A stretch of 64,000 nucleotides of DNA, from positions 124,001 through 188,000 of the forward strand of contig NZ_JAAGPD010000013.1 in the NCBI RefSeq assembly GCF_017104565.1, written 5' to 3'. This document shows positions 1 through 64,000 of the stretch, in pieces. The notes below the pieces were generated by a model. That model was given only the letters and a program-made list of their open reading frames with translations. It did not search any database and had not been told where the DNA came from. Origin of the DNA: Paraburkholderia sp. Tr-20389 (GTDB lineage: Bacteria > Pseudomonadota > Gammaproteobacteria > Burkholderiales > Burkholderiaceae). The translations under genes were made by a program, and so were the position numbers. Position 1 is the first letter of the stretch. Each line of letters opens with the position of its first letter.

Positions 1-2
1 CG

Positions 3-512
3 ATCGGCGGCAGCCAAACCATGCTCGACGAAGCCGTGAACAACGGAGCAAGTGCCAACTTGTGCGATGCGCTTGTCGGTTTGAGCGGCATCGATCAAAA
101 GCGTGGCTTCGAGGTGACAATCACGCCAGCGAGCAGTGGCCAGGAACCTAGCCCCCCGGTCAAGTTCGTGTTCGATCGCGACAAGGTGGAGCGCGTTGCG
201 GAGGCCGCGGTTTACTACAAACGTGAAGATTACACGCTGTACGACAGGACAATCACCGGATCCGTTGAAAAACTCGACCGTCCCTTGGCGGACGAAACTG
301 GAACGATCACAATCGCGGCTACGGTTAATGGACAGCCGAAAAACGTATCAGTCGAACTCGACAAGACCGATTATCAGCAAGCTGTCCTTGCTCACGGTGA
401 AAAGCACTTGGTGCAGTGTCATGGCGATGTTCGAGTTATGGCGCGGGCTGCCCGCTTGGTCAACCCGCGCAACTTCAAAGTCATCAAAAACGGAGATCTG
501 CTAGAACCGTGA
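3..512 (+). CDS. Hypothetical protein, C-terminal part (5' end outside window)
   Basis: The reading frame is open from the first complete codon at position 3, so the gene probably begins before the window; an internal ATG at 21 is the first possible start inside it. The visible part is about 169 residues. It is soluble-looking, with a charged middle (KRED, DRDKVERV) and a beta-rich segment around TGTITIAATVNGQPKNVSVELD that could form a small OB- or Ig-like sheet. No signal peptide, membrane segment or known catalytic motif is visible. I do not recognise the family. A strong hairpin terminator lies about 175 bases downstream. Whether the sequence between the stop and the terminator holds another small gene is unclear. 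Confidence 0.55.
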   Translation: MGGSQTMLDEAVNNGASANLCDALVGLSGIDQKRGFEVTITPASSGQEPSPPVKFVFDRDKVERVAEAAVYYKREDYTLYDRTITGSVEKLDRPLADETGTITIAATVNGQPKNVSVELDKTDYQQAVLAHGEKHLVQCHGDVRVMARAARLVNPRNFKVIKNGDLLEP

Positions 513-687
513 TCACCGTATTCAAGCGGACGGGCGAAACGTCAACCGTCCTGTGGGGCTTGGGCGAACGGCGACGGCTGTCGCTAAATAGGGGGCAACG
601 GCGCGACGCAGAACGCCAGCAACGGCACCTGCAGCGAAGTCGGGTTCGCGAGTACGAGTGCTGCGCCCGGGAAGTCAGCATGTAAAC

Positions 688-720
688 GTCAACGGGGCCG
701 TGAAGCCCCGTTGACTTTCT
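688..720 (+). terminator. Rho-independent terminator
   Basis: Perfect 11-bp inverted repeat (GTCAACGGGGC at 688-698 with GCCCCGTTGAC at 705-715), six-base loop, followed by a short T-rich tail (TTTCT). It would end transcription coming from the truncated gene at the left edge. Confidence 0.75.
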
Positions 721-800
721 GGGATTGTCGCACCGAACCGATAAGCAAAGCGACACAGCGCCTACGGAAAAAGCCATCATGAACCGGGAGCGAGCACGAC

Positions 801-1094
801 ATGCCATCCTTGATCGGCCAAAAGGCTTTGCAGATCGTCAATAGGCTGCCATTCTGTTACGTGTGCGGCCAGTTACTGGATCGGAACAACAAGAACCGCG
901 ATCATGTGCCCCCAAGTGCGTGTATTGCGCAAGCGGACAAGGCGCATAGTCCATTGATTCTCCCAACGCACCCCGCATGCAACACATCATTCAAAATGGA
1001 TGATGAGAGGGTCGGTCAATTCCTTTCCCTTCTGCGAGTGATAGCCCCACGTCCCCGGGTGTCTGTTCCTCGACGGCCCTGTGAAACCGCATGA
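801..1094 (+). CDS. Small HNH-like zinc-binding protein, possibly truncated
   Basis: The 97-residue ORF starts at an ATG preceded by GGGAG. Residues about 19-60 carry a Cys-x2-Cys pair (CYVCG), a DHVPP segment and a final His-x3-Cys-Asn (THPACN). This is the layout of small HNH/McrA-like nucleases, where the two Cys pairs bind zinc and DHV/H supplies the catalytic metal ligands. After about residue 75 the sequence turns Arg/Pro-rich (RVIAPRPRVSVPRRP) and resembles non-coding translation. The C-terminal end may therefore have been replaced or frameshifted. It has no clear operon partner. Functional assignment is tentative. Confidence 0.45.
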   Translation: MPSLIGQKALQIVNRLPFCYVCGQLLDRNNKNRDHVPPSACIAQADKAHSPLILPTHPACNTSFKMDDERVGQFLSLLRVIAPRPRVSVPRRPCETA

Positions 1095-1318
1095 CCTCCA
1101 CCCGCTTCACCACACGCCCATCACCATTATCGAAGTCAAGAACGATCGTGCATCGCATGGCGGCTCCTCGTCTCGAAGTTAGCGAGACGATACGCTTTCA
1201 CGTGGCCGCTTCCCAGCCTTTCTAACGGCTTCCTCCAATACCAACAGCCACGGATTGCACATCCCGCGCTTCTGGACGCGATGATTGCGCGATCATCGCG
1301 ACTGATCGATGTCTTCGC

Positions 1319-2095
1319 TTACGCATCAAGAAGGCCAGCCGCGAGAAAGCCCCCATCAACGGCGATCGTTTGCCCGGTCACGTAAGAGGCGCCGTGTGAG
1401 CAGAGGAACGCCACGGCGGTCGCGATTTCGGAGGGCTGTCCATAGCGCTGCATCGGCACGGTTCGTCGATACGATTTGCGCGTTCCGGCGGAATGATGCG
1501 CGCGCGTCAGCGGTGTATCGATGGGACCCGGGGCGACGCAGTTGACAGTGATCCCGTCATGAGCCAGTTCGATCGCCATCTGGCGTGTCAGACCGATTAG
1601 CGCGGCCTTAGACGTTCCATACGCCGTGCGGCCGACGCCCGCCCTCACGCCGCTGATCGACCCGATGTTGACGATGCGCCCCCAGCGATGCCGCGCCATT
1701 AATCTCGCCGCATGCTGGCTGCACAACAGAGGGCCCGTAACGTTGACCTTCTGCACGCGCTCCCAAACGTCAAGCGGACAATCGATAAACGACGCCACGC
1801 TGGCAATGCCCGCGTTATTGACGAGAATGTCGCAGCGTCCATGGCGGCGCACGGTGGTATTGAATGCATGGTCTATCGATGTCGGGTCCGAAACATCCAT
1901 CTGCACCGCGAGCGCCTGGCCGCCTTGGCTCACTATGTCGTGCGCCAGCGTCTGCGCTGCATCGAGATCGATATCCGCGATCGCGACGGTGACACCTTCT
2001 TCGGACAGACGGCTCGCAATCGCCGCGCCGATTCCGTTTGCGCCGCCCGTGATCAGCGCGACGCGCGTCGCGACATGGGTCTGCGGCGAATTCAT
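1319..2095 (-). CDS. SDR-family NAD(P)-dependent oxidoreductase
   Basis: This is a 258-residue classical short-chain dehydrogenase/reductase. It has the TGGANGIG cofactor motif near residue 17, DVSD after the fourth strand, NNAGIAS near residue 95, the catalytic Ser in NIGSISG, and Tyr-x3-Lys (YGTSK). The C-terminus GQTIAVDGG is typical. Its ATG overlaps the stop of the upstream MFS gene (ATGA), so the two are translationally coupled and form one operon. By context it oxidises or reduces an alcohol or ketone imported by that transporter; the substrate cannot be read from sequence. It is related to, but distinct from, the SDR at 3562. Regulation is probably by the MarR protein at 4386 through the operator at 3455-3468. 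Confidence 0.92.
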
Positions 2096-3414
2096 TTTGC
2101 GGTCTCGAAGTGAATGGATCGATTGCGCTCGACGAGCGCACCCGGAACGATAAAGACGAGCACGGCGCCGAACACGGCCACGCCGGCGAGCGCATACATG
2201 GCGAGCGCCGTGCTGCCCGTCGCGTCGGTCACCATGCCGACCAGAAAAGGCGCGACGAAGCCGGACAGGTTGCCGATCGATGTGATCAGCGCGAAGCCCG
2301 TCGCTGCGCCCGCGCCCTTGAGGAACGCCGTCGGCAGGTTCCAGAACAGCGGGATCGTGGTAACGATGCCCGCCATCGCGACGATCAGCGCGATGAACGA
2401 CCACGTCGCGTTGCCGCGCGCCAGTACGCTCAACACGAGACTCGCCGCTCCTAACAGCGCGGCAAACGCGAGATGCTTGCGCCGCTCGCCCGTGCGGTCG
2501 GAACTCCACGCAAGGACGAGCATCGTCACCACGGCCGCCGCATAAGGCAACGCGGTCATCGAGCCGATTTCGCGGATGCCCGAATAGCCTAGCGCCTTGA
2601 TCAGCGTCGGCAGCCAGAAGCTGACGCCATACAGCGCGGCGACGAACGAAAAATAGACGACGCACAGCAACCAGACACGCAGATCGCTCAGGCCGCTCGC
2701 AAAGCTTCCGGTGTGATGCGTGTGACTGTCGACCTCCGCTTTCAGTGCCGCTTTCTCGGCGTGCGTGAGCCACGTTGCTTCGTCGATGGTGTTCGGCACG
2801 AGAAACCAGAATGCGACGCCGCACAGCACGGCAGGCAGCCCTTCGCACACGAACATCCATTGCCATCCGCGCAGGCCCATCGCGTTGGGCGCCGACGTCA
2901 TCAGCCATGCGGAAAGTGGGCTGCCGATCATGCCTGAAATCGGCAGCGCAGTCATGAAGATCGCGATGATCCGGCCGCGCGTTCGCGCCGGAAACCACTG
3001 GCTCACATACAGCATGATGCCCGGCGCGAATCCCGCTTCAGCGATGCCTAGGAAGAAGCGCAGTACGCAAAACGAAGTCGGCCCCGTCACGAACATCGTG
3101 CACGCGGACAGCACGCCCCACGTGACAAGGATGCGGGTGATCCACGTGCGGGCGCCGATCCGGTGCAGCAGCATGTTGCTCGGCACCTCGAACAGGCAGT
3201 AGCCGATAAAGAACACGCCCGCACCGAGGCCGTAGGCCGTATTCGACAGACCTATATCGGGTGCCATCTGCAGTTTCGCAAATGCGACGTTCACCTTGTC
3301 GAGCTGATTGACGATCAGGCTCGCCACGATGATAGGGATCAGGCGCCAAAACGTCTTGGCGTCAATCGCGTGCGAGACGGACGCGCGCGAAGAAGTCTGA
3401 AGAGCATCGCTCAT
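2092..3414 (-). CDS. MFS transporter, anion:cation symporter (ACS) family
   Basis: This is a 440-residue, 12-helix major facilitator. The ACS signatures are visible: [13 protein letters not shown] in helix 1, [19 protein letters not shown] in helix 2, and [17 protein letters not shown] near helix 4. Family members carry small carboxylates such as phthalate, tartrate and 4-hydroxyphenylacetate. I chose the ATG at 3414 because GGAG lies six bases upstream; longer N-terminal versions have no ribosome site. The stop overlaps the SDR start at 2095. The promoter region holds a palindromic operator shared with the cupin gene, so the carboxylate or ketone imported here is probably the inducer of this module. 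Confidence 0.92.
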
Positions 3415-3454
3415 GGGTGTCTCCATTGTCATGCGTTGCCGCGTGAGATATTTG

Positions 3455-3468
3455 TTATCAAGTGATAA
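3455..3468. promoter_or_regulatory. Palindromic operator, probable MarR-family site (copy 1)
   Basis: TTATCA-AG-TGATAA is a perfect 6-bp inverted repeat followed by TATA. It lies between the divergent MFS (-) and SDR (+) starts. A near-identical site lies at 4966-4977 upstream of the cupin and marR genes, including the trailing ATAATATA. Such sites are typical for MarR dimers; the binding protein is inferred from proximity. Confidence 0.65.
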
Positions 3469-3561
3469 TATATACGCGTGACCTGATGCTGTCCTGGCCC
3501 ATCGCGCCAGGACTATCCCTAACCCGCGGCGCAAAGTGCGGAGCGAAACACAGGAGACGAC

Positions 3562-4350
3562 ATGGATTTCAACGGAATGACGGTGGCGGTAACGGGGGCG
3601 GCGAGCGGCATCGGCCATGCAACGGCGATCGCCGCCGCGCGGCGCGGCGCGCGCATCATGGCGCTCGATCGCGATGCCGACGCGCTCGAGCGCCTGCACG
3701 CACAATTCACAGCAGACGGCGTCACGCTTGAGCGCGTGCCCGTCGATATCGCCGACGAAGCATCCGTCAGAGCCGCGGTGGAAGCGATCGCGCGCATCAC
3801 ACCAGCCGTCGATCTGCTCGTCAACAGCGCGGGCATCGTGTCACGCGGCCTGTTCGAGACGACCACCACCGATGAATGGGAGCGCGTGTTGTCGGTGAAT
3901 TTATCGGGAAGCTTTTACTGCCTGAAGCAGATGGTGCCCTTGCTGAAGGTGGGTAACGGGCGCGCGGTCGTCAACGTGGCATCGCTTGCATCGAAGCGCG
4001 TGTCGTACACGGGCGGTGTGGCGTACACGGCCGCGAAGGCGGGCATTCTGGGGCTGACGCGCCATGCAGCGTTCGAGCTCGCCGGTGACGGAATCCGCGT
4101 GAACGCAGTATGTCCAGGCCCGGTGCTGACGGCGATGACGAAAAATGCGACTTCGGAAGAGGACCGCAAAACGGTCGCCGCGATGGTGCCGCTCGGCGAC
4201 TGGCTCGATCCCGACGACGTTGCGCAAGCGATTCTCTTCCTCGGCAGTCCCGCGGCGAGAATGATCACGGGGACTACGCTGGATATCGACGGCGGGCTGT
4301 CGCTGGTTACCGGTTCATCGTACGAGGCATACCGGCGGGCGCGTCAATGA
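3562..4350 (+). CDS. SDR-family NAD(P)-dependent oxidoreductase
   Basis: This is a 262-residue classical SDR: TGAASGIGHATA (cofactor loop, residues 11-22), NSAGIVSRG, catalytic Ser in VASLASKR and Tyr-x3-Lys (YTAAK), and PGPVLTAM in the substrate loop. A clear Shine-Dalgarno (AGGAGACGAC) precedes the ATG. It is transcribed divergently from the MFS-SDR operon. The operator at 3455-3468 lies between them, so one MarR dimer could control both. Two SDRs with one carboxylate-type transporter and a cupin suggest stepwise oxidation of a hydroxylated or aromatic side-chain substrate. That substrate is not identifiable here. Confidence 0.93.
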   Translation: MDFNGMTVAVTGAASGIGHATAIAAARRGARIMALDRDADALERLHAQFTADGVTLERVPVDIADEASVRAAVEAIARITPAVDLLVNSAGIVSRGLFETTTTDEWERVLSVNLSGSFYCLKQMVPLLKVGNGRAVVNVASLASKRVSYTGGVAYTAAKAGILGLTRHAAFELAGDGIRVNAVCPGPVLTAMTKNATSEEDRKTVAAMVPLGDWLDPDDVAQAILFLGSPAARMITGTTLDIDGGLSLVTGSSYEAYRRARQ

Positions 4351-4385
4351 AGCATGACGGCGTGCCGAGTGGCCATGCACGCTTT

Positions 4386-4871
4386 CTACGCGGAGTTCCG
4401 CTTTCCGCCGAACAGCCTCGCCGACAATTGCCCGATGTCGGCATCCGTGTAACTCGTGTTGTGCATCAGCCTGCCGAGCAGGCCGTCGAGCGCGACTCTC
4501 TCCACGGCGCTCAGGTCTCGTAGCGCGAAGTCCTGCACCGCGAGCACGATCTTCATGCCGGCTTCATACGCGGTCCGGCCGGCCTGCGTCATCGTGTAGC
4601 GCGTGGCGCGGCCGTCCTCAGGATCGGGTACGGCCGCCACCAGCCCGAACTCACGCAGCTTGAGCAGGCTGCGTCCCGTCTGCACGGGTGTCATCAGCAT
4701 GTCCCGTCCGATCTCCGTCGGAATGCTGCCGGGCCTGTCAGCCAGCTTAACGAGCACTCGCCAGTCCAGCACGCGAATTTCCAGGTGGCGCGCGAAAAGA
4801 TCTTCGGCCATGTCGAGAATCGACTCGGCGACACGGCGAATCTGATAGGCAGGAAGATTGTTGAATTGCAT
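4386..4871 (-). CDS. MarR-family transcriptional regulator
   Basis: This is a 161-residue winged-helix protein. It has the MarR layout: an N-terminal dimerisation helix, LEIRVLDWRVLVKLADRPG, a recognition helix region around TEIGRDMLMTPVQTGRSLLKL, and the wing PDPEDGRATRYTMTQAG, in which DGRATRY matches the DxRxxRY-type wing. I chose the ATG at 4871; the 27-residue upstream extension is basic and unlike the family. The gene faces the cupin gene. It is flanked by the two TATCA-N2-TGATA operators, which fits repression of the whole MFS/SDR/SDR/cupin module plus autoregulation. Confidence 0.9.
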   Translation of the reverse strand: MQFNNLPAYQIRRVAESILDMAEDLFARHLEIRVLDWRVLVKLADRPGSIPTEIGRDMLMTPVQTGRSLLKLREFGLVAAVPDPEDGRATRYTMTQAGRTAYEAGMKIVLAVQDFALRDLSAVERVALDGLLGRLMHNTSYTDADIGQLSARLFGGKRNSA

Positions 4872-4965
4872 GGCGATAAGAGCGGTTCGGCGTGGCGTGA
4901 TTATGCGGGGGCGAGAAGACAAAAGAAATATCGATTGACTGGCGTGCGTCATTCGTCCAATATGA

Positions 4966-4977
4966 TATCAAATGATA
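4966..4977. promoter_or_regulatory. Palindromic operator, probable MarR-family site (copy 2)
   Basis: TATCA-AA-TGATA followed by ATATA matches copy 1 at 3455-3468 in both arms and the right flank. It sits between the divergent marR and cupin genes, 56 bases before the cupin ATG. Confidence 0.65.
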
Positions 4978-5033
4978 ATATAAACAACCTTACTTCTTTG
5001 CCCTTACATCTCGAAGCAGATACGGAGACAGCG

Positions 5034-5900
5034 ATGAATGCACCAGGCCAGCCTTCTTTGAACTGCGCGTTACGCGAGACGGGCGTGTACGTGTTCGACG
5101 TATCGGAAACGCCGTGGCAAAGCGTAGGCAAAGGCGGTCTCGCGCAAAAAATCGTGCGGCGCGACGATCGAACGGGACATTCGTTCGGTTACATGTCGTT
5201 CGATACATTGAGCCGCACGGGAGTGCATCAGCATCTCGGCACGGCGTTCAGCTACTTTCTGTCCGGCTCGCTGACCGACTTTCAGGGCACGACTGTCGCG
5301 GGTCAGCTCGGCGTCAATTTCGCGGGATCAACGCACGACGCGATTGCCTATTCGGCTACGCTCACTGTCGGGCGTATGGAAGGGCCCGTTGCGTATGCTG
5401 CCGACGTCACGCACACGTTGCACGCGGGAAACCGGCACACGGACTTCGACAACGAGTTTCCCGAACATCTTCCCGACCTGAGCATCACGCTCGATACCGT
5501 TCAGGTCAGCGCGACGCGGATCGCCGGCCTGACACGTCGGCTCGTGTACGACTACGCGCATACGCTCGTCAACCGGCGCATGACGCAGTTGATGCTCTTG
5601 CCGGGAACTACCGTGCCCGCCCATCTGCTCAGTGCGCTCGTCGATATATACGTGCTCGCGGGGGACGTGTCATTTGGGTCGCGCGGTGCGACGTCGGTTG
5701 CAAAGACGGGGGACTTCATCGTTCTCGAACCGGACGCACATATCACCTATACATCCCGCTACGGCGCGAGTTTGCTGGTATGGGCCGATGGTCCTTCGAC
5801 GTGGGAAGAGGGCCCTGTTTCGCCGGAACTGTATGGGTTCACGTCGTCGCACGCCGATCCGTTGCGTTTTGGCAATTGCACGCCAACAGATTTCGCTTAG
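5034..5900 (+). CDS. Bicupin protein, dioxygenase/ChrR-like
   Basis: This protein has 288 residues with two cupin folds. The first holds GVHQHLGTAFSYFLSGSL, whose His-x-His pair is a metal-ligand pattern. The second (LLPGTTVPAHLLSALVDIYVLAGDVSFG) has lost most ligand histidines, which is common in bicupins with one active metal site. ACGGAGACAGCG precedes the chosen ATG; a 83-codon upstream extension lacks support and overlaps marR. Cupins of this size include 2,4'-dihydroxyacetophenone dioxygenase-like enzymes and ChrR-type anti-sigma domains. The catabolic neighbours favour an enzyme that cleaves or hydrolyses a C-C bond, but this is inference. Confidence 0.8.
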   Translation: MNAPGQPSLNCALRETGVYVFDVSETPWQSVGKGGLAQKIVRRDDRTGHSFGYMSFDTLSRTGVHQHLGTAFSYFLSGSLTDFQGTTVAGQLGVNFAGSTHDAIAYSATLTVGRMEGPVAYAADVTHTLHAGNRHTDFDNEFPEHLPDLSITLDTVQVSATRIAGLTRRLVYDYAHTLVNRRMTQLMLLPGTTVPAHLLSALVDIYVLAGDVSFGSRGATSVAKTGDFIVLEPDAHITYTSRYGASLLVWADGPSTWEEGPVSPELYGFTSSHADPLRFGNCTPTDFA

Positions 5901-5937
5901 ACAAGTGCACCGTCTGTTCATCCCGAATTGCGTCCTA

Positions 5938-6190
5938 CCGTGACAATCCTACGCCAGCGGATGGTCGAGGATGTGCGAGTTCGCAATCTCTCGGCCAACA
6001 CTCAATGCGCCTATCGCCACTGGGTAAGCGCCTTTGCCAAACAGTTTGACCGCTCGCCGGCAGAACTTGGAGCCGACGAGATCCGCGCCTTGCAACTGCC
6101 CATGATTGAAGTGCTACGCATGTCCTTCAGCGCTGGCGACTGCCAAAACTGCATTGAGATTCCAGTATACGGTCGCGCTCCGCACCCGGT
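5938..6190 (+). pseudogene. Tyrosine recombinase (integrase) remnant, frameshifted and truncated
   Basis: One frame reads TILRQRMVEDVRVRNLSANTQCAYRHWVSAFAKQFDRSP (broken up here in its N-terminal SAM-like domain), ending near LQLPM. The next frame, from about 6106, continues SALATAKTALRFQYTVALRT. That matches the following helix of XerC-like integrases that accompany IS91-type and related elements. The catalytic domain with Arg-His-Arg-Tyr is missing. This is a decayed mobile-element fragment of roughly 80 codons lying between two unrelated operons. Confidence 0.6.
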
Positions 6191-6746
6191 CGTCGTTCCA
6201 TCTCCCGGCCGGCGACCGCGCTCTGGTCGCACCACGGCAACGTCATATCACACAGGTGCTGCCCATCAGCGTCACACACCCGTCCCCGCAACCAAATGAC
6301 GCAGTGACGGGAGATCGTCCACAAATTCCCCATCATCTCAACCCGGGATCTCGCCGTCATCGCCCTGATTCAATGCACATAGCTGCTGATGCCCGCGGAG
6401 TGGATTAGCTCGAAGAATTGCTAGCGAAGCGGACGCGGAATTGGCGCGGTGCGCGCAATCGTCCTGATGCGTCGCGCCCGCTTCGCTAAAAATCCTCCGC
6501 CATTTCGCGAGTGTGAATCGAGGGGTGCATAGTTGTCGATTTCTACCCTTCATTTCTGGACAAGCTACAATTCGTGTGCCATGTGAAAGCAGTTCACGAA
6601 ACCGCGTCGGCACCGGCTTATGAACGCGCAAGGTGGTTTGTGACGAAGTTCCCCAAATCTGTCGGAACGCCATACCTGTGAGTTTTATCTCCCGCTGCGC
6701 CGAATGCGATGAGCGACCGGGCCGGGGCGTAAGGAATGCAAAATCT

Positions 6747-7664
6747 ATGTTACCGGATCTGGTATCGCTATCTTTGTTTCTTCGGACCGTTGAAAGCGGA
6801 AGCCTATCGAAGGCTGCAGATCAATCACATATCGCGTTGTCCGCAGCAAGCCGACGCATCGCTCTTCTGGAGCAGCAGTTCAGCGTCAAATTGCTGCTGC
6901 GCACGTCGAGAGGAACAGAGCCCACGCCAGCGGGGGAGGCTCTTGCGTTGCATGCAAGGCTGATGTTGCGGGAGGTCGACAGGCTTCAGACAGACATGTC
7001 GGACTACGCGAAAGGCCTGCGTGGAGTTGTCAGGTTGCACGCTAATACCTCAGCGCTCAGTCAATATCTTCCATATGGGCTGGCAGCCTTTTCAAAGGTT
7101 TGCCCCGATATCAAGGTCGAAGTGCATGAGCGACTGAGCATTGAAATCATCCGCGATTTGCTCGACAAAAGTACCGATGTTGGTATAGCGTTTCCGGGGC
7201 GACATGCCGTTGATGGATTGAAGTGTTATCCATACAAAGTAGACGAACTTGTGGCGGTTCTTCCCCGCGCCTATAGGCCAGCGGGGAGTCATTTGCGACT
7301 CGTCGATCTCTTGGACGACGACCTGGTCGTGCTGGAAAGCAACACTGCCATGTTGAAGCTTTTAGAGGAAGCAGCGACGATTGCGGGGAAGACCCTACGT
7401 CTTCGAGTGCAGGTGAAAAGCTTTGAGGCGATCTGCAGGATGATAGAGGCGGGCATGGGCAGTGGCATCCTCCCAAAGGTGGCAGCACAAACTTTCGGGC
7501 AAGGGCTGGATCTGAACTTGATCCCTCTTGCGGACGAGTGGGCGGTGCGCCAGATGTATCTATGCGTCAGAGACGAACCACTTTCTCTAGCGGTCCAGCG
7601 TCTTGTAGACCATCTTCTCGCCGATGCGACCGGCTCAACGGATGCGCCAGCAAGGCAGGAGTAG
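6747..7664 (+). CDS. LysR-family transcriptional regulator
   Basis: This is a 305-residue LTTR. The N-terminal helix-turn-helix (FLRTVESGSLSKAADQSHIALSAASRRIALLEQ) is followed by LLLRTSRGTEPTPAGEAL, then a periplasmic-binding-protein-like effector domain. The ATG at 6747 has AAGGA about 11 bases upstream. It is clearly paralogous to the LysR at 46466: the same GHVR/GVVRLxANxS start of the effector domain and the same LLLR-RG-PT-AG linker. It has no divergent partner directly upstream, where there is only an integrase relic and unassigned sequence. Its target is unknown. The LysR boxes before citF and the CaiB gene at 23873 are candidates. Confidence 0.9.
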   Translation: MLPDLVSLSLFLRTVESGSLSKAADQSHIALSAASRRIALLEQQFSVKLLLRTSRGTEPTPAGEALALHARLMLREVDRLQTDMSDYAKGLRGVVRLHANTSALSQYLPYGLAAFSKVCPDIKVEVHERLSIEIIRDLLDKSTDVGIAFPGRHAVDGLKCYPYKVDELVAVLPRAYRPAGSHLRLVDLLDDDLVVLESNTAMLKLLEEAATIAGKTLRLRVQVKSFEAICRMIEAGMGSGILPKVAAQTFGQGLDLNLIPLADEWAVRQMYLCVRDEPLSLAVQRLVDHLLADATGSTDAPARQE

Positions 7665-7753
7665 ACATACGCGTACACCAATGCATCTCGACCTGCACGT
7701 CCGCGATGCGCCCGCGACAAGCTGTGGCCCGAGTGTCACACCCACGGTGCAAC

Positions 7754-8386
7754 TTAGGACGAAAGGGAAGGTGGACCGGAGCGTCTGAGGAGCGGCGTCG
7801 ATTCATCGTCTACGCTGGTGAAGTCAATGGCGTTAGCGAACGAATTTGTTCGACGTGATGCAACGAGTCTGTGCGGGCCGATGGGTATCCGGGTGCTTTC
7901 GCTCAAGGGTGCACCGGTGTGTAGGTGAACGATCAGATCAAACGAAGTCGAACGTCTGGACAGCATGAGAGCAGTCGCTTCACCAGAAAATGTTCGGGTT
8001 GCGTGCCAGCACCATGGGCGGATGCAGGTCCCCATGCCGATGGGAATTTCAAAAGCCCTAAGCGAATCCATATCTGGAACTCTGGTTGCCTGGGGTGCGG
8101 CCAGAATCAAGATTAGCGGTCCGGTCAACGGAACTATTACCTGTTGCGTTAGCCGCCGGGCCTCCAGGGCACTAACCACGTCGCTGCTGTCTCCGAAGGA
8201 AACCCACAGCACCTCAGTATCGTTCACAATGCCGGCATCAAAAAGATGCTCACGCCATATTGACAACTCTTGGCTCTCGAAATGAGGCTCTTCACAGGGA
8301 GTCGAAGAGCGCTTTCCCAACACCCATCCATATGGAGCGAAGGATTCAGGAGTGAGCGGCTCGACATGGAGGTGGGGGATAGACAT
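7754..8386 (-). CDS. Ureidoglycolate lyase-like protein (AllA family)
   Basis: This 210-residue protein shows LTPESFAPYGWVLG at the N-terminus, the usual opening of AllA-family proteins. It also has PIGMGTCIRPWCWHATRTF, whose Pro-x-x-WH segment is typical of the cupin-like active site. Family members release urea and glyoxylate from ureidoglycolate in purine catabolism, but many homologues are found outside allantoin operons and act on unknown small acids. No other purine genes are nearby. It lies upstream of nothing in its own direction and 99 bases downstream of the binding-protein gene at 8486 on the same strand. The terminator between them argues against cotranscription. Confidence 0.72.
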   Translation of the reverse strand: MSIPHLHVEPLTPESFAPYGWVLGKRSSTPCEEPHFESQELSIWREHLFDAGIVNDTEVLWVSFGDSSDVVSALEARRLTQQVIVPLTGPLILILAAPQATRVPDMDSLRAFEIPIGMGTCIRPWCWHATRTFSGEATALMLSRRSTSFDLIVHLHTGAPLSESTRIPIGPHRLVASRRTNSFANAIDFTSVDDESTPLLRRSGPPSLSS

Positions 8387-8441
8387 CGTGAGGCTCGCAG
8401 CGCTAGCTTAAAGTCTGGCAACCTATGGCGGTCGCCTCTGG

Positions 8442-8474
8442 AAAAAAGACGACCCAGGAAAACCTCCCGGGTCG
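8442..8474 (-). terminator. Rho-independent terminator of the binding-protein gene
   Basis: Read on the minus strand, CGACCC pairs with GGGTCG (plus-strand 8450-8455 and 8469-8474, with further pairing inside), followed by a run of six T. It lies directly after the stop at 8486. Confidence 0.8.
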
Positions 8475-8485
8475 CTGGTGAGGAG

Positions 8486-9625
8486 TTACATCTTTACTTC
8501 ATCAATAAAAGTCTTTTTGCCGTTCTTGTAGCTGTACATCGAGATCACGCCGTGCTTGAGGTCGCCCTTTGAGTCGAAGGTCGTTTCCCCGGTTACGCCA
8601 GGAAAGTCCGTGGTGGGCATCGCCGCAAGAATCTTCGACGCGTCGGTCGAGTTCGCACGACGCATAGCATCGACGACGATATACACTGCGTCGTAAGTAA
8701 AGGGTGCGTAGATTTCCATGCCCTGGCCGTAGCGCTTTTGATACTTCACCTTGAAGGCGCTCCCGCCTGGCATCTTTTCCGGTGCGGTTCCCGGCTGTGA
8801 GCAGACAACACGTTCTGCACCGGCACCTGCGAGATCAGGTAGTTTGTCCGAGCAAACGCCATCGCCAGCGAGGATTTTCGCACGCAGCCCGAGTTGCGTA
8901 GCCTGCTTGCTGAACGGTCCGCCCGTCGCATCCTCGCCGCTGTACATGATTGCGTCCGGATTCTCACCCTTGATTTTCGTCAGGATCGCGCGGAAATCGA
9001 CGGCCTTATCGTTGGTGGCATTCCGAGACGTAACATTTACGCCGAGGCTTTTGATCGTTTTCTCGAACTCGTTTGCGAGGCCTTGGCCGTATGCGGTTGA
9101 GTCATCGACGATCGCTACGGATTTGATGTTTAGGTGCTTAACCGCGTAAGTTGCCAGCGCAGGGCCCTGCTGTGCGTCAGTCGCGACCACGCGGAAGGTC
9201 GTCTTGAAGCCCTGCTGCGTAAGCACCGGATTGGTAGATGAAGGCGAAATCTGGGTGATACCCGCTTCGCTGTAAATTCGGGAAGCTGGGATGGAGGTTC
9301 CCGAATTCAGATGTCCCACGACTGCAACGACTTTGTCGTCGACGAGCTTTTGTGCGACCTGGGTGGCGGTTTTCGGATCTGCCGCGTCGTCTTGGGCGTC
9401 GAGTCGCAAACTCACCTTCTGGCCGCCAATAACAAGCCCTTTGGCATTGATTTCTTCCACAGCGAGACGGGCGCCGTTTTCGTTGTCTTTACCCAAATGG
9501 GCGATCGCACCGGTCAGTGGGGCGACATGTCCGATTGTCACCGTCTCGTCGGCGTACGCGCCTTGCATAAAGGCTGCAATTGCCGCGACCGAGAGCGACG
9601 TGGTGGTCAGAATACTTGCCTTCAT
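8486..9625 (-). CDS. Branched-chain amino acid-type ABC transporter substrate-binding protein
   Basis: This 379-residue protein has a signal peptide (MKASILTTTSLSVAAIAAF, cleavage near AYA-DE). The mature type I periplasmic binding fold begins TVTIGHVAPLTGAIAHLGKDNENGARLAVEEIN, the LivJ/LivK signature. Later segments (SGTSIPASRIYSEAGITQISPSSTNP, YSGEDATGGPF) fit the Leu/Ile/Val-binding group. A strong ribosome site (GGAGGAGATGTAGG) precedes the ATG. No Liv permease or ATPase genes are nearby, so it is an orphan receptor that must share a permease encoded elsewhere. Ligands of this family include branched amino acids, amides and aromatic acids. Confidence 0.92.
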   Translation of the reverse strand: MKASILTTTSLSVAAIAAFMQGAYADETVTIGHVAPLTGAIAHLGKDNENGARLAVEEINAKGLVIGGQKVSLRLDAQDDAADPKTATQVAQKLVDDKVVAVVGHLNSGTSIPASRIYSEAGITQISPSSTNPVLTQQGFKTTFRVVATDAQQGPALATYAVKHLNIKSVAIVDDSTAYGQGLANEFEKTIKSLGVNVTSRNATNDKAVDFRAILTKIKGENPDAIMYSGEDATGGPFSKQATQLGLRAKILAGDGVCSDKLPDLAGAGAERVVCSQPGTAPEKMPGGSAFKVKYQKRYGQGMEIYAPFTYDAVYIVVDAMRRANSTDASKILAAMPTTDFPGVTGETTFDSKGDLKHGVISMYSYKNGKKTFIDEVKM

Positions 9626-9898
9626 CCTACATCTCCTCCAGTGTTTAACTGTCACCCGGTTGCTCAAGAGCTTGCCCGGATACCTGCGTTTGTACAGCGA
9701 TGCCCTGACAGACGTGAGCGTCACGCCAACTCCGACATCGCTGAGTTGCATGATTGCCGATCCATAAATCGACGAACATCGCTCGCTACTGGAATGAGCG
9801 GAATGACGGCTGTTTTAGACAATACGTGTCCGTCCTGAGATAAAACGTGCGGGTGCTACGAGGCACACCGGAGCCTTTTCAATTGCGCACTGCGGTTC

Positions 9899-9967
9899 GC
9901 CTTCGAAGTTTGCGAAGCTTCGTTGTCGACGTTCCAATTCCGGGAAGGTCGGCGCTCGCATAGAATT
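9899..9967 (+). promoter_or_regulatory. Promoter block shared with the CaiB/CitE operon (citF copy)
   Basis: The first 47 bases match 23633-23679 without gaps at 38 positions. A 15-base spacer and an identical TAGAATT follow in both copies at the same distance. The left part contains an imperfect LysR-type T-N11-A box (TCGAAGTTTGCGA, 9903-9915), and TAGAAT is a plausible -10. It lies about 190-250 bases before citF. Confidence 0.6.
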
Positions 9968-10154
9968 GAAGAATGGGCAGCGTGGTCGGTCGCACGGTAA
10001 TCTCGAAAGCGAAGGTTGCATGTTTCGTGCGCTGATGGATCCATGGGCAGGTCATCATCATTTGGCACTCTCCAGCGTCTGCATGGCGAGTTACCCTACA
10101 GATCCGTCCGCAGCCAAAGAGCAGGGTGCGCCGTGGTGGCGTGTCCGCAGAACC

Positions 10155-11702
10155 ATGAGAATCATGAAGACAGCTAACGGACGAGAGATTCCCGACTCAA
10201 TTCCCGGCTACGGGACGGCGAGCCCCTATGCGGGCCTAGCCAGTACGCGCACATTCGCCACGCGGGGGACGAGGGTGGTCCATCCCGTAGGGCCCGGCCA
10301 ATCAAAGCGACTTGGGGATATTTCGGCCGCAATTGACGCTTGTGAACTGAAGAGCGGTGACACCATCTCCTTCCATCACCATCTGCGAAACGGTGACCAG
10401 GTGCTCAACATGGTTCTCGCAGTCGCCGCGAGTAAAGGACTCAAAGGTCTGACGATCGCTGCCAGTTCGATATTTGGTGTGCATGCGCCGTTGGTCGAGC
10501 ATATTCGCAACGGGGTTGTATCGCGGATCTTCACCGCGTACATGTCGGGTCCTGTCGCGGACGCCGTGTCGTCCGGGCTTTTGTCGGTTCCAGTGGTGTT
10601 TCAGACGCACGGTGGCAGAGCTCGGGCTATAGAGTCTTGCGAACTGCACATTGACGTGGCGTTCATCGGTGCGCCGGCAGCGGATTCCTATGGCAATCTG
10701 AATGGTGTTGACGGTCCGGCTGCCTGCGGTCCACTGGGATATGCAATGGTCGATGCACAGTATGCTGACCGCGTCGTCGCGATAACAGATTACCTTCAGC
10801 CCTATCCGTTATGTCCGGTTGATATTTTCCAGGATCAGGTGGATTTTGTCGTTGTGGTTGATTCCATTGGCGATCCGGCAGGCATTCTTTCGGGAACCAC
10901 AAAGCCCACGACCGAGCCAGTCGGACTTCAGATCGCGCAATCGGCCGCGCGGCTTATCGAAGCTTCGGGACTACTCAAACACGGGTTCTCATTTCAAACC
11001 GGAGCGGGTGGTGTATCGATAGCCGTAGCCGAATATGTGAAGGGGCTGATGCAACGCAACCAGGTCCAGGGAAGTTTTGCGGCGGGCGGCGTGACAGGCG
11101 CGCTAGTGGAGATGCTGGAATCGGGGCTATTCCGGTCAATTTTTGATGTCCAGTGTTTCGACCTTCGCGCGGTGGAATCTTACCGATGTGATGTCAGACA
11201 CCAGGCGATGTCAGCGTCGATGTATGCGAATCCTCATAGCCGTGGTGCGGTTGCGAATCAGCTTGATGTCATGATTCTTGGGGCGTCAGAGGTAGATGTT
11301 GATTTCAATGTGAATGTTACAACCGGCTCCTCCGGAATGATCCTCGGCGGTTCTGGCGGGCATGCCGATACGGCCGCGGGTGCGAAGCTCGCGATCGTCA
11401 CGACGCGACTGTCTTCTCGGGCCGGCGCCAAGATTGTTGAAAAGGTCGACTGCTTGACGACGCCTGGCGAGACAATCGACGCGATCGTGACAGAGGTTGG
11501 TATCTCCGTTAACCCGCGACGAACGGATCTAATCGACCGATTCGAAGCCGCGGGGATCGAGCTGATGCAGATTGATGAGATGCGTCGCACTGCCCGTGCG
11601 CTGGCAGGCGAGCCAGCATCGCGCATGCAAGGAGAGAAAGTCGTAGGAGTAGTCGAGTACCGCGACGGCAGCGTCATCGACTTGATCCGGGCATGCCGCT
11701 GA
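10155..11702 (+). CDS. citF: Citrate lyase alpha subunit (CoA/ACP transferase), orphan
   Basis: This is a 515-residue CitF homologue. Diagnostic segments are SFHHHLRNGDQVLNMV, HAPLVEHIRNGVVSRI, QTHGGRARAIESCELHIDVAFIGAPAAD, FSFQTGAGGVSIAV, NVNVTTGSSGMILGGSGGHADTA and the C-terminal VVEYRDGSVIDLI. In citrate lyase this subunit moves the acyl-carrier thioester from acetate to citrate; relatives work with CoA thioesters of citrate or citramalate. The usual partners (citD acyl carrier, citE next door, citC, citG, citX) are absent, so it probably acts as a CoA-transferase. The start could be ATG 10155 or 10164; neither has a strong ribosome site. Its promoter block matches that of the CaiB-CitE operon, pointing to a joint role. 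Confidence 0.9.
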   Translation: MRIMKTANGREIPDSIPGYGTASPYAGLASTRTFATRGTRVVHPVGPGQSKRLGDISAAIDACELKSGDTISFHHHLRNGDQVLNMVLAVAASKGLKGLTIAASSIFGVHAPLVEHIRNGVVSRIFTAYMSGPVADAVSSGLLSVPVVFQTHGGRARAIESCELHIDVAFIGAPAADSYGNLNGVDGPAACGPLGYAMVDAQYADRVVAITDYLQPYPLCPVDIFQDQVDFVVVVDSIGDPAGILSGTTKPTTEPVGLQIAQSAARLIEASGLLKHGFSFQTGAGGVSIAVAEYVKGLMQRNQVQGSFAAGGVTGALVEMLESGLFRSIFDVQCFDLRAVESYRCDVRHQAMSASMYANPHSRGAVANQLDVMILGASEVDVDFNVNVTTGSSGMILGGSGGHADTAAGAKLAIVTTRLSSRAGAKIVEKVDCLTTPGETIDAIVTEVGISVNPRRTDLIDRFEAAGIELMQIDEMRRTARALAGEPASRMQGEKVVGVVEYRDGSVIDLIRACR

Positions 11703-11755
11703 AATTGGCGGCCCCTCAATTCAAAGACCGGGGCCGAACTGCACGGTGGTTTCGT

Positions 11756-12574
11756 CTATCGATAGCAGTGTTCTTCGCCCGGGAAAATGCCCTCCCTTAC
11801 ATCTCGAACGAAGGATTGAATTGCGCTCTCGATACTTTGTTGACCATTCATGAAATTCTTGACGAAACGCGGTGTCTTCCCCGGTGATATGCCCAGCATG
11901 TCATGAAGCACAAGCACTTGCCCTGAGCATCCTAGACCGGCGCCGATGCCGATGGTGGGAATTTGGATTTGATCAGTGATGGTCGCGGCGACACCAGATG
12001 GCACCGCTTCTAAGACAAGCAGCTGTGCACCGGCCGCTTCCACAGCCTGTGCGTCCTTGATGAGGCAAGCAGCAGCCACATCCGTCTTGCCTTGCACGGT
12101 AAAACCACCCAGCGCGTGAATCGACTGTGGCGTAAGTCCTATATGGGCGCAGACTGGAATCGAGCGTTCCACGAGGAAGCGAATGGTACTGGACAGGAAA
12201 GCTCCGCCTTCCAGTTTGACCATATGTGCCCCGGACCTTATCAACTGAACCGCGTGTCCATAGGTCTTTTCTGGAGAGTCCAGGCAGCCGAAAGGAATAT
12301 CGGCGACGATCATGCAGCGGCGAGTACCCCGCGCGACACAGGCAGTGTGATAAGCAATGTCATTGATATCTACGGGCAGTGTGTTTGAATGCCCCTGCAG
12401 CACGTTACCGAGTGAGTCACCTATAAAGGCGATGTCGACCCCGGCACGATCGAGGAGGGAGGCAAATGTCGCGTCATAGCACGTCAGCATCGTGATTCTT
12501 TCACCACGCCGACGCATGGCGGCCAGATGAGGTACCGTTATAAGGGAGCGCGCATCGCCCTGCAGGTAAGCCAT
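11756..12574 (-). CDS. panB: 3-methyl-2-oxobutanoate hydroxymethyltransferase
   Basis: This 272-residue PanB homologue transfers a hydroxymethyl group from methylene-tetrahydrofolate to 2-oxoisovalerate, the first step of pantothenate synthesis, in the cytoplasm. Key elements are present: MLTCYDATFA, the metal-binding IGDSLGN and ADIPFG, the substrate Lys in MVKLEGG, the catalytic Glu in LVLEAVP, and IPTIGIGAG. It stands alone, convergent with citF (53 bases apart), without panC or panD. This suggests either an extra copy or a catabolic paralogue acting on another 2-oxo acid. The family assignment is firm; a biosynthetic role here is less so. Confidence 0.92.
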   Translation of the reverse strand: MAYLQGDARSLITVPHLAAMRRRGERITMLTCYDATFASLLDRAGVDIAFIGDSLGNVLQGHSNTLPVDINDIAYHTACVARGTRRCMIVADIPFGCLDSPEKTYGHAVQLIRSGAHMVKLEGGAFLSSTIRFLVERSIPVCAHIGLTPQSIHALGGFTVQGKTDVAAACLIKDAQAVEAAGAQLLVLEAVPSGVAATITDQIQIPTIGIGAGLGCSGQVLVLHDMLGISPGKTPRFVKNFMNGQQSIESAIQSFVRDVREGIFPGEEHCYR

Positions 12575-12848
12575 GAAGTTTTAACGAACTAGATGAACAT
12601 CGGAGGATTGTAAGTTCAGCGAGCCGTGCGGTGTTTCGAAAATGGAGAAGTCGACGTCGCCAAAATAGATGGGTTGACCTGAAACGCATCGTTCTTCCGT
12701 TGCTGCCCAACGCTTCGATTGTGTTAACCAACCACGACTTCGAACAACCTGACCCTGCCTAATGGATCTGCACAACGATTGATACCGCAAAGCCAGGAAC
12801 TTAGGGACGAAGGCGACAGAATGAAGTTGGGTTTCTTCCTCTCGCGGT

Positions 12849-12891
12849 AAAAAAATGCACACGTACGGCCGTTGTCGACCGCAACGTGTGC
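12849..12891 (-). terminator. Rho-independent terminator of the porin gene
   Basis: On the minus strand GCACACGT (plus 12884-12891) pairs with ACGTGTGC (plus 12857-12864), then T-rich sequence with seven T in a row (plus 12849-12855). It lies about 65 bases after the porin stop. The rest of 12575-12957 holds no gene that I can support. Confidence 0.8.
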
Positions 12892-12957
12892 GAAACGCCA
12901 CTCGCAGGCATGCTAAAGCTAAGGCGTAGGAGATCCAACGGTACTGCGCAGAGAAAA

Positions 12958-14094
12958 TCAGAAGCTGTGGCGCAACCCTACGACAGTGATGACTTGCGAC
13001 GATTTTCCGGCGTCGATGTCATAGGAACCGACAACCGCCTGGGCCTCGCCTGCACCGTTCTGCCCGGAGGCATGCGTATAGCCAGCGATCGCGTACACGT
13101 CGGTGCGCTTGCTCAGGTTGTAGTCTGCACCGAGGCTGAACATGTGGTACTTGGCAGACGAATCGCCGCTCGTCTTCGTGTAGTTATATCCTGCGCCGAG
13201 CGAGAAATTCGGAGCGACCTGCCAGATGCCAAATGCGGATGCATTCTGGTACTTTTCGGAGGACGTGAACGTCGACGAAGCGTCAGGGTTGTATTCGGTA
13301 AAACTGTAGGCCGCACCGAGCGTCACGCTCCCCAGTACATACTGGCCGCCAACCCGCGTGCTGTTCACGCTTCGTGCAGATGCATAAGCGCTGTTGACGG
13401 CGCTGTTGAAGAGGGAATCGGCGGAACTGGCCGGGCGCGTCGTGACCAGACGAGCGTTACCGTAGTCGATGTGCATGTAACCTGCAGCGATGCCCAGTGT
13501 CCCGTTGTTGTACCCTGCCGAAGCACTGTAAGTCTGTCCCGAGCCGACAGATCCCGCGACACCGCCGAAAGAGTAGAGGGCTTCAACGGTAACACCGCCC
13601 CAGGACGGGCTCACCCACTTCACCGAATTGTTGATTCGAATGCTGTTATCGTAGTTATCGAAGTCGCCGGGAGGCGCGAAGATCGCGCCAAAGTAGTTGT
13701 CACCCGTCAACGGTTGAACCTGGTCGACGATCGGATCGTACTGACGCCCGAGCGTCAAGGTACCAAGCTTCTCGTCAGTGAGGCCGACGTAGGCCTGACG
13801 CCCGAACATGCGGTTGTTCTGACCGAGAGTACCGTTGGTCGGATCAAACCCGTTCTCGAGCTGAAAAATCGCTTTCAGGCCGCCCCCGAGATCCTCGTTG
13901 CCCTTGAGACCCCAGCGGGAGCCGGCGAGACTGCCAGACATCGTCGTGATCTGCGTGCTATTTCCACCAGAGTTATGTACGTATGCGATCCCCGTGTCGA
14001 TGATGCCGTAGAGCGTCACGTTGTTTTGTGCATGCGCGGGGGAACCGAGTGCTGCCAGACAAAGAGCTGACGACTGGAAAACGAACTTTTTCAC
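12958..14094 (-). CDS. Outer-membrane porin, Gram-negative trimeric (Burkholderia type)
   Basis: This 378-residue porin has a signal peptide (MKKFVFQSSALCLAALGSPAHA, cleaved before QNNVTLYG). It shows the hallmark NVTLYGIIDTGIAYV first strand, SRWGLKGNEDLGGGLKAIFQLENGF, FGRQAYVGL and LGRQYD in the constriction region. The last residues VVGLRHSF end in a C-terminal Phe, as needed for recognition by the BAM complex. The protein would form a 16-stranded general diffusion channel for small anions and nutrients. It is a single-gene unit with its own terminator. It lies next to the permease-cyclase operon and may be the outer-membrane entry for that substrate. Confidence 0.95.
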   Translation of the reverse strand: MKKFVFQSSALCLAALGSPAHAQNNVTLYGIIDTGIAYVHNSGGNSTQITTMSGSLAGSRWGLKGNEDLGGGLKAIFQLENGFDPTNGTLGQNNRMFGRQAYVGLTDEKLGTLTLGRQYDPIVDQVQPLTGDNYFGAIFAPPGDFDNYDNSIRINNSVKWVSPSWGGVTVEALYSFGGVAGSVGSGQTYSASAGYNNGTLGIAAGYMHIDYGNARLVTTRPASSADSLFNSAVNSAYASARSVNSTRVGGQYVLGSVTLGAAYSFTEYNPDASSTFTSSEKYQNASAFGIWQVAPNFSLGAGYNYTKTSGDSSAKYHMFSLGADYNLSKRTDVYAIAGYTHASGQNGAGEAQAVVGSYDIDAGKSSQVITVVGLRHSF

Positions 14095-14153
14095 TTGGCA
14101 AATCTCCAGATGCTTTTAAATATATCTTGTTTATTGAAGTTTTTATTACTAGA

Positions 14154-14188
14154 CCGGGCGCGCCAGAAAGATTGGTGTGCGCGCCCGG
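14154..14188. terminator. Strong GC hairpin after the permease gene
   Basis: CCGGGCGCGC (14154-14163) and GCGCGCCCGG (14179-14188) form a perfect 10-bp inverted repeat, 20 bases beyond the stop of the minus-strand permease. It lacks a T tract on that strand, so termination may be weak or the hairpin may act in mRNA protection. Confidence 0.5.
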
Positions 14189-14207
14189 ACCGATCCGCCT
14201 TGAAGCT

Positions 14208-15548
14208 CTACACTTCGAGACGGATGTCGCGGCGCAGAACACGGGTAAGAACGAAGTAATACACAACACCTACACCGAACCAACTCACACCCAGCTCCCA
14301 GGTGGCTGCGCCCATCGAATAGAGGACATAGCCGAGGATGCAGAAGCCAACTACAGGGGAAACCAGATGTTTGAAGAGGGAGCGGGAGTGTTTGCGGCCA
14401 ACGTAGTGGACCACCACAGTAATGTGCAGGATCATGAAGCCAGTCAGCGCGCCGAAGTTCACGAAGTTCGTCAGCGTGTCGAGGTGATCAAGAAACCCGA
14501 GCGAGATTGCCATCGAGATAACAGCGATCAGGATCAGCGCGACATTCGGCGTCTTATGCTTCGGATGGATGGACGCGAGGATTGCGGGCATCTTGCGGTC
14601 ACGAGCCATCGAATACAGGAGGCGGGCGATTGCAGCTTGGGAGACGATTGAGCACGAGAGACCGAACGTGATGGCGGTGGCCAGGGACGTCAGCATCGCG
14701 AGCGGCTTTCCGCCAGCCAGTTCTGCGATCTCATAGAACGCCGTATCAGCCGACTTGAACTTCATGCCGTTTGCGAGGTCGCCGGCAATCCATGTTTGCA
14801 ATACGAAAAGCGCGCCGGCCAGTAAAAGTGCTGCAATAGTGGCGTTACCAACTGTTTTTTTGCTGTCACCCTTTACCTCTTCGGCAAGCGTGGAGATTGC
14901 GTCAAAGCCGAGAAACGAAAGTGCACAAACCGAGACGGCCGAAAAAACGAGTTCGCTTTTGAACACCTCGGGCTGAAACAGCGGCTTAAGCGTGAGATGT
15001 CCAGCTCCGACGCCGTGATAGAGTGCCCAGAGGCCGACGAAGGAGAAGATGACCAGCACAATCATCTGCGCATACATGAAGAACTTGTTGACTGCGGCGG
15101 TGGCTTGAACGCCGAAGTAGTTCGTGATTGTGCCAATCCCCAGGAACACAACGATCCACACCCATCGGGGAATCATCTCGAACATCTGCGAAAGGGCAGC
15201 TGCCGCGACGACATAGGTGAGAGCCGGAATCAGGAGGTAGTCGAGGATGAGCATCCATCCCGCGATAAAACCAGCTGTTTCGCCGATACCACGCTGAGCA
15301 TAGGCGTAGGCCGAACCGGCAATCGGGAAATCCTCAGAAAGGACCTTGTAACTCAGTGCTGTGAAGAACATGGCGACCATCCCGATGATGTATGCAAGCG
15401 GGACCATCCCGCCCGACGCATCGGAGACGTAGCCATAGATCGCAAACGGAGCAATCGGGATCATGAAGACGATCCCGTAGATGACAAGATCCGCGAAGGT
15501 AAGGCTTCGCTGAAGTTCCTGCTTGTAGCCGAAAGAATCAGTAGACAT
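14208..15548 (-). CDS. APC-superfamily amino acid/polyamine permease, PuuP-like
   Basis: This is a 446-residue, 12-helix APC transporter. The opening LTFADLVIYGIVFMIPIAPFAIYGYV, the AGSAYAYAQRGIGETAGFIAGWMLILDYLLIP segment and ALSFLGFDAISTLAEEVKG resemble putrescine importer PuuP and its relatives more than the amino-acid AAT group. The chosen ATG at 15548 has AAGGAA six bases upstream. The gene starts 51 bases after the cyclase-family gene, so they are probably cotranscribed. The likely cargo is an amino acid, amine or N-acyl derivative cleaved by that hydrolase. Substrate is not determinable from sequence. Confidence 0.9.
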   Translation of the reverse strand: MSTDSFGYKQELQRSLTFADLVIYGIVFMIPIAPFAIYGYVSDASGGMVPLAYIIGMVAMFFTALSYKVLSEDFPIAGSAYAYAQRGIGETAGFIAGWMLILDYLLIPALTYVVAAAALSQMFEMIPRWVWIVVFLGIGTITNYFGVQATAAVNKFFMYAQMIVLVIFSFVGLWALYHGVGAGHLTLKPLFQPEVFKSELVFSAVSVCALSFLGFDAISTLAEEVKGDSKKTVGNATIAALLLAGALFVLQTWIAGDLANGMKFKSADTAFYEIAELAGGKPLAMLTSLATAITFGLSCSIVSQAAIARLLYSMARDRKMPAILASIHPKHKTPNVALILIAVISMAISLGFLDHLDTLTNFVNFGALTGFMILHITVVVHYVGRKHSRSLFKHLVSPVVGFCILGYVLYSMGAATWELGVSWFGVGVVYYFVLTRVLRRDIRLEV

Positions 15549-15599
15549 GACGCGTTCCTTCAAGGAAGGTGATTCAGATAGCAATGGTCCAGGCGGCGC

Positions 15600-16379
15600 T
15601 TAGACCGGTGCGATAGCAAAAACTCGAGCGGGAAAACCTGTGGCGCCTCCGACCTTAGGGAATGCCACCACGGCGAGCGCTCCCGCTTCCGGCACCTCGC
15701 TGAGGTTCGCAAGCAACTCGATCTGGTATCGGTCTTTGGAAAGCACCAGACCTTCGAGCGAGAAGTCGGAGCGCGATGTTGCGGAGCCCGGATCGGTGTC
15801 GAGTGTCTCGTGACCGCATGCCGCTGCGTCACGGGCGTCGAACAGGTAGTCAATGACCTCGCTGCTCCAGCCGGGCGTGTGCGAGATACCTTCGGCATCG
15901 CGGTTAAGCATGCTGGCGTGATCTGGCCAGCGTTTCGACCAGTCGGTACGAAGCGCGACAAATGCGCCACGAGGAATAGCGCCGTTCCGAAGCTCCCAAT
16001 CCCTGACGTCATCCATCGAGACTGTGTAATCGGGGTTAGCCAGGACCTTTTCATGCACATCGATGACTACGAGCGGAAGGAGTTGCTCTTCAACCGTCAA
16101 CTGGTCAAGAGTCCGCAGTCCGCCGTGAAAGTGCGACGGAGGGTCAACGTGAGTCCCCCATTGCCCGACATGGGTAAACACGTGCGCCTGGAAGCCGTGC
16201 TCGTCGAGGTTGAACAGGGCCGTCCGGCTCATTTTCGTGAATCCAGACCAGAGCGGAGACGATTCGTCAGCGGTGTGACTCAAATCTATCCATTTACCTC
16301 GCCTCAGGATTTCATGGAGGGTCCAGAAGGGGTTGGCCCCGAGCGATGCAAGAATTTCGGTGGCAGAGGTGAATCCCAT
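15600..16379 (-). CDS. Cyclase-family (kynurenine formamidase-like) metal hydrolase
   Basis: This 259-residue protein has the cyclase-family metal signature: HVFTHVGQWGTHVDPPSHF near residues 65-85, equivalent to the HxGTHxDxPxH motif of bacterial kynurenine formamidases and isatin hydrolases. WIDLSHTADESSPLWSG is the typical N-terminal strand. I chose ATG 16379, preceded by GGAGAAAAAA; an ATG four codons earlier lacks a ribosome site. It is the first gene of an operon with the PuuP-like permease. It probably hydrolyses an amide or lactam taken up by it. The 490 bases upstream hold a large palindrome that may be the control site. Confidence 0.85.
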   Translation of the reverse strand: MGFTSATEILASLGANPFWTLHEILRRGKWIDLSHTADESSPLWSGFTKMSRTALFNLDEHGFQAHVFTHVGQWGTHVDPPSHFHGGLRTLDQLTVEEQLLPLVVIDVHEKVLANPDYTVSMDDVRDWELRNGAIPRGAFVALRTDWSKRWPDHASMLNRDAEGISHTPGWSSEVIDYLFDARDAAACGHETLDTDPGSATSRSDFSLEGLVLSKDRYQIELLANLSEVPEAGALAVVAFPKVGGATGFPARVFAIAPV

Positions 16380-16702
16380 TTTTTTCTCCATAACTGTGAC
16401 TATCGAATGACGATCGGTGGCGATGTTTTAAGGTTTAATAAGTAGGAATACTGATAGATGATTGTGTGAGCCCGATTTTGTCGAACTGTGAGACTGTGTA
16501 ACGTGGTCGCTCCTCAAAAGCTCCCTGTCGAGGAACCCGTCCAACTTGATAAGTTGAGCGCAGCACGTCGCGACGTGTCTTTGGCGAGCCGAGTTGCGTG
16601 TGGCAGTCGGGTCGTTCTTTCTTACGGCGTTAGAATTTGTATTGCCGTGTCTATCGTTGGAATCGAACTTAGTCGATGGCGGCAAATAGCGTCAATGTGA
16701 CA

Positions 16703-16727
16703 AAACGCATTTTCTGAAAATGCGTTT
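16703..16727. promoter_or_regulatory. Perfect 25-bp palindrome between cyclase and AraC genes
   Basis: AAACGCATTTT (16703-16713) and AAAATGCGTTT (16717-16727) are an exact 11-bp inverted repeat around CTG. No gene ends here, and neither arm is followed by a plausible terminator tail with a gene in front, so an operator is more likely than a terminator. The rest of 16392-16870 shows no supported gene. Confidence 0.5.
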
Positions 16728-16870
16728 CGGCGTGGCAGATGCGTGTTATCGACGTCCTTTTAGGAACAAAATGAGCCTAGGGAAGACACTTATTTCCCCA
16801 ATTGTTGGGTGAAGGCAAATGAAAGCATCTACCTTTCAGTCCTTTTTACCGATCTACTTAACTTGGGCGA

Positions 16871-17899
16871 GTGAGCGAAGGCGCTCCAATCCGCTTCTCT
16901 TTAGATGACTTCGGACGCTTGACACACGTGGATGACTGTGATGGGATCTACTGGGGTACTTCATTTCGAGTGCCGCTTAGGAACAGCATGATGAGGCAAG
17001 TTGACGACTGGGTGCGATATGCGGACTTCTACCGCAAGTCGCCGTACTCCATATTTCCGCAAGAGCATCGGGATTCCCCGGGGCGTTTGAATTTTCACAT
17101 GATCACTGTGGAGCAGGGTGATCATGAATTTGTCGATCCCAGTGTTCCCGAAACGGTGGTTGCGCTTCCTTTGTCGGCTTCGCCAGACAACACGTGGGCG
17201 TGGGATATGGGAAACGGATGGCATAGTGACGCGGCAGCGCCGGGACGTATGCTCGTTTTGCCGGCCGACAACACGAGTCGCTGGAAGGTCACGGGAACGC
17301 GCCGTCTGCTTCTCCTGACAATTCCTTCACCGACCGTTCGCCGCATCCTTGGGCCTGCCGCCCCTGACAGGCTGACAGAGGCATTCCTCCCTCTGGCCGA
17401 ATCAACATGGGAAGATTCCTTTCTGCCTCATCTCATGATGCGGTTATGGGACGGAACTGCCAGAGGCCATATTACCGACCGTCTGCTCGTCGATGGAGCG
17501 TTGACGACGCTGGTTGCTCACCTTCTGCAACTGGCAGGCTCTCGCGACCGGCCAATGAAATACGTTTCGCTTCCGAACTGGCGGCTGAAACGGATCTTCG
17601 AGTATGTCGAATCAAATCTGCACGAAGAGATCGATATTGTCGCACTGGCAGAAGTGGCAGGCCTTAGCGTGCGACACTTCGCTCGAGCCTTCAGTGAGGA
17701 GGTCGGCGAGACACCTCATCGGTGGCTGATGGGTCAGCGCACAGAAAGGGCGATTCAACTGCTCAGGGCAGACGAAATGCCGCTTTCTGAAATCGCAACC
17801 GCTTGCGGATTTTCAAGCCAGAGCCATTTCACCAAGGTGTTCCGTCAGATCACCGGTGAGACCCCGAAGCGCTGGTTCAATGCCACCAAGATGGGTTGA
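16871..17899 (+). CDS. AraC-family transcriptional regulator
   Basis: This 342-residue protein starts at GTG. Residues about 1-220 form a ligand-binding domain of the AraC-binding-like type (SFRVPLRNSMMRQ, GDHEFVDPSVPETVVALPLS). The last 100 residues form the double helix-turn-helix: IDIVALAEVAGLSVRHFARAF and MPLSEIATACGFSSQSHFTKVFRQITGETPKRW. It is divergent from the cyclase-permease operon, across an intergenic region with a perfect palindrome, and convergent with the LysR at 17910 (10 bases apart). It is the obvious candidate regulator of the cyclase-permease operon. Confidence 0.92.
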   Translation: MSEGAPIRFSLDDFGRLTHVDDCDGIYWGTSFRVPLRNSMMRQVDDWVRYADFYRKSPYSIFPQEHRDSPGRLNFHMITVEQGDHEFVDPSVPETVVALPLSASPDNTWAWDMGNGWHSDAAAPGRMLVLPADNTSRWKVTGTRRLLLLTIPSPTVRRILGPAAPDRLTEAFLPLAESTWEDSFLPHLMMRLWDGTARGHITDRLLVDGALTTLVAHLLQLAGSRDRPMKYVSLPNWRLKRIFEYVESNLHEEIDIVALAEVAGLSVRHFARAFSEEVGETPHRWLMGQRTERAIQLLRADEMPLSEIATACGFSSQSHFTKVFRQITGETPKRWFNATKMG

Positions 17900-17909
17900 T
17901 CCACGCAGG

Positions 17910-18806
17910 TTAGATGCTTGTGTCCCGGCTTTTGGCCCATTTCTCAACCGACGTGACGATATGCGCGTGCATCGCCTTTGCAGCCGGGGCCAGGCCTTCC
18001 TGGCTCAGCGACGCAAGTACGATAGCCCGACTCTCCGCCGGATAGAAAGGAAACACCTGTACGGCGCTTCTGTAGTTGAGAAGCGCGAGTTGAGGCATGA
18101 CGCTGATGCCCAGCCCGCTTTCAACGATTGCGATTATTGCGGCATCGTCTATTGCCCGCGCGCTCGACTTGACGGAGATGCGGTGGGACGCCAGTAGCTG
18201 TTCTGTTTCCTTGCCATAGCCGGTCCCCTGCAGAACGATATTGTGATCTGCCAGTTCATCGACGGTCATGTATGCCTTGCTCTTGGACTTGAAGCCAGGT
18301 GGAGCGATACACACCAACGGATCGACGTAAAGGGGCGTTACATCAAGCCCCGGCGCGGCGGGTAAGGTGATAAAACCCAGATCGACCTGGCTCTTGATGA
18401 TCCATTCGGCGACATCGTCGTACCCGCCCTGTTCGATGACCACCTCGATCTTGGGATATTGTTCCGCGAACCCCCGGATAATCTTTGGCAACCAGGCAAC
18501 GCTGACGCTGCTGAATGCACCAATCCGGACCGTGCCCGCCTCCAGTCCAAGCAGCTTTGAGGCTTGCTGGCCCAGCTTCTCGTTGCTTTGAAGCACCTCA
18601 CGGACTGTTGGCAACAATGCCTCACCCCCTGCCGTGAGTCGGACACCGCTTCGATTCCGCGTAAAAAGTGTGAAGCCTAGTTCCTGCTCGAATCCACTCA
18701 ACGCGTGACTCACTGCCGAAGGCGACAGGTTGAGTTGATGCGCGGCCGCAGCGAAACTGCCGCGCTCGACGATCGCGACAAAAACCTCGTAGGCATTAAG
18801 CGACAT
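17910..18806 (-). CDS. LysR-family transcriptional regulator
   Basis: This is a 298-residue LTTR. The winged HTH (FVAIVERGSFAAAAHQLNLSPSAVSHALSGFEQELG) is followed by RNRSGVRLTAGGEALLP and a two-lobed effector domain (VRIGAFSSVSVAWLPKII). It is transcribed divergently from the GMC-ALDH-methylaspartase operon. Two related T-N11-A palindromes lie between them, one nine bases before its own start and one in mid-region. This is the classic arrangement for activation of the divergent operon with self-repression. Confidence 0.93.
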   Translation of the reverse strand: MSLNAYEVFVAIVERGSFAAAAHQLNLSPSAVSHALSGFEQELGFTLFTRNRSGVRLTAGGEALLPTVREVLQSNEKLGQQASKLLGLEAGTVRIGAFSSVSVAWLPKIIRGFAEQYPKIEVVIEQGGYDDVAEWIIKSQVDLGFITLPAAPGLDVTPLYVDPLVCIAPPGFKSKSKAYMTVDELADHNIVLQGTGYGKETEQLLASHRISVKSSARAIDDAAIIAIVESGLGISVMPQLALLNYRSAVQVFPFYPAESRAIVLASLSQEGLAPAAKAMHAHIVTSVEKWAKSRDTSI

Positions 18807-18814
18807 AACGATTT

Positions 18815-18833
18815 AGATGAATTTTTTGCATCT
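18815..18833. promoter_or_regulatory. LysR half-conserved operator next to lysR start
   Basis: AGATGAATTTTTTGCATCT matches the perfect palindrome at 18974-18992 at 15 of 19 positions and keeps the complete right half. It lies just upstream of the LysR start and is a probable activation or autorepression site. Confidence 0.5.
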
Positions 18834-18973
18834 ACGGTTCGATTAAATTGAATTGTGGCACAGCCTTCCGCCAGGCGCCATCTCCTGCCTTGTGAAGCTC
18901 TACACCGCGCGTCGGGGCAGTGACACGCGGCCGGTTCCCCGTGGACCATAGGGTTTCTATTTACCCGTCGCTT

Positions 18974-18992
18974 AGATGCAAAGTTTGCATCT
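18974..18992. promoter_or_regulatory. LysR recognition site, perfect T-N11-A palindrome
   Basis: AGATGCAAA-G-TTTGCATCT is a perfect 9-bp inverted repeat containing TGCAAAGTTTGCA, a T-N11-A box. It lies midway in the divergent LysR/GMC intergenic region, about 150 bases before the GMC gene. Confidence 0.65.
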
Positions 18993-19143
18993 ATTGGTAA
19001 ATATAAATCTCTTTTTTAACAGTTGCCTCGTGCGTACTATTTCGTGGCGGGAAGGTGAAAACCGTCCAATGAAAAGGGTATGTGCTTGACGGCGCGACGC
19101 GGCGCCGAATGCGAGAGAAAAGATGGAACCGAAAGGAGAGACT

Positions 19144-20781
19144 GTGAACGCGATCAATACCAACGCCCAAACCTACGACTACGTGATCGTCGGCGGCGGG
19201 TCTGCCGGGTCTATCCTGGCGGCCCGGCTGTCTGAGGATCCAAAGGTTACGGTCTGCGTGCTGGAGGCCGGACGGAGCGATCTGCGTCCGTACGTCCGCA
19301 TCCCTTCCGGTTTCGTCAAGACGCTAACCCAACCCGAGATCACGTGGCAATTCAAGACTGAGCCGTCGGATGGCAGCGGTGGACGCAAAATTTCCACAAC
19401 TCAAGGACGAGTGATCGGCGGTTCAAGCTCCATCAATGGCATGATGATTGTGCGGGGGCAGCCCGGGGACTTCGATAGCTGGGAGTCGCTCGGAAATCGA
19501 GGATGGGGATACAAGGACGTTCTGCGGTATTTCAACCGGTCGGAGCGTTACACCGGGACGTGCGCAGAAAGCGGCGTTCGCGGTCATTCGGGGCCTATTC
19601 CTGTCACGCCGATGGACTGGTTTCATCCTATTTCCGAGACGTTCATCGAAGCTGCCGTTGCGGCCGGACACAAGCGCAACCCTGATTACAATTCGGGCGA
19701 TCAAGAGGGCGTGGGCTATTTCCAACGCACGATCGAGAATGGATACCGTGTAAGCGCTGCCGTTGCTTTCTTGGCGCCGGCTCTCAAGCGTGGCAATGTC
19801 GCATTGCATTCGGGCGTGCGAGCACAGCGCATTCTGTTTGAGGGCAAGCGCGCAATAGGCATTGGATTCGTTCGACGGCAAGGTGGCGAGGAGACTGTTG
19901 TGAAGGCCCGCCGTGAGGTGATCATTTCGGCAGGCACCGCAAACACCGCGCGACTCCTGCAACTTTCCGGTGTTGGTCCGGCGAGGCTGTTGTCAGAACT
20001 CGGTGTCAAGGTCGTCCATGATCTGCCTGGTGTCGGCGAAAATCTCGGCGATCACTATTCGGCACGGATGGTAATGCGTGCACGACGCGGCACCACGACC
20101 CTGAACGAGATGGCGCGCGGCGTTCGTCTGGGTTGGCAAATCATGCGCTGGCTCGCGAAAAAGCCGAGCGTACTGACCTTGACGCCTTCGCAGGCTCACC
20201 TTTTCTGCAAGTCATCGCCCGAAGTAGACACTCCTGACCTCCAATGCGTCTTTGTCCCGGGGAGTTATAAGGAGGGCAAGCACTATGTGCTGGACGACTA
20301 TCCTGGCGTGACCGGTGGATGGTGGCAGCATCGGCCGCTGAGCCGCGGATATGTACGCGCCCGTTCGCGGGATGTGTTCGAGGACCCGATCATCCAGCCA
20401 AACTACCTTTCGCATTCTCTTGACCAGGAAGTCATGGTCGCGGGCATGAAAATCATTCGCGGTCTGCTCCATTCGTCGACACTCGCCAAATATCTCGAAG
20501 AAGAGACCGTTCCGGGCATGGATGTGAGCACCGACGAAAAAATGCTGGATTTTTGCAAGAGCCACGGCTCGACGGGCTATCACCTTGTGGGGACCGCCCG
20601 CATGGGCCCGAAGTCGGATCCGATGTCGGTTGTCGATGACTCGTTGCGCGTACATGGGCTCGAAAACCTGCGCGTCATCGATGCGTCAATCATGCCGGCG
20701 ATCACCTCGGGCAACACCTACGCTGCGACGCTGATGATCGCGGAAAAGGGAGCGGACCTGATCCGCGGTATTCGCGCTTAG
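19144..20781 (+). CDS. GMC-family FAD-dependent alcohol oxidoreductase (choline dehydrogenase-like)
   Basis: This protein has 545 residues from the GTG at 19144, chosen because AGGAG lies five bases before it; an ATG seven codons earlier is poorly spaced. The FAD Rossmann motif is VIVGGGSAGSILAARL and the GMC signature is GRVIGGSSSINGMM. The catalytic C-terminus contains HLVGTARMG (His) and SGNTYAATLMIAEK (Asn). It would oxidise a primary alcohol to an aldehyde, passing electrons to quinone or oxygen. The aldehyde dehydrogenase 36 bases downstream would then give the acid. The operon continues with methylaspartate ammonia-lyase, so the alcohol may feed a branched dicarboxylate or amino acid; that is inference. 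Confidence 0.93.
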   Translation: MNAINTNAQTYDYVIVGGGSAGSILAARLSEDPKVTVCVLEAGRSDLRPYVRIPSGFVKTLTQPEITWQFKTEPSDGSGGRKISTTQGRVIGGSSSINGMMIVRGQPGDFDSWESLGNRGWGYKDVLRYFNRSERYTGTCAESGVRGHSGPIPVTPMDWFHPISETFIEAAVAAGHKRNPDYNSGDQEGVGYFQRTIENGYRVSAAVAFLAPALKRGNVALHSGVRAQRILFEGKRAIGIGFVRRQGGEETVVKARREVIISAGTANTARLLQLSGVGPARLLSELGVKVVHDLPGVGENLGDHYSARMVMRARRGTTTLNEMARGVRLGWQIMRWLAKKPSVLTLTPSQAHLFCKSSPEVDTPDLQCVFVPGSYKEGKHYVLDDYPGVTGGWWQHRPLSRGYVRARSRDVFEDPIIQPNYLSHSLDQEVMVAGMKIIRGLLHSSTLAKYLEEETVPGMDVSTDEKMLDFCKSHGSTGYHLVGTARMGPKSDPMSVVDDSLRVHGLENLRVIDASIMPAITSGNTYAATLMIAEKGADLIRGIRA

Positions 20782-20817
20782 GTCGCTTCAGTTCAATCTT
20801 ATTCGTAGGAGACGGCA

Positions 20818-22257
20818 ATGGCCGCAGAAAATCTTGACGCTCATCTCTTCATCGACGGCAAATGGATTGAAGGGAAGTCCGGTTCCCAACCGAACATCGA
20901 CCCAGGCACCGAAGAAACCGTTGGCGTCGTGACGTTGGCGGACAGCGAGCAGGTGCAGGCTGCACTGGACGCTGCATATCGAGCATTTCCCACATGGAGC
21001 GCAATGACGGGCCAGGCTCGCGGGGCGATCCTGAAGAAGGCGTCGGCGCTGCTGGCGGACCGCATTGAGGAGGTCGCCGCTGGACTTCTGCTCGAGTCCG
21101 GCAAGACGCGAGCGGATGCAATCGGCGAACTCCGGCGCACGATCGAGACGCTGGCGTGGAACGGAGAAGAGGCAAGCCGCATCAGTGGGAAGGTGCATCA
21201 GGGCATCGTGGCCGGCAGCACGCGCTTATCCCTGCCGACTCCTTTGGGCGTTGTGGTCGCGATTACGCCGTGGAATTTTCCGGCTGTACTGGTTGGCCGC
21301 AAGCTCGGAGCGGCGCTTGCGGCAGGCTGCACTGTTGTGCTTAAAGCTTCCGAGTTCACGCCGTACAGTGCGCGGGCGATAGTACAGACTCTCGTCGACG
21401 CCGGTCTGCCCGATGGCGTTGTCAATCTGATCTACGGCGACCCGGCAGCAATCAGTAAGCAGCTCCTCGCGTCCCCCGTTGTCAAAGCCGTATCTTTCAC
21501 TGGGTCGACCCACGTTGGAAAGCAGTTGGCAGCTCTCGCCGCGCAAAATCTCATCCGCCCCATCTTTGAGCTGGGCGGGCATGCCCCCGTCATCGTGTGG
21601 AGCGATGCCGATATTGATAAAGTCGTTCAGGTGACCGCTCCTGCTAAGTTCGGATCGGCGGGTCAGTCTTGTGTCGCGCCCACGCGATATCTCGTGCACC
21701 ACTCCGTGCATGACAAACTGGTCAAGGCGCTTGTCGAGAAGGCAAAGACTTACCGCCTCGGACACGGCGAAGAGGAGGGTGCAACGCTTGGGCCGGTAGC
21801 GCACGGCGGTCGTGTGGCCTCCTTCCTTCAGCTGGTAGACGACGCGGTTTCCAAAGGCGCTGTCGTTGAGACGGGCGGAAAGAAACTCGAGCGCGCAGGC
21901 TTCTTTGTCGAGCCAACTGTGCTGTCGTCGGTTTCGCGGGATGCCGAAATCCTCACGGAAGAACCCTTCGGCCCGGTCGCTACGATCCAGTCAATCGAGA
22001 CGGTGGACGAAGCGATCGAGCTCGCGAACGCTTCCCCCTATTCGTTTGCGGCTTATATCTTCACAGATTCGCTCCGTGTCCGGGACGAACTGGTCGGTCA
22101 CTTGAACGCGTCGAACATCGGCATCAATCAGACTGCGCCTTCGCTGCCGGACGTCGCGCTTGGCGGCCTTGGCAACAGCGGTTATGGCTATGAAGGCGGG
22201 ACGGAAGGCGTGCTGGCCTATATGCACCTGCGCTTGGTCAGCCAGTCCGCGGGCTGA
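20818..22257 (+). CDS. Aldehyde dehydrogenase, NAD(P)+-dependent
   Basis: This is a 479-residue ALDH. The oxyanion Asn and Rossmann segment are in TPWNFPAVLVGRKLGAAL, VLKAS gives the cofactor Lys, the general base Glu is in FELGGHAP near residue 250, and the nucleophile Cys is in GSAGQSCVAPTR near residue 284. It is closest in style to succinate-semialdehyde and related dehydrogenases. AGGAGACGGCA precedes the ATG. It lies in an operon with the GMC oxidoreductase (36 bases) and methylaspartase (44 bases). It is likely to convert the aldehyde made by the GMC enzyme into a carboxylate. Confidence 0.94.
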   Translation: MAAENLDAHLFIDGKWIEGKSGSQPNIDPGTEETVGVVTLADSEQVQAALDAAYRAFPTWSAMTGQARGAILKKASALLADRIEEVAAGLLLESGKTRADAIGELRRTIETLAWNGEEASRISGKVHQGIVAGSTRLSLPTPLGVVVAITPWNFPAVLVGRKLGAALAAGCTVVLKASEFTPYSARAIVQTLVDAGLPDGVVNLIYGDPAAISKQLLASPVVKAVSFTGSTHVGKQLAALAAQNLIRPIFELGGHAPVIVWSDADIDKVVQVTAPAKFGSAGQSCVAPTRYLVHHSVHDKLVKALVEKAKTYRLGHGEEEGATLGPVAHGGRVASFLQLVDDAVSKGAVVETGGKKLERAGFFVEPTVLSSVSRDAEILTEEPFGPVATIQSIETVDEAIELANASPYSFAAYIFTDSLRVRDELVGHLNASNIGINQTAPSLPDVALGGLGNSGYGYEGGTEGVLAYMHLRLVSQSAG

Positions 22258-22301
22258 TTCCGGCAAATGTTCCTTCAACATTGACCTAGAGAAGATTGAC
22301 C

Positions 22302-23555
22302 ATGTCCAGTTTGATCACTATCCAGAAAGTCATCGCGAGTCCCGGCGTTGGCTCCTTCTTTTTCGACGACCAGGCCGCCATCAAGGCTGGAGCGCAGCGC
22401 GACGGCGCAGCGTATGCCGGTACACCGCAAACTCCCGGATTCAAGGCTGTTCGCGAGCCATCCGAATCGGTGTCGGTCATGCTCGTCCTGAGCGATGGCT
22501 ATATCGCAAAGGGCGACTGCGCGAGCGTCCAATACACCGGCGTTGGCGGCCGGGAGCCGCGATTTCATGCGAAGGAACTTGCAACGCAGATCGAGCAGCA
22601 GTTGGCCCCACATCTGAGCGGCCTGAGCATTCGTTCGTTCCGAAAGACGGCTGAATTCGCCGAGCAGATCATCGATGGATCCTTTGAAGCGAAACGCGCT
22701 GCGGCTTATGGGGTGTCTCAAGCATTGCTGGACGCGGCTGCTCACGTTGCCGGCCATCATCTGATGGCCCAGGTCATCAGAGACGAGTGGCAGATCGACA
22801 AGCCGCTTGCTGCGGTACCGGTGTACGGCCAGTGCGGCGACGAACGTTATACGAATGTCGACAAGATGATCCTCAAGAGCGTGCCAGTGATGCCACATGG
22901 CCTGATCAATACCAGCGATCTGGTCGGTCCCGATGGTGCGGCGCTCGAAGCCTACATCGACTGGTTGAGAGGCCGCATTGCTCAACTTCGAACGTCGGCT
23001 GACTACCAGCCGGTTATCCATATCGACGTCTACGGTCTCATCGGCGCTGCGGCAGGCGGCTCGATTGAGGGAACTGCCGACATTATCGATCGGCTCGAAC
23101 GCGCAGCAGGCCCCCACCAATTGCGCATTGAACACCCGCTTGATGCCGGCGGACGGGACGCGCAAATCGAGGCCCTGGGCGCGCTTCGCCGAACGCTGAA
23201 GAATCGAGGCAGCAACGTCGGAATCATTGCCGACGAATGGGCCAACACGGCCGAAGACGTACACCTCTTCGCTGCAGCTGGTGCTGTCGATATGGTGCAG
23301 ATCAAAACGCCGGATCTCGGCTCCCTCCATAACTCTGTCGACGCAATCCTCGACTGTCACCGTCATGGTGTCGGGCCGGTGCTCGGTGGTACGTGCGCAG
23401 AAACCGATCTGTCGGCACGCGCGACTACGAACATTGGTGTAGCAACCGGTGTCACGCAGATGCTCGCGAAACCAGGTATGGGATTCGATGAAGGCTTCAA
23501 CATCGTCTTCAACGAGATGAATCGGGTCCTACGCATCGCCCAGGCGATTCGCTAA
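22302..23555 (+). CDS. Methylaspartate ammonia-lyase (3-methylaspartase)
   Basis: This 417-residue member of the enolase superfamily converts L-threo-3-methylaspartate to mesaconate and ammonia. Active-site residues can be seen: His in VMPHGLINT, the three metal ligands in IHIDVYG, IEHPLDAGG and IIADEWAN, and the Gln-Ile-Lys pair in MVQIKTPDLG, whose Lys is the catalytic base. The N-terminal SPGVGSFFFDDQAAIKAG is typical. The start is the ATG at 22302, not the TTG two codons upstream. The usual partner, glutamate mutase, is not in the window, so methylaspartate must come from outside the cell or from another locus. It is the third gene of the GMC-ALDH operon. Confidence 0.94.
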   Translation: MSSLITIQKVIASPGVGSFFFDDQAAIKAGAQRDGAAYAGTPQTPGFKAVREPSESVSVMLVLSDGYIAKGDCASVQYTGVGGREPRFHAKELATQIEQQLAPHLSGLSIRSFRKTAEFAEQIIDGSFEAKRAAAYGVSQALLDAAAHVAGHHLMAQVIRDEWQIDKPLAAVPVYGQCGDERYTNVDKMILKSVPVMPHGLINTSDLVGPDGAALEAYIDWLRGRIAQLRTSADYQPVIHIDVYGLIGAAAGGSIEGTADIIDRLERAAGPHQLRIEHPLDAGGRDAQIEALGALRRTLKNRGSNVGIIADEWANTAEDVHLFAAAGAVDMVQIKTPDLGSLHNSVDAILDCHRHGVGPVLGGTCAETDLSARATTNIGVATGVTQMLAKPGMGFDEGFNIVFNEMNRVLRIAQAIR

Positions 23556-23632
23556 CGAGTGGACTGCCCAGCAGGTTGCGCCCACCACGGGGGTATCCTG
23601 CTTCGGTCAGTAGCTCCTCGCGTTTTCTGTGA

Positions 23633-23701
23633 GCCTTCGAATTTTGCGAAGCGCGCTTGTCGAAGTGCTCATTCCGGGATCAAAGAGCGCGACGTAGAAT
23701 T
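23633..23701 (+). promoter_or_regulatory. Promoter block shared with citF (CaiB/CitE copy)
   Basis: This block matches 9899-9967 over 69 bases without gaps, with a T-N11-A box (TCGAATTTTGCGA, 23637-23649), a conserved ATTCCGGGA and an identical TAGAATT at the same spacing. It lies about 170-240 bases before the CoA-transferase ATG. Confidence 0.6.
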
Positions 23702-23805
23702 TCCGGATCGGTATGACATGCGGATTGGACCTTCACCATCCCGGCCCCGCCCCCAATCGCGAACTCCCGGACACCGGGGCGTAGGCCGAGCCGCCACAAT
23801 ATCTG

Positions 23806-23848
23806 ATCAAATTCATTCGTTCGATATCCCATCAAATTAGTTAATTCG
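23806..23848 (+). repeat. Imperfect direct repeat upstream of the CoA-transferase
   Basis: Two 18-base copies (ATCAAATT-N2-TT-N2-TTCG at 23806-23823 and 23831-23848) agree at 14 positions and are offset by 25 bases, about two and a half helical turns. The second ends 24 bases before the ATG. They may be an activator or repressor site. Confidence 0.4.
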
Positions 23849-23872
23849 TACTACGTAGAAGGAAGTTACGAA

Positions 23873-25051
23873 ATGACAGGACCGCTTTCTGGAATCACTG
23901 TTGTGTCACTGGAACAGGCTATCGCAGCACCATTTGCGACGCGACAGCTTGCCGATCTGGGTGCGCGAGTCATCAAGATTGAGCGTCCCGTAGTTGGCGA
24001 CTTCGCTCGCGCATACGACGACCGTGTAAACGGTATGTCGTCGCACTTCGCATGGACCAACCGCTCGAAGGAAAGTCTCACGCTGAACACGAAGCATGAG
24101 CAGGCGAGCGGCGTTCTCCATTCGCTTCTCGCCAAGGCGGACGTCTTCGTACAGAACCTGGCGCCCGGTGCAACGGCGCGAATCGGTTTGGACTATGAGA
24201 CTCTGAAGGAGCGTTACCCAGGGCTGATTGTCTGCGACATCTCGGGCTACGGTGACAACGGACCTTATACGCAAAAGAAGGCCTACGATTTGTTGGTCCA
24301 GGCGGAAGCTGGCTTCCTGTCAGTTAGCGGCACAGGTGAGGAGATGGTCAAAGCCGGATGCTCGATCGCGGATATTGCGGCAGGCATGTATGCATACTCC
24401 AATATTCTTGCCGCACTGATTCAGCGTGGAAGGACGTCTCGAGGGTGCCGGATAGACGTATCGATGCTCGAGGCAATGGCCGAATGGATGAGCTTTCCCA
24501 TGTATTACGCCTTCGAAGGCGCTGCGCCGCCGCCGCGCGCCGGTGCGTCTCACGCCACGATCTTCCCGTACGGCCCGTTCGTCGCGAATGACGGCAAAAC
24601 TGTCATTCTTGGGCTGCAAAACGAACGGGAATGGGCGAAGTTCTGCCAAATCGTCCTTGAATCGCCGGAGCTGGTATCCGATGACCGCTTCTCCACGAAT
24701 GCGAATCGCAGCAAAAATCGCGCAGCGCTACGGGCGATCATCGATCATGCTTTCTCCGGTCTGGACAGCGACCAACTGCTTGCCCGGCTTGATGCTGCCG
24801 ACATTGCGAATGCCCGCGTCAACGACATGCGAGGCGTGTGGGAGCACCCACAACTCAAGGCACGAGAGCGCTGGCGAGTCGTAGGATCCCCGGTCGGCGA
24901 TATTCCAGCCTTGGTGCCCCCCGGCGGTACGGCCTTCGCCCAACGAATGGATCCGATACCGGCCGTTGGTCAGCATACCGACGACATCCTCACGGAACTG
25001 GGCTTTACACCGTCCGACATCGGCTCCCTGCGAGCGACGGGCGGCATCTAG
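23873..25051 (+). CDS. CaiB/BaiF (type III) CoA-transferase
   Basis: This is a 392-residue family III CoA-transferase. GITVVSLEQAIAAPFATRQLADLGARVIKIERPVVGDFAR is the standard N-terminus. DVFVQNLAPGATARIGLDYE contains the expected Gln-Asn-x-x-PG stretch, although the catalytic Asp found in related motifs is better sought in DISGYGDNGPY and CRIDVSMLEAM. The enzyme transfers CoA between two carboxylates through a mixed anhydride. It is followed ten bases on by a CitE-like lyase, so the acceptor is probably citramalate, mesaconate or another hydroxy-dicarboxylate. GAAGGAAGTTACGAA precedes the ATG. Its promoter region holds the block shared with citF. Confidence 0.93.
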   Translation: MTGPLSGITVVSLEQAIAAPFATRQLADLGARVIKIERPVVGDFARAYDDRVNGMSSHFAWTNRSKESLTLNTKHEQASGVLHSLLAKADVFVQNLAPGATARIGLDYETLKERYPGLIVCDISGYGDNGPYTQKKAYDLLVQAEAGFLSVSGTGEEMVKAGCSIADIAAGMYAYSNILAALIQRGRTSRGCRIDVSMLEAMAEWMSFPMYYAFEGAAPPPRAGASHATIFPYGPFVANDGKTVILGLQNEREWAKFCQIVLESPELVSDDRFSTNANRSKNRAALRAIIDHAFSGLDSDQLLARLDAADIANARVNDMRGVWEHPQLKARERWRVVGSPVGDIPALVPPGGTAFAQRMDPIPAVGQHTDDILTELGFTPSDIGSLRATGGI

Positions 25052-25061
25052 GAGCACCTAT

Positions 25062-25916
25062 ATGAAATCAGCTGACAACGCCGTCACCTACCTGTTTGTA
25101 CCCGGCGATCGACCTGAGCGTTTTGCAAAGGCCGTACTCTCGGGAGCTGATGTCGTGATTATCGACCTGGAAGATGCCGTCGCCCCCGCAAACAAGGCCG
25201 AGGCAAGAGGAGCAATTCTCGAGGCATGGCCGTCGTTGCTTGAAATCGCAACCGAACACTCGACTTCGCTCTGCATTCGCATAAACGGTCTTCGCGAGAA
25301 GCACGCGAAGGATGACCTTGCGCTCTGTCATCTGCTCAGGCCGACATTGGTGATGGTACCCAAGGTTGAGTCGGGAGCCGAACTCGGAGTGGTCTCCCGG
25401 GAGGTGCCATCTGCGCGAGTACTCGCGCTCATCGAGACGGCGTTGGGTGTGCTGGAGGCCAGGTCGATTGCAGCAGCGCCAAATGTCGCGAAACTGATTC
25501 TCGGATCGGTTGACCTGATGCTAAACCTTGGCATTTCGGACGATCGCGACCCACTTGACTGGACTCGTTCGATGCTTGTTCTTTCATCAGTAGCAGCGGG
25601 GATCGGTGCACCTGTGGACGGTGTCTGCACATCGATTGAAGACTCCGCTCGCATTAAGGCTGACGCGCAGCGCGCTCGCAGCTTCGGCTTCGGCGCGAAG
25701 CTGTGCATCCACCCGAAACAGATCGGCGCGGTTAGGGAAGCCTTTATGGTGACGGATGAGGAAGTCTCGTGGGCTAAACGGGTGATCGAAGCCGCAGAAG
25801 CGAGTGCTGGAGCGGCAACAGCGGTCGACGGCGCGATGATTGATATCCCTGTTTTGCTTCGCGCGAAGAAGATCGTCGCGCAGCACAGCGATGCTTTGAG
25901 GTTTGGCGCTGACTGA
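25062..25916 (+). CDS. HpcH/HpaI-CitE family CoA-thioester lyase (citramalyl-CoA lyase candidate)
   Basis: This 284-residue CitE-type TIM barrel has YLFVPGDRPERFAKA (thioester and CoA binding), IIDLEDAVAP (metal-binding region), CIRINGL, MVPKVES with the metal Glu, and CIHPKQI near the C-terminus. The family cleaves citryl-, malyl-, citramalyl- or methylmalyl-CoA into acetyl-CoA (or propionyl-CoA) and a 2-oxo acid. Here a CoA-transferase lies just upstream and methylaspartase further up, so citramalyl-CoA to acetyl-CoA plus pyruvate is the best guess. The ATG at 25062 has AGGAG overlapping the previous stop, showing translational linkage. Confidence 0.9.
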   Translation: MKSADNAVTYLFVPGDRPERFAKAVLSGADVVIIDLEDAVAPANKAEARGAILEAWPSLLEIATEHSTSLCIRINGLREKHAKDDLALCHLLRPTLVMVPKVESGAELGVVSREVPSARVLALIETALGVLEARSIAAAPNVAKLILGSVDLMLNLGISDDRDPLDWTRSMLVLSSVAAGIGAPVDGVCTSIEDSARIKADAQRARSFGFGAKLCIHPKQIGAVREAFMVTDEEVSWAKRVIEAAEASAGAATAVDGAMIDIPVLLRAKKIVAQHSDALRFGAD

Positions 25917-26068
25917 ACAGGCGGGAACGCGGACTTACCGCAACGGCCCGCCATCCGGCGGGTCGGGGCCGCGCAGAGACTGATCGAAGACATCTCATCT
26001 TTCGAAAAACCGTTGCGCGGCGACACAGCGCCCTTGAGGCGCATAGAACAATGTTTTGGAGACAACGT

Positions 26069-27460
26069 ATGAGTGACGAGCAAGGTGTCCTGCACCGAGG
26101 CCTCGGAAATCGCCACATTCAATTGATGTCGATAGGCGGTGCAATTGGAACAGGACTTTTCATGGGGGCAGGGAAGACCATCAGCGTATCGGGTACCTCA
26201 ATTCTTCTCACCTACATGACCATCGGCTTTTTCCTGTTTTTCACTATGCGGGCGATGGGCGAGATACTCCTTTCTAACCTGCAATTCAAGTCGTTCTCGG
26301 ACTTCTGCAGCCATTACATTGGCCCATGGGCAGGGTATTTCATAGGATGGTCCTACTGGATGACGTGGGTGGTAGTCGCAATAGCGGACTGTACGGTAAT
26401 TGGAGGCTATCTGCGTTTCTGGTTTCCGGACTTGCCACTGTGGATCCCTGCGTTGGTCGTGCTTGCGACACTGATGGTTCTTAACCTGGTCGCAGTCCGT
26501 CTATTCGGCGAACTCGAATTTTGGTTCGCTTTGGTAAAGGTACTGGCGATCACGGCGTTAGTCGTCGCAGGTGTCTTCATGATTGTCACTGGTTACGTCG
26601 CACCAACCGGCGTGCGCGCCTCGCTGACCCATATCGTCGAACCCGGGGTTGTCTTTCCCTTCGGATTGTCCGGTTTCTTCGCTGGTTTCCAGATCGCAAT
26701 TTTCTCCTTCGGAGGCATTGAGTTGATCGGGACGACGGCCGCGGAAACGCGCGACCCGACTCGCACGCTGCCGCGAGCAATAAATGCTGTGCCTCTCCGG
26801 GTTTTGTTCTTCTACGTGCTGTCGCTGGCGTGCATTATCTCGGTCTCGTCATGGGCGGAGATCGCGGCTAACAAAAGCCCTTTCGTGCAGCTGTTTCTGC
26901 TGGCGGGATTTCCGGCGGCAGCAGGGATCATCAACCTTGTGGTGATTTCGTCCGCCATGTCTGCAGCGAACAGTGGTGTGTTCGCTACCAGCCGCATGCT
27001 CTACGGACTGGCGGCTAACGAGCAGGGTTCGCAATATTTCATGAAACTCTCGCGCTCATCGGTACCTGTGCGAGGCCTGCTGTTCTCATGTGCATGCATG
27101 CTGGCAGGCCTGTCGGTCCTTCATTTCATGCCGGAGGTAATGGGAGCGTTCACGATCCTGACGACGGTGTCGGCCATTCTCTACATATTCGTGTGGGGAA
27201 TGATCCTGGTTGCTTATTTACGCTACCGCAGTCGTGACCCGCATCTTCATCTTCAGTCAACTTTCAGGCTGCCTGGCGGGCGGCTGATGGCTTGGGCGTC
27301 GTTAGGGTTCTTTGCTTTCATGATCTACCTGCTGCTGCTCGAGCGGGATACGGCCCAGGCGTTGAGCGTAATGCCTGCATGGTTCATTGGCCTGGCGGTG
27401 ATGTATCGCTTGCGCAAAGCGAAGGCGACACGAACAGACACCGCAAAGATATTTGGCTGA
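26069..27460 (+). CDS. APC amino acid permease, AAT family (GabP/ProY/AnsP-like)
   Basis: This is a 463-residue, 12-helix permease. LHRGLGNRHIQLMSIGGAIGTGLFMGAGKTI is the defining N-terminal motif of the AAT family. SGFFAGFQIAIFSFGGIELIGTTAAETRDP and SAANSGVFATSRMLYGLA are its helix 6 and 8 signatures. TTTTGGAGACAACG precedes the chosen ATG. It lies about 150 bases after the CitE-like lyase on the same strand. It probably imports the amino acid fed into this route (methylaspartate, glutamate or a similar compound), although AAT transporters vary too much for a firm call. Confidence 0.93.
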   Translation: MSDEQGVLHRGLGNRHIQLMSIGGAIGTGLFMGAGKTISVSGTSILLTYMTIGFFLFFTMRAMGEILLSNLQFKSFSDFCSHYIGPWAGYFIGWSYWMTWVVVAIADCTVIGGYLRFWFPDLPLWIPALVVLATLMVLNLVAVRLFGELEFWFALVKVLAITALVVAGVFMIVTGYVAPTGVRASLTHIVEPGVVFPFGLSGFFAGFQIAIFSFGGIELIGTTAAETRDPTRTLPRAINAVPLRVLFFYVLSLACIISVSSWAEIAANKSPFVQLFLLAGFPAAAGIINLVVISSAMSAANSGVFATSRMLYGLAANEQGSQYFMKLSRSSVPVRGLLFSCACMLAGLSVLHFMPEVMGAFTILTTVSAILYIFVWGMILVAYLRYRSRDPHLHLQSTFRLPGGRLMAWASLGFFAFMIYLLLLERDTAQALSVMPAWFIGLAVMYRLRKAKATRTDTAKIFG

Positions 27461-27582
27461 CACCGCTTTGCAGCGGTCAAACCGCAGCCCCTGCTTCACA
27501 TGGTCCGTCTGGGTGCTGTCCTTGGTTTCGGCAGTGGTCGGCGCCCGGAAGTCCGACGCAATTGATTTGGAGAAAAGGAATT

Positions 27583-27777
27583 ATGTCGACTATCGAACAT
27601 ATCGCACGGAGCGATTGCCACGAGAACGACCCAGCGGGAGATCGAACCATGTCTCGCGATGCTTGCCGCGCCCGGTCAATCGGACCCTTAACAAGCTGGG
27701 GATGGACACATAATTCTTCGCCTTGGGATTGGATGGATTTCCATGTTCTGCCTGTCGACGTCGACCGCCCAGCGTGA
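27583..27777 (+). CDS. Small tryptophan-rich protein, unknown
   Basis: This is a 64-residue ORF with a strong ribosome site (GGAGAAAAGGAATT then ATG), ending 12 bases before the GTG of the HAD-like gene at 27790. The second half holds TSWGWTHNSSPWDWMDFHV, with four Trp in about 16 residues. The first half is polar with two Cys. It has no signal peptide or membrane helix. I do not recognise it. The ribosome site and tight spacing to the HAD-like gene argue for a real two-gene unit, but composition alone cannot prove it is translated. Confidence 0.45.
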   Translation: MSTIEHIARSDCHENDPAGDRTMSRDACRARSIGPLTSWGWTHNSSPWDWMDFHVLPVDVDRPA

Positions 27778-27789
27778 CGGGAGGGTACT

Positions 27790-28323
27790 GTGTTAGCGCC
27801 AGTGGACGCTCTGATTGTATTTATCGACGATCTGTTGGTTGACTCCGTCGCGGAGCCAGCATCTCCTAGAATCAACGCGGTGCGACGTGGTATCGAAGCG
27901 ACCCTGGCAGATGCAATGAAGAAAGGGATCAAACTTGGCTTGGTCAGCAGGATGATCTATTACAACGTTGCTGTGGCGTGTGAGATAGCTTTTGATAGAG
28001 ATTTCATCAACAGCTTCGACGTCGTTCTCACGAGCGATCGGTCTTGTGAGTGCTGGTCATCCAGGTCTTGTATAGAAGAAGCACTGGTATTGCTAAGGGT
28101 GAAGGCGAATCGTGCAATGGCGATGGTATGCAACGAGCTCGACTTGATCGTCGCGACTCAGATTGGCGTTGGCTCGTTGTGGCGATTGGACTGCGCGAAA
28201 CAAATGACATCAGTTCCTCCGTCTGTGGTTGGGGGAGGGTTTTCGAAACGTCACCGGCATCGAGAGCTCGCTAGTGACGCATCTGATTGCTATGGACGGT
28301 TCCGAGCCCGGATCGGGTCCTGA
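27790..28323 (+). CDS. Degenerate HAD-like protein, upstream paralogue flanking pyc
   Basis: This 177-residue protein starts at GTG after GGGAGGG. It follows the beta-phosphoglucomutase-like HAD layout: DALIVFIDDLLVDSV at the first strand, GIKLGLVSR at motif II, FDVVLTSDR next, then RAMAMVCNELD where motif IV should be. The catalytic nucleophile Asp (normally DxDG) is replaced, with Phe-Ile-Asp-Asp here. The Lys of motif III (GKP) and the acidic pair of motif IV are missing. It is clearly homologous to the protein at 32149 on the other side of pyruvate carboxylase. It is probably a non-catalytic binding or regulatory protein. The last 45 residues are unlike the paralogue. Confidence 0.65.
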   Translation: MLAPVDALIVFIDDLLVDSVAEPASPRINAVRRGIEATLADAMKKGIKLGLVSRMIYYNVAVACEIAFDRDFINSFDVVLTSDRSCECWSSRSCIEEALVLLRVKANRAMAMVCNELDLIVATQIGVGSLWRLDCAKQMTSVPPSVVGGGFSKRHRHRELASDASDCYGRFRARIGS

Positions 28324-28556
28324 TTTCATACCATGCGTCCTAACACGGATTTAATCACGGCTCCCCTCCGCTGCCACTCAGTAAGGACGTGGGATGGAGA
28401 CGTACCTCTCGATGATCATTTTTTTGACCAGATGCGCTTATACCGACGTTAATTTTTTTATCGCCCTCAAGCTGCCATGAGTTCGGCCGCGAGATTGAAG
28501 GTCTACCTGCCACGCAACGTTTTGCCAGATGCCGCAAGTGCAAGCCCTCGCCTACT

Positions 28557-31500
28557 ATGAACTACAATCCCGTCAAATCCCTGCTAATTGCCAACCGGTC
28601 TGAGATTGCAATCCGTGTGATGCGCGCTGCCTCGGAGATGGACATCCGAACGGTGGCCATCTACTCGAAGGAGGACCGGCTCGCGCTCCACCGCTTCAAG
28701 GCTGACGAGAGCTACCTGGTGGGTGAGGGGAAGAAGCCGCTGGCTGCGTATCTTGATATCGACGACATCTTGCGAATTGCGCGGCAGGCGAGAGTCGACG
28801 CGATTCATCCTGGTTACGGGTTCCTCTCGGAGAATCCCGACTTTGCGCAGGCTGTCATTGATGCGGGCATTCGCTGGGTCGGGCCTTTGCCGCAAGTGAT
28901 GCGAATGCTCGGCAACAAGGTCGCGGCGCGAAACGCGGCGATCGCGGCCGGCGTGCCCGTCATGCCCGCTACAGACCCGTTGCCGACCGATCTGAACGAA
29001 TGCAAGCGTCTCGCTGCGGGCGTCGGTTATCCGTTGATGCTCAAGGCAAGCTGGGGCGGTGGTGGCAGAGGCATGCGGGTGCTGGAAACCGAACAGGATC
29101 TCGAATCGGCGCTTGTCGCTGCCCGGCGGGAAGCGCTTGCTGCGTTCGGCAACGACGAGGTCTATGTCGAGAAGCTGGTGCGCAACGCGCGCCACGTCGA
29201 GGTCCAGGTGCTTGGCGATGCGCATGGCAATCTAGTGCATCTGTACGAACGCGACTGTACGGTGCAACGGCGCAACCAGAAGGTCGTGGAACGCGCTCCA
29301 GCGCCTTATCTCGATCACGTCGGCCGCGCCGTGCTCTGTGATTGCGCGTTGCGATTGATGCGCGCGGTTGGCTACACGCACGCGGGCACTGTCGAGTTCC
29401 TGATGGACGCGGATTCCGGCAAGTTCTACTTCATCGAGGTCAATCCACGCATCCAGGTAGAGCACACCGTCACCGAGATGATCACAGGGGTCGACATCGT
29501 CAAGGCGCAGATTCGCGTCACCGAGGGCGGCAAAATCGGCCTGACGGAAGACGTACGAAATCAGGACGGTGGCATCATCGACCGAATGTCGGGCGTGCCG
29601 CCACAGGCGCAGATCCCGCTTAACGGGCACGCGTTGCAATGTCGGATCACGACCGAAGATCCCGACAACGGTTTTCTGCCCGACTACGGTCGACTGACCG
29701 CGTACCGGAGCGCGTCGGGTTTCGGCGTTCGGCTCGACGCGGGAACCGCGTACGGCGGTGCGGTTATCACCCCGTACTACGATTCGCTGCTGGTCAAGGT
29801 GACTACATGGGCGCCTACGGCCGGCGAATCGATCCGCCGCATGGACCGGGCGCTGCGGGAATTCCGTATTCGCGGTGTTGCATCGAATCTGCAGTTCCTT
29901 GAAAACGTCATCAATCACCCCTCCTTTGGGTGCGGCGACGTCACGACGCGGTTCATTGATCTGACGCCTGAACTGCTTGCGTTCACGAAGCGGCGTGACC
30001 GCGGGACGAAGCTGCTGCGCTATCTCGGCGACGTGTGCGTGAATGGACATCCAGAGATGGCAGGCCGCTCGCTGCCGACTTTGCCACTATCGCGTCCCTT
30101 GTTGCCCAAAGCCGAAACCGTATCCCCGATCCAAGCAGGCACGCGTGATCGTCTGCGCGAACTGGGCGCCGAAAAATTCGCGCAATGGATGCTGGACCAA
30201 AAGCGGGTCCTACTGACCGATACGACGATGCGAGATGCGCATCAGTCGCTGTTCGCCACGCGTATGCGCACTGCCGACATGCTGCCAATCGCGCCGTTTT
30301 ACGCACGCGAATTGCCGCAACTCTTTTCGATGGAATGCTGGGGCGGTGCGACTTTCGACGTTGCGTTACGCTTCCTTAAGGAAGACCCGTGGGCGCGCCT
30401 TGCGCAACTGCGTGAGCGAGTACCTAACATCCTGTTCCAGATGCTACTGCGTGGTTCAAATGCCGTGGGCTATACGAACTACGCGGACAATGTTGTGCGC
30501 TTTTTCGTCCGGCAGGCGGCGGGTGCAGGCGTCGATGTGTTCCGTGTATTCGATTCGCTGAACTGGGTCAGCAACATGCGTGTGGCAATCGATGCCGTGC
30601 GCGACAGCGGGGCACTTTGTGAAGGCGCGATCTGCTATACAGGCGATTTGTTCGACGTTTCCCGCCCGAAGTACGACCTGAAGTACTACGTCGGGATCGC
30701 GCGTGAACTTCAACGGGCCGGCGTGCATATTCTCGGCATCAAGGACATGGCAGGCATCTGCCGTCCGCACGCTGCGGCGGCACTCGTGAAGGCGCTCAAG
30801 GAAGAGACGGGCTTACCTGTTCACTTTCACACGCACGACACTAGTGGCATATCGGCCGCGTCGGCCCTGGCTGCGATCAATGCCGGCTGTGATGCCGTCG
30901 ATGGCGCGCTCGACGCGATGAGCGGGCTCACGTCGCAGCCGAATCTATCCAGCATTGCCGCTGCGCTCGCCGGTAGTGCGCGCGATCCCGGGCTCAGTCT
31001 TCAGCGCCTGCACGAGGCGTCAATGTACTGGGAAGGTGTGCGCCGCTACTACTCACCGTTCGAATCGGAGATTCGCGCAGGCACGGCGGACGTGTACCGT
31101 CACGAAATGCCAGGGGGCCAGTACACGAACCTGAGGGAGCAGGCACGCTCGCTCGGGATCGAGCACCGATGGACAGAGGTGTCGCAAGCATACGCGGACG
31201 TCAACCGGATGTTTGGCGATATCGTCAAGGTCACGCCAACTTCCAAAGTGGTGGGCGATATGGCCTTGATGATGGTGGCCAATGACGTGAAGTCGGCTGA
31301 TGTGTGCGATCCCGCCAAGGAAATCACTTTCCCGGAATCAGTCATATCACTGTTCAAGGGGGAGCTCGGTTTCCCGCCCGACGGCTTTCCGGCTGAACTG
31401 TCCCGCAAGGTCTTACGGCGCGAGCCGCCAGTTCCGTACCGGCCTGGCGATCAGATCCCGCCCGTCGACCTGGAAGTGGCGCGTGCCCAGGGCGAGGCGG

Positions 31501-32066
31501 CGTGCGAGCAGGCGCTCGATGACCGTCAGCTTGCTTCTTACCTGATGTACCCGAAGCAGACAGCCGACTTCCATGCGCACCTGCGTGCCTACAGCGACAC
31601 GTCCGTGCTTCCCACTTCAGCTTTCCTGTATGGGCTGCAGCCGCAGGAAGAAGTGGCCATCGACATCGACGCAGGCAAGACACTGCTGGTGTTGCTGCAG
31701 GGACAGCACACCGATGTCGAGGATGGCATGGTTAAAGTCCAGTTTGAGTTGAACGGGCAGTCGCGGACCACGCTAGTCGAGCCCCGCATGAGGTCAGAAT
31801 CTGTGGCGGCGCGAGTCGCCAGACCGATTGCGGACCCGATCAATCCACTGCATGTCGCCGCGCCGATGCCCGGTTCGATCGTAACCGTGGCGGTTCGACC
31901 TGGGCAGAAAATCTCCGCTGGAAGCCTGTTGATTGCTATGGAAGCGATGAAGATGGAGACGAACATCACAGCCGATGGCGAGTATGAAGTCGGGGCAATT
32001 CACGTTCAATCGGGCGACCGCGTCAATGCAAAGGAACTGCTGATTGAGTTGAAACAGGTGGTCTGA
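28557..32066 (+). CDS. pyc: Pyruvate carboxylase, single-chain
   Basis: This 1169-residue biotin enzyme makes oxaloacetate from pyruvate, bicarbonate and ATP in the cytoplasm. The biotin carboxylase domain covers residues 1-460 (LLIANRSEIAIRVMRAA, the ATP-grasp loop KASWGGGGRGMRV, FIEVNPRIQVEHTVTE). The carboxyltransferase domain starts near 550 (LLTDTTMRDAHQSLFATRM) and includes the carbamylated Lys in LGIKDMAGICRP. The biotin carrier domain ends the chain with AMEAMKMETN (biotinyl Lys near residue 1132). It is full length with no missing motif. No clear ribosome site precedes the ATG. It is bracketed by two degenerate HAD-like genes and followed by fumarase, which fits anaplerosis for growth on compounds degraded to acetyl-CoA and pyruvate. 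Confidence 0.97.
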   Translation: MNYNPVKSLLIANRSEIAIRVMRAASEMDIRTVAIYSKEDRLALHRFKADESYLVGEGKKPLAAYLDIDDILRIARQARVDAIHPGYGFLSENPDFAQAVIDAGIRWVGPLPQVMRMLGNKVAARNAAIAAGVPVMPATDPLPTDLNECKRLAAGVGYPLMLKASWGGGGRGMRVLETEQDLESALVAARREALAAFGNDEVYVEKLVRNARHVEVQVLGDAHGNLVHLYERDCTVQRRNQKVVERAPAPYLDHVGRAVLCDCALRLMRAVGYTHAGTVEFLMDADSGKFYFIEVNPRIQVEHTVTEMITGVDIVKAQIRVTEGGKIGLTEDVRNQDGGIIDRMSGVPPQAQIPLNGHALQCRITTEDPDNGFLPDYGRLTAYRSASGFGVRLDAGTAYGGAVITPYYDSLLVKVTTWAPTAGESIRRMDRALREFRIRGVASNLQFLENVINHPSFGCGDVTTRFIDLTPELLAFTKRRDRGTKLLRYLGDVCVNGHPEMAGRSLPTLPLSRPLLPKAETVSPIQAGTRDRLRELGAEKFAQWMLDQKRVLLTDTTMRDAHQSLFATRMRTADMLPIAPFYARELPQLFSMECWGGATFDVALRFLKEDPWARLAQLRERVPNILFQMLLRGSNAVGYTNYADNVVRFFVRQAAGAGVDVFRVFDSLNWVSNMRVAIDAVRDSGALCEGAICYTGDLFDVSRPKYDLKYYVGIARELQRAGVHILGIKDMAGICRPHAAAALVKALKEETGLPVHFHTHDTSGISAASALAAINAGCDAVDGALDAMSGLTSQPNLSSIAAALAGSARDPGLSLQRLHEASMYWEGVRRYYSPFESEIRAGTADVYRHEMPGGQYTNLREQARSLGIEHRWTEVSQAYADVNRMFGDIVKVTPTSKVVGDMALMMVANDVKSADVCDPAKEITFPESVISLFKGELGFPPDGFPAELSRKVLRREPPVPYRPGDQIPPVDLEVARAQGEAACEQALDDRQLASYLMYPKQTADFHAHLRAYSDTSVLPTSAFLYGLQPQEEVAIDIDAGKTLLVLLQGQHTDVEDGMVKVQFELNGQSRTTLVEPRMRSESVAARVARPIADPINPLHVAAPMPGSIVTVAVRPGQKISAGSLLIAMEAMKMETNITADGEYEVGAIHVQSGDRVNAKELLIELKQVV

Positions 32067-32148
32067 AGCCCCCCACGCGGACTCAAGCGACAGGAGCGTT
32101 AGCAGAAGAGGAGACGACATCATAACAGTAGAGGCCTTCATTTTATGT

Positions 32149-32649
32149 TTGGACGATGTCCTGATTGACTCCGTTGCGGACCCCGAAATCGCCAGACTAG
32201 TCGATATACGGAACGCTGTTGAAGCTGGACTTCATCGGGCGGCGCGAAGAGGCATCAAGGTGGCCCTGGTTAGTGGAATGGTTTCTCATAATCTCGTGAT
32301 GACGTGTGAACGAGCATTTTCCAGAGACTTCATGAAAAGATTCTCTGTAGTAGTCCCCTGTGATCGACCTGGCTTGGGTTTGTCACAACTTCCTCTGATG
32401 GAGAGGGCGCTGTTATATCTCGAGGTACCCGCTGGGCGCGCGATCGCGGTTATATGTAACGAGGTTGATGCGATGGCTGCCAACGACGCAGGGATCAGTC
32501 GATATTGGCATCTGGATGTTCCTGACGATCGTGAGATGTGGTGCTCAGGCGAGCGCATAGCGTCTGGCAAGGGGAAAGATCCGGTGTTGACCCTTTCAGA
32601 AACTGATACGGCTCTCCGGGGATTGCTTCAGGGTTTCATGCGTCACTGA
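32149..32649 (+). CDS. Degenerate HAD-like protein, downstream paralogue flanking pyc
   Basis: This protein has 166 residues from the only ordinary start codon, a TTG. However, the frame and homology extend upstream (EAFILCLDDVLIDSV) to about 32119-32122. There a good GAGGAG site stands five to eight bases before ATC or ATA, so a non-canonical start is likely. It is colinear with the protein at 27790 (DDVLIDSVA, RRGIKVALVSGM, AFSRDFMKRFSVVV, RAIAVICNEVDAMAANDAGISRYWHLD). The HAD nucleophile position is Cys instead of Asp, and the motif III Lys and motif IV Asp pair are missing, so phosphatase activity is unlikely. It lies just after pyc on the same strand. Confidence 0.65.
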   Translation: MDDVLIDSVADPEIARLVDIRNAVEAGLHRAARRGIKVALVSGMVSHNLVMTCERAFSRDFMKRFSVVVPCDRPGLGLSQLPLMERALLYLEVPAGRAIAVICNEVDAMAANDAGISRYWHLDVPDDREMWCSGERIASGKGKDPVLTLSETDTALRGLLQGFMRH

Positions 32650-32757
32650 AGCGAGCGGTCTTGAGGAAGTATCGGATAAACCCGGGCTAGCTTGCAATCT
32701 GCCTGACGTCGCGCGATGTTTGATCGGTGGGAGCGGGAATGAGCAATAGAGGAAACG

Positions 32758-32994
32758 ATGAAGCTTCACGCTAACTCTCTGCGCGCGCTTGCGCACACGT
32801 GGGTGGGCACCAACGAGATCTTGAAAATCACACGGCCAGCCCGGTCGCGAGATATGCCTTGGCGCGTTGTACGGATCGAAGCCGCAGGGTCGACAGGGGC
32901 ATTCGCTGTTGTCTTCTTTCGACATAGCCATGGTTCCTGGTGCGTCTATCCTCCGGCGACGTGTAGACCATCAATGGCGGCGATCGCAGCATAG
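32758..32994 (+). CDS. Possible small ORF, unsupported by homology
   Basis: This 78-codon ORF has AGAGGAAACG before its ATG. It is Arg/Ala-rich with no recognised motif. It is the only candidate in the 488-base gap between the HAD-like gene and fumarase, which otherwise shows nothing clear. It may be a chance ORF in the fumarase leader. Confidence 0.2.
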   Translation: MKLHANSLRALAHTWVGTNEILKITRPARSRDMPWRVVRIEAAGSTGAFAVVFFRHSHGSWCVYPPATCRPSMAAIAA

Positions 32995-33138
32995 CCCCTA
33001 AGGGCGTTTCAACCTCACCAATCAGCGATTCAGGCGAGGCTACGAACGTCGCCCGGTAGTACCGTGCCTTGTTTGTGTATCGACCCCGTCCTATCGCGGG
33101 GGCGGGATCCACAGAGGCCACCACACGAGCAACTAGCC

Positions 33139-34662
33139 ATGACCGTCATCAAACAGGAAGACCTGATCCAGAGTATTGCGGACTCGCTGCAGTACATCAG
33201 CTACTACCATCCGCTCGACTACATCGAGGCGCTCGGCCGTGCCTATGAACTCGAAGAGAGCCCGGCCGCGAAGGACGCGATCGCGCAGATCCTGACGAAC
33301 AGCCGCATGTGCGCGGAAGGCAAGCGCCCGATCTGCCAGGACACGGGCATCGTCACGGTGTTCGTGAAGGTCGGCATGGACGTGCGCTGGGACGGCGCCA
33401 CCATGAGCGTCACCGACATGATCAACGAAGGCGTGCGCCGCGGTTACCTGAATCCGGACAACGTGCTGCGCGCGTCGATCGTGAGCCCGCCTGAAGGTGG
33501 CCGCAAGAACACGAAGGACAACACGCCGGCCGTGATCCACTACGAAATCGTGCCGGGTAACACCGTCGACGTGCAGGTCGCGGCCAAGGGCGGCGGCTCG
33601 GAGAACAAGTCGAAGTTTGCGATGCTGAACCCGTCGGACTCGATCGTCGACTGGATCCTGAAGACCGTGCCGACGATGGGCGCGGGCTGGTGCCCGCCCG
33701 GCATGCTCGGCATCGGCATCGGCGGCACGGCTGAGAAGGCGATGGTCATGGCGAAGGAATCGCTGATGGACCCGATCGACATTCAGGACGTGATCGCACG
33801 CGGCCCGCAGGACTGGATCGAAGAACTGCGCGTCGAACTGCACGAGAAGGTCAACGCGCTCGGCATCGGCGCACAGGGCCTGGGCGGCCTGGCTACCGTG
33901 CTCGACGTGAAGATCATGGCCGCGCCGACGCACGCCGCGTCCAAGCCGATCGCGATCATCCCGAACTGCGCGGCCACGCGCCATGCGCACTTCACGCTCG
34001 ACGGCTCGGGCGTCGCGAAGCTCACGCCGCCGCCGCTCGACGCATGGCCGAAGGTGCAGTGGGAGCCGGACACCGAAAAGAGCAAGCGCGTCGACCTGAA
34101 CACGCTGACGCCGGAAGAAGTCGCTTCGTGGGCGCCGGGCCAGACGCTGCTGCTGTCGGGCAAGATGCTGACGGGCCGCGACGCTGCGCACAAGCGCATC
34201 GCCGACATGCTCGCGAAGGGCGAAAAGCTGCCCGTCGACTTCACCAACCGCGTGATCTACTACGTCGGACCGGTCGATCCGGTGCGTGACGAAGCCGTCG
34301 GCCCGGCAGGCCCGACCACGGCCACGCGCATGGACAAGTTCACGGAAACGATGCTCGCGCAAACCGGCCTGATCTCGATGATCGGCAAGGCCGAGCGCGG
34401 CCCTGTCGCGATCGAGGCAATCAAGAAGCACAAGGCCGCGTATTTGATGGCCGTGGGCGGCGCGGCGTATCTCGTGTCGAAGGCGATCCGCAGCGCGAAG
34501 GTGCTCGCGTTCGAAGACCTCGGCATGGAAGCCATCTATGAATTCGACGTGCAGGACATGCCCGTGACGGTCGCCGTCGATTCGAACGGCACGTCGGTTC
34601 ATCAGACGGGACCGAAGGAATGGCAGGCGAAGATCGGTAAGGTTCCTGTCGTCCCGCTCTGA
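33139..34662 (+). CDS. Class I fumarate hydratase (4Fe-4S), possible mesaconase
   Basis: This 507-residue iron-sulfur fumarase (FumA/FumB type) has its three cluster Cys in RPICQDTG, GWCPPGMLG and IPNCAATRH, and GIGIGGTAEKA in between. It hydrates fumarate to malate; class I enzymes are also reported to hydrate mesaconate to citramalate. Chosen ATG 33139; a 25-codon upstream extension has no homology. The third-codon-position GC is far higher than in the neighbours, which resembles a highly expressed core gene copied into this region. A decayed fragment of a second copy lies at 38310-38425. Near methylaspartase and a CitE-like lyase, it could supply the missing hydration step of mesaconate breakdown. 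Confidence 0.95.
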   Translation: MTVIKQEDLIQSIADSLQYISYYHPLDYIEALGRAYELEESPAAKDAIAQILTNSRMCAEGKRPICQDTGIVTVFVKVGMDVRWDGATMSVTDMINEGVRRGYLNPDNVLRASIVSPPEGGRKNTKDNTPAVIHYEIVPGNTVDVQVAAKGGGSENKSKFAMLNPSDSIVDWILKTVPTMGAGWCPPGMLGIGIGGTAEKAMVMAKESLMDPIDIQDVIARGPQDWIEELRVELHEKVNALGIGAQGLGGLATVLDVKIMAAPTHAASKPIAIIPNCAATRHAHFTLDGSGVAKLTPPPLDAWPKVQWEPDTEKSKRVDLNTLTPEEVASWAPGQTLLLSGKMLTGRDAAHKRIADMLAKGEKLPVDFTNRVIYYVGPVDPVRDEAVGPAGPTTATRMDKFTETMLAQTGLISMIGKAERGPVAIEAIKKHKAAYLMAVGGAAYLVSKAIRSAKVLAFEDLGMEAIYEFDVQDMPVTVAVDSNGTSVHQTGPKEWQAKIGKVPVVPL

Positions 34663-34708
34663 TTCACTCGCTCCGGATTCGTCGCCGAGCGGAAAGCGCG
34701 CCTTATAT

Positions 34709-34725
34709 GCGGCGGGTTCCGCCGC
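34709..34725 (+). terminator. GC hairpin downstream of fumarase
   Basis: GCGGCGG and CCGCCGC are perfect 7-bp arms around GTT, 47 bases after the fumarase stop. Only a weak T-containing tail follows, so this is a possible terminator. Confidence 0.4.
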
Positions 34726-34906
34726 GTCTGTAATCCGTTGTTGCTATGCCATGCTGGCAATCCTCCACGCCTCGGCTTCCGCAAACTGCGGTCAGGCCTT
34801 ACACGCACCCGCAGGTGTTTTCGTCCATTGCTTATTGAATGCGCAGCACTGTGTTTTGGAGACAGCGATTAACTAACTAGTCAGCCATTGTACGGCTGGA
34901 GGTGTA

Positions 34907-35395
34907 ATGGATGTGAATACCGCAGACTTGTGCGATTTGCATGAGGCGATGTTGGAGAGCGGCAGTTTGCGCGTGCTTACCACGATGTTTCATCAGTACG
35001 GCGGAGCGAAGCGATTCTTCGGACCCGCCGCGACAGTAAAAGTATTTGAGGAAAACGGACTGATACGCGAAGTGCTGAACACGGAGGGCGGAGGACGTGT
35101 ACTCGTTATTGATGGCGGCGGCAGCTTGCGCTGTGCTCTTGTCGGCGGAAATCTTAGCGAAATCGCGGTTACTCGCGGATGGGCTGGCATCTTGGTATTT
35201 GGGGGGGTACGCGATCGCGAGGAGATGTTGCGGTGTGACGTTGGAATCGCGGCGATCGGTACGAACCCTAGGCGATGTGCGCGCGATTCCGGGGGGAAGC
35301 GCGACATAACAGTTGCACTTCCTGGCGCCAGTGTGCGCCCAGGAGAATGGATCTATGCTGATCTGGACGGGGGCTGGTTTCAAGCAGCGACCTGA
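34907..35395 (+). CDS. RraA-family protein (aldolase/oxaloacetate decarboxylase fold)
   Basis: This 162-residue RraA-like protein shows TADLCDL at the N-terminus, FFGPAATVKVFE, VIDGGGSLRCALVGGNLSEIA with the glycine-rich phosphate or acid loop, and VFGGVRDREEM, whose Arg-Asp pair binds substrate and metal in the aldolase branch. GTNPRR and PGEWIYADLDG close the fold. Family members either inhibit RNase E or act as HMG/CHA aldolases with oxaloacetate decarboxylase activity. Position after pyruvate carboxylase and fumarase favours an oxo-acid role, but the short length is also that of true RraA. GGAGG lies four bases before the ATG. Confidence 0.85.
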   Translation: MDVNTADLCDLHEAMLESGSLRVLTTMFHQYGGAKRFFGPAATVKVFEENGLIREVLNTEGGGRVLVIDGGGSLRCALVGGNLSEIAVTRGWAGILVFGGVRDREEMLRCDVGIAAIGTNPRRCARDSGGKRDITVALPGASVRPGEWIYADLDGGWFQAAT

Positions 35396-35604
35396 AGACC
35401 GCATCTGGACGATGACTGGGTGCGCAGGGTCGAGGATGTCGTTCACCGGCAAGCGTCGCGACCGATTGTGATCAGGTTTAGTAAAAAAGATTTATAGGCT
35501 GGGATTTTGTCTAAAAACAAGCTCAACCTTTATGTGCAAAATCTCAGCGCTGACACACGTGGTATGCAGCGTGTTTTAACAAGACCAATGCTAGACACTT
35601 CAAA

Positions 35605-37488
35605 ATGAAGTTTCCCTCCTCGATTGCATTCAAGATATGCGCCGTATCATGTGTCGCTCTCGCCACGACGGTCATTCTATTGACAACAGTTGGCGCAATG
35701 AACGTTCGACGGCAAGCTGTTGAAGCCTTTGAAAGCGCGAGCCATAGAAGCATTAGTCAGGCAGACGAAGCGCTTGATGGGACATTCCAGGATATCGAAC
35801 AAAATCTCACCTATCTAGCTGGCACCGCGGAGGTAAAAGGGGTGGACCAGAGCCTGACTGACTATATGACGCATGGTGAGATGACAGCCGATGGGCACGG
35901 TCGGGTTGAAACGTCAATTTTCGGACTGTTGAAGCCATTCGGAGAGAGCCATCCGAATATGCGCTATCTGTACGTTGGTACCAAATGGGGCGGTTTCGTC
36001 CAATGGCCGATCGAAAGCTTTGCCAACCCTTACGACCCCCGGGCGCGACCATGGTATGAACTAGCAATGAATAGTCCGGACAAGGTAGTGAGGCCGGCAC
36101 CTTACCTCAGTGCCGCGTCAGAAGGCGGCATTTCCATTTCCTTTGCGCGGGTCGTCAAGAACGCTCATGGCGAGGTGGTTGGCGTTATAGCCGGGGACGT
36201 TACTCTGGACGCGTTCGCGAAAGTGACCGGTGCGATGCATTTCGGAGAGACGGGCTACCTCATGGTTGCGGACGATCGCGGCAAGGTTCTCGTTGACCCA
36301 CGGGATAAGACGCATAGCTTCAAGGAGATGAGGAGCCTCGGCGGCGGCTATGAGCAACTCGCGGCGGTGCCCGAAGGGCTGACCTCGATTGACTTGAACG
36401 GAACATCATATCGCTGCTATGTCTATACGTCCCCCCGAAACGGCTGGAAATATTACGCGCTGATTCCGACTTCCGAGATGATGGCCGCAGCGAACCATCT
36501 GACGATTACTTTGATCGAGATCGGTTGCCTTGTACTCGGCTTGGCTCTCGTCGTCACTATCACGATGGCTCGGCGGATGACTTTGCCGCTGAGAAGGGCA
36601 ACGGCGTCAATGTATGAAATCGCATCTGGTGACGGGGATATGACCCGTCGCCTGCCTCACGTCAGTGACGATGAGGTCGGACAGCTTGCGATCCAGTTCA
36701 ACGCATTCGTGGAGAAGGTCAGCGGCGTACTAAAGAAGGTAGTAGCGAGCAGTCGGCAGTTCGAGCTCGCAGCGAGAGAGGTCTCGGCGGGGAACAGCGA
36801 CCTGTCGTCACGGACCGAACAGCAGGCAGCTTCAATCGAGCAGACTGCGGCGGCGATGGAACAATTGACCTCCAATATCCGGGAAACCGCAGACCAGGTG
36901 AAGAACGCAAACGAGGTTGTGTCGAATGCAGTGGAAGTAGCACGTCGAGGTAACGAAGCTGTGCTGGCCGCTGCGCGGACCATGGCCGTTGCGGTCGAAC
37001 AGTCGGGGCGGATTGTCAATATAGTCGCCATAATCGAGGGAATTGCCTTCCAGACCAATATTCTTGCCCTGAACGCGGCGGTCGAATCTGCGCGCGCCGG
37101 CGAGAGCGGCCGTGGCTTTGCAGTGGTAGCTTCTGAAGTGCGCAACCTCGCGCAACGGTCTACAAATGCGGCCAGGGAAATCAAGGCGCTTCTCGAGTCG
37201 TCGGTCGATAATGTCAAAGCAGGGTCGGAAGAAGTGAACGTGGCTGGCCGCACCATTGCAACGCTGACGGATGCGATCACCAACGTCGCCGATATTACTT
37301 CCGGGATTTCAGTGTCGGCACGTGAACAGAGTCGCGCCATCGATGAGGTAAATCAGGCCGTCGCACTGTTCGATCAGTCGACGCAACAAAATGCCACCCT
37401 TGTGGAGGAAATTGCTGCCGCATCTGAGTCGTTGAACTCGCAAGGACAGGAATTGCACTCCACGGTGAGCTTCTTCAAGCTGCACTGA
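35605..37488 (+). CDS. Methyl-accepting chemotaxis protein with dCACHE sensor
   Basis: This is a 627-residue inner-membrane chemoreceptor. The first membrane helix is at residues 9-31. The periplasmic double-Cache domain spans about 32-295 ([24 protein letters not shown] and [12 protein letters not shown] are typical Cache segments). The second helix is near 300-322 ([19 protein letters not shown]). A HAMP domain follows, then the signalling hairpin whose tip reads [42 protein letters not shown] (split here for its core only). Cache receptors of this type sense amino or organic acids directly. No C-terminal NWETF-like tether is present. It is a single gene, which may steer cells to substrates of the surrounding pathways. 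Confidence 0.95.
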
Positions 37489-37505
37489 ACGCCGTGGGAT
37501 GTGCG

Positions 37506-38231
37506 TTACGACTTGCGATTAGTCGGCCCGCCCAAGACTTGGCACAACATTGTCAGACTAGAAATTGTGAAGCATCGGTCGGGTAGGGTCTGCCCGACCG
37601 TCTTCGTTTGAAAGTTACGGTGTCGGACGAGCCATGCTGCTCGCATACCAGCGGCTAGCGCTCCCGCGACGTCAAGCTCGAAATCGTCCCCGACATGGAG
37701 CATTTGCGCGGGCCGAACGTTAGTAAGTCTCGCGGCTTCGATGAAGATGGCGGGGTCCGGCTTGGCAGCACCGAAAGTCATGGCACTTAATGTCGTTTGG
37801 AAAAATTCCTCACCGCCTGTGAGTCGAAGGTCTGCAGTGCCGTTTGTGACTGCGACCAATGGGAAGCGCGATTTTAGCCACGTTAATGCGGGAGCTACAT
37901 CTTCAAAAAAGTCGACTTTGTGTCGACCAGCATGAAAAACCTCGTAGGCTGCTTCCGCGAGTTCCATGTTTTCCCCGGCCCGCTGTAGTGCGAGCCGGAT
38001 TGAGCCGAGACGTAGGCTACGATAGTCGGAACTCAAGTCGGGACGAAGCTGCTGAAACTCTTCACGAAATGTGCGTAGTACCTCGGCGCCCGGAAGTACG
38101 GTTGTGGTCTTGGGCGCATGCTCCAGCAACCATGAATAAAGCTGCGCCTCGGCGCGCTCTACCGCAGGAAAAAACGGCCAGAGCGTGTCGTCCAAATCAA
38201 ATGAAATAGCTTGAATGTTCTCGAGGTACAT
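37506..38231 (-). CDS. HAD-family hydrolase, YjjG-like
   Basis: This is a 241-residue intact HAD phosphatase or dehalogenase. Motif I FDLDDTLW has both catalytic Asp residues, motif II has VAVTNGT, motif III the Lys in AAKPDP, and motif IV VGDDFELD. Unlike the HAD-like proteins beside pyruvate carboxylase, all active residues are kept. YjjG-type enzymes dephosphorylate nucleotides and phosphosugars. It is convergent with the chemoreceptor gene and has no functional link to neighbours that I can see. Confidence 0.9.
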   Translation of the reverse strand: MYLENIQAISFDLDDTLWPFFPAVERAEAQLYSWLLEHAPKTTTVLPGAEVLRTFREEFQQLRPDLSSDYRSLRLGSIRLALQRAGENMELAEAAYEVFHAGRHKVDFFEDVAPALTWLKSRFPLVAVTNGTADLRLTGGEEFFQTTLSAMTFGAAKPDPAIFIEAARLTNVRPAQMLHVGDDFELDVAGALAAGMRAAWLVRHRNFQTKTVGQTLPDRCFTISSLTMLCQVLGGPTNRKS

Positions 38232-38309
38232 CGCGGTTACCTGCCAGATTCCCGCAATGATACCCCGCCGTCAGCGGCTATGGGTCGCAACGACGAGACG
38301 AGCTCGCCG

Positions 38310-38425
38310 CTGGAATCACCGGTCGATCCGAACGACATTCAGGACATCGTCGCGCGTGTCCCGTAAGACTGGATCGAAGACCTGCGCGTAGAACTGGACG
38401 CGATGGACGACACGCTCGTAGGAAG
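38310..38425 (+). pseudogene. Decayed fragment of class I fumarase
   Basis: Positions 38322-38400 translate to VDPNDIQDIVARVP-stop-DWIEDLRVELD. This matches MDPIDIQDVIARGPQDWIEELRVELH of the intact fumarase (33765-33843), with 15 differences in 79 bases. A TAA at 38364 interrupts it, and no other part of the gene is preserved beyond a few dozen bases on either side. Confidence 0.8.
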
Positions 38426-38567
38426 AGTCTTGCTTCATAAGGCGGCAGCAGCTTTCTATTTTCGCGATGGTGGGTTGAATTCTTAGAAAACTGCACGCGT
38501 GCAGGGAGACCTAGAATTACGGGACGGCTTCATAGGTAAGTCGACGACCACAACACACGGAGATTCA

Positions 38568-38906
38568 ATGTCCAAGACATTCGCAAAGCGAATCGGTTTC
38601 CTGCAGAGGCGCGAAGATCTTTCCCCCGAACAATTTGCCGCTCACTGGCGCGGCGTTCATGCAGTGCTTTGTCAACGCATCCCCGGGTTGAAGCGCTACG
38701 CCATCAACATTATCGATCGCGTTGCGAATCCGACCGTACCTTACGATGGTTTTTCGGAATTGTGGTTCGACAGCAAGGACGCCCACGACGCAGCATTTTC
38801 TAGCCCCGAAGGCGTGGAACTGCTGGCCGACATTCCAAACTTCGTCGAGAAGTTGACTGGCGTGATGGTGACGGAAGAACGCTTCATCTGGCCACAAGGC
38901 GATTAA
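38568..38906 (+). CDS. EthD-domain protein
   Basis: This 112-residue dimeric ferredoxin-like fold protein has the EthD signature: GFLQRREDLSPEQFAAHWRGVHAVLCQRIPGLKRYAINI, then YDGFSELWFDSKDAHDAAFSSPEG. EthD-like proteins are small accessory factors or lactonases/decarboxylases in catabolic pathways. I chose ATG 38568, which has ACGGAGATTCA before it; a 23-codon upstream extension is unlike the family. It lies 273 bases before the MFS-ALDH-dehydrogenase operon on the same strand and may belong to it. Confidence 0.88.
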   Translation: MSKTFAKRIGFLQRREDLSPEQFAAHWRGVHAVLCQRIPGLKRYAINIIDRVANPTVPYDGFSELWFDSKDAHDAAFSSPEGVELLADIPNFVEKLTGVMVTEERFIWPQGD

Positions 38907-39179
38907 GCATCACATCATCGCTGCGCGTGATCGGTCCTGCAGCGAACTTATCCATACGAAGGCGAGTGGTTTCGGTATCTCTCCCTTCGTATCTGGCATT
39001 TCGGTTTACACGACGTCGCGCGCCGACAACAGGCGCATGCGCCTGCAACGATACCTCAGCCTAGACCGTTCTCCGTGGGTAGCGACGATACGCGTCAGGT
39101 TCAGATGCAAAACACTCACAACAATGAGCGCGCAGTCGATGCGCGAACACTGCAACCCTATTTGCAGGAGAGAGACACG

Positions 39180-40496
39180 ATGGAAGCCGCACGCAGGGCA
39201 GCGCCAGCAGCCATGCCCGACACGGAATTGGAGGCTGCTACTTACGCCAAGGTTGCGTGGAGGATTATTCCCCTGTTGTTTGTCTGTTACGTGGTCTCGT
39301 ATCTCGATCGCGTGAACGTTGGTTTTGCCAAGTTGCAGATGCTTAACGATCTTTCATTCAGTGAAAGTGTGTACGGACTTGGCGCGGGCATATTTTTCCT
39401 CGGATATTTCCTGTTTGAAGTTCCGAGCAATCTGATTCTTTATCGCGTGGGTGCTCGCAAGTGGATCGCTCGCATCATGATTACGTGGGGCGTCGTATCC
39501 GCAGCAATGCTGTTCGTCAAGACCCCGACTATGTTTTACGTCATGCGTCTTTTCCTTGGCGTGGCAGAGGCTGGATTCTTCCCGGGCATGATCCTGTACC
39601 TCACCTATTGGTTTCCCGCTGAGCGGAGAGGCGGCATGACTGCACTCTTCATGACAGGTATCCCGATCGCCGGTGTCGTTGGGGGTCCTCTTTCGGGATG
39701 GATACTGCAGTCGATGTCCGGGGTGAGCGGCCTGGCAGGGTGGCAGTGGTTGTTCGTACTTGAAGGATTGCCCTCCATTGTCATGGGTGTGTTGGTCCTT
39801 GCGCTTCTAAAGGATCGCATTGCAGACGCGTCGTGGCTAACAAGCGAGCAGAAGTTGCTTCTCCAAGAAAAGGTCGCCAACGACTCAGCCGAAAAGAATC
39901 AACACATATCAGCGTTTCATGCGTTCCGAAACGCACAGGTATGGCTTCTTGCTGCTATCTACTTCTGCCTGATCATGGGACTGTACGGAGTGAGCTTTTG
40001 GATGCCATCGATTATCAAATCGATGGGTATCAAAGAGCCTGTGACCGTCGGTCTGATCTACGCGATACCTTATGCCGCCGGTACGATCTCGATGATTCTG
40101 GTTGGACGTAGCGCGGACGCGACGAAAGAACGTAGATGGCACATCGCTATCCCGTCGCTGTTCGGAGCTGTCGGGTTGGTCGCAAGCGTCGTTTTTGGAG
40201 GTTCCCCCGTACTTGCAATCGCATCGCTGACACTGGCGACGATGGGCATTCTTTCGGCCATCCCGTTGTTCTGGAGTTGTCCCACCGCTTTTTTGGATGG
40301 AGCAGCGGCCGCTGGCGGGATAGCGTTGATCAATTCGCTCGGCAACCTGGCCGGTTTCGTGAGCCCCTACATGGTGGGGTTTGTGAAAGATATGACTCAT
40401 AGTACCGATGTCGGAATGTACATGCTTGCCGCTTTCATGTGTACAGCGGCAATTCTCATCATCGCTGGATTGCCTGCGCGTCTCGTCAACAAGTAA
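39180..40496 (+). CDS. MFS transporter, ACS family
   Basis: This is a 438-residue, 12-helix transporter with YLDRVNVGFAKLQM, GLGAGIFFLGYFLFEVPSNL and FLGVAEAGFFPGMILYLTYWFP, the ACS pattern for carboxylate uptake. AGGAG stands nine bases before the chosen ATG; upstream ATGs lack support. It is followed 18 bases later by an aldehyde dehydrogenase and then a beta-hydroxyacid dehydrogenase, giving a compact uptake-and-oxidation operon. It is related to the transporters at 2092 and 43910 but not a recent duplicate. Confidence 0.92.
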   Translation: MEAARRAAPAAMPDTELEAATYAKVAWRIIPLLFVCYVVSYLDRVNVGFAKLQMLNDLSFSESVYGLGAGIFFLGYFLFEVPSNLILYRVGARKWIARIMITWGVVSAAMLFVKTPTMFYVMRLFLGVAEAGFFPGMILYLTYWFPAERRGGMTALFMTGIPIAGVVGGPLSGWILQSMSGVSGLAGWQWLFVLEGLPSIVMGVLVLALLKDRIADASWLTSEQKLLLQEKVANDSAEKNQHISAFHAFRNAQVWLLAAIYFCLIMGLYGVSFWMPSIIKSMGIKEPVTVGLIYAIPYAAGTISMILVGRSADATKERRWHIAIPSLFGAVGLVASVVFGGSPVLAIASLTLATMGILSAIPLFWSCPTAFLDGAAAAGGIALINSLGNLAGFVSPYMVGFVKDMTHSTDVGMYMLAAFMCTAAILIIAGLPARLVNK

Positions 40497-40514
40497 TATC
40501 AAGGATATAGCGTC

Positions 40515-41918
40515 ATGACTTCGTCAACAGCCTCGACCTCCCTGCCGCCGAACGCGGCAGTATCAATCAACCCCGCGTCCGGCGAAATGGTGGAGCGCTA
40601 TCCGTATCAAAATTCGGGTGAGCTGGACAAGGTTTTGTCTCAGGCCGTTGTCGGATTCCGAAAGTGGGCGGCGACGCGGAAGCAGGACCGTATGCAGCTT
40701 TTGGCAAGACTCGCGGCACTACTTCGTCGCGACATTGACGGGTTAGGACGGATGGCTGCAATCGAGATGGGGAAGCCCATCAAGCAGGCGCGTGCGGAAG
40801 TGGAAAAATGCGCGGTTCTCTGTGACTGGTATGCGGAGCACGGAGAAGATATCGTCGACGACGAAAAGACGAAGATCGGCGACCAGGCCTACGTCTCATA
40901 TCTTCCGATTGGGGCGATTCTGGCCGTGATGCCATGGAACTTTCCCTTCTGGCAAGTAATCCGCGGTGCGATTCCAATTCTTGTTGGCGGTAACGCGTAC
41001 GTCCTTAAACATGCTCCGAACGTGATGGGGTGCGCCTATCTCCTGGCGCATCTTTTCGAAGAGGCCGGCTTGCCGGAGGGAGCATTCACGGTCGTCAACA
41101 TTACAAACGATCTCGTTTCGAAGGCAATCGTCGATTCGCGTATTGCTGCTGTGACAGTTACTGGAAGCGTACGCGCTGGTTCAGCAATTGCCTCACAAGC
41201 AGGCGCCGCGCTGAAAAAGTCGGTTCTCGAGCTCGGCGGTTCTGACCCGTTCATTGTCTTGGCCGATGCCGATCTCGATAAGGCGGTGAAGGCCGCGACC
41301 ATCGGCCGGTTTCAAAACACCGGGCAGATCTGTATTGCTGCAAAGCGCATCATTCTCGAAGAGCCAATCGCGGCGGCATTCACGGAGCGGTTCGTTACAG
41401 CTGTTTCACAGCTGAAACTCGGAGACCCTCTCGACGAAGCGACTTATCTCGGGCCAATGGCGCGTTTCGATCTTCGAGATGAATTGGCCCGACAAGTGGA
41501 GGCAAGCGTCGAGCAGGGCGCGCGCGTTCTTTTTGGGGGAAACAAGATCGACGGTCCGGGAAACTATTACGCGCCGACTATCCTTGCGGATGTTACGCCA
41601 GGCATGACTGTGTTCGAACAGGAAACCTTCGGTCCGGTAGCTTCTCTCATCGTAAGTCGAGATGTCGACCACGCGATCGAAATGGCTAACGACAGCGAGT
41701 TCGGTTTAAGCGGCGCGCTCTGGACAGAAGACAAAGGCCGTGCAAAAGAGTTGGCTCGCCGAGTTGAAACCGGCGGACTATTTATCAACGGGTTCTCGGC
41801 ATCAGACCCCCGTGTACCAATTGGTGGCGTAAAAAAGAGTGGTTACGGCCGGGAGTTGTCATATTTCGGCGTGTTTGAATTCATGAACGCGCAAACCGTA
41901 TGGTTTGACCGTGAATAG
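40515..41918 (+). CDS. Aldehyde dehydrogenase, succinate-semialdehyde dehydrogenase-like
   Basis: This is a 467-residue ALDH. MPWNFPFWQVIRGAIPILVGGNAYVLKHAPN is the SSADH-type cofactor region, the catalytic Glu is in LELGGSDPF, and the Cys is in NTGQICIAAKR near residue 273. The C-terminus GGVKKSGYGRELSYFGVFEFMN matches YneI/SSADH-like enzymes. Such enzymes oxidise succinate semialdehyde, malonate semialdehyde or similar oxo-acids. It is placed between an MFS carboxylate transporter and a hydroxyacid dehydrogenase; together they could oxidise a hydroxy acid through its semialdehyde to a diacid. Confidence 0.94.
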   Translation: MTSSTASTSLPPNAAVSINPASGEMVERYPYQNSGELDKVLSQAVVGFRKWAATRKQDRMQLLARLAALLRRDIDGLGRMAAIEMGKPIKQARAEVEKCAVLCDWYAEHGEDIVDDEKTKIGDQAYVSYLPIGAILAVMPWNFPFWQVIRGAIPILVGGNAYVLKHAPNVMGCAYLLAHLFEEAGLPEGAFTVVNITNDLVSKAIVDSRIAAVTVTGSVRAGSAIASQAGAALKKSVLELGGSDPFIVLADADLDKAVKAATIGRFQNTGQICIAAKRIILEEPIAAAFTERFVTAVSQLKLGDPLDEATYLGPMARFDLRDELARQVEASVEQGARVLFGGNKIDGPGNYYAPTILADVTPGMTVFEQETFGPVASLIVSRDVDHAIEMANDSEFGLSGALWTEDKGRAKELARRVETGGLFINGFSASDPRVPIGGVKKSGYGRELSYFGVFEFMNAQTVWFDRE

Positions 41919-41980
41919 ATCGGACTTCGGAATGCAGCAGTTATGACGCTACACAAACACCGAGCAAAGTGAGGACGGGT

Positions 41981-42853
41981 ATGAAGAAGGTTGGGATGGT
42001 TGGTATTGGACTGATGGGGCACGGTATTGCAAGCAATATCGTTAAGCATGGGTATCCGATGGTTCTCTTCGAGCATCCCGGGAATCAGCCGCTGAACCGG
42101 CTACTGGAATCCGGCGCGACTTCCACACCCAGCCTAAAGGAGCTGGCGGAGGCAGTAGAGGTGATCATTCTTTGCGTGACAGGAACTCCGGAAGTCGAAG
42201 ACGCTCTTTTCAAGAAAGATGGATTGCTCGAAGGTATCAAGAAAGGTAGCGTGGTCATCGATTGCTCAACTGCTATCCCTTCGTCATCGGAGCGAATCGC
42301 CGTTGAAGTTGCGAAGCGAGGCGCGGCATTCCTGGACGCACCGATGACGCGCACTCCCAAAGAAGCTGCTGAAGGACGTCTTAACCTTACGGTCGGCGGA
42401 GATCTAGAACTGTTCGAGTCGGTGAAGCCGCTCATGCAGTGCTACGCAGAAAACATCGTTTACGCAGGGCCAGTTGGGGCTGGGCATCGGCTCAAGCTTA
42501 TTCACAACTTCGTCTCGCTGGGTTTCTCTGCTGTTCTTGCAGAGGCGGCGGCCTGCGCCGAACGTGCTGATATACCCTCCCACGTGTTCTTGGACGTGAT
42601 CGGGAAAGGTGGTGGTGACAGCGTTGTTCTGAACCGGTTCCGACCGTATCTTGAGTCGCGAGACAGTTCGGGTTTTCGGTTCTATTTGAGCAACGCGCTG
42701 AAAGACATGATCTACTACACGACGATGGCACGCGAGTCCGGGGCGTCTCATCAAACAGCGGAAAGCGTGCGATCCACATTCGAAAATGCAAGCAAGGTCG
42801 GGTCGCAACAGGCAACGATTCTGGAATTGATCGACATTCTGGGTAAAGCGTAA
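41981..42853 (+). CDS. 3-hydroxyisobutyrate dehydrogenase-family NAD(P)-dependent oxidoreductase
   Basis: This is a 290-residue beta-hydroxyacid dehydrogenase with VGMVGIGLMGHGIASNIVKHGY (NAD-binding), FLDAPMTRTPKEAAEGRLNLTVGG (substrate loop; the usual SGG is replaced by RTP), and the catalytic Lys in AGHRLKLIHNFVSLG. Family members include 3-hydroxyisobutyrate, tartronate semialdehyde and 4-hydroxybutyrate dehydrogenases. I chose ATG 41981, preceded by GAGG; the GTG at 41969 is less well placed. It is the last gene of the MFS-ALDH operon, with a hairpin just after it. Confidence 0.93.
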   Translation: MKKVGMVGIGLMGHGIASNIVKHGYPMVLFEHPGNQPLNRLLESGATSTPSLKELAEAVEVIILCVTGTPEVEDALFKKDGLLEGIKKGSVVIDCSTAIPSSSERIAVEVAKRGAAFLDAPMTRTPKEAAEGRLNLTVGGDLELFESVKPLMQCYAENIVYAGPVGAGHRLKLIHNFVSLGFSAVLAEAAACAERADIPSHVFLDVIGKGGGDSVVLNRFRPYLESRDSSGFRFYLSNALKDMIYYTTMARESGASHQTAESVRSTFENASKVGSQQATILELIDILGKA

Positions 42854-42861
42854 GGTTTCAG

Positions 42862-42890
42862 CGGAGGAGTGTGGCTACTCCTCCGTTGCT
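42862..42890. terminator. Bidirectional terminator-like hairpin
   Basis: CGGAGGAGT (42862-42870) and ACTCCTCCG (42877-42885) are perfect 9-bp arms with a six-base loop and TTGCTTC after. It lies between convergent genes ending at 42853 (+) and 42899 (-). Confidence 0.65.
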
Positions 42891-42898
42891 TCATCGAT

Positions 42899-43855
42899 CT
42901 AGGCAATCAGTCCTGCGATCGGGAATCTGTAAAGCGACTCAGACCGAAGTGAGCCGAGGAACGCCCAGTTGTTATTTGCTGAAAACGCTATGCTGGTGAC
43001 GTGATGGAGCCGTCGGGATTTGGCGTTATAAAAGTGTGAACGACGAAAGTCGTCCTTCTGGAAAGCCGCTTCAGCCTCCGCCAAGCTATCTGGATGCGCG
43101 TCTTCCACAATGAGGCGCACCCCGCCTTGCGGCCGGATCTGCAAAACTCTGTTCGAGATGGGGGAGGTTATCCAGATGTTGCCTTTCCTGTCGAGCGCCA
43201 ATCCATCAGGCCATGTGCCAGCGCCGAATTCAGTCACGGTTTCGCGTCCAACCAATTCTCCGTTTTCACTGATGGTGAACGTCGTCAGGCGTCGCCCGAT
43301 GGTTTCGTTCACGTAGAAGCTGGTTCCGGTGGCGTCGATTCGACATTCATTGGTCCAGCCGAGACGGTCAGCAACAATCCGGCTCCCGCCATCGGAATCG
43401 ACCACAGCAACAAATCCGGTTGCAGCCGAGCGCTTGAAATGGAAATCAGGGTCGTGGCAGTTTGGGTCTGTACTGCTTACGCATATCCAAACTCGGTCCT
43501 TTGCATCGACATAAACGAAATTAGTACTTGGCAAGGGTACACCGTCGATCTGCATTACTAGGGGACGCACCAATCCGTCGGCTGTGACTTCCCAGACGCC
43601 ACCCTCAAAACCAAGATTCGCGAATACAAAGGTGCCGTCACTCCGCCGCGCGATGCCGTTGGGACGCACGCCCTCCGGCAAAGCTCCCGGCGCGGCAAGG
43701 AATCGTGTGGAGCCACCGCCATCCGTTATAGCAATCGCACCCTTCGCGTCGCTCGAAAACAGAAGATCGTTGTGCCAGTACACACTCTCGGGGCGGGTAA
43801 GACCGGAACCGATGGTCTCAATTGAATCGAGTGAAATCAAAGGCAAGTTCGTCAT
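42899..43855 (-). CDS. SMP-30/gluconolactonase-family lactonase
   Basis: This is a 318-residue six-bladed beta-propeller of the SMP-30 family. Visible blades include GLTRPESVYWHNDLLFSSDAKGAI with the first metal Glu, RPNGIARRSDGTFVFAN, TNFVYVDAKDRVWICVSS, WTNECRIDATGTSFYVNET with the Asn ligand, and TWPDGLALDRKGNIWIT with the Asp ligand. It probably hydrolyses a sugar or hydroxy-acid lactone. The start at 43855 has AGGACACC upstream. It lies 54 bases after the stop of the MFS gene and shares its strand, so MFS-lactonase is likely one operon. Confidence 0.9.
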   Translation of the reverse strand: MTNLPLISLDSIETIGSGLTRPESVYWHNDLLFSSDAKGAIAITDGGGSTRFLAAPGALPEGVRPNGIARRSDGTFVFANLGFEGGVWEVTADGLVRPLVMQIDGVPLPSTNFVYVDAKDRVWICVSSTDPNCHDPDFHFKRSAATGFVAVVDSDGGSRIVADRLGWTNECRIDATGTSFYVNETIGRRLTTFTISENGELVGRETVTEFGAGTWPDGLALDRKGNIWITSPISNRVLQIRPQGGVRLIVEDAHPDSLAEAEAAFQKDDFRRSHFYNAKSRRLHHVTSIAFSANNNWAFLGSLRSESLYRFPIAGLIA

Positions 43856-43909
43856 ATAGTGGTGTCCTGTTGGTCGGCTGATTTTCAAGCGACGGGTTCC
43901 GTTGTTCTT

Positions 43910-45202
43910 TCAGTCGTATGCCGGAGACGACGGCGTGCGCCGGCGGCTGCCATACGCCAATGCGCCGAGGGCAAACGCCGCCACGGCACCGATGCCGGCG
44001 AGCGTTTGTAGCCCTCCGTCATAACTTCCGGTCAGATCCTTAATCTTTCCGATAAGGAGCGGGTCCACGAAACCAGACAGATTTCCGACGCAATTGATCA
44101 AGGCGACGCCGGCCGCAGCCTGCGACGGGGCCAGGTGACCTGTCGCGAATGCCCAGAAGACCACGATCGCGCTGAAAATCCCGCCGCAAGCGATTGTTAT
44201 CAACGCGAGTTTCATCAATGGAATCGCGACGACGGTTGAAATCGCGAGGCCTGAGATGGCGAGAATCTGAGGGAGGAGCGTATGCATCAGACGTTCCTCC
44301 CGCGCATCAGAACGCTTTCCCCACCAAATCATGCACACGGATGCGAACAGGAAAGGAACAGCTCCAATCAACCCCGTCATTCGCAGGCTGAAGTTGAACG
44401 CGTGGATGATCTGAGGTAGGAAGAAGCTCATCCCATAGTTCAGCCCGGCTATCCCAAAAAAGATGAGTCCTAGAGCCCATGCGTAGGGATTGGCTAATGC
44501 GCTCCCATGGCGAGGGTTCGTCGCGCCGTGCTGTTGTTTTTCTGTTGCCAGCGTCGTCATGAGCCATTGCTTTTCACGTTCGCTCAGCCAGTCGGCGTCT
44601 GCTGGTCGGTCAGTAAGGCGATACCAAACGACCGCTCCGAGAATAATGGTTGGCAGGGCTTCGACGAGGAACATGAGCTGCCAGCCTTTTAAGCCCATAA
44701 AGCCATCGATGCTAACGAGCAAGCCCGAGATCGGTGCCCCGATCACGCTTGCGAAAGGCATGGCGACGAAGAAATATCCAAGAGCTCTGGCGCGGTAGCC
44801 AGCCGGGAACCACAGTGTCAGGAAGAACATAATGCCGGGGCCGAAGCCGGCCTCCGCGGCGCCAAGTAGCAGGCGAAGAACATAGAAGCTAGTTGGGCCT
44901 TGAATGAAAGCCATTGCGCCGGCGATCAATCCCCAGGTCATCATAATTCTCGTTATCCAGCGACGCGCGCCGAAACGTTCGAGAGCGAGGTTCGACGGAA
45001 CTTCGAATATGAAGTACGTCAGGAAGAAGAGTCCTGCGCCCAGCCCGAACACCGAGGAGGATAACCCCAACTCCTGGTTCATCGTTAGGGCGGCAAATCC
45101 GACGTTTACCCGGTCAAGGAACGCCGCGACGAACGATATGAAAAGGAGCGGCATAAAGCGACGCGTGACCTTGCGCATCGCGGATGTTTCGATAGTTTCC
45201 AT
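43910..45202 (-). CDS. MFS transporter, ACS family
   Basis: This is a 430-residue transporter with FLDRVNVGFAALTMNQELGLSSSVFGLGAGLFFLTYFIFEVPSNLAL (core ACS helices 1-2, partial), LLLGAAEAGFGPGIMFFLTLWFP and GVALINCVGNLSGFVDP. A Shine-Dalgarno (GGAGGAGACATCC) precedes the ATG. It is followed by the SMP-30 lactonase on the same strand and preceded by an HMG-CoA-lyase-like gene 168 bases upstream. The three may form one transcription unit under the LysR at 46466. Confidence 0.93.
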   Translation of the reverse strand: METIETSAMRKVTRRFMPLLFISFVAAFLDRVNVGFAALTMNQELGLSSSVFGLGAGLFFLTYFIFEVPSNLALERFGARRWITRIMMTWGLIAGAMAFIQGPTSFYVLRLLLGAAEAGFGPGIMFFLTLWFPAGYRARALGYFFVAMPFASVIGAPISGLLVSIDGFMGLKGWQLMFLVEALPTIILGAVVWYRLTDRPADADWLSEREKQWLMTTLATEKQQHGATNPRHGSALANPYAWALGLIFFGIAGLNYGMSFFLPQIIHAFNFSLRMTGLIGAVPFLFASVCMIWWGKRSDAREERLMHTLLPQILAISGLAISTVVAIPLMKLALITIACGGIFSAIVVFWAFATGHLAPSQAAAGVALINCVGNLSGFVDPLLIGKIKDLTGSYDGGLQTLAGIGAVAAFALGALAYGSRRRTPSSPAYD

Positions 45203-45370
45203 TTGGATGTCTCCTCCACTATATGCGGTAGGGATTGATGCGCGCCGACAAAAAAGGCATCCGGGCGATTGTGATCTCGCGGCCGGCCCGTCTACGATCG
45301 TCGGAGGCGTCAGTTTTCGTTGTGGTGCAACTTTAAGATTGGGATTTAGCCGACGGCCAGCGACGTGTGA

Positions 45371-46327
45371 TCAGCCAACTGCTGCACACTGAGCGTTTAA
45401 TTCGTAACGTCTAAGGCGGTCTCCCGCGCGCATGACTTGCCCAGGCAGTGGTCGACCCAGAATCTGCTCCAGTCGCAGCGCGGCGCGAATCAGTTCATGC
45501 AGGTCAACTCCGGTTTCAACGCCGAGATGCTGAAGCATGTGCGCGGCGTCCTCCGTACTCACATTCCCAGTGGCGCCGGGAGCAAACGGGCAGCCGCCGA
45601 TTCCTCCGAGCGACGATTCAAATGAGCGGATTCCCAGTTGAAGCGCCTGTAACATATTTGCGAGCGCGAGACCGCGAGTATTGTGAAAGTGTAGGGTGAG
45701 CGGAATGTCCCCGAGCTTGTCCCGCAGTGCTTCGATGGTTTGCTTCACGTTCAGCGGTGTAGCCATCCCGGTAGTATCGCCGAGTGTGATGCCGTGGAAG
45801 CCGGCGTCGAGGTAGTCTTGGACGATGGACAGGAGCGTCTTTAGGGGGACGTTCCCCTCGAACGGGCATCCAAAAGCAACTGCGATCGCGCCTTGCAGAT
45901 GGGTACTTGTGCTCCTTACCAACCGGGCGGCCTCCCTGATGTCCTGCAGCGATTGGTGGATGCTTCTGTTCAAATTCTTGCCGTTGTGGCTCTCCGAAGC
46001 AGAAACGAACATCACAATGGAGTCGACACGCGCTGACAAGGCTCGTTCAACGCCCTTCTGGTTCGGCGCGAGCGCAGACAGGTAAGCGCCTGTTGTGCGA
46101 TCAATTCCCGCGATGACTTCTGCAGCGTCGCTAAGTTGGGGGACCGCCCGCGGCGACACGAAGGACGTGATTTCGAGATGGGTGACCCCGGCGCGGATCA
46201 TCGAATTCGCGAGCTCTATTTTGGTTCCGGTCGATACAAACTCCGACTCCATCTGCAGGCCGTCGCGCAGTCCAACATCGGTGAGTTGGACACGCGTTGG
46301 GTAGCTACTGAGAGAATTTTCGGTCAC
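45371..46327 (-). CDS. Hydroxymethylglutaryl-CoA lyase-like enzyme
   Basis: This is a 318-residue DRE-TIM barrel lyase with VQLTDVGLRDGLQMES (metal Asp and the Arg-Asp pair), ITSFVSP, GDTTGMATP, HFHNTRGLALANML with metal His residues, and the catalytic Cys loop GGIGGCPFAPGATGNVSTED. HMG-CoA lyase gives acetyl-CoA and acetoacetate. The HFHNTRG form, with Asn-Thr-Arg instead of Asp-Thr-Tyr, is common in bacterial paralogues that may use other 3-hydroxy-3-methyl acyl-CoAs. With the CoA-transferase at 47515 it makes a second activate-and-cleave module. Confidence 0.9.
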   Translation of the reverse strand: MTENSLSSYPTRVQLTDVGLRDGLQMESEFVSTGTKIELANSMIRAGVTHLEITSFVSPRAVPQLSDAAEVIAGIDRTTGAYLSALAPNQKGVERALSARVDSIVMFVSASESHNGKNLNRSIHQSLQDIREAARLVRSTSTHLQGAIAVAFGCPFEGNVPLKTLLSIVQDYLDAGFHGITLGDTTGMATPLNVKQTIEALRDKLGDIPLTLHFHNTRGLALANMLQALQLGIRSFESSLGGIGGCPFAPGATGNVSTEDAAHMLQHLGVETGVDLHELIRAALRLEQILGRPLPGQVMRAGDRLRRYELNAQCAAVG

Positions 46328-46465
46328 GGATGTCTCCTGTGGATTTTCTAGTGAACCTAGATTAATCGTTCAGAAGACTTTGACCTGCACAATTTGGCGA
46401 TTGTGGTATGGCGAAAAGTGATGGCTTCATGACCCATCGCCACTAATGCGAAACGGACTCCGAGC

Positions 46466-47356
46466 CTACTGCACGACGCTGGCGCGCAGTTGGTCCAAGA
46501 GCATACGAGCCGCGGGGGTTAATGCGTCAACCGAACGAACGCAGAGTTTCAGTTGCCGCGAAGCCCATTCATCGGTTAAATCGAGCACTTTCAGGCCGTC
46601 CGCCTTGTACGAAGCGATGGACTGATTCGGCATGAGACCTATTCCGAGGCCGGCTCGAATCATGGCGATCATGGCATCGTATGAAGTAACCTGGAACCGC
46701 AACTTTATTTGCCGCTGGACGTCGCTTGCATGCCGCATCAACATGAAGTTTGCTGCACTTCCAGGATGCATACCCACGTGTGCGTATTCGAGCGTATCCG
46801 CGAAAGCAACCTCATCGAGATCCGCGAGTGTGTGCTCAATCGGTACCACCAGGACCATCCGGTCTTTGCGGTAGGGGAATGTCTCAAGATCGACATCCTG
46901 GTCCGCTGTTGTGTAGACACCGATGTCGGCTGCGTTTCCAGCTACAAGACGGACAACTTCGTTGCTGACCCGTTCTTCCAGGTCAACCTGTACATACGGA
47001 TTCGCCTCTGAGAATCGAGCCAACTCGGGAGGGAGAAACTGTGTGATGGACGAGAGGTTTGCGGCGATGCGCACATGTCCAGACAGACCTGAGGCGAAAT
47101 GCTCAATCTCTTCGGCAAGATCGTTCGCGTTGCGTAAAAGCAAACGTGCGCCCTTCGCGAGCACGCTACCTGCAACTGTCGGTTGGACGCCGCGTGCCTG
47201 TCGGAGGAGAAGCGGGGTTCCAAGAGCTTGCTCCAGTTCGGAGATACGCTTGCTCAACGCAGACGTAGCGATGTGCTCTTTCTCGGCCGCTTTCGAAATT
47301 GCTCCTTCATCGATAACCGACAAGAAGACCTGAAGGGAGTAAAGGCTCAATCGCAT
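46466..47356 (-). CDS. LysR-family transcriptional regulator
   Basis: This 296-residue LTTR has the HTH FLSVIDEGAISKAAEKEHIATSALSKRISELEQ, the linker LLLRQARGVQPTVAG, and an effector domain opening GHVRIAANLSSITQFLPPELARFSEANP. The start at 47356 fits the family; the 36-residue extension upstream does not. It is the closest relative in the window of the LysR at 6747, especially in the recognition helix. It is divergent from the CoA-transferase. Two palindromes lie between them, at 47414-47426 and 47468-47483. Confidence 0.92.
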   Translation of the reverse strand: MRLSLYSLQVFLSVIDEGAISKAAEKEHIATSALSKRISELEQALGTPLLLRQARGVQPTVAGSVLAKGARLLLRNANDLAEEIEHFASGLSGHVRIAANLSSITQFLPPELARFSEANPYVQVDLEERVSNEVVRLVAGNAADIGVYTTADQDVDLETFPYRKDRMVLVVPIEHTLADLDEVAFADTLEYAHVGMHPGSAANFMLMRHASDVQRQIKLRFQVTSYDAMIAMIRAGLGIGLMPNQSIASYKADGLKVLDLTDEWASRQLKLCVRSVDALTPAARMLLDQLRASVVQ

Positions 47357-47413
47357 GACGGGGAATAGAGAGTGACGTGAACATGGTGGATGGGCGCAGT
47401 TTACATCGAGGCC

Positions 47414-47426
47414 TCGCAATTTGCGA
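47414..47426. promoter_or_regulatory. LysR T-N11-A box, third member of the TCGNANTTTGCGA family
   Basis: TCGCAATTTGCGA is a perfect palindrome with T-N11-A spacing. It agrees with the boxes before citF (TCGAAGTTTGCGA) and the CaiB-CitE operon (TCGAATTTTGCGA) at 11 of 13 positions each. It lies between lysR and the CoA-transferase. Confidence 0.6.
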
Positions 47427-47467
47427 TGCGTACCGGAGAATTGTAGATGCCTTCTTCGTGACAATCT

Positions 47468-47483
47468 ATCGCATCATTGCGAT
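47468..47483. promoter_or_regulatory. Second inverted repeat in the lysR/CoA-transferase gap
   Basis: ATCGCA-TCAT-TGCGAT, perfect 6-bp arms, lies 42 bases beyond the first box and 31 bases before the CoA-transferase ATG. It fits an activation site for the same LysR protein. Confidence 0.5.
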
Positions 47484-47514
47484 CAAGCGAGCTATCAGAA
47501 CAAGGGAGATATCC

Positions 47515-48684
47515 ATGCAACTAGACGGTGTACGCGTCATCGACCTTACTCGGATCATTTCTGGGCCTTTCTGCACCATGCTCCTCGCGGATATGGGCGC
47601 CGATGTCGTCAAGGTGGAACCGCCTGCCGGTGACCCTGTCCGCGAACAAGGAGTGAAGGTCGACGGATTGAGTTGGTACTTCGCTTCGTTCAATCGGAAT
47701 AAGCGGTCGATCGAGATCGACCTGCGCTCCCAAGAGGGTATGGATACCTTGATTGCCTTGCTTAAAAGTGCGGACGTGATCGTGGAGAATTTTCGACCGG
47801 GCGTCATGGATCGGATGGGGTTAGGATGGGAGCGTCTTCAAGCTATTTCACCCGGCATAATCCACACGAGCATTAATGGATTCGGCGACTCAGGCCCCTA
47901 TGCTTCGCGACCAGCGTTCGACTTTATTGCTCAGGCAATGAGTGGTTTTATGAGCATGAACGGCACGCAAGAGACTGGGCCCATGCGGACTGCGCTCCCC
48001 ATCAGCGATCTGATTTCGGGCAACTACGCGGCTCTCGGTACGGTTGCAGCGTTATACCGACGCAAAGAGACTGGACGAGGGGAGCAAGTCTCGGCTTCAC
48101 TGCTGGGGTCGCTTCTCAGTTTTGGTGCATTTGTCAGCGCGAATTACCTGGCATCCGGTACACAGCCGGTCCCGACCGGCAATGATCATCCCCTCGTCGC
48201 CCCGTACGGGCTATTCGACGCAAGCGATGGTGTAATCGCCATCGCACCTTCCAATGACGGGGTCTTGTTGAAGCTTATGGCGGTCCTTGGTTTGAGCGAA
48301 ACTCTCAACGATCGGAAATTCGCCAACAACGCCGAACGGGTGCGACGCAGAAGTGAGATCAACGGTCTTGTCAATGAAGTGACCATGCGTCAAACGAAGG
48401 CACACTGGATCTCCGTCCTAAACGATGCCGGTGTCCCCTGTGGTACGGTTCTTGGACTTGAAGATGTGTATCAAGATCCTCAGGTACTACATCAGGAATT
48501 GCTGCTTGAGGTAGATCATCCAGGCCATGGCTCTGTGAAGATGGTTGGGTTTCCTCTTAAATTTCGTAATGAACCTTGCAAGGTGAGACGACCCGCACCC
48601 GAGCTGGGCGGGCAGACGGACGAGATTCTGGAAGAAACGTTAACGACGATGCGGGAGGAGCGGGTCGAAAGGGTCGAGCGTTGA
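47515..48684 (+). CDS. CaiB/BaiF (type III) CoA-transferase
   Basis: This is a 389-residue family III CoA-transferase with VRVIDLTRIISGPFCTMLLADMGADVVKVEPPAGDPVR, the catalytic-Asp region around FNRNKRSIEIDLRS and AFDFIAQAMSGFMSMNG, and APYGLFDASDGVIAIA. AAGGGAGATATCC precedes the chosen ATG. It differs clearly from the CaiB at 23873. It is divergent from the LysR and the HMG-CoA-lyase-like gene. It may attach CoA to the acid (for example 3-hydroxy-3-methylglutarate or a related diacid) that the lyase cleaves. Confidence 0.93.
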   Translation: MQLDGVRVIDLTRIISGPFCTMLLADMGADVVKVEPPAGDPVREQGVKVDGLSWYFASFNRNKRSIEIDLRSQEGMDTLIALLKSADVIVENFRPGVMDRMGLGWERLQAISPGIIHTSINGFGDSGPYASRPAFDFIAQAMSGFMSMNGTQETGPMRTALPISDLISGNYAALGTVAALYRRKETGRGEQVSASLLGSLLSFGAFVSANYLASGTQPVPTGNDHPLVAPYGLFDASDGVIAIAPSNDGVLLKLMAVLGLSETLNDRKFANNAERVRRRSEINGLVNEVTMRQTKAHWISVLNDAGVPCGTVLGLEDVYQDPQVLHQELLLEVDHPGHGSVKMVGFPLKFRNEPCKVRRPAPELGGQTDEILEETLTTMREERVERVER

Positions 48685-48772
48685 GTTTGCTTTGGCGAGG
48701 CTAACTCATGTTGGTCAGCTGATCCTCACCGTATTCTTCCGTTGCTTGGCAACGCAGTGTCCTCGTGAAATT

Positions 48773-49717
48773 ATGGAAAAAGCAATATCCGTTTCGACGT
48801 CTGACATGTCGGAAGAGAAGATTAGCCCGCGGGATGCTTTGTCTTCTCTGAAAATTGGTTTCGTTGGCTGTGGGCGGCTGGCGACCGCTTTAGGAATAGC
48901 TCTTTCTAAAATAGGGATTCGTGTAGCAGCCGTATCGAGCAGGCGTTCAGAGTCAGCGAACAAGCTTGCCAGAACTCTGCCGGGGTGTGTGGCGATGGAC
49001 GCACAGGCTGTCGTTGATGTTTGTGACTTGGTGTTCATCACAACAAAGGACGAAGCAATCGAAGAGACGGTGGCGGCCCTTAAATGGCGAACCGGCATTT
49101 CGGTCGTGCATTGCAGCGGGGCTACGGAGGTAGCAGTCCTAGACAAGGCGTCGCGCGATGGTGCAACTGTTGGAGGGTTCCATCCACTGCAATCGTTCAC
49201 TGATCCGGTTGCAGCCGCACACTCGTTACTGGGTTGCACCATTACAGTCGAAGCAGATGGGTGGTTAGGTGAGGTGTTGAATACCCTCGTCTCCAGACTT
49301 GGGTGCAGAGTGAATCGCCTCCCGGCAGGTGTTCGCGGTCGCTATCACGCGGCGGCGGGCTACCCGTCTCAATTTATCAACGTGCTGCTGAGAGAAGCGG
49401 CCGAAATCTGGGCTTCATGGGGCGGCCAACGAGAGGACGCTTTGCTTGCGTTCCTTCCGATGGTACGCGGCACATTGGCGTCCATTGAAGCACGCGGACT
49501 TGCAGATGGAATGCCTGGACCAGCGTCCAGGGGCGATGCCAAAACAGTAGCGGCGCATGTTTCGGCGTTGGGGAGCCTTCATCCGGATGTTCTGAGTTTT
49601 TATAGGATGCTCTGTAGTCGTTCTGTCGATCTTGCAGGCGAGCGCAAATATGGGTTGCCGAAAGATGTCGAGGAAAGAATTCGAATGGTACTAACAAGAG
49701 TAGATCCAAATGACTGA
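48773..49717 (+). CDS. Rossmann-fold dehydrogenase with DUF2520 domain (ProC/KARI-like)
   Basis: This 314-residue protein has KIGFVGCGRLATALGIALSKIGIRVAAVSSR (nucleotide binding), DLVFITTKDEAIEETVAAL, VVHCSGATEV and GGFHPLQSF, the pattern of DUF2520 oxidoreductases related to pyrroline-5-carboxylate and F420-type reductases. The C-terminal helical domain begins RYHAAAGYPSQFINVLL. The substrate is unknown. It follows the CoA-transferase by 88 bases on the same strand, so it is probably part of the same LysR-controlled pathway. An ATG at 48773 was chosen; a later ATG (MSEEK) is also possible. Confidence 0.85.
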   Translation: MEKAISVSTSDMSEEKISPRDALSSLKIGFVGCGRLATALGIALSKIGIRVAAVSSRRSESANKLARTLPGCVAMDAQAVVDVCDLVFITTKDEAIEETVAALKWRTGISVVHCSGATEVAVLDKASRDGATVGGFHPLQSFTDPVAAAHSLLGCTITVEADGWLGEVLNTLVSRLGCRVNRLPAGVRGRYHAAAGYPSQFINVLLREAAEIWASWGGQREDALLAFLPMVRGTLASIEARGLADGMPGPASRGDAKTVAAHVSALGSLHPDVLSFYRMLCSRSVDLAGERKYGLPKDVEERIRMVLTRVDPND

Positions 49718-50183
49718 CGCCACCGACGGACGCGGTGTTTGGCTGCCGGGTTGAGCGGCAGTTCTGCGCCAGACGCGCCGAAGATTCCCGCGCGCGTGGT
49801 TGAAGAGGCGAGCGAGGACGAGGTATCAGTGCTTGGGTGCAGCGTGCGAACGGCCGTGCGTCGCTGAACCGCATCGCGCTGTTCGGCTGGAAGAAAACTG
49901 AGCAACCGGCATGTTTGAGCGGCTGGATTGGCTGAAATCGGAGGTGAACAGTTGCGTCAGGGGGCATACGCTATCTTTGCAGCTGCTAATGGGGCATTAA
50001 TCGAACGGTTCCTCCGGTCACGAGACGGTATGTCTCTCAAGCTCGGCAGGCGATTCTATGCCTGCTGAGCATTTCACAATTGGCTCCTACGCTCCCAATG
50101 TTGGTCACCACTACCCATCCCGGATTTGGGATATCGTTCGTGGATCGGAGCGGCAGCGAGACTCGGGGCACTTCGCCACTCAC

Positions 50184-51374
50184 TTAAAGAGCGATGAGTG
50201 GTCGAGTCTGCGCTACAAACCGTTCCAGTCGGACCAAAGCTTCGCTCAGTTCTGGAATCGACGCTGCGTACGAAAGTCGTACGTACTCTGTCGCATCTTT
50301 TTCGCCAAAATCATCGCCCGGTGTCAATGCGACGTGAGCTTCCTCAAGCACCCGCTTGCAGAACACCATTGCGCTCATGCCGGTATCCCGTACGCTGAAG
50401 TAGACATAGAAGGCACCATCGGGCGCGACGGGAACCGGAAGGCCGATGCGCTCCAGTCCGTGAACTACGAGTGATCGTCGGTCGTTGAGTTCGTTTCGAC
50501 GTGATTCGCAGATCGCGATGGTTTCTGGTTCGAAGGCGGCCAGCGCAGCATGTTGTGCGAGGCTCGACGGACAGATGAAATAGTTCTGTGCAAGACGCTC
50601 CATTATCGGTGTCATTTCGGACGGCACGATGCACCATCCGAGCCTCCAGCCCGTCATCCCGAAGTATTTGGAAAAGCTGTTGATGACGATTGCGTCTGGA
50701 TCAACGGAAAGGGCGGTCTGAGCAGGAGAGCCTGCGGAGGTCGGGAAGGTCAATCCAAGATAGATCTCGTCGACAATCCTCCATGCATTATTCGAACGTG
50801 CGTGCGCGCAGATCGCCGCAAGTTCATCAATCGGAATAGAGGTTCCGGTGGGATTGCTTGGCGTCGCGATCATCAGGCCACGTACGTCTCTGGACCAATG
50901 CTCTCTGACCAGATCCGCGTTGAGCTGAAAGCGCGTTTCTGCGCTCGTGGGCACGAGTTTGACCTCGGCTCCGAAGCTCGAAAGAAACTGGCGATTGCAC
51001 GGATAAGACGGGTCAGAGACGAGAACGTGATCCCCGGGATTGACCAGGGCCGCCGTGACCAGAAGTAGCGCCGCTGAGGCGCCAGCGGTGACCACGACTC
51101 GCGAGGGATCGAGATCCAGGCCATACGTTGTTTCGTAGTACCGGGCGATGGCTTGCCGGAGGGGGTACAGACCGAGTGCGGACGTATACGTCATCGGCGT
51201 AGTCGTCAGGACTTCCTGCATTGCCTGGACTACCGGCGCCGGGGCACCGAAATCGGGCTCACCGATGTTGAGTTTGATGACTCGATGACCTTGGGTTTCG
51301 AGGGCTGCGGCCCGGTTGCCGAATTCCATCGCAATGAAAGGGGAGATGGATAGTGCTCGCTCGGAAAATTTCAT
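50184..51374 (-). CDS. Class I/II pyridoxal-phosphate aminotransferase
   Basis: This is a 396-residue fold-type I aminotransferase with RVIKLNIGEPDFGAP, the cofactor region TAGASAALLLVTAAL, NPTGTSIP with the Asn-Pro pair, VDEIYLGL, and the Schiff-base Lys in INSFSKYFGMTGWRLGW. The C-terminal Arg that binds the substrate carboxylate is in YVRLSYAAS. It resembles aspartate or alanine aminotransferases and bacterial branched or aromatic ones. It is divergent from the AraC at 51675, which probably controls it. The 466-base gap before its end (49718-50183) holds no gene I can support. Confidence 0.93.
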   Translation of the reverse strand: MKFSERALSISPFIAMEFGNRAAALETQGHRVIKLNIGEPDFGAPAPVVQAMQEVLTTTPMTYTSALGLYPLRQAIARYYETTYGLDLDPSRVVVTAGASAALLLVTAALVNPGDHVLVSDPSYPCNRQFLSSFGAEVKLVPTSAETRFQLNADLVREHWSRDVRGLMIATPSNPTGTSIPIDELAAICAHARSNNAWRIVDEIYLGLTFPTSAGSPAQTALSVDPDAIVINSFSKYFGMTGWRLGWCIVPSEMTPIMERLAQNYFICPSSLAQHAALAAFEPETIAICESRRNELNDRRSLVVHGLERIGLPVPVAPDGAFYVYFSVRDTGMSAMVFCKRVLEEAHVALTPGDDFGEKDATEYVRLSYAASIPELSEALVRLERFVAQTRPLIAL

Positions 51375-51674
51375 GGTCAAGTTCTGGTGCCTGCTATCGC
51401 TGAGGCCGTGTGATATGAAAGCGGGTGATCCGGCGAGTCATTTCCGGACACTGGACGAGTTGGGCGCCGGACGGGATTCACGCGCCATTTACCCAAAGAA
51501 TCATGCTGCAGGCGGACGAGCCGCGGATCAACGTGAACCGGCGAAAAGGATATTTACGTAAAACGTAACAAAGATGCGATAAATACGTTCATAGTTCTGC
51601 TAGTCTTAGGCTCGTCTGTCACACGACGCCGCCGCTGATCGTGAATCCTTCAGGTGCGGCACTGCGCGTTCACC

Positions 51675-52484
51675 ATGAAAGATCACGTCCAGTACCAGCG
51701 AGTCGCCGAATTGCCTGGCCTGGTTCTGGGCTCAGCGCGATTCGAAAAATTCAGTTTCGACCGCCACTTCCACATCGACTATCACATCGGCCTTGTCACC
51801 GACGGCGTGCAGCGTCAAACCTTCAGCGGGAAGTCCGTCCTGCTTGGCCCCGGCTGCATATCCCTTATGCCTCCCGGCGAGATCCACGACGGAATCAACG
51901 AGGGAGACGCGGCATACACACTCAGAACCTTCAGGCTCTCCCACGATCTGCTTGCTCGCATCACGGAAGAGATCGCGGGGAAGCGCGGTGACTTCGAACT
52001 GGGCGGGACGATGCTCGAAGATCCTATGCTGGCTGCGCAGCTTTTGCGTCTGCATGATGCGATGGGGTCTCGTGACGACTCACTGGCCATGGCGGTCCAG
52101 TCGCAGTGGCTGACTCTGCTCGAGCTCTTGCTTTCCCGATCGAGAGGAGTGGCACCGAGCGAGGAGACGGGCGCGCTCTCACCGATGCAGTGGCATCGCG
52201 TCAGGGATTACTGCTTCGCGCACCTGGGTGAAAAGATCTCGCTCGACGAACTGGCTGCGGTGTGCGGGCTGGGACGGTTTCATTTCCTCAGGCAGTTCAA
52301 GCAGACCATCGGCATGACACCGCATGCGTGGCTCGTGCGGCTTCGTCTGGAGCAGGCATGCTCGTTACTGGCACGCAGCGCGGGAACAATCGCCGACGTC
52401 GCACAAGGCCTTGGGTTTTACGATCAAAGTCACTTCAATCGGGCGTTCCGGCAGGCGTTTGGCGTAGCCCCGTCAAACTACTGA
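51675..52484 (+). CDS. AraC-family transcriptional regulator with cupin domain
   Basis: This is a 269-residue regulator. The N-terminal AraC-type cupin (FEKFSFDRHFHIDYHIGLVTDGVQRQTFSGKSVLLGPGCISLMPPGEIHDG, abbreviated to its ends) binds the effector. The C-terminal pair of HTH motifs is ISLDELAAVCGLGRFHFLRQF and GTIADVAQGLGFYDQSHFNRAFRQAFGV. An ATG at 51675 is preferred over a GTG seven codons earlier. The intergenic region to the aminotransferase has a cluster of ACGTAA half-sites (51553-51589). Confidence 0.9.
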   Translation: MKDHVQYQRVAELPGLVLGSARFEKFSFDRHFHIDYHIGLVTDGVQRQTFSGKSVLLGPGCISLMPPGEIHDGINEGDAAYTLRTFRLSHDLLARITEEIAGKRGDFELGGTMLEDPMLAAQLLRLHDAMGSRDDSLAMAVQSQWLTLLELLLSRSRGVAPSEETGALSPMQWHRVRDYCFAHLGEKISLDELAAVCGLGRFHFLRQFKQTIGMTPHAWLVRLRLEQACSLLARSAGTIADVAQGLGFYDQSHFNRAFRQAFGVAPSNY

Positions 52485-53060
52485 CGGGCGAACGGCCAGA
52501 GCGTCGTCGCGACAGCTCCGAAATCTTCTCGCTCCCAGCCGCGAAGCACGCGCAAATTCTTGGCGCGATGGAAACGAGCGCCTGTCCTTCTCGGGGCAGC
52601 ACAGCCCGGAAGCCAACCTTGCCGACATTGCCGCCACATCGGGTGATGGGGCACCGAAGCAGAATGTCGCCGAGTCAATTTTTTACAATCCGCGGCCGAA
52701 CGATCCCGGTACGCTGTCAGAACCTATCGAGCGGGCCGCCTCGCGGAGGAGACAGATGCGAATCGCGGTCAATCGTTTGCCGTCGAGAGTCGATGGAATC
52801 GTGAGCGAGCTTGTTGCACCCGCTGGCAACCAATCCTGTGTGGAGCTTTTCGGTCGTCGTGTGGCTTGCAGATCTGGCGATGCCCACGATCTGTTCAAAC
52901 CCCTCTGCCTCGCAACGAAGATTTCAATTATCGCCAGGACGATCAAAGCAGATTGCCAATAGGGGTGACTTCATCTTGCGACGGCGAAAAGGTGCGGGCG
53001 AAATAGCGTGCAATGCACCGCGCGCAAGTAACAGTGATTTACTGAGAAAGGGCATTTGAA

Positions 53061-53693
53061 ATGACACAGCGTCACTACCTAACCAGCGACGACCTCAGCA
53101 TGAGCGGTCAGGTCTTAAGCTGCACCAGAACCGACGACGGACAATACGAAGTCGTCCTCGCTGCAACCCTGTTTCATCCACAGGGCGGTGGCCAGCCTTC
53201 GGACCCGGGAACGATCGGTGATGCAAATGTCCTTCGTGTAAGTCAGGTCGACGATCAGGTCGTCCATATGTGCGATCGCGAGGTGCCAGTGGGCGACGCA
53301 CGCATTGAAGTTTCATCTGCCGCGCGTTCCCTGCACGCAAGACTTCATTCCGCAGGGCACCTCATTGGCTTTTGCGGAGAGCAGTTCGGGTGGCGGGCGG
53401 TCAAGGGGCATCACTGGCCGGGCGAAGCGCGCGTCGTCTTCGAACCCGATGGGGACCCGAGGGAAATGACCGGGGACATTATCGAGCAGCAGGTAAACGG
53501 CCATGTTGATGCAGGTCTCAGTCGTGCCGTACTGCTGGATGGAGACAAGCGCACTGTCGGATTCGGGTCGCTTCCAGCGTACAGCTGTGGTGGCACCCAC
53601 GTAGCGTCGACGGCAGATATCGGCAAAATCAAAATTTCAAAAGTGAAGGAAAAGAAGGGTCAGGTGTGGGTCTACTACGACCTGGAGCAATGA
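53061..53693 (+). CDS. AlaX-type alanyl-tRNA trans-editing protein
   Basis: This 210-residue protein is related to the editing domain of alanyl-tRNA synthetase. The zinc site is formed by HSAGHL (residues about 96-101, HxxxH) and the downstream CGGTHV (Cys and His). FHPQGGGQPSD is the N-terminal AlaX signature. It deacylates Ser-tRNA(Ala) or Gly-tRNA(Ala) in the cytoplasm. Here it stands between an AraC-aminotransferase pair and an amino-acid permease, so it may protect translation from an amino acid taken up or produced by this locus. The 576-base gap before it contains only a weak 68-codon ORF (52756-52962) with no recognised family. Confidence 0.92.
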   Translation: MTQRHYLTSDDLSMSGQVLSCTRTDDGQYEVVLAATLFHPQGGGQPSDPGTIGDANVLRVSQVDDQVVHMCDREVPVGDARIEVSSAARSLHARLHSAGHLIGFCGEQFGWRAVKGHHWPGEARVVFEPDGDPREMTGDIIEQQVNGHVDAGLSRAVLLDGDKRTVGFGSLPAYSCGGTHVASTADIGKIKISKVKEKKGQVWVYYDLEQ

Positions 53694-53720
53694 CCGAGTA
53701 CCGAAGCCGGATACGTTGAC

Positions 53721-53745
53721 ATTCCGCGGCTTGAGGCCGCGGGAT
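53721..53745. repeat. GC hairpin resembling an IS200/IS605 end
   Basis: CCGCGGC (53724-53730) and GCCGCGG (53736-53742) pair around TTGAG, set between ATT and GAT-TCAA flanks, 30 bases after the AlaX stop. It could be the alaX terminator, although there is no T run, or a leftover subterminal hairpin of an IS200/IS605 element. No tnpA or tnpB remains. Confidence 0.35.
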
Positions 53746-53953
53746 TCAAATACACGAAGAGGGCAATCAGATTTAATTCAGTAGGGCGAATAAAGCACGC
53801 ACGATTGAGCAGGGCCGTGCGTTTAGCAGCGGGCTGTTTCGTTCTGGACGTTGGCGACGAATTGCCAACGATGGAGATCCAGGCAGAAGCGCAAACAGTG
53901 ACGCGGTAGGCGTCGGCCGATTCGAGACACAAAACTAGAGACGGAGACAGAGA

Positions 53954-55393
53954 ATGAGTCTTTTCAGGACGAAGAGCATCGATGCGATGATCGCCTCGAG
54001 TCAAAAACCCAACGGCTTGAAAAAGGTGCTCGGGCCGCTCGATCTCATCTTGATGGGAATTGGCGCAATCATCGGCACAGGAATCTTTGTTATCACAGGA
54101 ACGGGTGCAGTAACGGCGGGGCCAGCACTGATACTTTCGTTTGTCGTTGCGGCTGTGGCGTGCGGTTTTGCGGCGCTCTGTTACGCAGAGTTTTCGTCGA
54201 CGGTCCCTGTCGCAGGCTCAATCTATGCCTACAGTTACGCCACACTGGGAGAGTTCGTCGCCTGGATGATTGGATGGGATCTCATGCTTGAGTACGGGCT
54301 CGCGACTTCGGCGGTCTCGGCAGGCTGGTCCGGGTATTTCCAGTCGCTCATGGCGGGATTCGGTCTTCACCTTCCGGTCGCGCTATCGGCGGCCCCTGGC
54401 GCTGTTCCTGGTGCAGTGACGTACTGCAATCTGCCGGCGCTAGTTATCATGCTCGCGATTACGGCAATGCTCTCGATTGGTGTTCGGGAGACGAAACGGA
54501 TCAACAATCTGATGGTGGCGATCAAGGTGACAGTCGTCGTACTATTCATTGTCGTGGGAATGCGTCATGTCCAGCCGGCGAACTGGCATCCGTTCGCTCC
54601 ATTTGGCTACGGTGGTGTGCTGAGCGCTGCGTCGCTGGTCTTTTTCGCATTCATCGGGTTCGACGCTGTGTCGTCAGCTGCAGAAGAGGTGAAGCGTCCG
54701 GGGCGCGATCTCCCCATTGGAATCATTGGCTCACTTGCTTGCTGCACGATCCTTTATATTGCCGTGTCGGCCATCATGACTGGCATCGTGCCGTACCAGC
54801 AGTTTCTTGGCATTGATCATCCTGTCTCGCTGGCATTGCAGTACGCAAAAGAACACTGGTTCGCGGGATTTGTTGATCTGGGCGCTATCCTCGGGATGAC
54901 CACCGTCATTCTGGTGATGTGCTACGGGCAGACGCGTATCGTCTTTGCGATGTCGAGAGACGGTCTGTTGCCGCGGAAATTTTCGACGATCCATCCGAAA
55001 TTCGGCACACCTTTCCTCACCACCTGGTCTGTCGGCATCCTGTTTTCGATTATCGGCGCTGTCGTTCCGCTCAGCGTGCTTGCGGAACTGGTCAACATTG
55101 GCACGCTCGCAGCGTTTTGCCTTGTCGCGGTCGCCGTGATAGTTCTGCGAAAAAAGCGACCGGACCTGCCCAGAGCATTTCATTGCCCTGGCGTACCTGC
55201 TGTTCCGTCGCTCGCAATCGCGTTTTGTCTTGTCTTGATGGCCTATCTGAAGCCCATCACCTGGATCGCGTTCGGAGTGTGGCTGGCCTTGGGTGCTTTT
55301 GTTTACTTCGCATATGCGCGGCACAAGTCAGTCTTGCAGACCGAGGCGACCGAGCAGGGTTATGAAGTCGGCGAACGTGCCTGGAAGAACTGA
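53954..55393 (+). CDS. APC amino acid permease, CAT/YfnA-like
   Basis: This is a 479-residue permease of the cationic amino acid transporter-like subgroup with GPLDLILMGIGAIIGTGIFVITGTGAVTAGPA, AGSIYAYSYATLGEFVAWMIGWDLMLEYGLA, FFAFIGFDAVSSAAEEVKRP and FAMSRDGLLPRKFSTIHPKFGTP (each a diagnostic helix). The C-terminus has about 14 helices' worth of hydrophobic stretches. A GGAGACAGAGA site precedes the ATG. It probably imports an amino acid for the aminotransferase, dehydratase and indolepyruvate oxidoreductase encoded around it. Confidence 0.94.
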   Translation: MSLFRTKSIDAMIASSQKPNGLKKVLGPLDLILMGIGAIIGTGIFVITGTGAVTAGPALILSFVVAAVACGFAALCYAEFSSTVPVAGSIYAYSYATLGEFVAWMIGWDLMLEYGLATSAVSAGWSGYFQSLMAGFGLHLPVALSAAPGAVPGAVTYCNLPALVIMLAITAMLSIGVRETKRINNLMVAIKVTVVVLFIVVGMRHVQPANWHPFAPFGYGGVLSAASLVFFAFIGFDAVSSAAEEVKRPGRDLPIGIIGSLACCTILYIAVSAIMTGIVPYQQFLGIDHPVSLALQYAKEHWFAGFVDLGAILGMTTVILVMCYGQTRIVFAMSRDGLLPRKFSTIHPKFGTPFLTTWSVGILFSIIGAVVPLSVLAELVNIGTLAAFCLVAVAVIVLRKKRPDLPRAFHCPGVPAVPSLAIAFCLVLMAYLKPITWIAFGVWLALGAFVYFAYARHKSVLQTEATEQGYEVGERAWKN

Positions 55394-55482
55394 CGGTATT
55401 GGTTTTCGAAAGCCACCTCCTTGAAGCGGTGAATTTTCGACGGCCGGTACGTTGCTAAACGGTGTCAATGGCCAGCAGATCC

Positions 55483-56433
55483 TCATCGCGTTTTCCGAGA
55501 GAAATACGCTGCGTCCGCTTTAAGTTGCGGCGTGATTCGTTGCTCTACCCATTCGAGCCACGCTCGCGTTTTCGCGTTAAGGAAGTGACGTGATGGCAGC
55601 AATGCGTAGATGCCAATGTCAGGTGAGCGCCACGTGGGCAGGACGCGTTTCAGGCGTCCTGCACGAACAGCATCGATCACGGTAAAGAGTGGCAGTAGGG
55701 TAATGCCCGCACCTCGCAAAGTGACATCGAGCACCATGTCGGGCGTATCTGCAATCAGTTTTCCGCGCGGGTTAAGTTGCTGTGTGATGCCGTTCCCATC
55801 CGTCAGATTCCACTCTGGACGGATGGAGGGGTTGACCAGTCGCAGAGACGTATGCTGGTTCAGATCGTCGGGTGTCTGTGGCTCGCCATGACGGTTGATG
55901 TAGTCGGGTGAAGCGCAGAGTATCGAAAATGTCGTACCCAGCCGACGCGCCACAATCCCTGAGTCGGCTAACGATTCGGCAAGGTAGAGGCTGACATCGA
56001 CACCGCGGGCGAGGAGGTCCGGCACATACTGCGATGTGCTGTATTCGACGCTCAGCTGCGGGTAGCTTGCGCAGAAATCCGCCATCAGCGGAGCAACGTA
56101 GTGCTGTCCGAAGTTGACCATGCACTGCACCCGCAGACGTCCCTGCGGCGACATGTTCGTGCCCGACGCGTTGGCCTCCGCCTCTTCGACCAGCGCAAGG
56201 ACGTCGCGGCAGCGTTCAGCGTAGTCGGCGCCGACGTCTGTGAGCACACGCTGACGAGTCGAACGTTGAAGGAGTTTGGCGCCAAGCCGGTTCTCGAGCT
56301 CAGTGACGAGGCGAGAGATTTGCGCGGTAGTCAAGTCCATTTGCTCGGCCGCGGCGGTAAAGCTGCCGCTGTCGATGACCCGCAGAAATGCGCGCATTGC
56401 GTGCAGAAGACCGCCGTCAAGAGCTTTACGCAT
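55483..56433 (-). CDS. LysR-family transcriptional regulator
   Basis: This is a 316-residue LTTR of the CrgA/AaeR type with FLRVIDSGSFTAAAEQMDLTTAQISRLVTELENRLGAKLLQRSTRQ, then GRLRVQCMVNFGQHYVAPLMADF. The 17-bp palindromic site ACGTAAATATCATTTAC lies two bases before its start codon. This implies autoregulation, and the same site recurs before the indolepyruvate oxidoreductase. It is divergent from the EamA-dehydratase operon, which it probably controls. Confidence 0.93.
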   Translation of the reverse strand: MRKALDGGLLHAMRAFLRVIDSGSFTAAAEQMDLTTAQISRLVTELENRLGAKLLQRSTRQRVLTDVGADYAERCRDVLALVEEAEANASGTNMSPQGRLRVQCMVNFGQHYVAPLMADFCASYPQLSVEYSTSQYVPDLLARGVDVSLYLAESLADSGIVARRLGTTFSILCASPDYINRHGEPQTPDDLNQHTSLRLVNPSIRPEWNLTDGNGITQQLNPRGKLIADTPDMVLDVTLRGAGITLLPLFTVIDAVRAGRLKRVLPTWRSPDIGIYALLPSRHFLNAKTRAWLEWVEQRITPQLKADAAYFSRKTR

Positions 56434-56434
56434 A

Positions 56435-56469
56435 ACGTAAATATCATTTACATTGAGCCTTATTGTTGC
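56435..56469. promoter_or_regulatory. LysR operator block, copy 1 (EamA operon)
   Basis: ACGTAAATATCATTTAC (56435-56451) contains a perfect GTAAAT-ATC-ATTTAC palindrome and a T-N11-A box. Ten bases on comes ATTGTTGC. The same sequence with the same spacing is at 59726-59760. A further palindrome, TTCACAATGTGAA, lies at 56484-56496. Confidence 0.7.
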
Positions 56470-56517
56470 ATGAAACCGCTGTATTCACAATGTGAAGCCT
56501 GTTCATGGAGGTTTCAC

Positions 56518-57492
56518 ATGCCCGGCGACCGCGACTGCACTACGATCACACGACCTCTGCAAGCTTGCGGACCGTGGGTGATACTGGCATTGCCTCCGCT
56601 GCTATGGGCTGGCAACTTCGTGGTCGGGCGGGCGCTTCGGACAGATGTGCCGCCGATGACGCTCGCGTTCGTTCGCCATCTGATTGCGTTGATCTGTCTG
56701 TCACCTTTTGCGTGGCGGGCGATCCGTCGGGACGCCCAACGCTACTGGCATCTGCGGTGGCTACTGGTGAGAACTGCGCTCACCGGGCTGGCGGGTTTCA
56801 ATCTGCTTGTGTATGCCGGTCTCCATTCGACGACTGCCTCCAACGCGCTGCTGCTGAATTCGATCATTCCCGTGCTGATCGTGCTGTTCGGAGGGCTGGT
56901 TTACAGACAGCGCTTCACCGGAAATCAGGTGGTCGGAATGGCACTTTCCTGCGCAGGCGTGCTCATCATCATCCTGCACGGGGAAGCGAGCCGACTCATC
57001 GCCTTGCAGTTTTCAGCGGGTGACGGGATCGTATTCCTCGGTATGGTGTGCTTCGCACTGTATTCCCTCTGGCTCAGAGCTTTACCTGATGATCTCAATC
57101 CGGCAGGCCTGCTTGGTGCGCAGCTGTTGATTGCAGTGCTCTTTCTGTGCCCTTGCTTCATCTGGGAGTACTGCACAGGTCATCGAGCAGTGTGGACACA
57201 ATCGTCCGTGCTGGGAATAGCCTACGTCGCGCTCGTTGCGTCGTTACTGGCAACTTTCCTTTACATGGCGGGCGTTACCAGGGTGGGGCCTTCGCGCGCT
57301 GGACTTTTTATCCACCTCATTCCGGTCTACGGAGCATTGCTGTCCAGTCTGTTGCTCGGCGAGACCATTCACATTTATCACGTCGTCGGTCTGACCGTGA
57401 TATTGGCGGGGCTTGTCTGCTCCAATCTCGAGTCTGCCCGCGGAGCGAGGATGAACCCGGGGGCGTATCGGGAAGCAAAAGCGGAAGGCTGA
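56518..57492 (+). CDS. EamA/DMT-family transporter (amino acid or metabolite exporter)
   Basis: This is a 324-residue protein with ten predicted helices in two EamA repeats: LPPLLWAGNFVVGRALRTDVPPMTLAFVR at the first, and AGLFIHLIPVYGALLSSLLLGETIHIYHVVGLTVILAGL near the end (both shortened here). The frame is open for another 139 codons upstream, but that stretch overlaps lysR. GGAGG lies six bases before the chosen ATG. It probably exports excess amino acid or a toxic intermediate. It is the first gene of an operon with the PLP-dependent dehydratase. Confidence 0.9.
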   Translation: MPGDRDCTTITRPLQACGPWVILALPPLLWAGNFVVGRALRTDVPPMTLAFVRHLIALICLSPFAWRAIRRDAQRYWHLRWLLVRTALTGLAGFNLLVYAGLHSTTASNALLLNSIIPVLIVLFGGLVYRQRFTGNQVVGMALSCAGVLIIILHGEASRLIALQFSAGDGIVFLGMVCFALYSLWLRALPDDLNPAGLLGAQLLIAVLFLCPCFIWEYCTGHRAVWTQSSVLGIAYVALVASLLATFLYMAGVTRVGPSRAGLFIHLIPVYGALLSSLLLGETIHIYHVVGLTVILAGLVCSNLESARGARMNPGAYREAKAEG

Positions 57493-57553
57493 AGTCACGC
57501 CTGTCACATCGTTTTTTACTGTCAATTTGCCATTTTTGCAGAAGAGGTCTTAC

Positions 57554-58501
57554 ATGCCGCTCCACATCGAATCGCCACTGTTGCAGTCCCGTCCGCTGAG
57601 CATCCTGAGTGGCAAGTCTGTCTGGCTGAAGTTCGACGCGCTGCAACCGTCTGGTTCGTTCAAACTCCGTGGGATCGGCGCCGTTTGCGAAGAATACGCC
57701 CGGCAGGGGAAAACTCGATTCATTTCGTCGTCCGGTGGGAATGCCGGGATTGCTGTCGCCTACGCAGGGCGCCAGCTTTCGATCCCCGTTACCGTCGTCG
57801 TTCCCGAGACCACGACCCTGAGGGCCAAGACGCTGATTGAACAGGAGGGCGCGTCGGTGATCGTTCATGGCGCGTCCTGGATGGAGGCAAACGCTCTCGC
57901 GCAGTCCATGCTCGACGCCTCGTCGGCATTTGTACATCCGTTTGACAATCCGACCATGTGGTCTGGACACGCGACCATGATCGACGAGGTAGCCCGCGCT
58001 AACGTACCGTTCGATTCGGTCCTTGTGTCAGTCGGAGGAGGCGGGTTGCTCTCCGGCGTAATTGAAGGGCTTCAACGCAACGGGCTTGGTCATGTGCCCG
58101 TTGTCGCCATCGAAACGGACGGAGCCGACTCACTTGCGAGATCTGTCGCGGCGGGCACTCAGATCGAGCTCGAAGCAATCACCAGTGTCGCCACGTCGCT
58201 TGGTGCAAAGAAGGTATGCGCCAATGCGTTCGAAGTAACCCGGTCACATGACGTGCGGTGCCACGTTGTGAGCGACCTTGAGGCGCTGGAGGCTTGCGAA
58301 AGTTTTCTACATGACCATCGGGTGCTGGTCGAGCCGGCTTGCGGAGCGACGCTGGCTGCCGTCTATGGACGGAACCAGAGCATGATCGCTGAATTCAAGG
58401 CACCGCTCGCCATTGTGTGCGGCGGAGCGACTGCGACCCTCGAGCAGATTCAGGAATGGCGAGCAAAGGCTGCTGCTGCGCAATCAGAAAGGGCACACTG
58501 A
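57554..58501 (+). CDS. PLP-dependent serine/threonine dehydratase-like enzyme
   Basis: This is a 315-residue fold-type II enzyme with LHIESPLLQSRPLS, the Schiff-base Lys in QPSGSFKLRG, SSSGGNAGIAVAYAG for phosphate binding, VSVGGGGLLSGVIEGL, and CGGATATLEQ near the end. The short length without an ACT domain matches catabolic L-serine dehydratases of the mammalian SDS type. It would release pyruvate or 2-oxobutyrate and ammonia. I chose ATG 57554 with GAAGAGG upstream. It follows the EamA gene by 61 bases and is followed by a strong terminator. Confidence 0.93.
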   Translation: MPLHIESPLLQSRPLSILSGKSVWLKFDALQPSGSFKLRGIGAVCEEYARQGKTRFISSSGGNAGIAVAYAGRQLSIPVTVVVPETTTLRAKTLIEQEGASVIVHGASWMEANALAQSMLDASSAFVHPFDNPTMWSGHATMIDEVARANVPFDSVLVSVGGGGLLSGVIEGLQRNGLGHVPVVAIETDGADSLARSVAAGTQIELEAITSVATSLGAKKVCANAFEVTRSHDVRCHVVSDLEALEACESFLHDHRVLVEPACGATLAAVYGRNQSMIAEFKAPLAIVCGGATATLEQIQEWRAKAAAAQSERAH

Positions 58502-58584
58502 GCGTGCCCGAGAAAAAAGGCGCCCGCAGACGTGAGGCGCTTGCAAAATGCGTCTTCAGTCTGCGCTTCATTCATCTATTGGAT

Positions 58585-58612
58585 GCCCCGGACGGTCACC
58601 CGGGGCGTTTTG
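58585..58612 (+). terminator. Rho-independent terminator of the EamA-dehydratase operon
   Basis: GCCCCGG (58585-58591) and CCGGGGC (58600-58606) form a perfect 7-bp stem with an 8-base loop, followed by GTTTTG. Confidence 0.8.
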
Positions 58613-58747
58613 ATATCTGACAGGCCAAAACCCTGGTTCCGAACAGGACTGGTACCAGGGCCGCCCCGGAAACCCGGCAACATGGGACGGCAAAAGCGCA
58701 TGTGTCAAGGATGCCCACGTAGTACGCTTTGTGCCGCGCCTTACCCA

Positions 58748-58996
58748 CTACTGACGAGCTCCAGTCTTTGCAGGCAAGCCGTCGGCCGGTCGCCAGTGCT
58801 CAGTGACGGTTTTGTCTGTTATGCGTACGGTTGCAAGCAGGGGCGCATAACCACGCAGTTTAATTTCGCTGACTGCGAGCACCTCCGAACGGTAAATCTC
58901 CTCGATGACTTTGCTACCGTCCTCGAACTCGACGGTATACCCATCAATTGGGCCCCATTGGCCCTTCGGTACGGGTTCCACATAGACGTACAACAT
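58748..58996 (-). CDS. Small conserved-looking hypothetical protein
   Basis: This 82-residue ORF starts at ATG 58996 with GGAG upstream (CTGGAGATTCAT). The sequence LYVYVEPVPKGQWGPIDGYTVEFEDGSKVIEEIY suggests a small beta-rich cytoplasmic protein. No motif or signal is visible, and I cannot assign a function. It lies alone between the terminator at 58585 and an apparently empty stretch. Confidence 0.6.
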   Translation of the reverse strand: MLYVYVEPVPKGQWGPIDGYTVEFEDGSKVIEEIYRSEVLAVSEIKLRGYAPLLATVRITDKTVTEHWRPADGLPAKTGARQ

Positions 58997-59725
58997 ATGA
59001 ATCTCCAGCGTTATAGAAGTAGAAATGCACCGGGCGGTCCGTGTGGAGTCGCCACCACTCGGCTCGCCAGTCATTGAGACTCATGGCCGTTTTTCACGAA
59101 TCAACTCGCAATTACCGGATCGCTTCCGGTCCGACCCAAAAACGGGACCAGTCGGACCGCACAGGATTTTTGAAGTGAGCAAGGACCATAACTACGACGG
59201 GTCGCGGACCGTGCAGGGTCTTCCCGCAGGATCCAGCGAAGAGCCCGGTCCGACCATCCATGCTTGACCGGCAAACGCCGGGGCTACGCACTTTTCTGAG
59301 TGAGGCAACTTCCCTGAAAGCGGAGATATGTCGCTGTTTGTTGGCAGCAATCTGCGGCGTGAGCACCGGCAGAGGGATCTGTGAATTTCGACGTATGGAG
59401 GGGGCTGACCGAGGGCTTGTGGCCCTGGCCAGCGTCAGCACCTGGTGGATGCCATTTTGAAAGAGTGATACAGGGCGGGAAGGGCTCCAATGATACGGGC
59501 TACTTAAGGTGTAACGCTCAAGTGCCAAAACCATCGTAGATATCCGAAAAAGTCCGCGCTTGTAAAAAATTGACTTCACTGCGGAATATTTTGGCCCGTC
59601 GTATCGGCGCCTTCGAAACTGCGGCATATAAACCAGCCCTCATCTCTCGCAAACGCCCGCGGCGATTGCTTCACCCGACATCTGGCTTGAGATCCCCAGC
59701 CGCCGGGTCAGTCGCGTTACCTGAT
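58997..59725. other. Intergenic region without supported genes
   Basis: Several ORFs of 60-170 codons cross here on both strands (for example 59112-59627 minus), but they have no ribosome sites, no recognisable motif and a codon composition like translated non-coding sequence. I see nothing definite before the operator at 59726. Confidence 0.5.
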
Positions 59726-59760
59726 ACGTAAATATCATTTACTCCAGGTCGGATTGTTGC
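59726..59760 (+). promoter_or_regulatory. LysR operator block, copy 2 (indolepyruvate oxidoreductase)
   Basis: This block has the identical ACGTAAATATCATTTAC (59726-59742) and ATTGTTGC (59753-59760) found at 56435-56469, again ten bases apart. It lies about 235 bases before the chosen oxidoreductase start. Confidence 0.7.
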
Positions 59761-59805
59761 GTTCAACGCGACGTCACACAATCGATCCAAGGCCTGAAAT
59801 TCCGT

Positions 59806-59838
59806 GGCGATGGCGATGGCGATGGCGATGGCGATGGC
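59806..59838. repeat. GGCGAT hexanucleotide tandem repeat
   Basis: Five exact copies of GGCGAT (59806-59835) plus GGC lie in the leader of the oxidoreductase gene, between operator copy 2 and the start codon. Simple repeats like this can slip and change promoter or leader length. Confidence 0.85.
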
Positions 59839-59994
59839 AACCACGCATCCGCCTTGCTCTCGATGACGGATATCAGGATCCCGGCCGTCCGGCCCGTTCG
59901 TCAAACGCCGGCGATCGAAGTGACCAGCGACATTCAGCTGCTGCACCCCGCCCAGCTTTGTCCGCCTGCACACCCACAAAGACAGAAGACTACG

Positions 59995-62900
59995 ATGAGA
60001 CACTCAGAAGTTGTTCCGTTGAAGCCGGCTGAGACCCAGCCCATCTCACTCGACGATAAGTACCTTCGCGACGAGGGCCACGCCTACATGAATGGGATGC
60101 AGGCGCTGGTGCGGCTGGCGCTCTCCCAACAACGTCGTGATGCCCAGAATGGGCTTCGCACGGCGGGATTCATTTCCGGTTATCGTGGTTCGCCCCTTGG
60201 CTCGTTCGACACGTCGCTCTGGCAGGCCGGGAAACACCTCAAATCCCATGACATCGTTTTTCAACCCGGTGTCAATGAAGACCTGGCCGCCACCGCCTGC
60301 TGGGGCACGCAACAGGCGCATCTGGCCGGGCGCGGGAAGTTCGACGGCGTTGTCGGCTACTGGTATGGCAAAGGTCCTGGTGCCGACAGATCGGGAGACG
60401 TGTTCAGGCATGCGAATCTTGCTGGCACCGCTGAGCATGGCGGCGTCGTCGCGCTGTTCGGCGATGACCACTCGTGCAAATCATCGAGCATTCCGCATCA
60501 GTCGGAATTTGTGATGATCGGATGCGGATTGCCGATTTTCTATCCGACGTCGCTCCAGGAAACTCTGGATTTTGGCGCACATGCCGTCGCCATGTCCCGA
60601 GCCACCGGTCTCTGGACCTCGATGAAACTGGTTAGCGAGATCGTCGAAACGTCGGCTTCTGTTGACGTTAGTCTTGGACGGGTGCGGCCTAATCTGACCA
60701 TCGATGCGCCGATTCCGTCAGGCGGGTTGAATATCCGCTGGCCGGATCGCTCGCTTGACCAGGAAGAGCGGCTTTACAGATACAAGCTTCCTGCTGCGAT
60801 CGCATATGCGCGAGCCAATGCCATCAATCAGGTGACGTGGCCGTGCGCGAATGCCCGTATCGGTATCGCTGCGAGCGGCAAGGGATATCTCGACACGGTC
60901 GAGGCGCTGAGACTTCTCGGTCTGGAAGGCGAACCTGCTCAGCGTATCGGTCTTCGCCTGTTCCGGGTCGGCATGATCTGGCCGCTTGAGCCGGCCGGTC
61001 TGCGGGTCTTCGCTGCGGGACTTCAGGAACTGATCGTGGTTGAGGAAAAGCGCGCTGTCCTCGAATCGCAAATCAAGGACGAACTGTACGCACTCCCTGA
61101 TCACCTCCGGCCGCGAGTGGTCGGTAAGTCGTCGGACCATCACGGCGAGTGGAGCACGCCTCGAAATGAAGCGCCGCTCATTACGCACTATGAACTTCAG
61201 CCTGAACCGATCGCCAAGATGCTGGCGGCACGGTTACTCAAGTTCGAGCTCCCGGAAGACATCAAGCGGCTGATCGAGAATCGGGTTCAGGGCATCGAAC
61301 AGGCCGAGCGGGCTTCTCGCCGTGTCATCGATATCGCCGAGCGCAAGGCCTACTTCTGTAGCGGCTGCCCTCACAATTCGTCGACGGTCGTCCCGGAAGG
61401 CAGCCGCGCTCTTGGAGGTATCGGCTGCCACTTCCTGACGCTAACCATGGACCGCGGAACCGAGACCTTTACGCATATGGGTGGTGAGGGTGCCAACTGG
61501 GTCGGAACCGCGCCCTTTACGAAAGAACCCCATGTGTTCACAAACCTCGGGGACGGGACGTATTTCCACTCGGGTTACATGGCAATCCGCCAGGCTGTTG
61601 CGGCGAAGGTCAACATCACCTACAAGATTCTTTACAACGACGCGGTCGGTATGACAGGCGGCCAGCACGTCGACGGCCAGCTCAGTGTTGCCCAGCTTAC
61701 GCGACAGCTGGCAGCAGAAGGGGTCGGCAAGCTGGTCATCGTCAGTGACGAGCCCGGCCTGGTCAGCGAAACCGAAGGCCTCGCCCCCGGTGTGACGGTC
61801 CGCCATCGGAACGAACTGGATGCCGTGCAGCGCGAGTTGCGACAGGTGACAGGCGTGTCGGCACTCATCTATGCGCAGACTTGTGCGAGCGAGAAGCGCC
61901 GTCGGCGCAAGCGTAAGGAATACCCGGATCCGCCGCAGCGAGCCTTCATCAACTCCGAGATCTGTGAAGGTTGTGGCGACTGCTCGAAAAAGTCGAACTG
62001 CCTGTCCGTCGAACCTGTCGAGACGGCTCTCGGTATCAAGCGCCGTATCAATCAAAGCAGCTGCAATAAAGACTTCTCGTGTGTCGAGGGATTCTGTCCG
62101 AGCTTTGTCACGGTCCATACGCGCGATACGAAGCGACCCGCAAAGTTTGACGCTCTGCCGGAAGGGTGGCCGACCAAGCCCGCAATGCCGGGCCTGAGCT
62201 CGCCGCTGCGCATCATTGTGGGAGGCGTGGGCGGTACGGGCGTGGTGACGATTGGTGCATTGCTCGGTATGGCAGCCCATCTGGAAGGCAAGGCAGTCCG
62301 GGTGATGGATATGGCCGGGATGGCGCAAAAGGGCGGCACGGTCTATTCGTACGTACAGCTCGCCGCGACCGACGCTGAGATTTCCGCAACGAAGATCGCA
62401 GCCGAGCAATGTGACCTGCTGATTGGTGCGGATGCTGTTGTGGCGGGAAGCAGTGCGACGCTTTCGAGGCTGCGCGATACGGCACTGGTCATCGTTAGCG
62501 AGGACACGTCCCCGACGTCCGAGTTCATCAAGTCACGCGACTGGACGGCACCCGTGAACGATCTGATGACTCGTCTCCATCGCAAGACGGAGCAGGGGCA
62601 GGTCATGGCGTTGCCTGCCGCCCGGATCGCGGCGCGCGTGCTTGGCGATGCGATTTTCGCGAATCTGATGCTGCTCGGTATGGCGTGGCAGTCCGGACGG
62701 ATCGCGCTCGAACGCAGCACCATTGAGCGCGCGATTGAACTGAATGGGACCGCTGTCGCGAAGAATCTGGAAGCGTTCCGGATTGGCTGCCATCTCGCCA
62801 GCGATTCGCGACTCGCTGCGACGCTCATGGCCGGGGCAGAGTCCGAGGCCGTGCCCAAGACGCTGGCCGAGGTCATTGAGGATCGCGCTCAACGCCTGGA

Positions 62901-63474
62901 GACCTACTGGAACGCGAAGTACTCGCGCCGGTATCGCGAGATGCTGGAACAGGCAGAACGGTCAATGCCCGAGAAGCTGGCAATGACACTGGCGATGCAA
63001 CTCTATCGGGTGATGGCTTACAAGGACGAGTACGAAGTCGCACGCATGCTGGTGTCGACGACGTTCCGGAAGTCAATCGAACGGGAGTTCGGCCAGGGTG
63101 TTCGCTTGAGCTATCACCTCGCTCCGCCGACGCTGGGCACAGGCAAGGACGTGCGCAAGCGGATGTTCGGGCAGTGGATCCGTTGGCCAATGGCAGCGCT
63201 TGGCCGCATGCAATGGCTCCGCGAAACCCCGCTCGACCCGTTCGGACGTAACGAGGAGCGCCGCCAGGAACGCGCGTGGCGCGACCGCTACATCGGATTC
63301 GTTGAGTCACTTCTGTCGTCCCCGGCAACCATCGACATTCCGGTGGCGGAGCAGATTGCGCGACTCCCAGCAGACGTACGCGGATTTGGGCACGTCAAGG
63401 CGCAAGCGATGGAAGCTGCGTCCAAGCGCTGGGATGAGCTTGACGGGCGCCTCGCCAGAAGCGTCAGTCCGTAA
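59995..63474 (+). CDS. Indolepyruvate:ferredoxin oxidoreductase, fused alpha-gamma type
   Basis: This is a 1159-residue fused 2-oxoacid oxidoreductase. The N-terminal domain begins GYRGSPLGSFD. The thiamine diphosphate domain has GIGCHFLTL and GDGTYFHSGYMAIRQAV. A ferredoxin-like insert near residue 655 has CEGCGDCSKKSNC, then CNKDFSCVEGFCPSF. The gamma domain near 740 has GGVGGTGVVTIGALLGMA and DMAGMAQKGGTVYSYVQ. A C-terminal DUF6537-like region ends the chain. It decarboxylates aryl- or branched 2-oxo acids to acyl-CoA. I chose ATG 59995, as the 47-codon extension before it is non-homologous. The etfB gene downstream suggests electrons go to an electron-transfer flavoprotein. Confidence 0.95.
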   Translation: MRHSEVVPLKPAETQPISLDDKYLRDEGHAYMNGMQALVRLALSQQRRDAQNGLRTAGFISGYRGSPLGSFDTSLWQAGKHLKSHDIVFQPGVNEDLAATACWGTQQAHLAGRGKFDGVVGYWYGKGPGADRSGDVFRHANLAGTAEHGGVVALFGDDHSCKSSSIPHQSEFVMIGCGLPIFYPTSLQETLDFGAHAVAMSRATGLWTSMKLVSEIVETSASVDVSLGRVRPNLTIDAPIPSGGLNIRWPDRSLDQEERLYRYKLPAAIAYARANAINQVTWPCANARIGIAASGKGYLDTVEALRLLGLEGEPAQRIGLRLFRVGMIWPLEPAGLRVFAAGLQELIVVEEKRAVLESQIKDELYALPDHLRPRVVGKSSDHHGEWSTPRNEAPLITHYELQPEPIAKMLAARLLKFELPEDIKRLIENRVQGIEQAERASRRVIDIAERKAYFCSGCPHNSSTVVPEGSRALGGIGCHFLTLTMDRGTETFTHMGGEGANWVGTAPFTKEPHVFTNLGDGTYFHSGYMAIRQAVAAKVNITYKILYNDAVGMTGGQHVDGQLSVAQLTRQLAAEGVGKLVIVSDEPGLVSETEGLAPGVTVRHRNELDAVQRELRQVTGVSALIYAQTCASEKRRRRKRKEYPDPPQRAFINSEICEGCGDCSKKSNCLSVEPVETALGIKRRINQSSCNKDFSCVEGFCPSFVTVHTRDTKRPAKFDALPEGWPTKPAMPGLSSPLRIIVGGVGGTGVVTIGALLGMAAHLEGKAVRVMDMAGMAQKGGTVYSYVQLAATDAEISATKIAAEQCDLLIGADAVVAGSSATLSRLRDTALVIVSEDTSPTSEFIKSRDWTAPVNDLMTRLHRKTEQGQVMALPAARIAARVLGDAIFANLMLLGMAWQSGRIALERSTIERAIELNGTAVAKNLEAFRIGCHLASDSRLAATLMAGAESEAVPKTLAEVIEDRAQRLETYWNAKYSRRYREMLEQAERSMPEKLAMTLAMQLYRVMAYKDEYEVARMLVSTTFRKSIEREFGQGVRLSYHLAPPTLGTGKDVRKRMFGQWIRWPMAALGRMQWLRETPLDPFGRNEERRQERAWRDRYIGFVESLLSSPATIDIPVAEQIARLPADVRGFGHVKAQAMEAASKRWDELDGRLARSVSP

Positions 63475-63753
63475 CATGAGAGGGCCCGGACCCCGCTGCG
63501 ATCGGGCACCTCTCCGCAAGAACATCACAGACGAAGAACAGGGTGGCTGGGCGTCCGGTTCCGCGCAGCGCGGCCCCGGTTTCCATCGAATCCTGACGAG
63601 ATCAAGTACCGGCCCCATGCCTGGTGGCGGACCGCTTCGACGCGAGCCCGTCGCCGCCGGAAACTGGTCGAAACACGGAGGCAGGGCGTATGCCGATGCG
63701 CATCTATACGTGGGTGCCGGCACGCCTTGCTTCATCTAGGAGGAGCACATCAC
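63475..63753 (+). other. Short gap between oxidoreductase and etfB
   Basis: There are 279 bases with no ORF that has a ribosome site or recognisable product. AGGAGGAGCACATCAC just before 63754 is the etfB ribosome site. Confidence 0.5.
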
Positions 63754-64000
63754 ATGAAGATATTGGTGGCAGTTAAACGGGTACTCGACTTCAATGTCAA
63801 GGTCAGAGTGAAATCCGATTGCTCGGGCGTTGATCTGACCGCAGTCAAGATGTCCATGAACCCGTTCGATGAAATCGCGGTCGAGGAAGCTGTGCGTCTG
63901 AAGGAAGCGGGCATCGCGAGCGAAGTAGTCGTGATCTCGGTCGGCGTCGCACAAGCACAGGAAACGTTGCGGGCAGCGCTGGCGATCGGAGCGGATCGCG
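63754..64000 (+). CDS. etfB: Electron-transfer flavoprotein beta subunit, 5' part
   Basis: The first 82 residues are visible before the window ends: [20 protein letters not shown], then [23 protein letters not shown] and [36 protein letters not shown] is the hallmark of EtfB, and the last segment is the ADR that precedes the AMP-binding loop. The Shine-Dalgarno AGGAGG is strong. EtfB with EtfA carries electrons from dehydrogenases to ETF:quinone oxidoreductase. Location behind the oxidoreductase suggests a dedicated acceptor. The gene is truncated by the window edge, not by mutation. Confidence 0.95.

Follow-up and report, generated by a model that had tools for sequence, protein, structure and literature searches.

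The question raised by this locus is what two small, mutually similar proteins are doing on either side of a pyruvate carboxylase gene (pyc) in Paraburkholderia sp. Tr-20389. The genes lie within a 64,000-nucleotide stretch of DNA (termed here the window) from a genome of 9.0 Mb in 129 contigs. In order, the locus encodes an aldehyde dehydrogenase; a methylaspartate ammonia-lyase (22296..23555; TIGR01502, 513 bits against a cut-off of 286); a class III CoA-transferase (23873..25051; PF02515, 4e-103); a CitE/RipC-like C-C lyase (25062..25916; PF03328, with NF038242 below its cut-off); an amino-acid permease; the first of the two proteins (copy A; 27790..28323); pyruvate carboxylase (28557..32066; 1169 aa; NF009554, 1754.9 bits against a cut-off of 965); the second protein (copy B; 32119..32649); a 78-aa open reading frame (ORF; 32758..32994); a class I fumarase and probable mesaconase (33139..34662); and an RraA-like protein. 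Every feature given coordinates here lies on the forward strand. Class I fumarases with mesaconase activity have been described, with Burkholderia xenovorans named (PMC4682846); the passages of that article on mesaconase make no mention of a HAD protein. The genes from 22296 to 34662 would together form a cluster for the breakdown of methylaspartate or mesaconate to acetyl-CoA and pyruvate, and with pyc replenishing oxaloacetate. A search of the source genome for glutamate mutase subunit E came up empty, so methylaspartate or mesaconate may itself serve as the growth substrate. The methylaspartate ammonia-lyase gene occurs in 6 of 145 genomes of the genus. A scan for promoters and terminators returned no promoter and one terminator-like site, which is fewer than in shuffled sequences; PADLOC gave no match for five proteins, and a defence system was rejected on that basis.

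The initial annotation of the window had proposed both that the two frames exist at these positions and that their products are homologous. Both points are confirmed: the frames are at the positions given, and 56 of 130 residues are identical in an alignment without a gap (E = 1e-35). Copy A (177 aa) starts at a GTG codon at 27790, with a good ribosome site ahead of it, and ends 233 bases before pyc. Copy B (about 176 aa) lies 52 bases after pyc on the same strand, as do its orthologs in P. franconis and P. piptadeniae. The frame of copy B is open from 32053, and its sole standard start is a TTG at 32149, within the first β strand; a purine-rich ribosome-binding-like site (32106..32113), which is also kept in P. 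franconis, points to a start at about 32119-32122, where the window has ATC and ATA and the P. franconis relative has ATG. The interval 32113-32151 (forward strand) couples a strong ribosome site with the lack of a standard start, unlike the relative, and suggests either a rare start or lowered translation.

The ancestry of the two proteins is indicated by a profile comparison, which leads to CbbY (8e-12), and by a structural model of copy B, which is HAD-like (Foldseek, VIA) and has the Rossmann-like HAD core. Descent from HADs of the CbbY/β-phosphoglucomutase type, as first proposed, is thereby upheld; the expectation that structure prediction would yield a HAD fold for both proteins is borne out for copy B, the model of copy A being too poor (pLDDT 49.7), so that its HAD core is assigned by homology only. 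A Pfam scan matches copy A to HAD_2 at E = 0.034 (14.7 bits against a curated cut-off of 23.8) and gives no match for copy B (PF13419, PF00702); four further family members likewise fall under the Pfam curated cut-offs, and the weak NCBIfam matches of the family, to PpaX and PGP_bact, are under every curated cut-off. Residues of about 21-91 of CbbY are skipped in the profile alignment, and the matching alignment gap corresponds to the C1 cap, which is absent. Whereas CbbY (a xylulose-1,5-bisphosphate phosphatase; 4uar, 4uas, 4uat and 4uau) has the nucleophile, the motif III Lys, the motif IV acidic pair and the C1 cap, the A/B family has none of these. Likewise, the subfamily I HADs (β-phosphoglucomutase and phosphoglycolate phosphatase) share their fold and strand order with the family, from which the cap and the catalytic set are missing. 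Another small HAD-like structure is 2pr7, a 137-aa uncharacterised C. glutamicum protein, with a Foldseek TM of 0.62 by target length when compared by overall fold alone. According to their titles, 4uat and 4uau represent substrate-bound CbbY in which Asn replaces the nucleophile; judging from these titles, a HAD lacking its nucleophile can still bind, although these variants, unlike the A/B family, kept the Lys and the cap.

The loss of catalytic residues was quantified by aligning 40 distinct family members (43 frames) with three intact HADs of the same genus as anchors. (Left out before counting were L013 and L048, which are copies of L012 and L047, as well as long open frames of about 200 aa or more, with E of 6.7e-16 or weaker in the search of Burkholderiaceae genomes, which were assumed to be full-length HADs.) The nucleophile position holds Arg in 21 members, Asn in 12, Cys in two (copy B being one), Ser in two, and Phe (copy A), Thr and Asp in one each; the Asp is thus missing in 39 of the 40, and the sole exception, L088, still lacks the rest. 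At the aligned column the motif III Lys is found in none of the 40, with four members having a Lys elsewhere in the loop, where the alignment is loose. The motif IV Asp is also found in none, and a Glu occurs two residues further on in 38. The second Asp of motif I (D3) is present in all 40, as is a Ser or Thr in motif II (Thr in 24 and Ser in 16, with Ser in both A and B, which also lack the C1 cap). In a 12-row alignment the invariant columns, by copy B numbering, are A6, D12, G45, L50, F75, A97, L98, L101, A110, A121 and G125, so that D12 is the sole invariant polar column. This residue pattern, together with the invariance of D12, indicates that the classical reaction has been lost and suggests that the mouth of the old site is still acidic and conserved. 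To judge from sequence, the pocket of the family looks rebuilt rather than abandoned; the kept Asp and Ser/Thr may, however, be just structural. The earlier claim that both proteins lack the nucleophile, the motif III Lys and the motif IV Asp--and with them the residues for forming an aspartyl-phosphate--stands in this alignment. Functionally the protein resembles a pseudoenzyme, and because the defining residues were tested for and are absent, the family is not classed as catalytic HADs; that A and B are HAD-derived and devoid of the classical chemistry is very probable.

Among the matches listed, the family was found in Burkholderiaceae only, and nothing on it appeared among the literature records listed. 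Short members occur in at least 6 of 145 genomes of the genus (G000, G035, G070, G084, G105 and G110), in at least 63 of 398 genomes of the bacterial family at E of 4.5e-32 or better (49 from g36, 11 from g34, two from the window's own genus and one from g49), and in at least 2 of 399 genomes of the order, both of the same bacterial family. A pattern scan of a species collection, which was the sole search beyond the order, yielded two Paraburkholderia loci, and a search of a plasmid collection yielded three Burkholderia megaplasmid or chromosome-like records, where the inspected gene tables were empty over the matching stretch. Members are present in records of Burkholderia arboris and B. multivorans, which suggests that g36 is Burkholderia. 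Within the wider family many members are 91-100% identical. The picture is that of a little-described bacterial family whose sequences point to descent from sugar-phosphate phosphatases.

Whether the copies within the window are still at work is a separate matter, and local decay is a serious rival, given that copy B has no standard start ahead of its first β strand (its ribosome site being kept) and that no ortholog of copy A was found among the matches listed for the 145 genus genomes. On such an account A and B are evolutionary left-overs, that is, drifting paralogs that are dispensable in this lineage and heading for loss. Several observations fit: the P. franconis copy ends at least 28 residues earlier than copy B, and beyond that stop copy B shows no constraint (pN/pS 0.95 over 29 codons); GC3 is low (57% for A and 52% for B), below that of most neighbours; and G140, where a single contig carries both the methylaspartate cluster and pyc, has no short family member among the matches listed. 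Other observations oppose it: the core of copy B is constrained relative to P. franconis (pN/pS 0.31; 95% range 0.22-0.46), both frames stay open for about 176 codons, the pocket residues are retained, and the wider family is as strongly conserved as just described. For the same pair, pN/pS is 0.10 for pyc (a third of the value for copy B), 0.07 for fumarase and 0.38 for the small ORF; elsewhere in the family it is 0.15 for a Burkholderia-type pair and 0.40 for a g34 pair, and between A and B it is 0.50, with synonymous sites near saturation. By these ratios copy B is constrained, but loosely. The family as a whole is maintained, but its two representatives in the window may be declining or only weakly expressed. 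Decay as the whole explanation is unlikely, though it deserves to be kept in view.

The initial annotation proposed that A and B might be partners of the carboxylase, and their placement, 233 bases ahead of it and 52 bases after it, speaks for this, as does the like position of the B orthologs of P. franconis and P. piptadeniae. A profile search of pyc loci speaks against it. The 145 genus genomes contain 22 loci with a close pyc gene, spread over 19 genomes; 3 of these loci have a B-type gene (the window, G084 and G110) and 1 has copy A (the window), so that the pair does not recur beside pyc, an outcome that the initial annotation had itself listed as refuting its proposal. Moreover, the first 11.3 kb of the P. 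franconis locus is the same, letter for letter, in P. piptadeniae, which implies a very recent common origin or transfer, and the adjacency of B and pyc therefore represents about two lineages. (After that shared stretch the two contigs, L012 and L013, part ways where L012 carries what resembles an insertion sequence within a carboxypeptidase-like gene.) No family gene accompanies the other pyc of the window's genome. On this census a pyc-specific pair was rejected, and with NDH-2 the commonest neighbour (see below) and no short member listed for G140, a special tie to pyc was not sustained: the partner of A and B is probably not pyc-specific, and that they are dedicated to this particular pyruvate carboxylase is quite improbable.

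The 78-aa ORF downstream of copy B was also considered as a partner. It belongs to a family of small proteins, dispersed in the genus, that share a core resembling FFRHxxGxWCVYPP and that match no Pfam or NCBIfam model at cut-off. A homologous small ORF (35%) likewise lies 3' of the HAD-like gene of G070. An obligatory partnership was rejected on four grounds: the small family has matches in 136 of the 145 genus genomes, with up to 39 per genome; the small ORF of G070 does not pair as sister with that of the window (31%, as against up to 67% for others); at L064 a small-family ORF accompanies pyc in the absence of a HAD-like gene; and no small ORF was detected next to copy A, the G035 and G105 copies or the copies linked to acetyl-CoA synthetase. 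A two-gene unit of this ORF and the HAD-like gene is therefore a lead only.

The gene that most often adjoins a family member is instead that of a respiratory type II NADH dehydrogenase (NDH-2), which is found beside a family gene, in either order, in 33 of 40 genomes (i.e., in 26 of the 28 top-ranked loci, in both of two further loci and in 5 of 6 fetched for wider context). A member not of the window type is carried by 36 of these genomes, so that 33 of 36 have NDH-2 nearby; the exceptions are L086 (none within 14 kb, L176), L094 and L172, and in G000, G070, G084 and G110 no NDH-2 adjoins any family copy. Many of the NDH-2 loci are orthologous, and the 33 consequently are not independent events. 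Both of the named Burkholderia records have NDH-2 alongside, in one case across a gap of 1.5 kb. The identity of the enzyme is indicated by similarity to solved NDH-2 structures (2e-37 and 3e-36). A CbbR-like LysR gene (NF045990, sub-threshold) accompanies the pair, in the order LysR, HAD-like, NDH-2 in g34, G035 and G105, where the genes nearly touch or overlap, and in the order LysR, NDH-2, HAD-like in g36 and g49; these two orders imply that the linkage of the HAD-like gene to NDH-2 has outlived rearrangement. In L014 (7569-10603), L093 and L108 the CbbR-like LysR gene is divergent from NDH-2, with the HAD-like gene on either side depending on genus. The best NDH-2 locus of the window's genome (L142) has LysR and NDH-2, and the HAD-like gene is absent from it. 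In G110 and G084 a second copy of the gene is next to acetyl-CoA synthetase (acs), and the G070 copy is flanked by a gene of AraC type and by one whose product is of unknown family. Because neighbours vary by clade (NDH-2, pyc, acs or none of these), the case for any single partner is weakened.

Our best guess is that A and B are non-catalytic binding or regulatory partners of adjacent redox or central-carbon enzymes, although the partner role itself is one that we infer; for the combined statement--HAD descent, loss of the classical chemistry and a binding or regulatory role--the chances appear evenly poised. In mechanistic terms, a CbbY-type phosphatase ancestor lost its C1 cap together with the nucleophile, the motif III Lys and the Asp of motif IV, which makes the classical aspartyl-phosphate reaction impossible for A and B. 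The kept motif I Asp (third position), the motif II Ser/Thr and the shifted Glu would line the mouth of the old active site, and their retention there makes binding of a small ligand or metal, without turnover, the most likely mechanism. The bound state might then be relayed by contact with the neighbouring enzyme, which would usually be NDH-2 and, in a few lineages, pyruvate carboxylase or acetyl-CoA synthetase. A more specific version, in which the proteins are plug-in sensor subunits that retain a remodelled metabolite pocket, dock on the enzyme encoded alongside (usually NDH-2, in some lineages pyc or acetyl-CoA synthetase) and couple NADH oxidation and the entry of carbon to how much of a phosphorylated or acidic metabolite is present, is speculative and on the whole improbable. 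That the old pocket instead performs another reaction, via Cys (copy B and P. franconis), Ser (G070) or the kept Asp with the new Glu, is very improbable: 4 of 40 members do have Cys or Ser in place of the nucleophile, and D3 and the shifted Glu are nearly invariant, but that first position otherwise varies freely (with Phe in copy A), the motif III Lys and motif IV Asp are missing throughout, and the cap that would hold a substrate is absent.

For a binding or regulatory partner, the commonest neighbourhood has a possible analogy. NDH-2 is usually regarded as a one-subunit enzyme; in Bacillus subtilis, YjlC, encoded beside YjlD, is an example of an accessory protein encoded with NDH-2, and the adjoining of a small-protein gene and an NDH-2 gene is the likeness to the present family. 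YjlC is not known to be a HAD protein. If a small protein is conserved beside NDH-2 in several genera, it would become a candidate for a role in regulating or assembling the enzyme. More generally, the family represents a natural HAD case in which the nucleophile, the Lys, the metal-binding Asp and the cap have been lost and in which one Asp, one Ser/Thr and a new Glu are present, and it may serve as a testable model for the conversion of a phosphatase pocket to another use.
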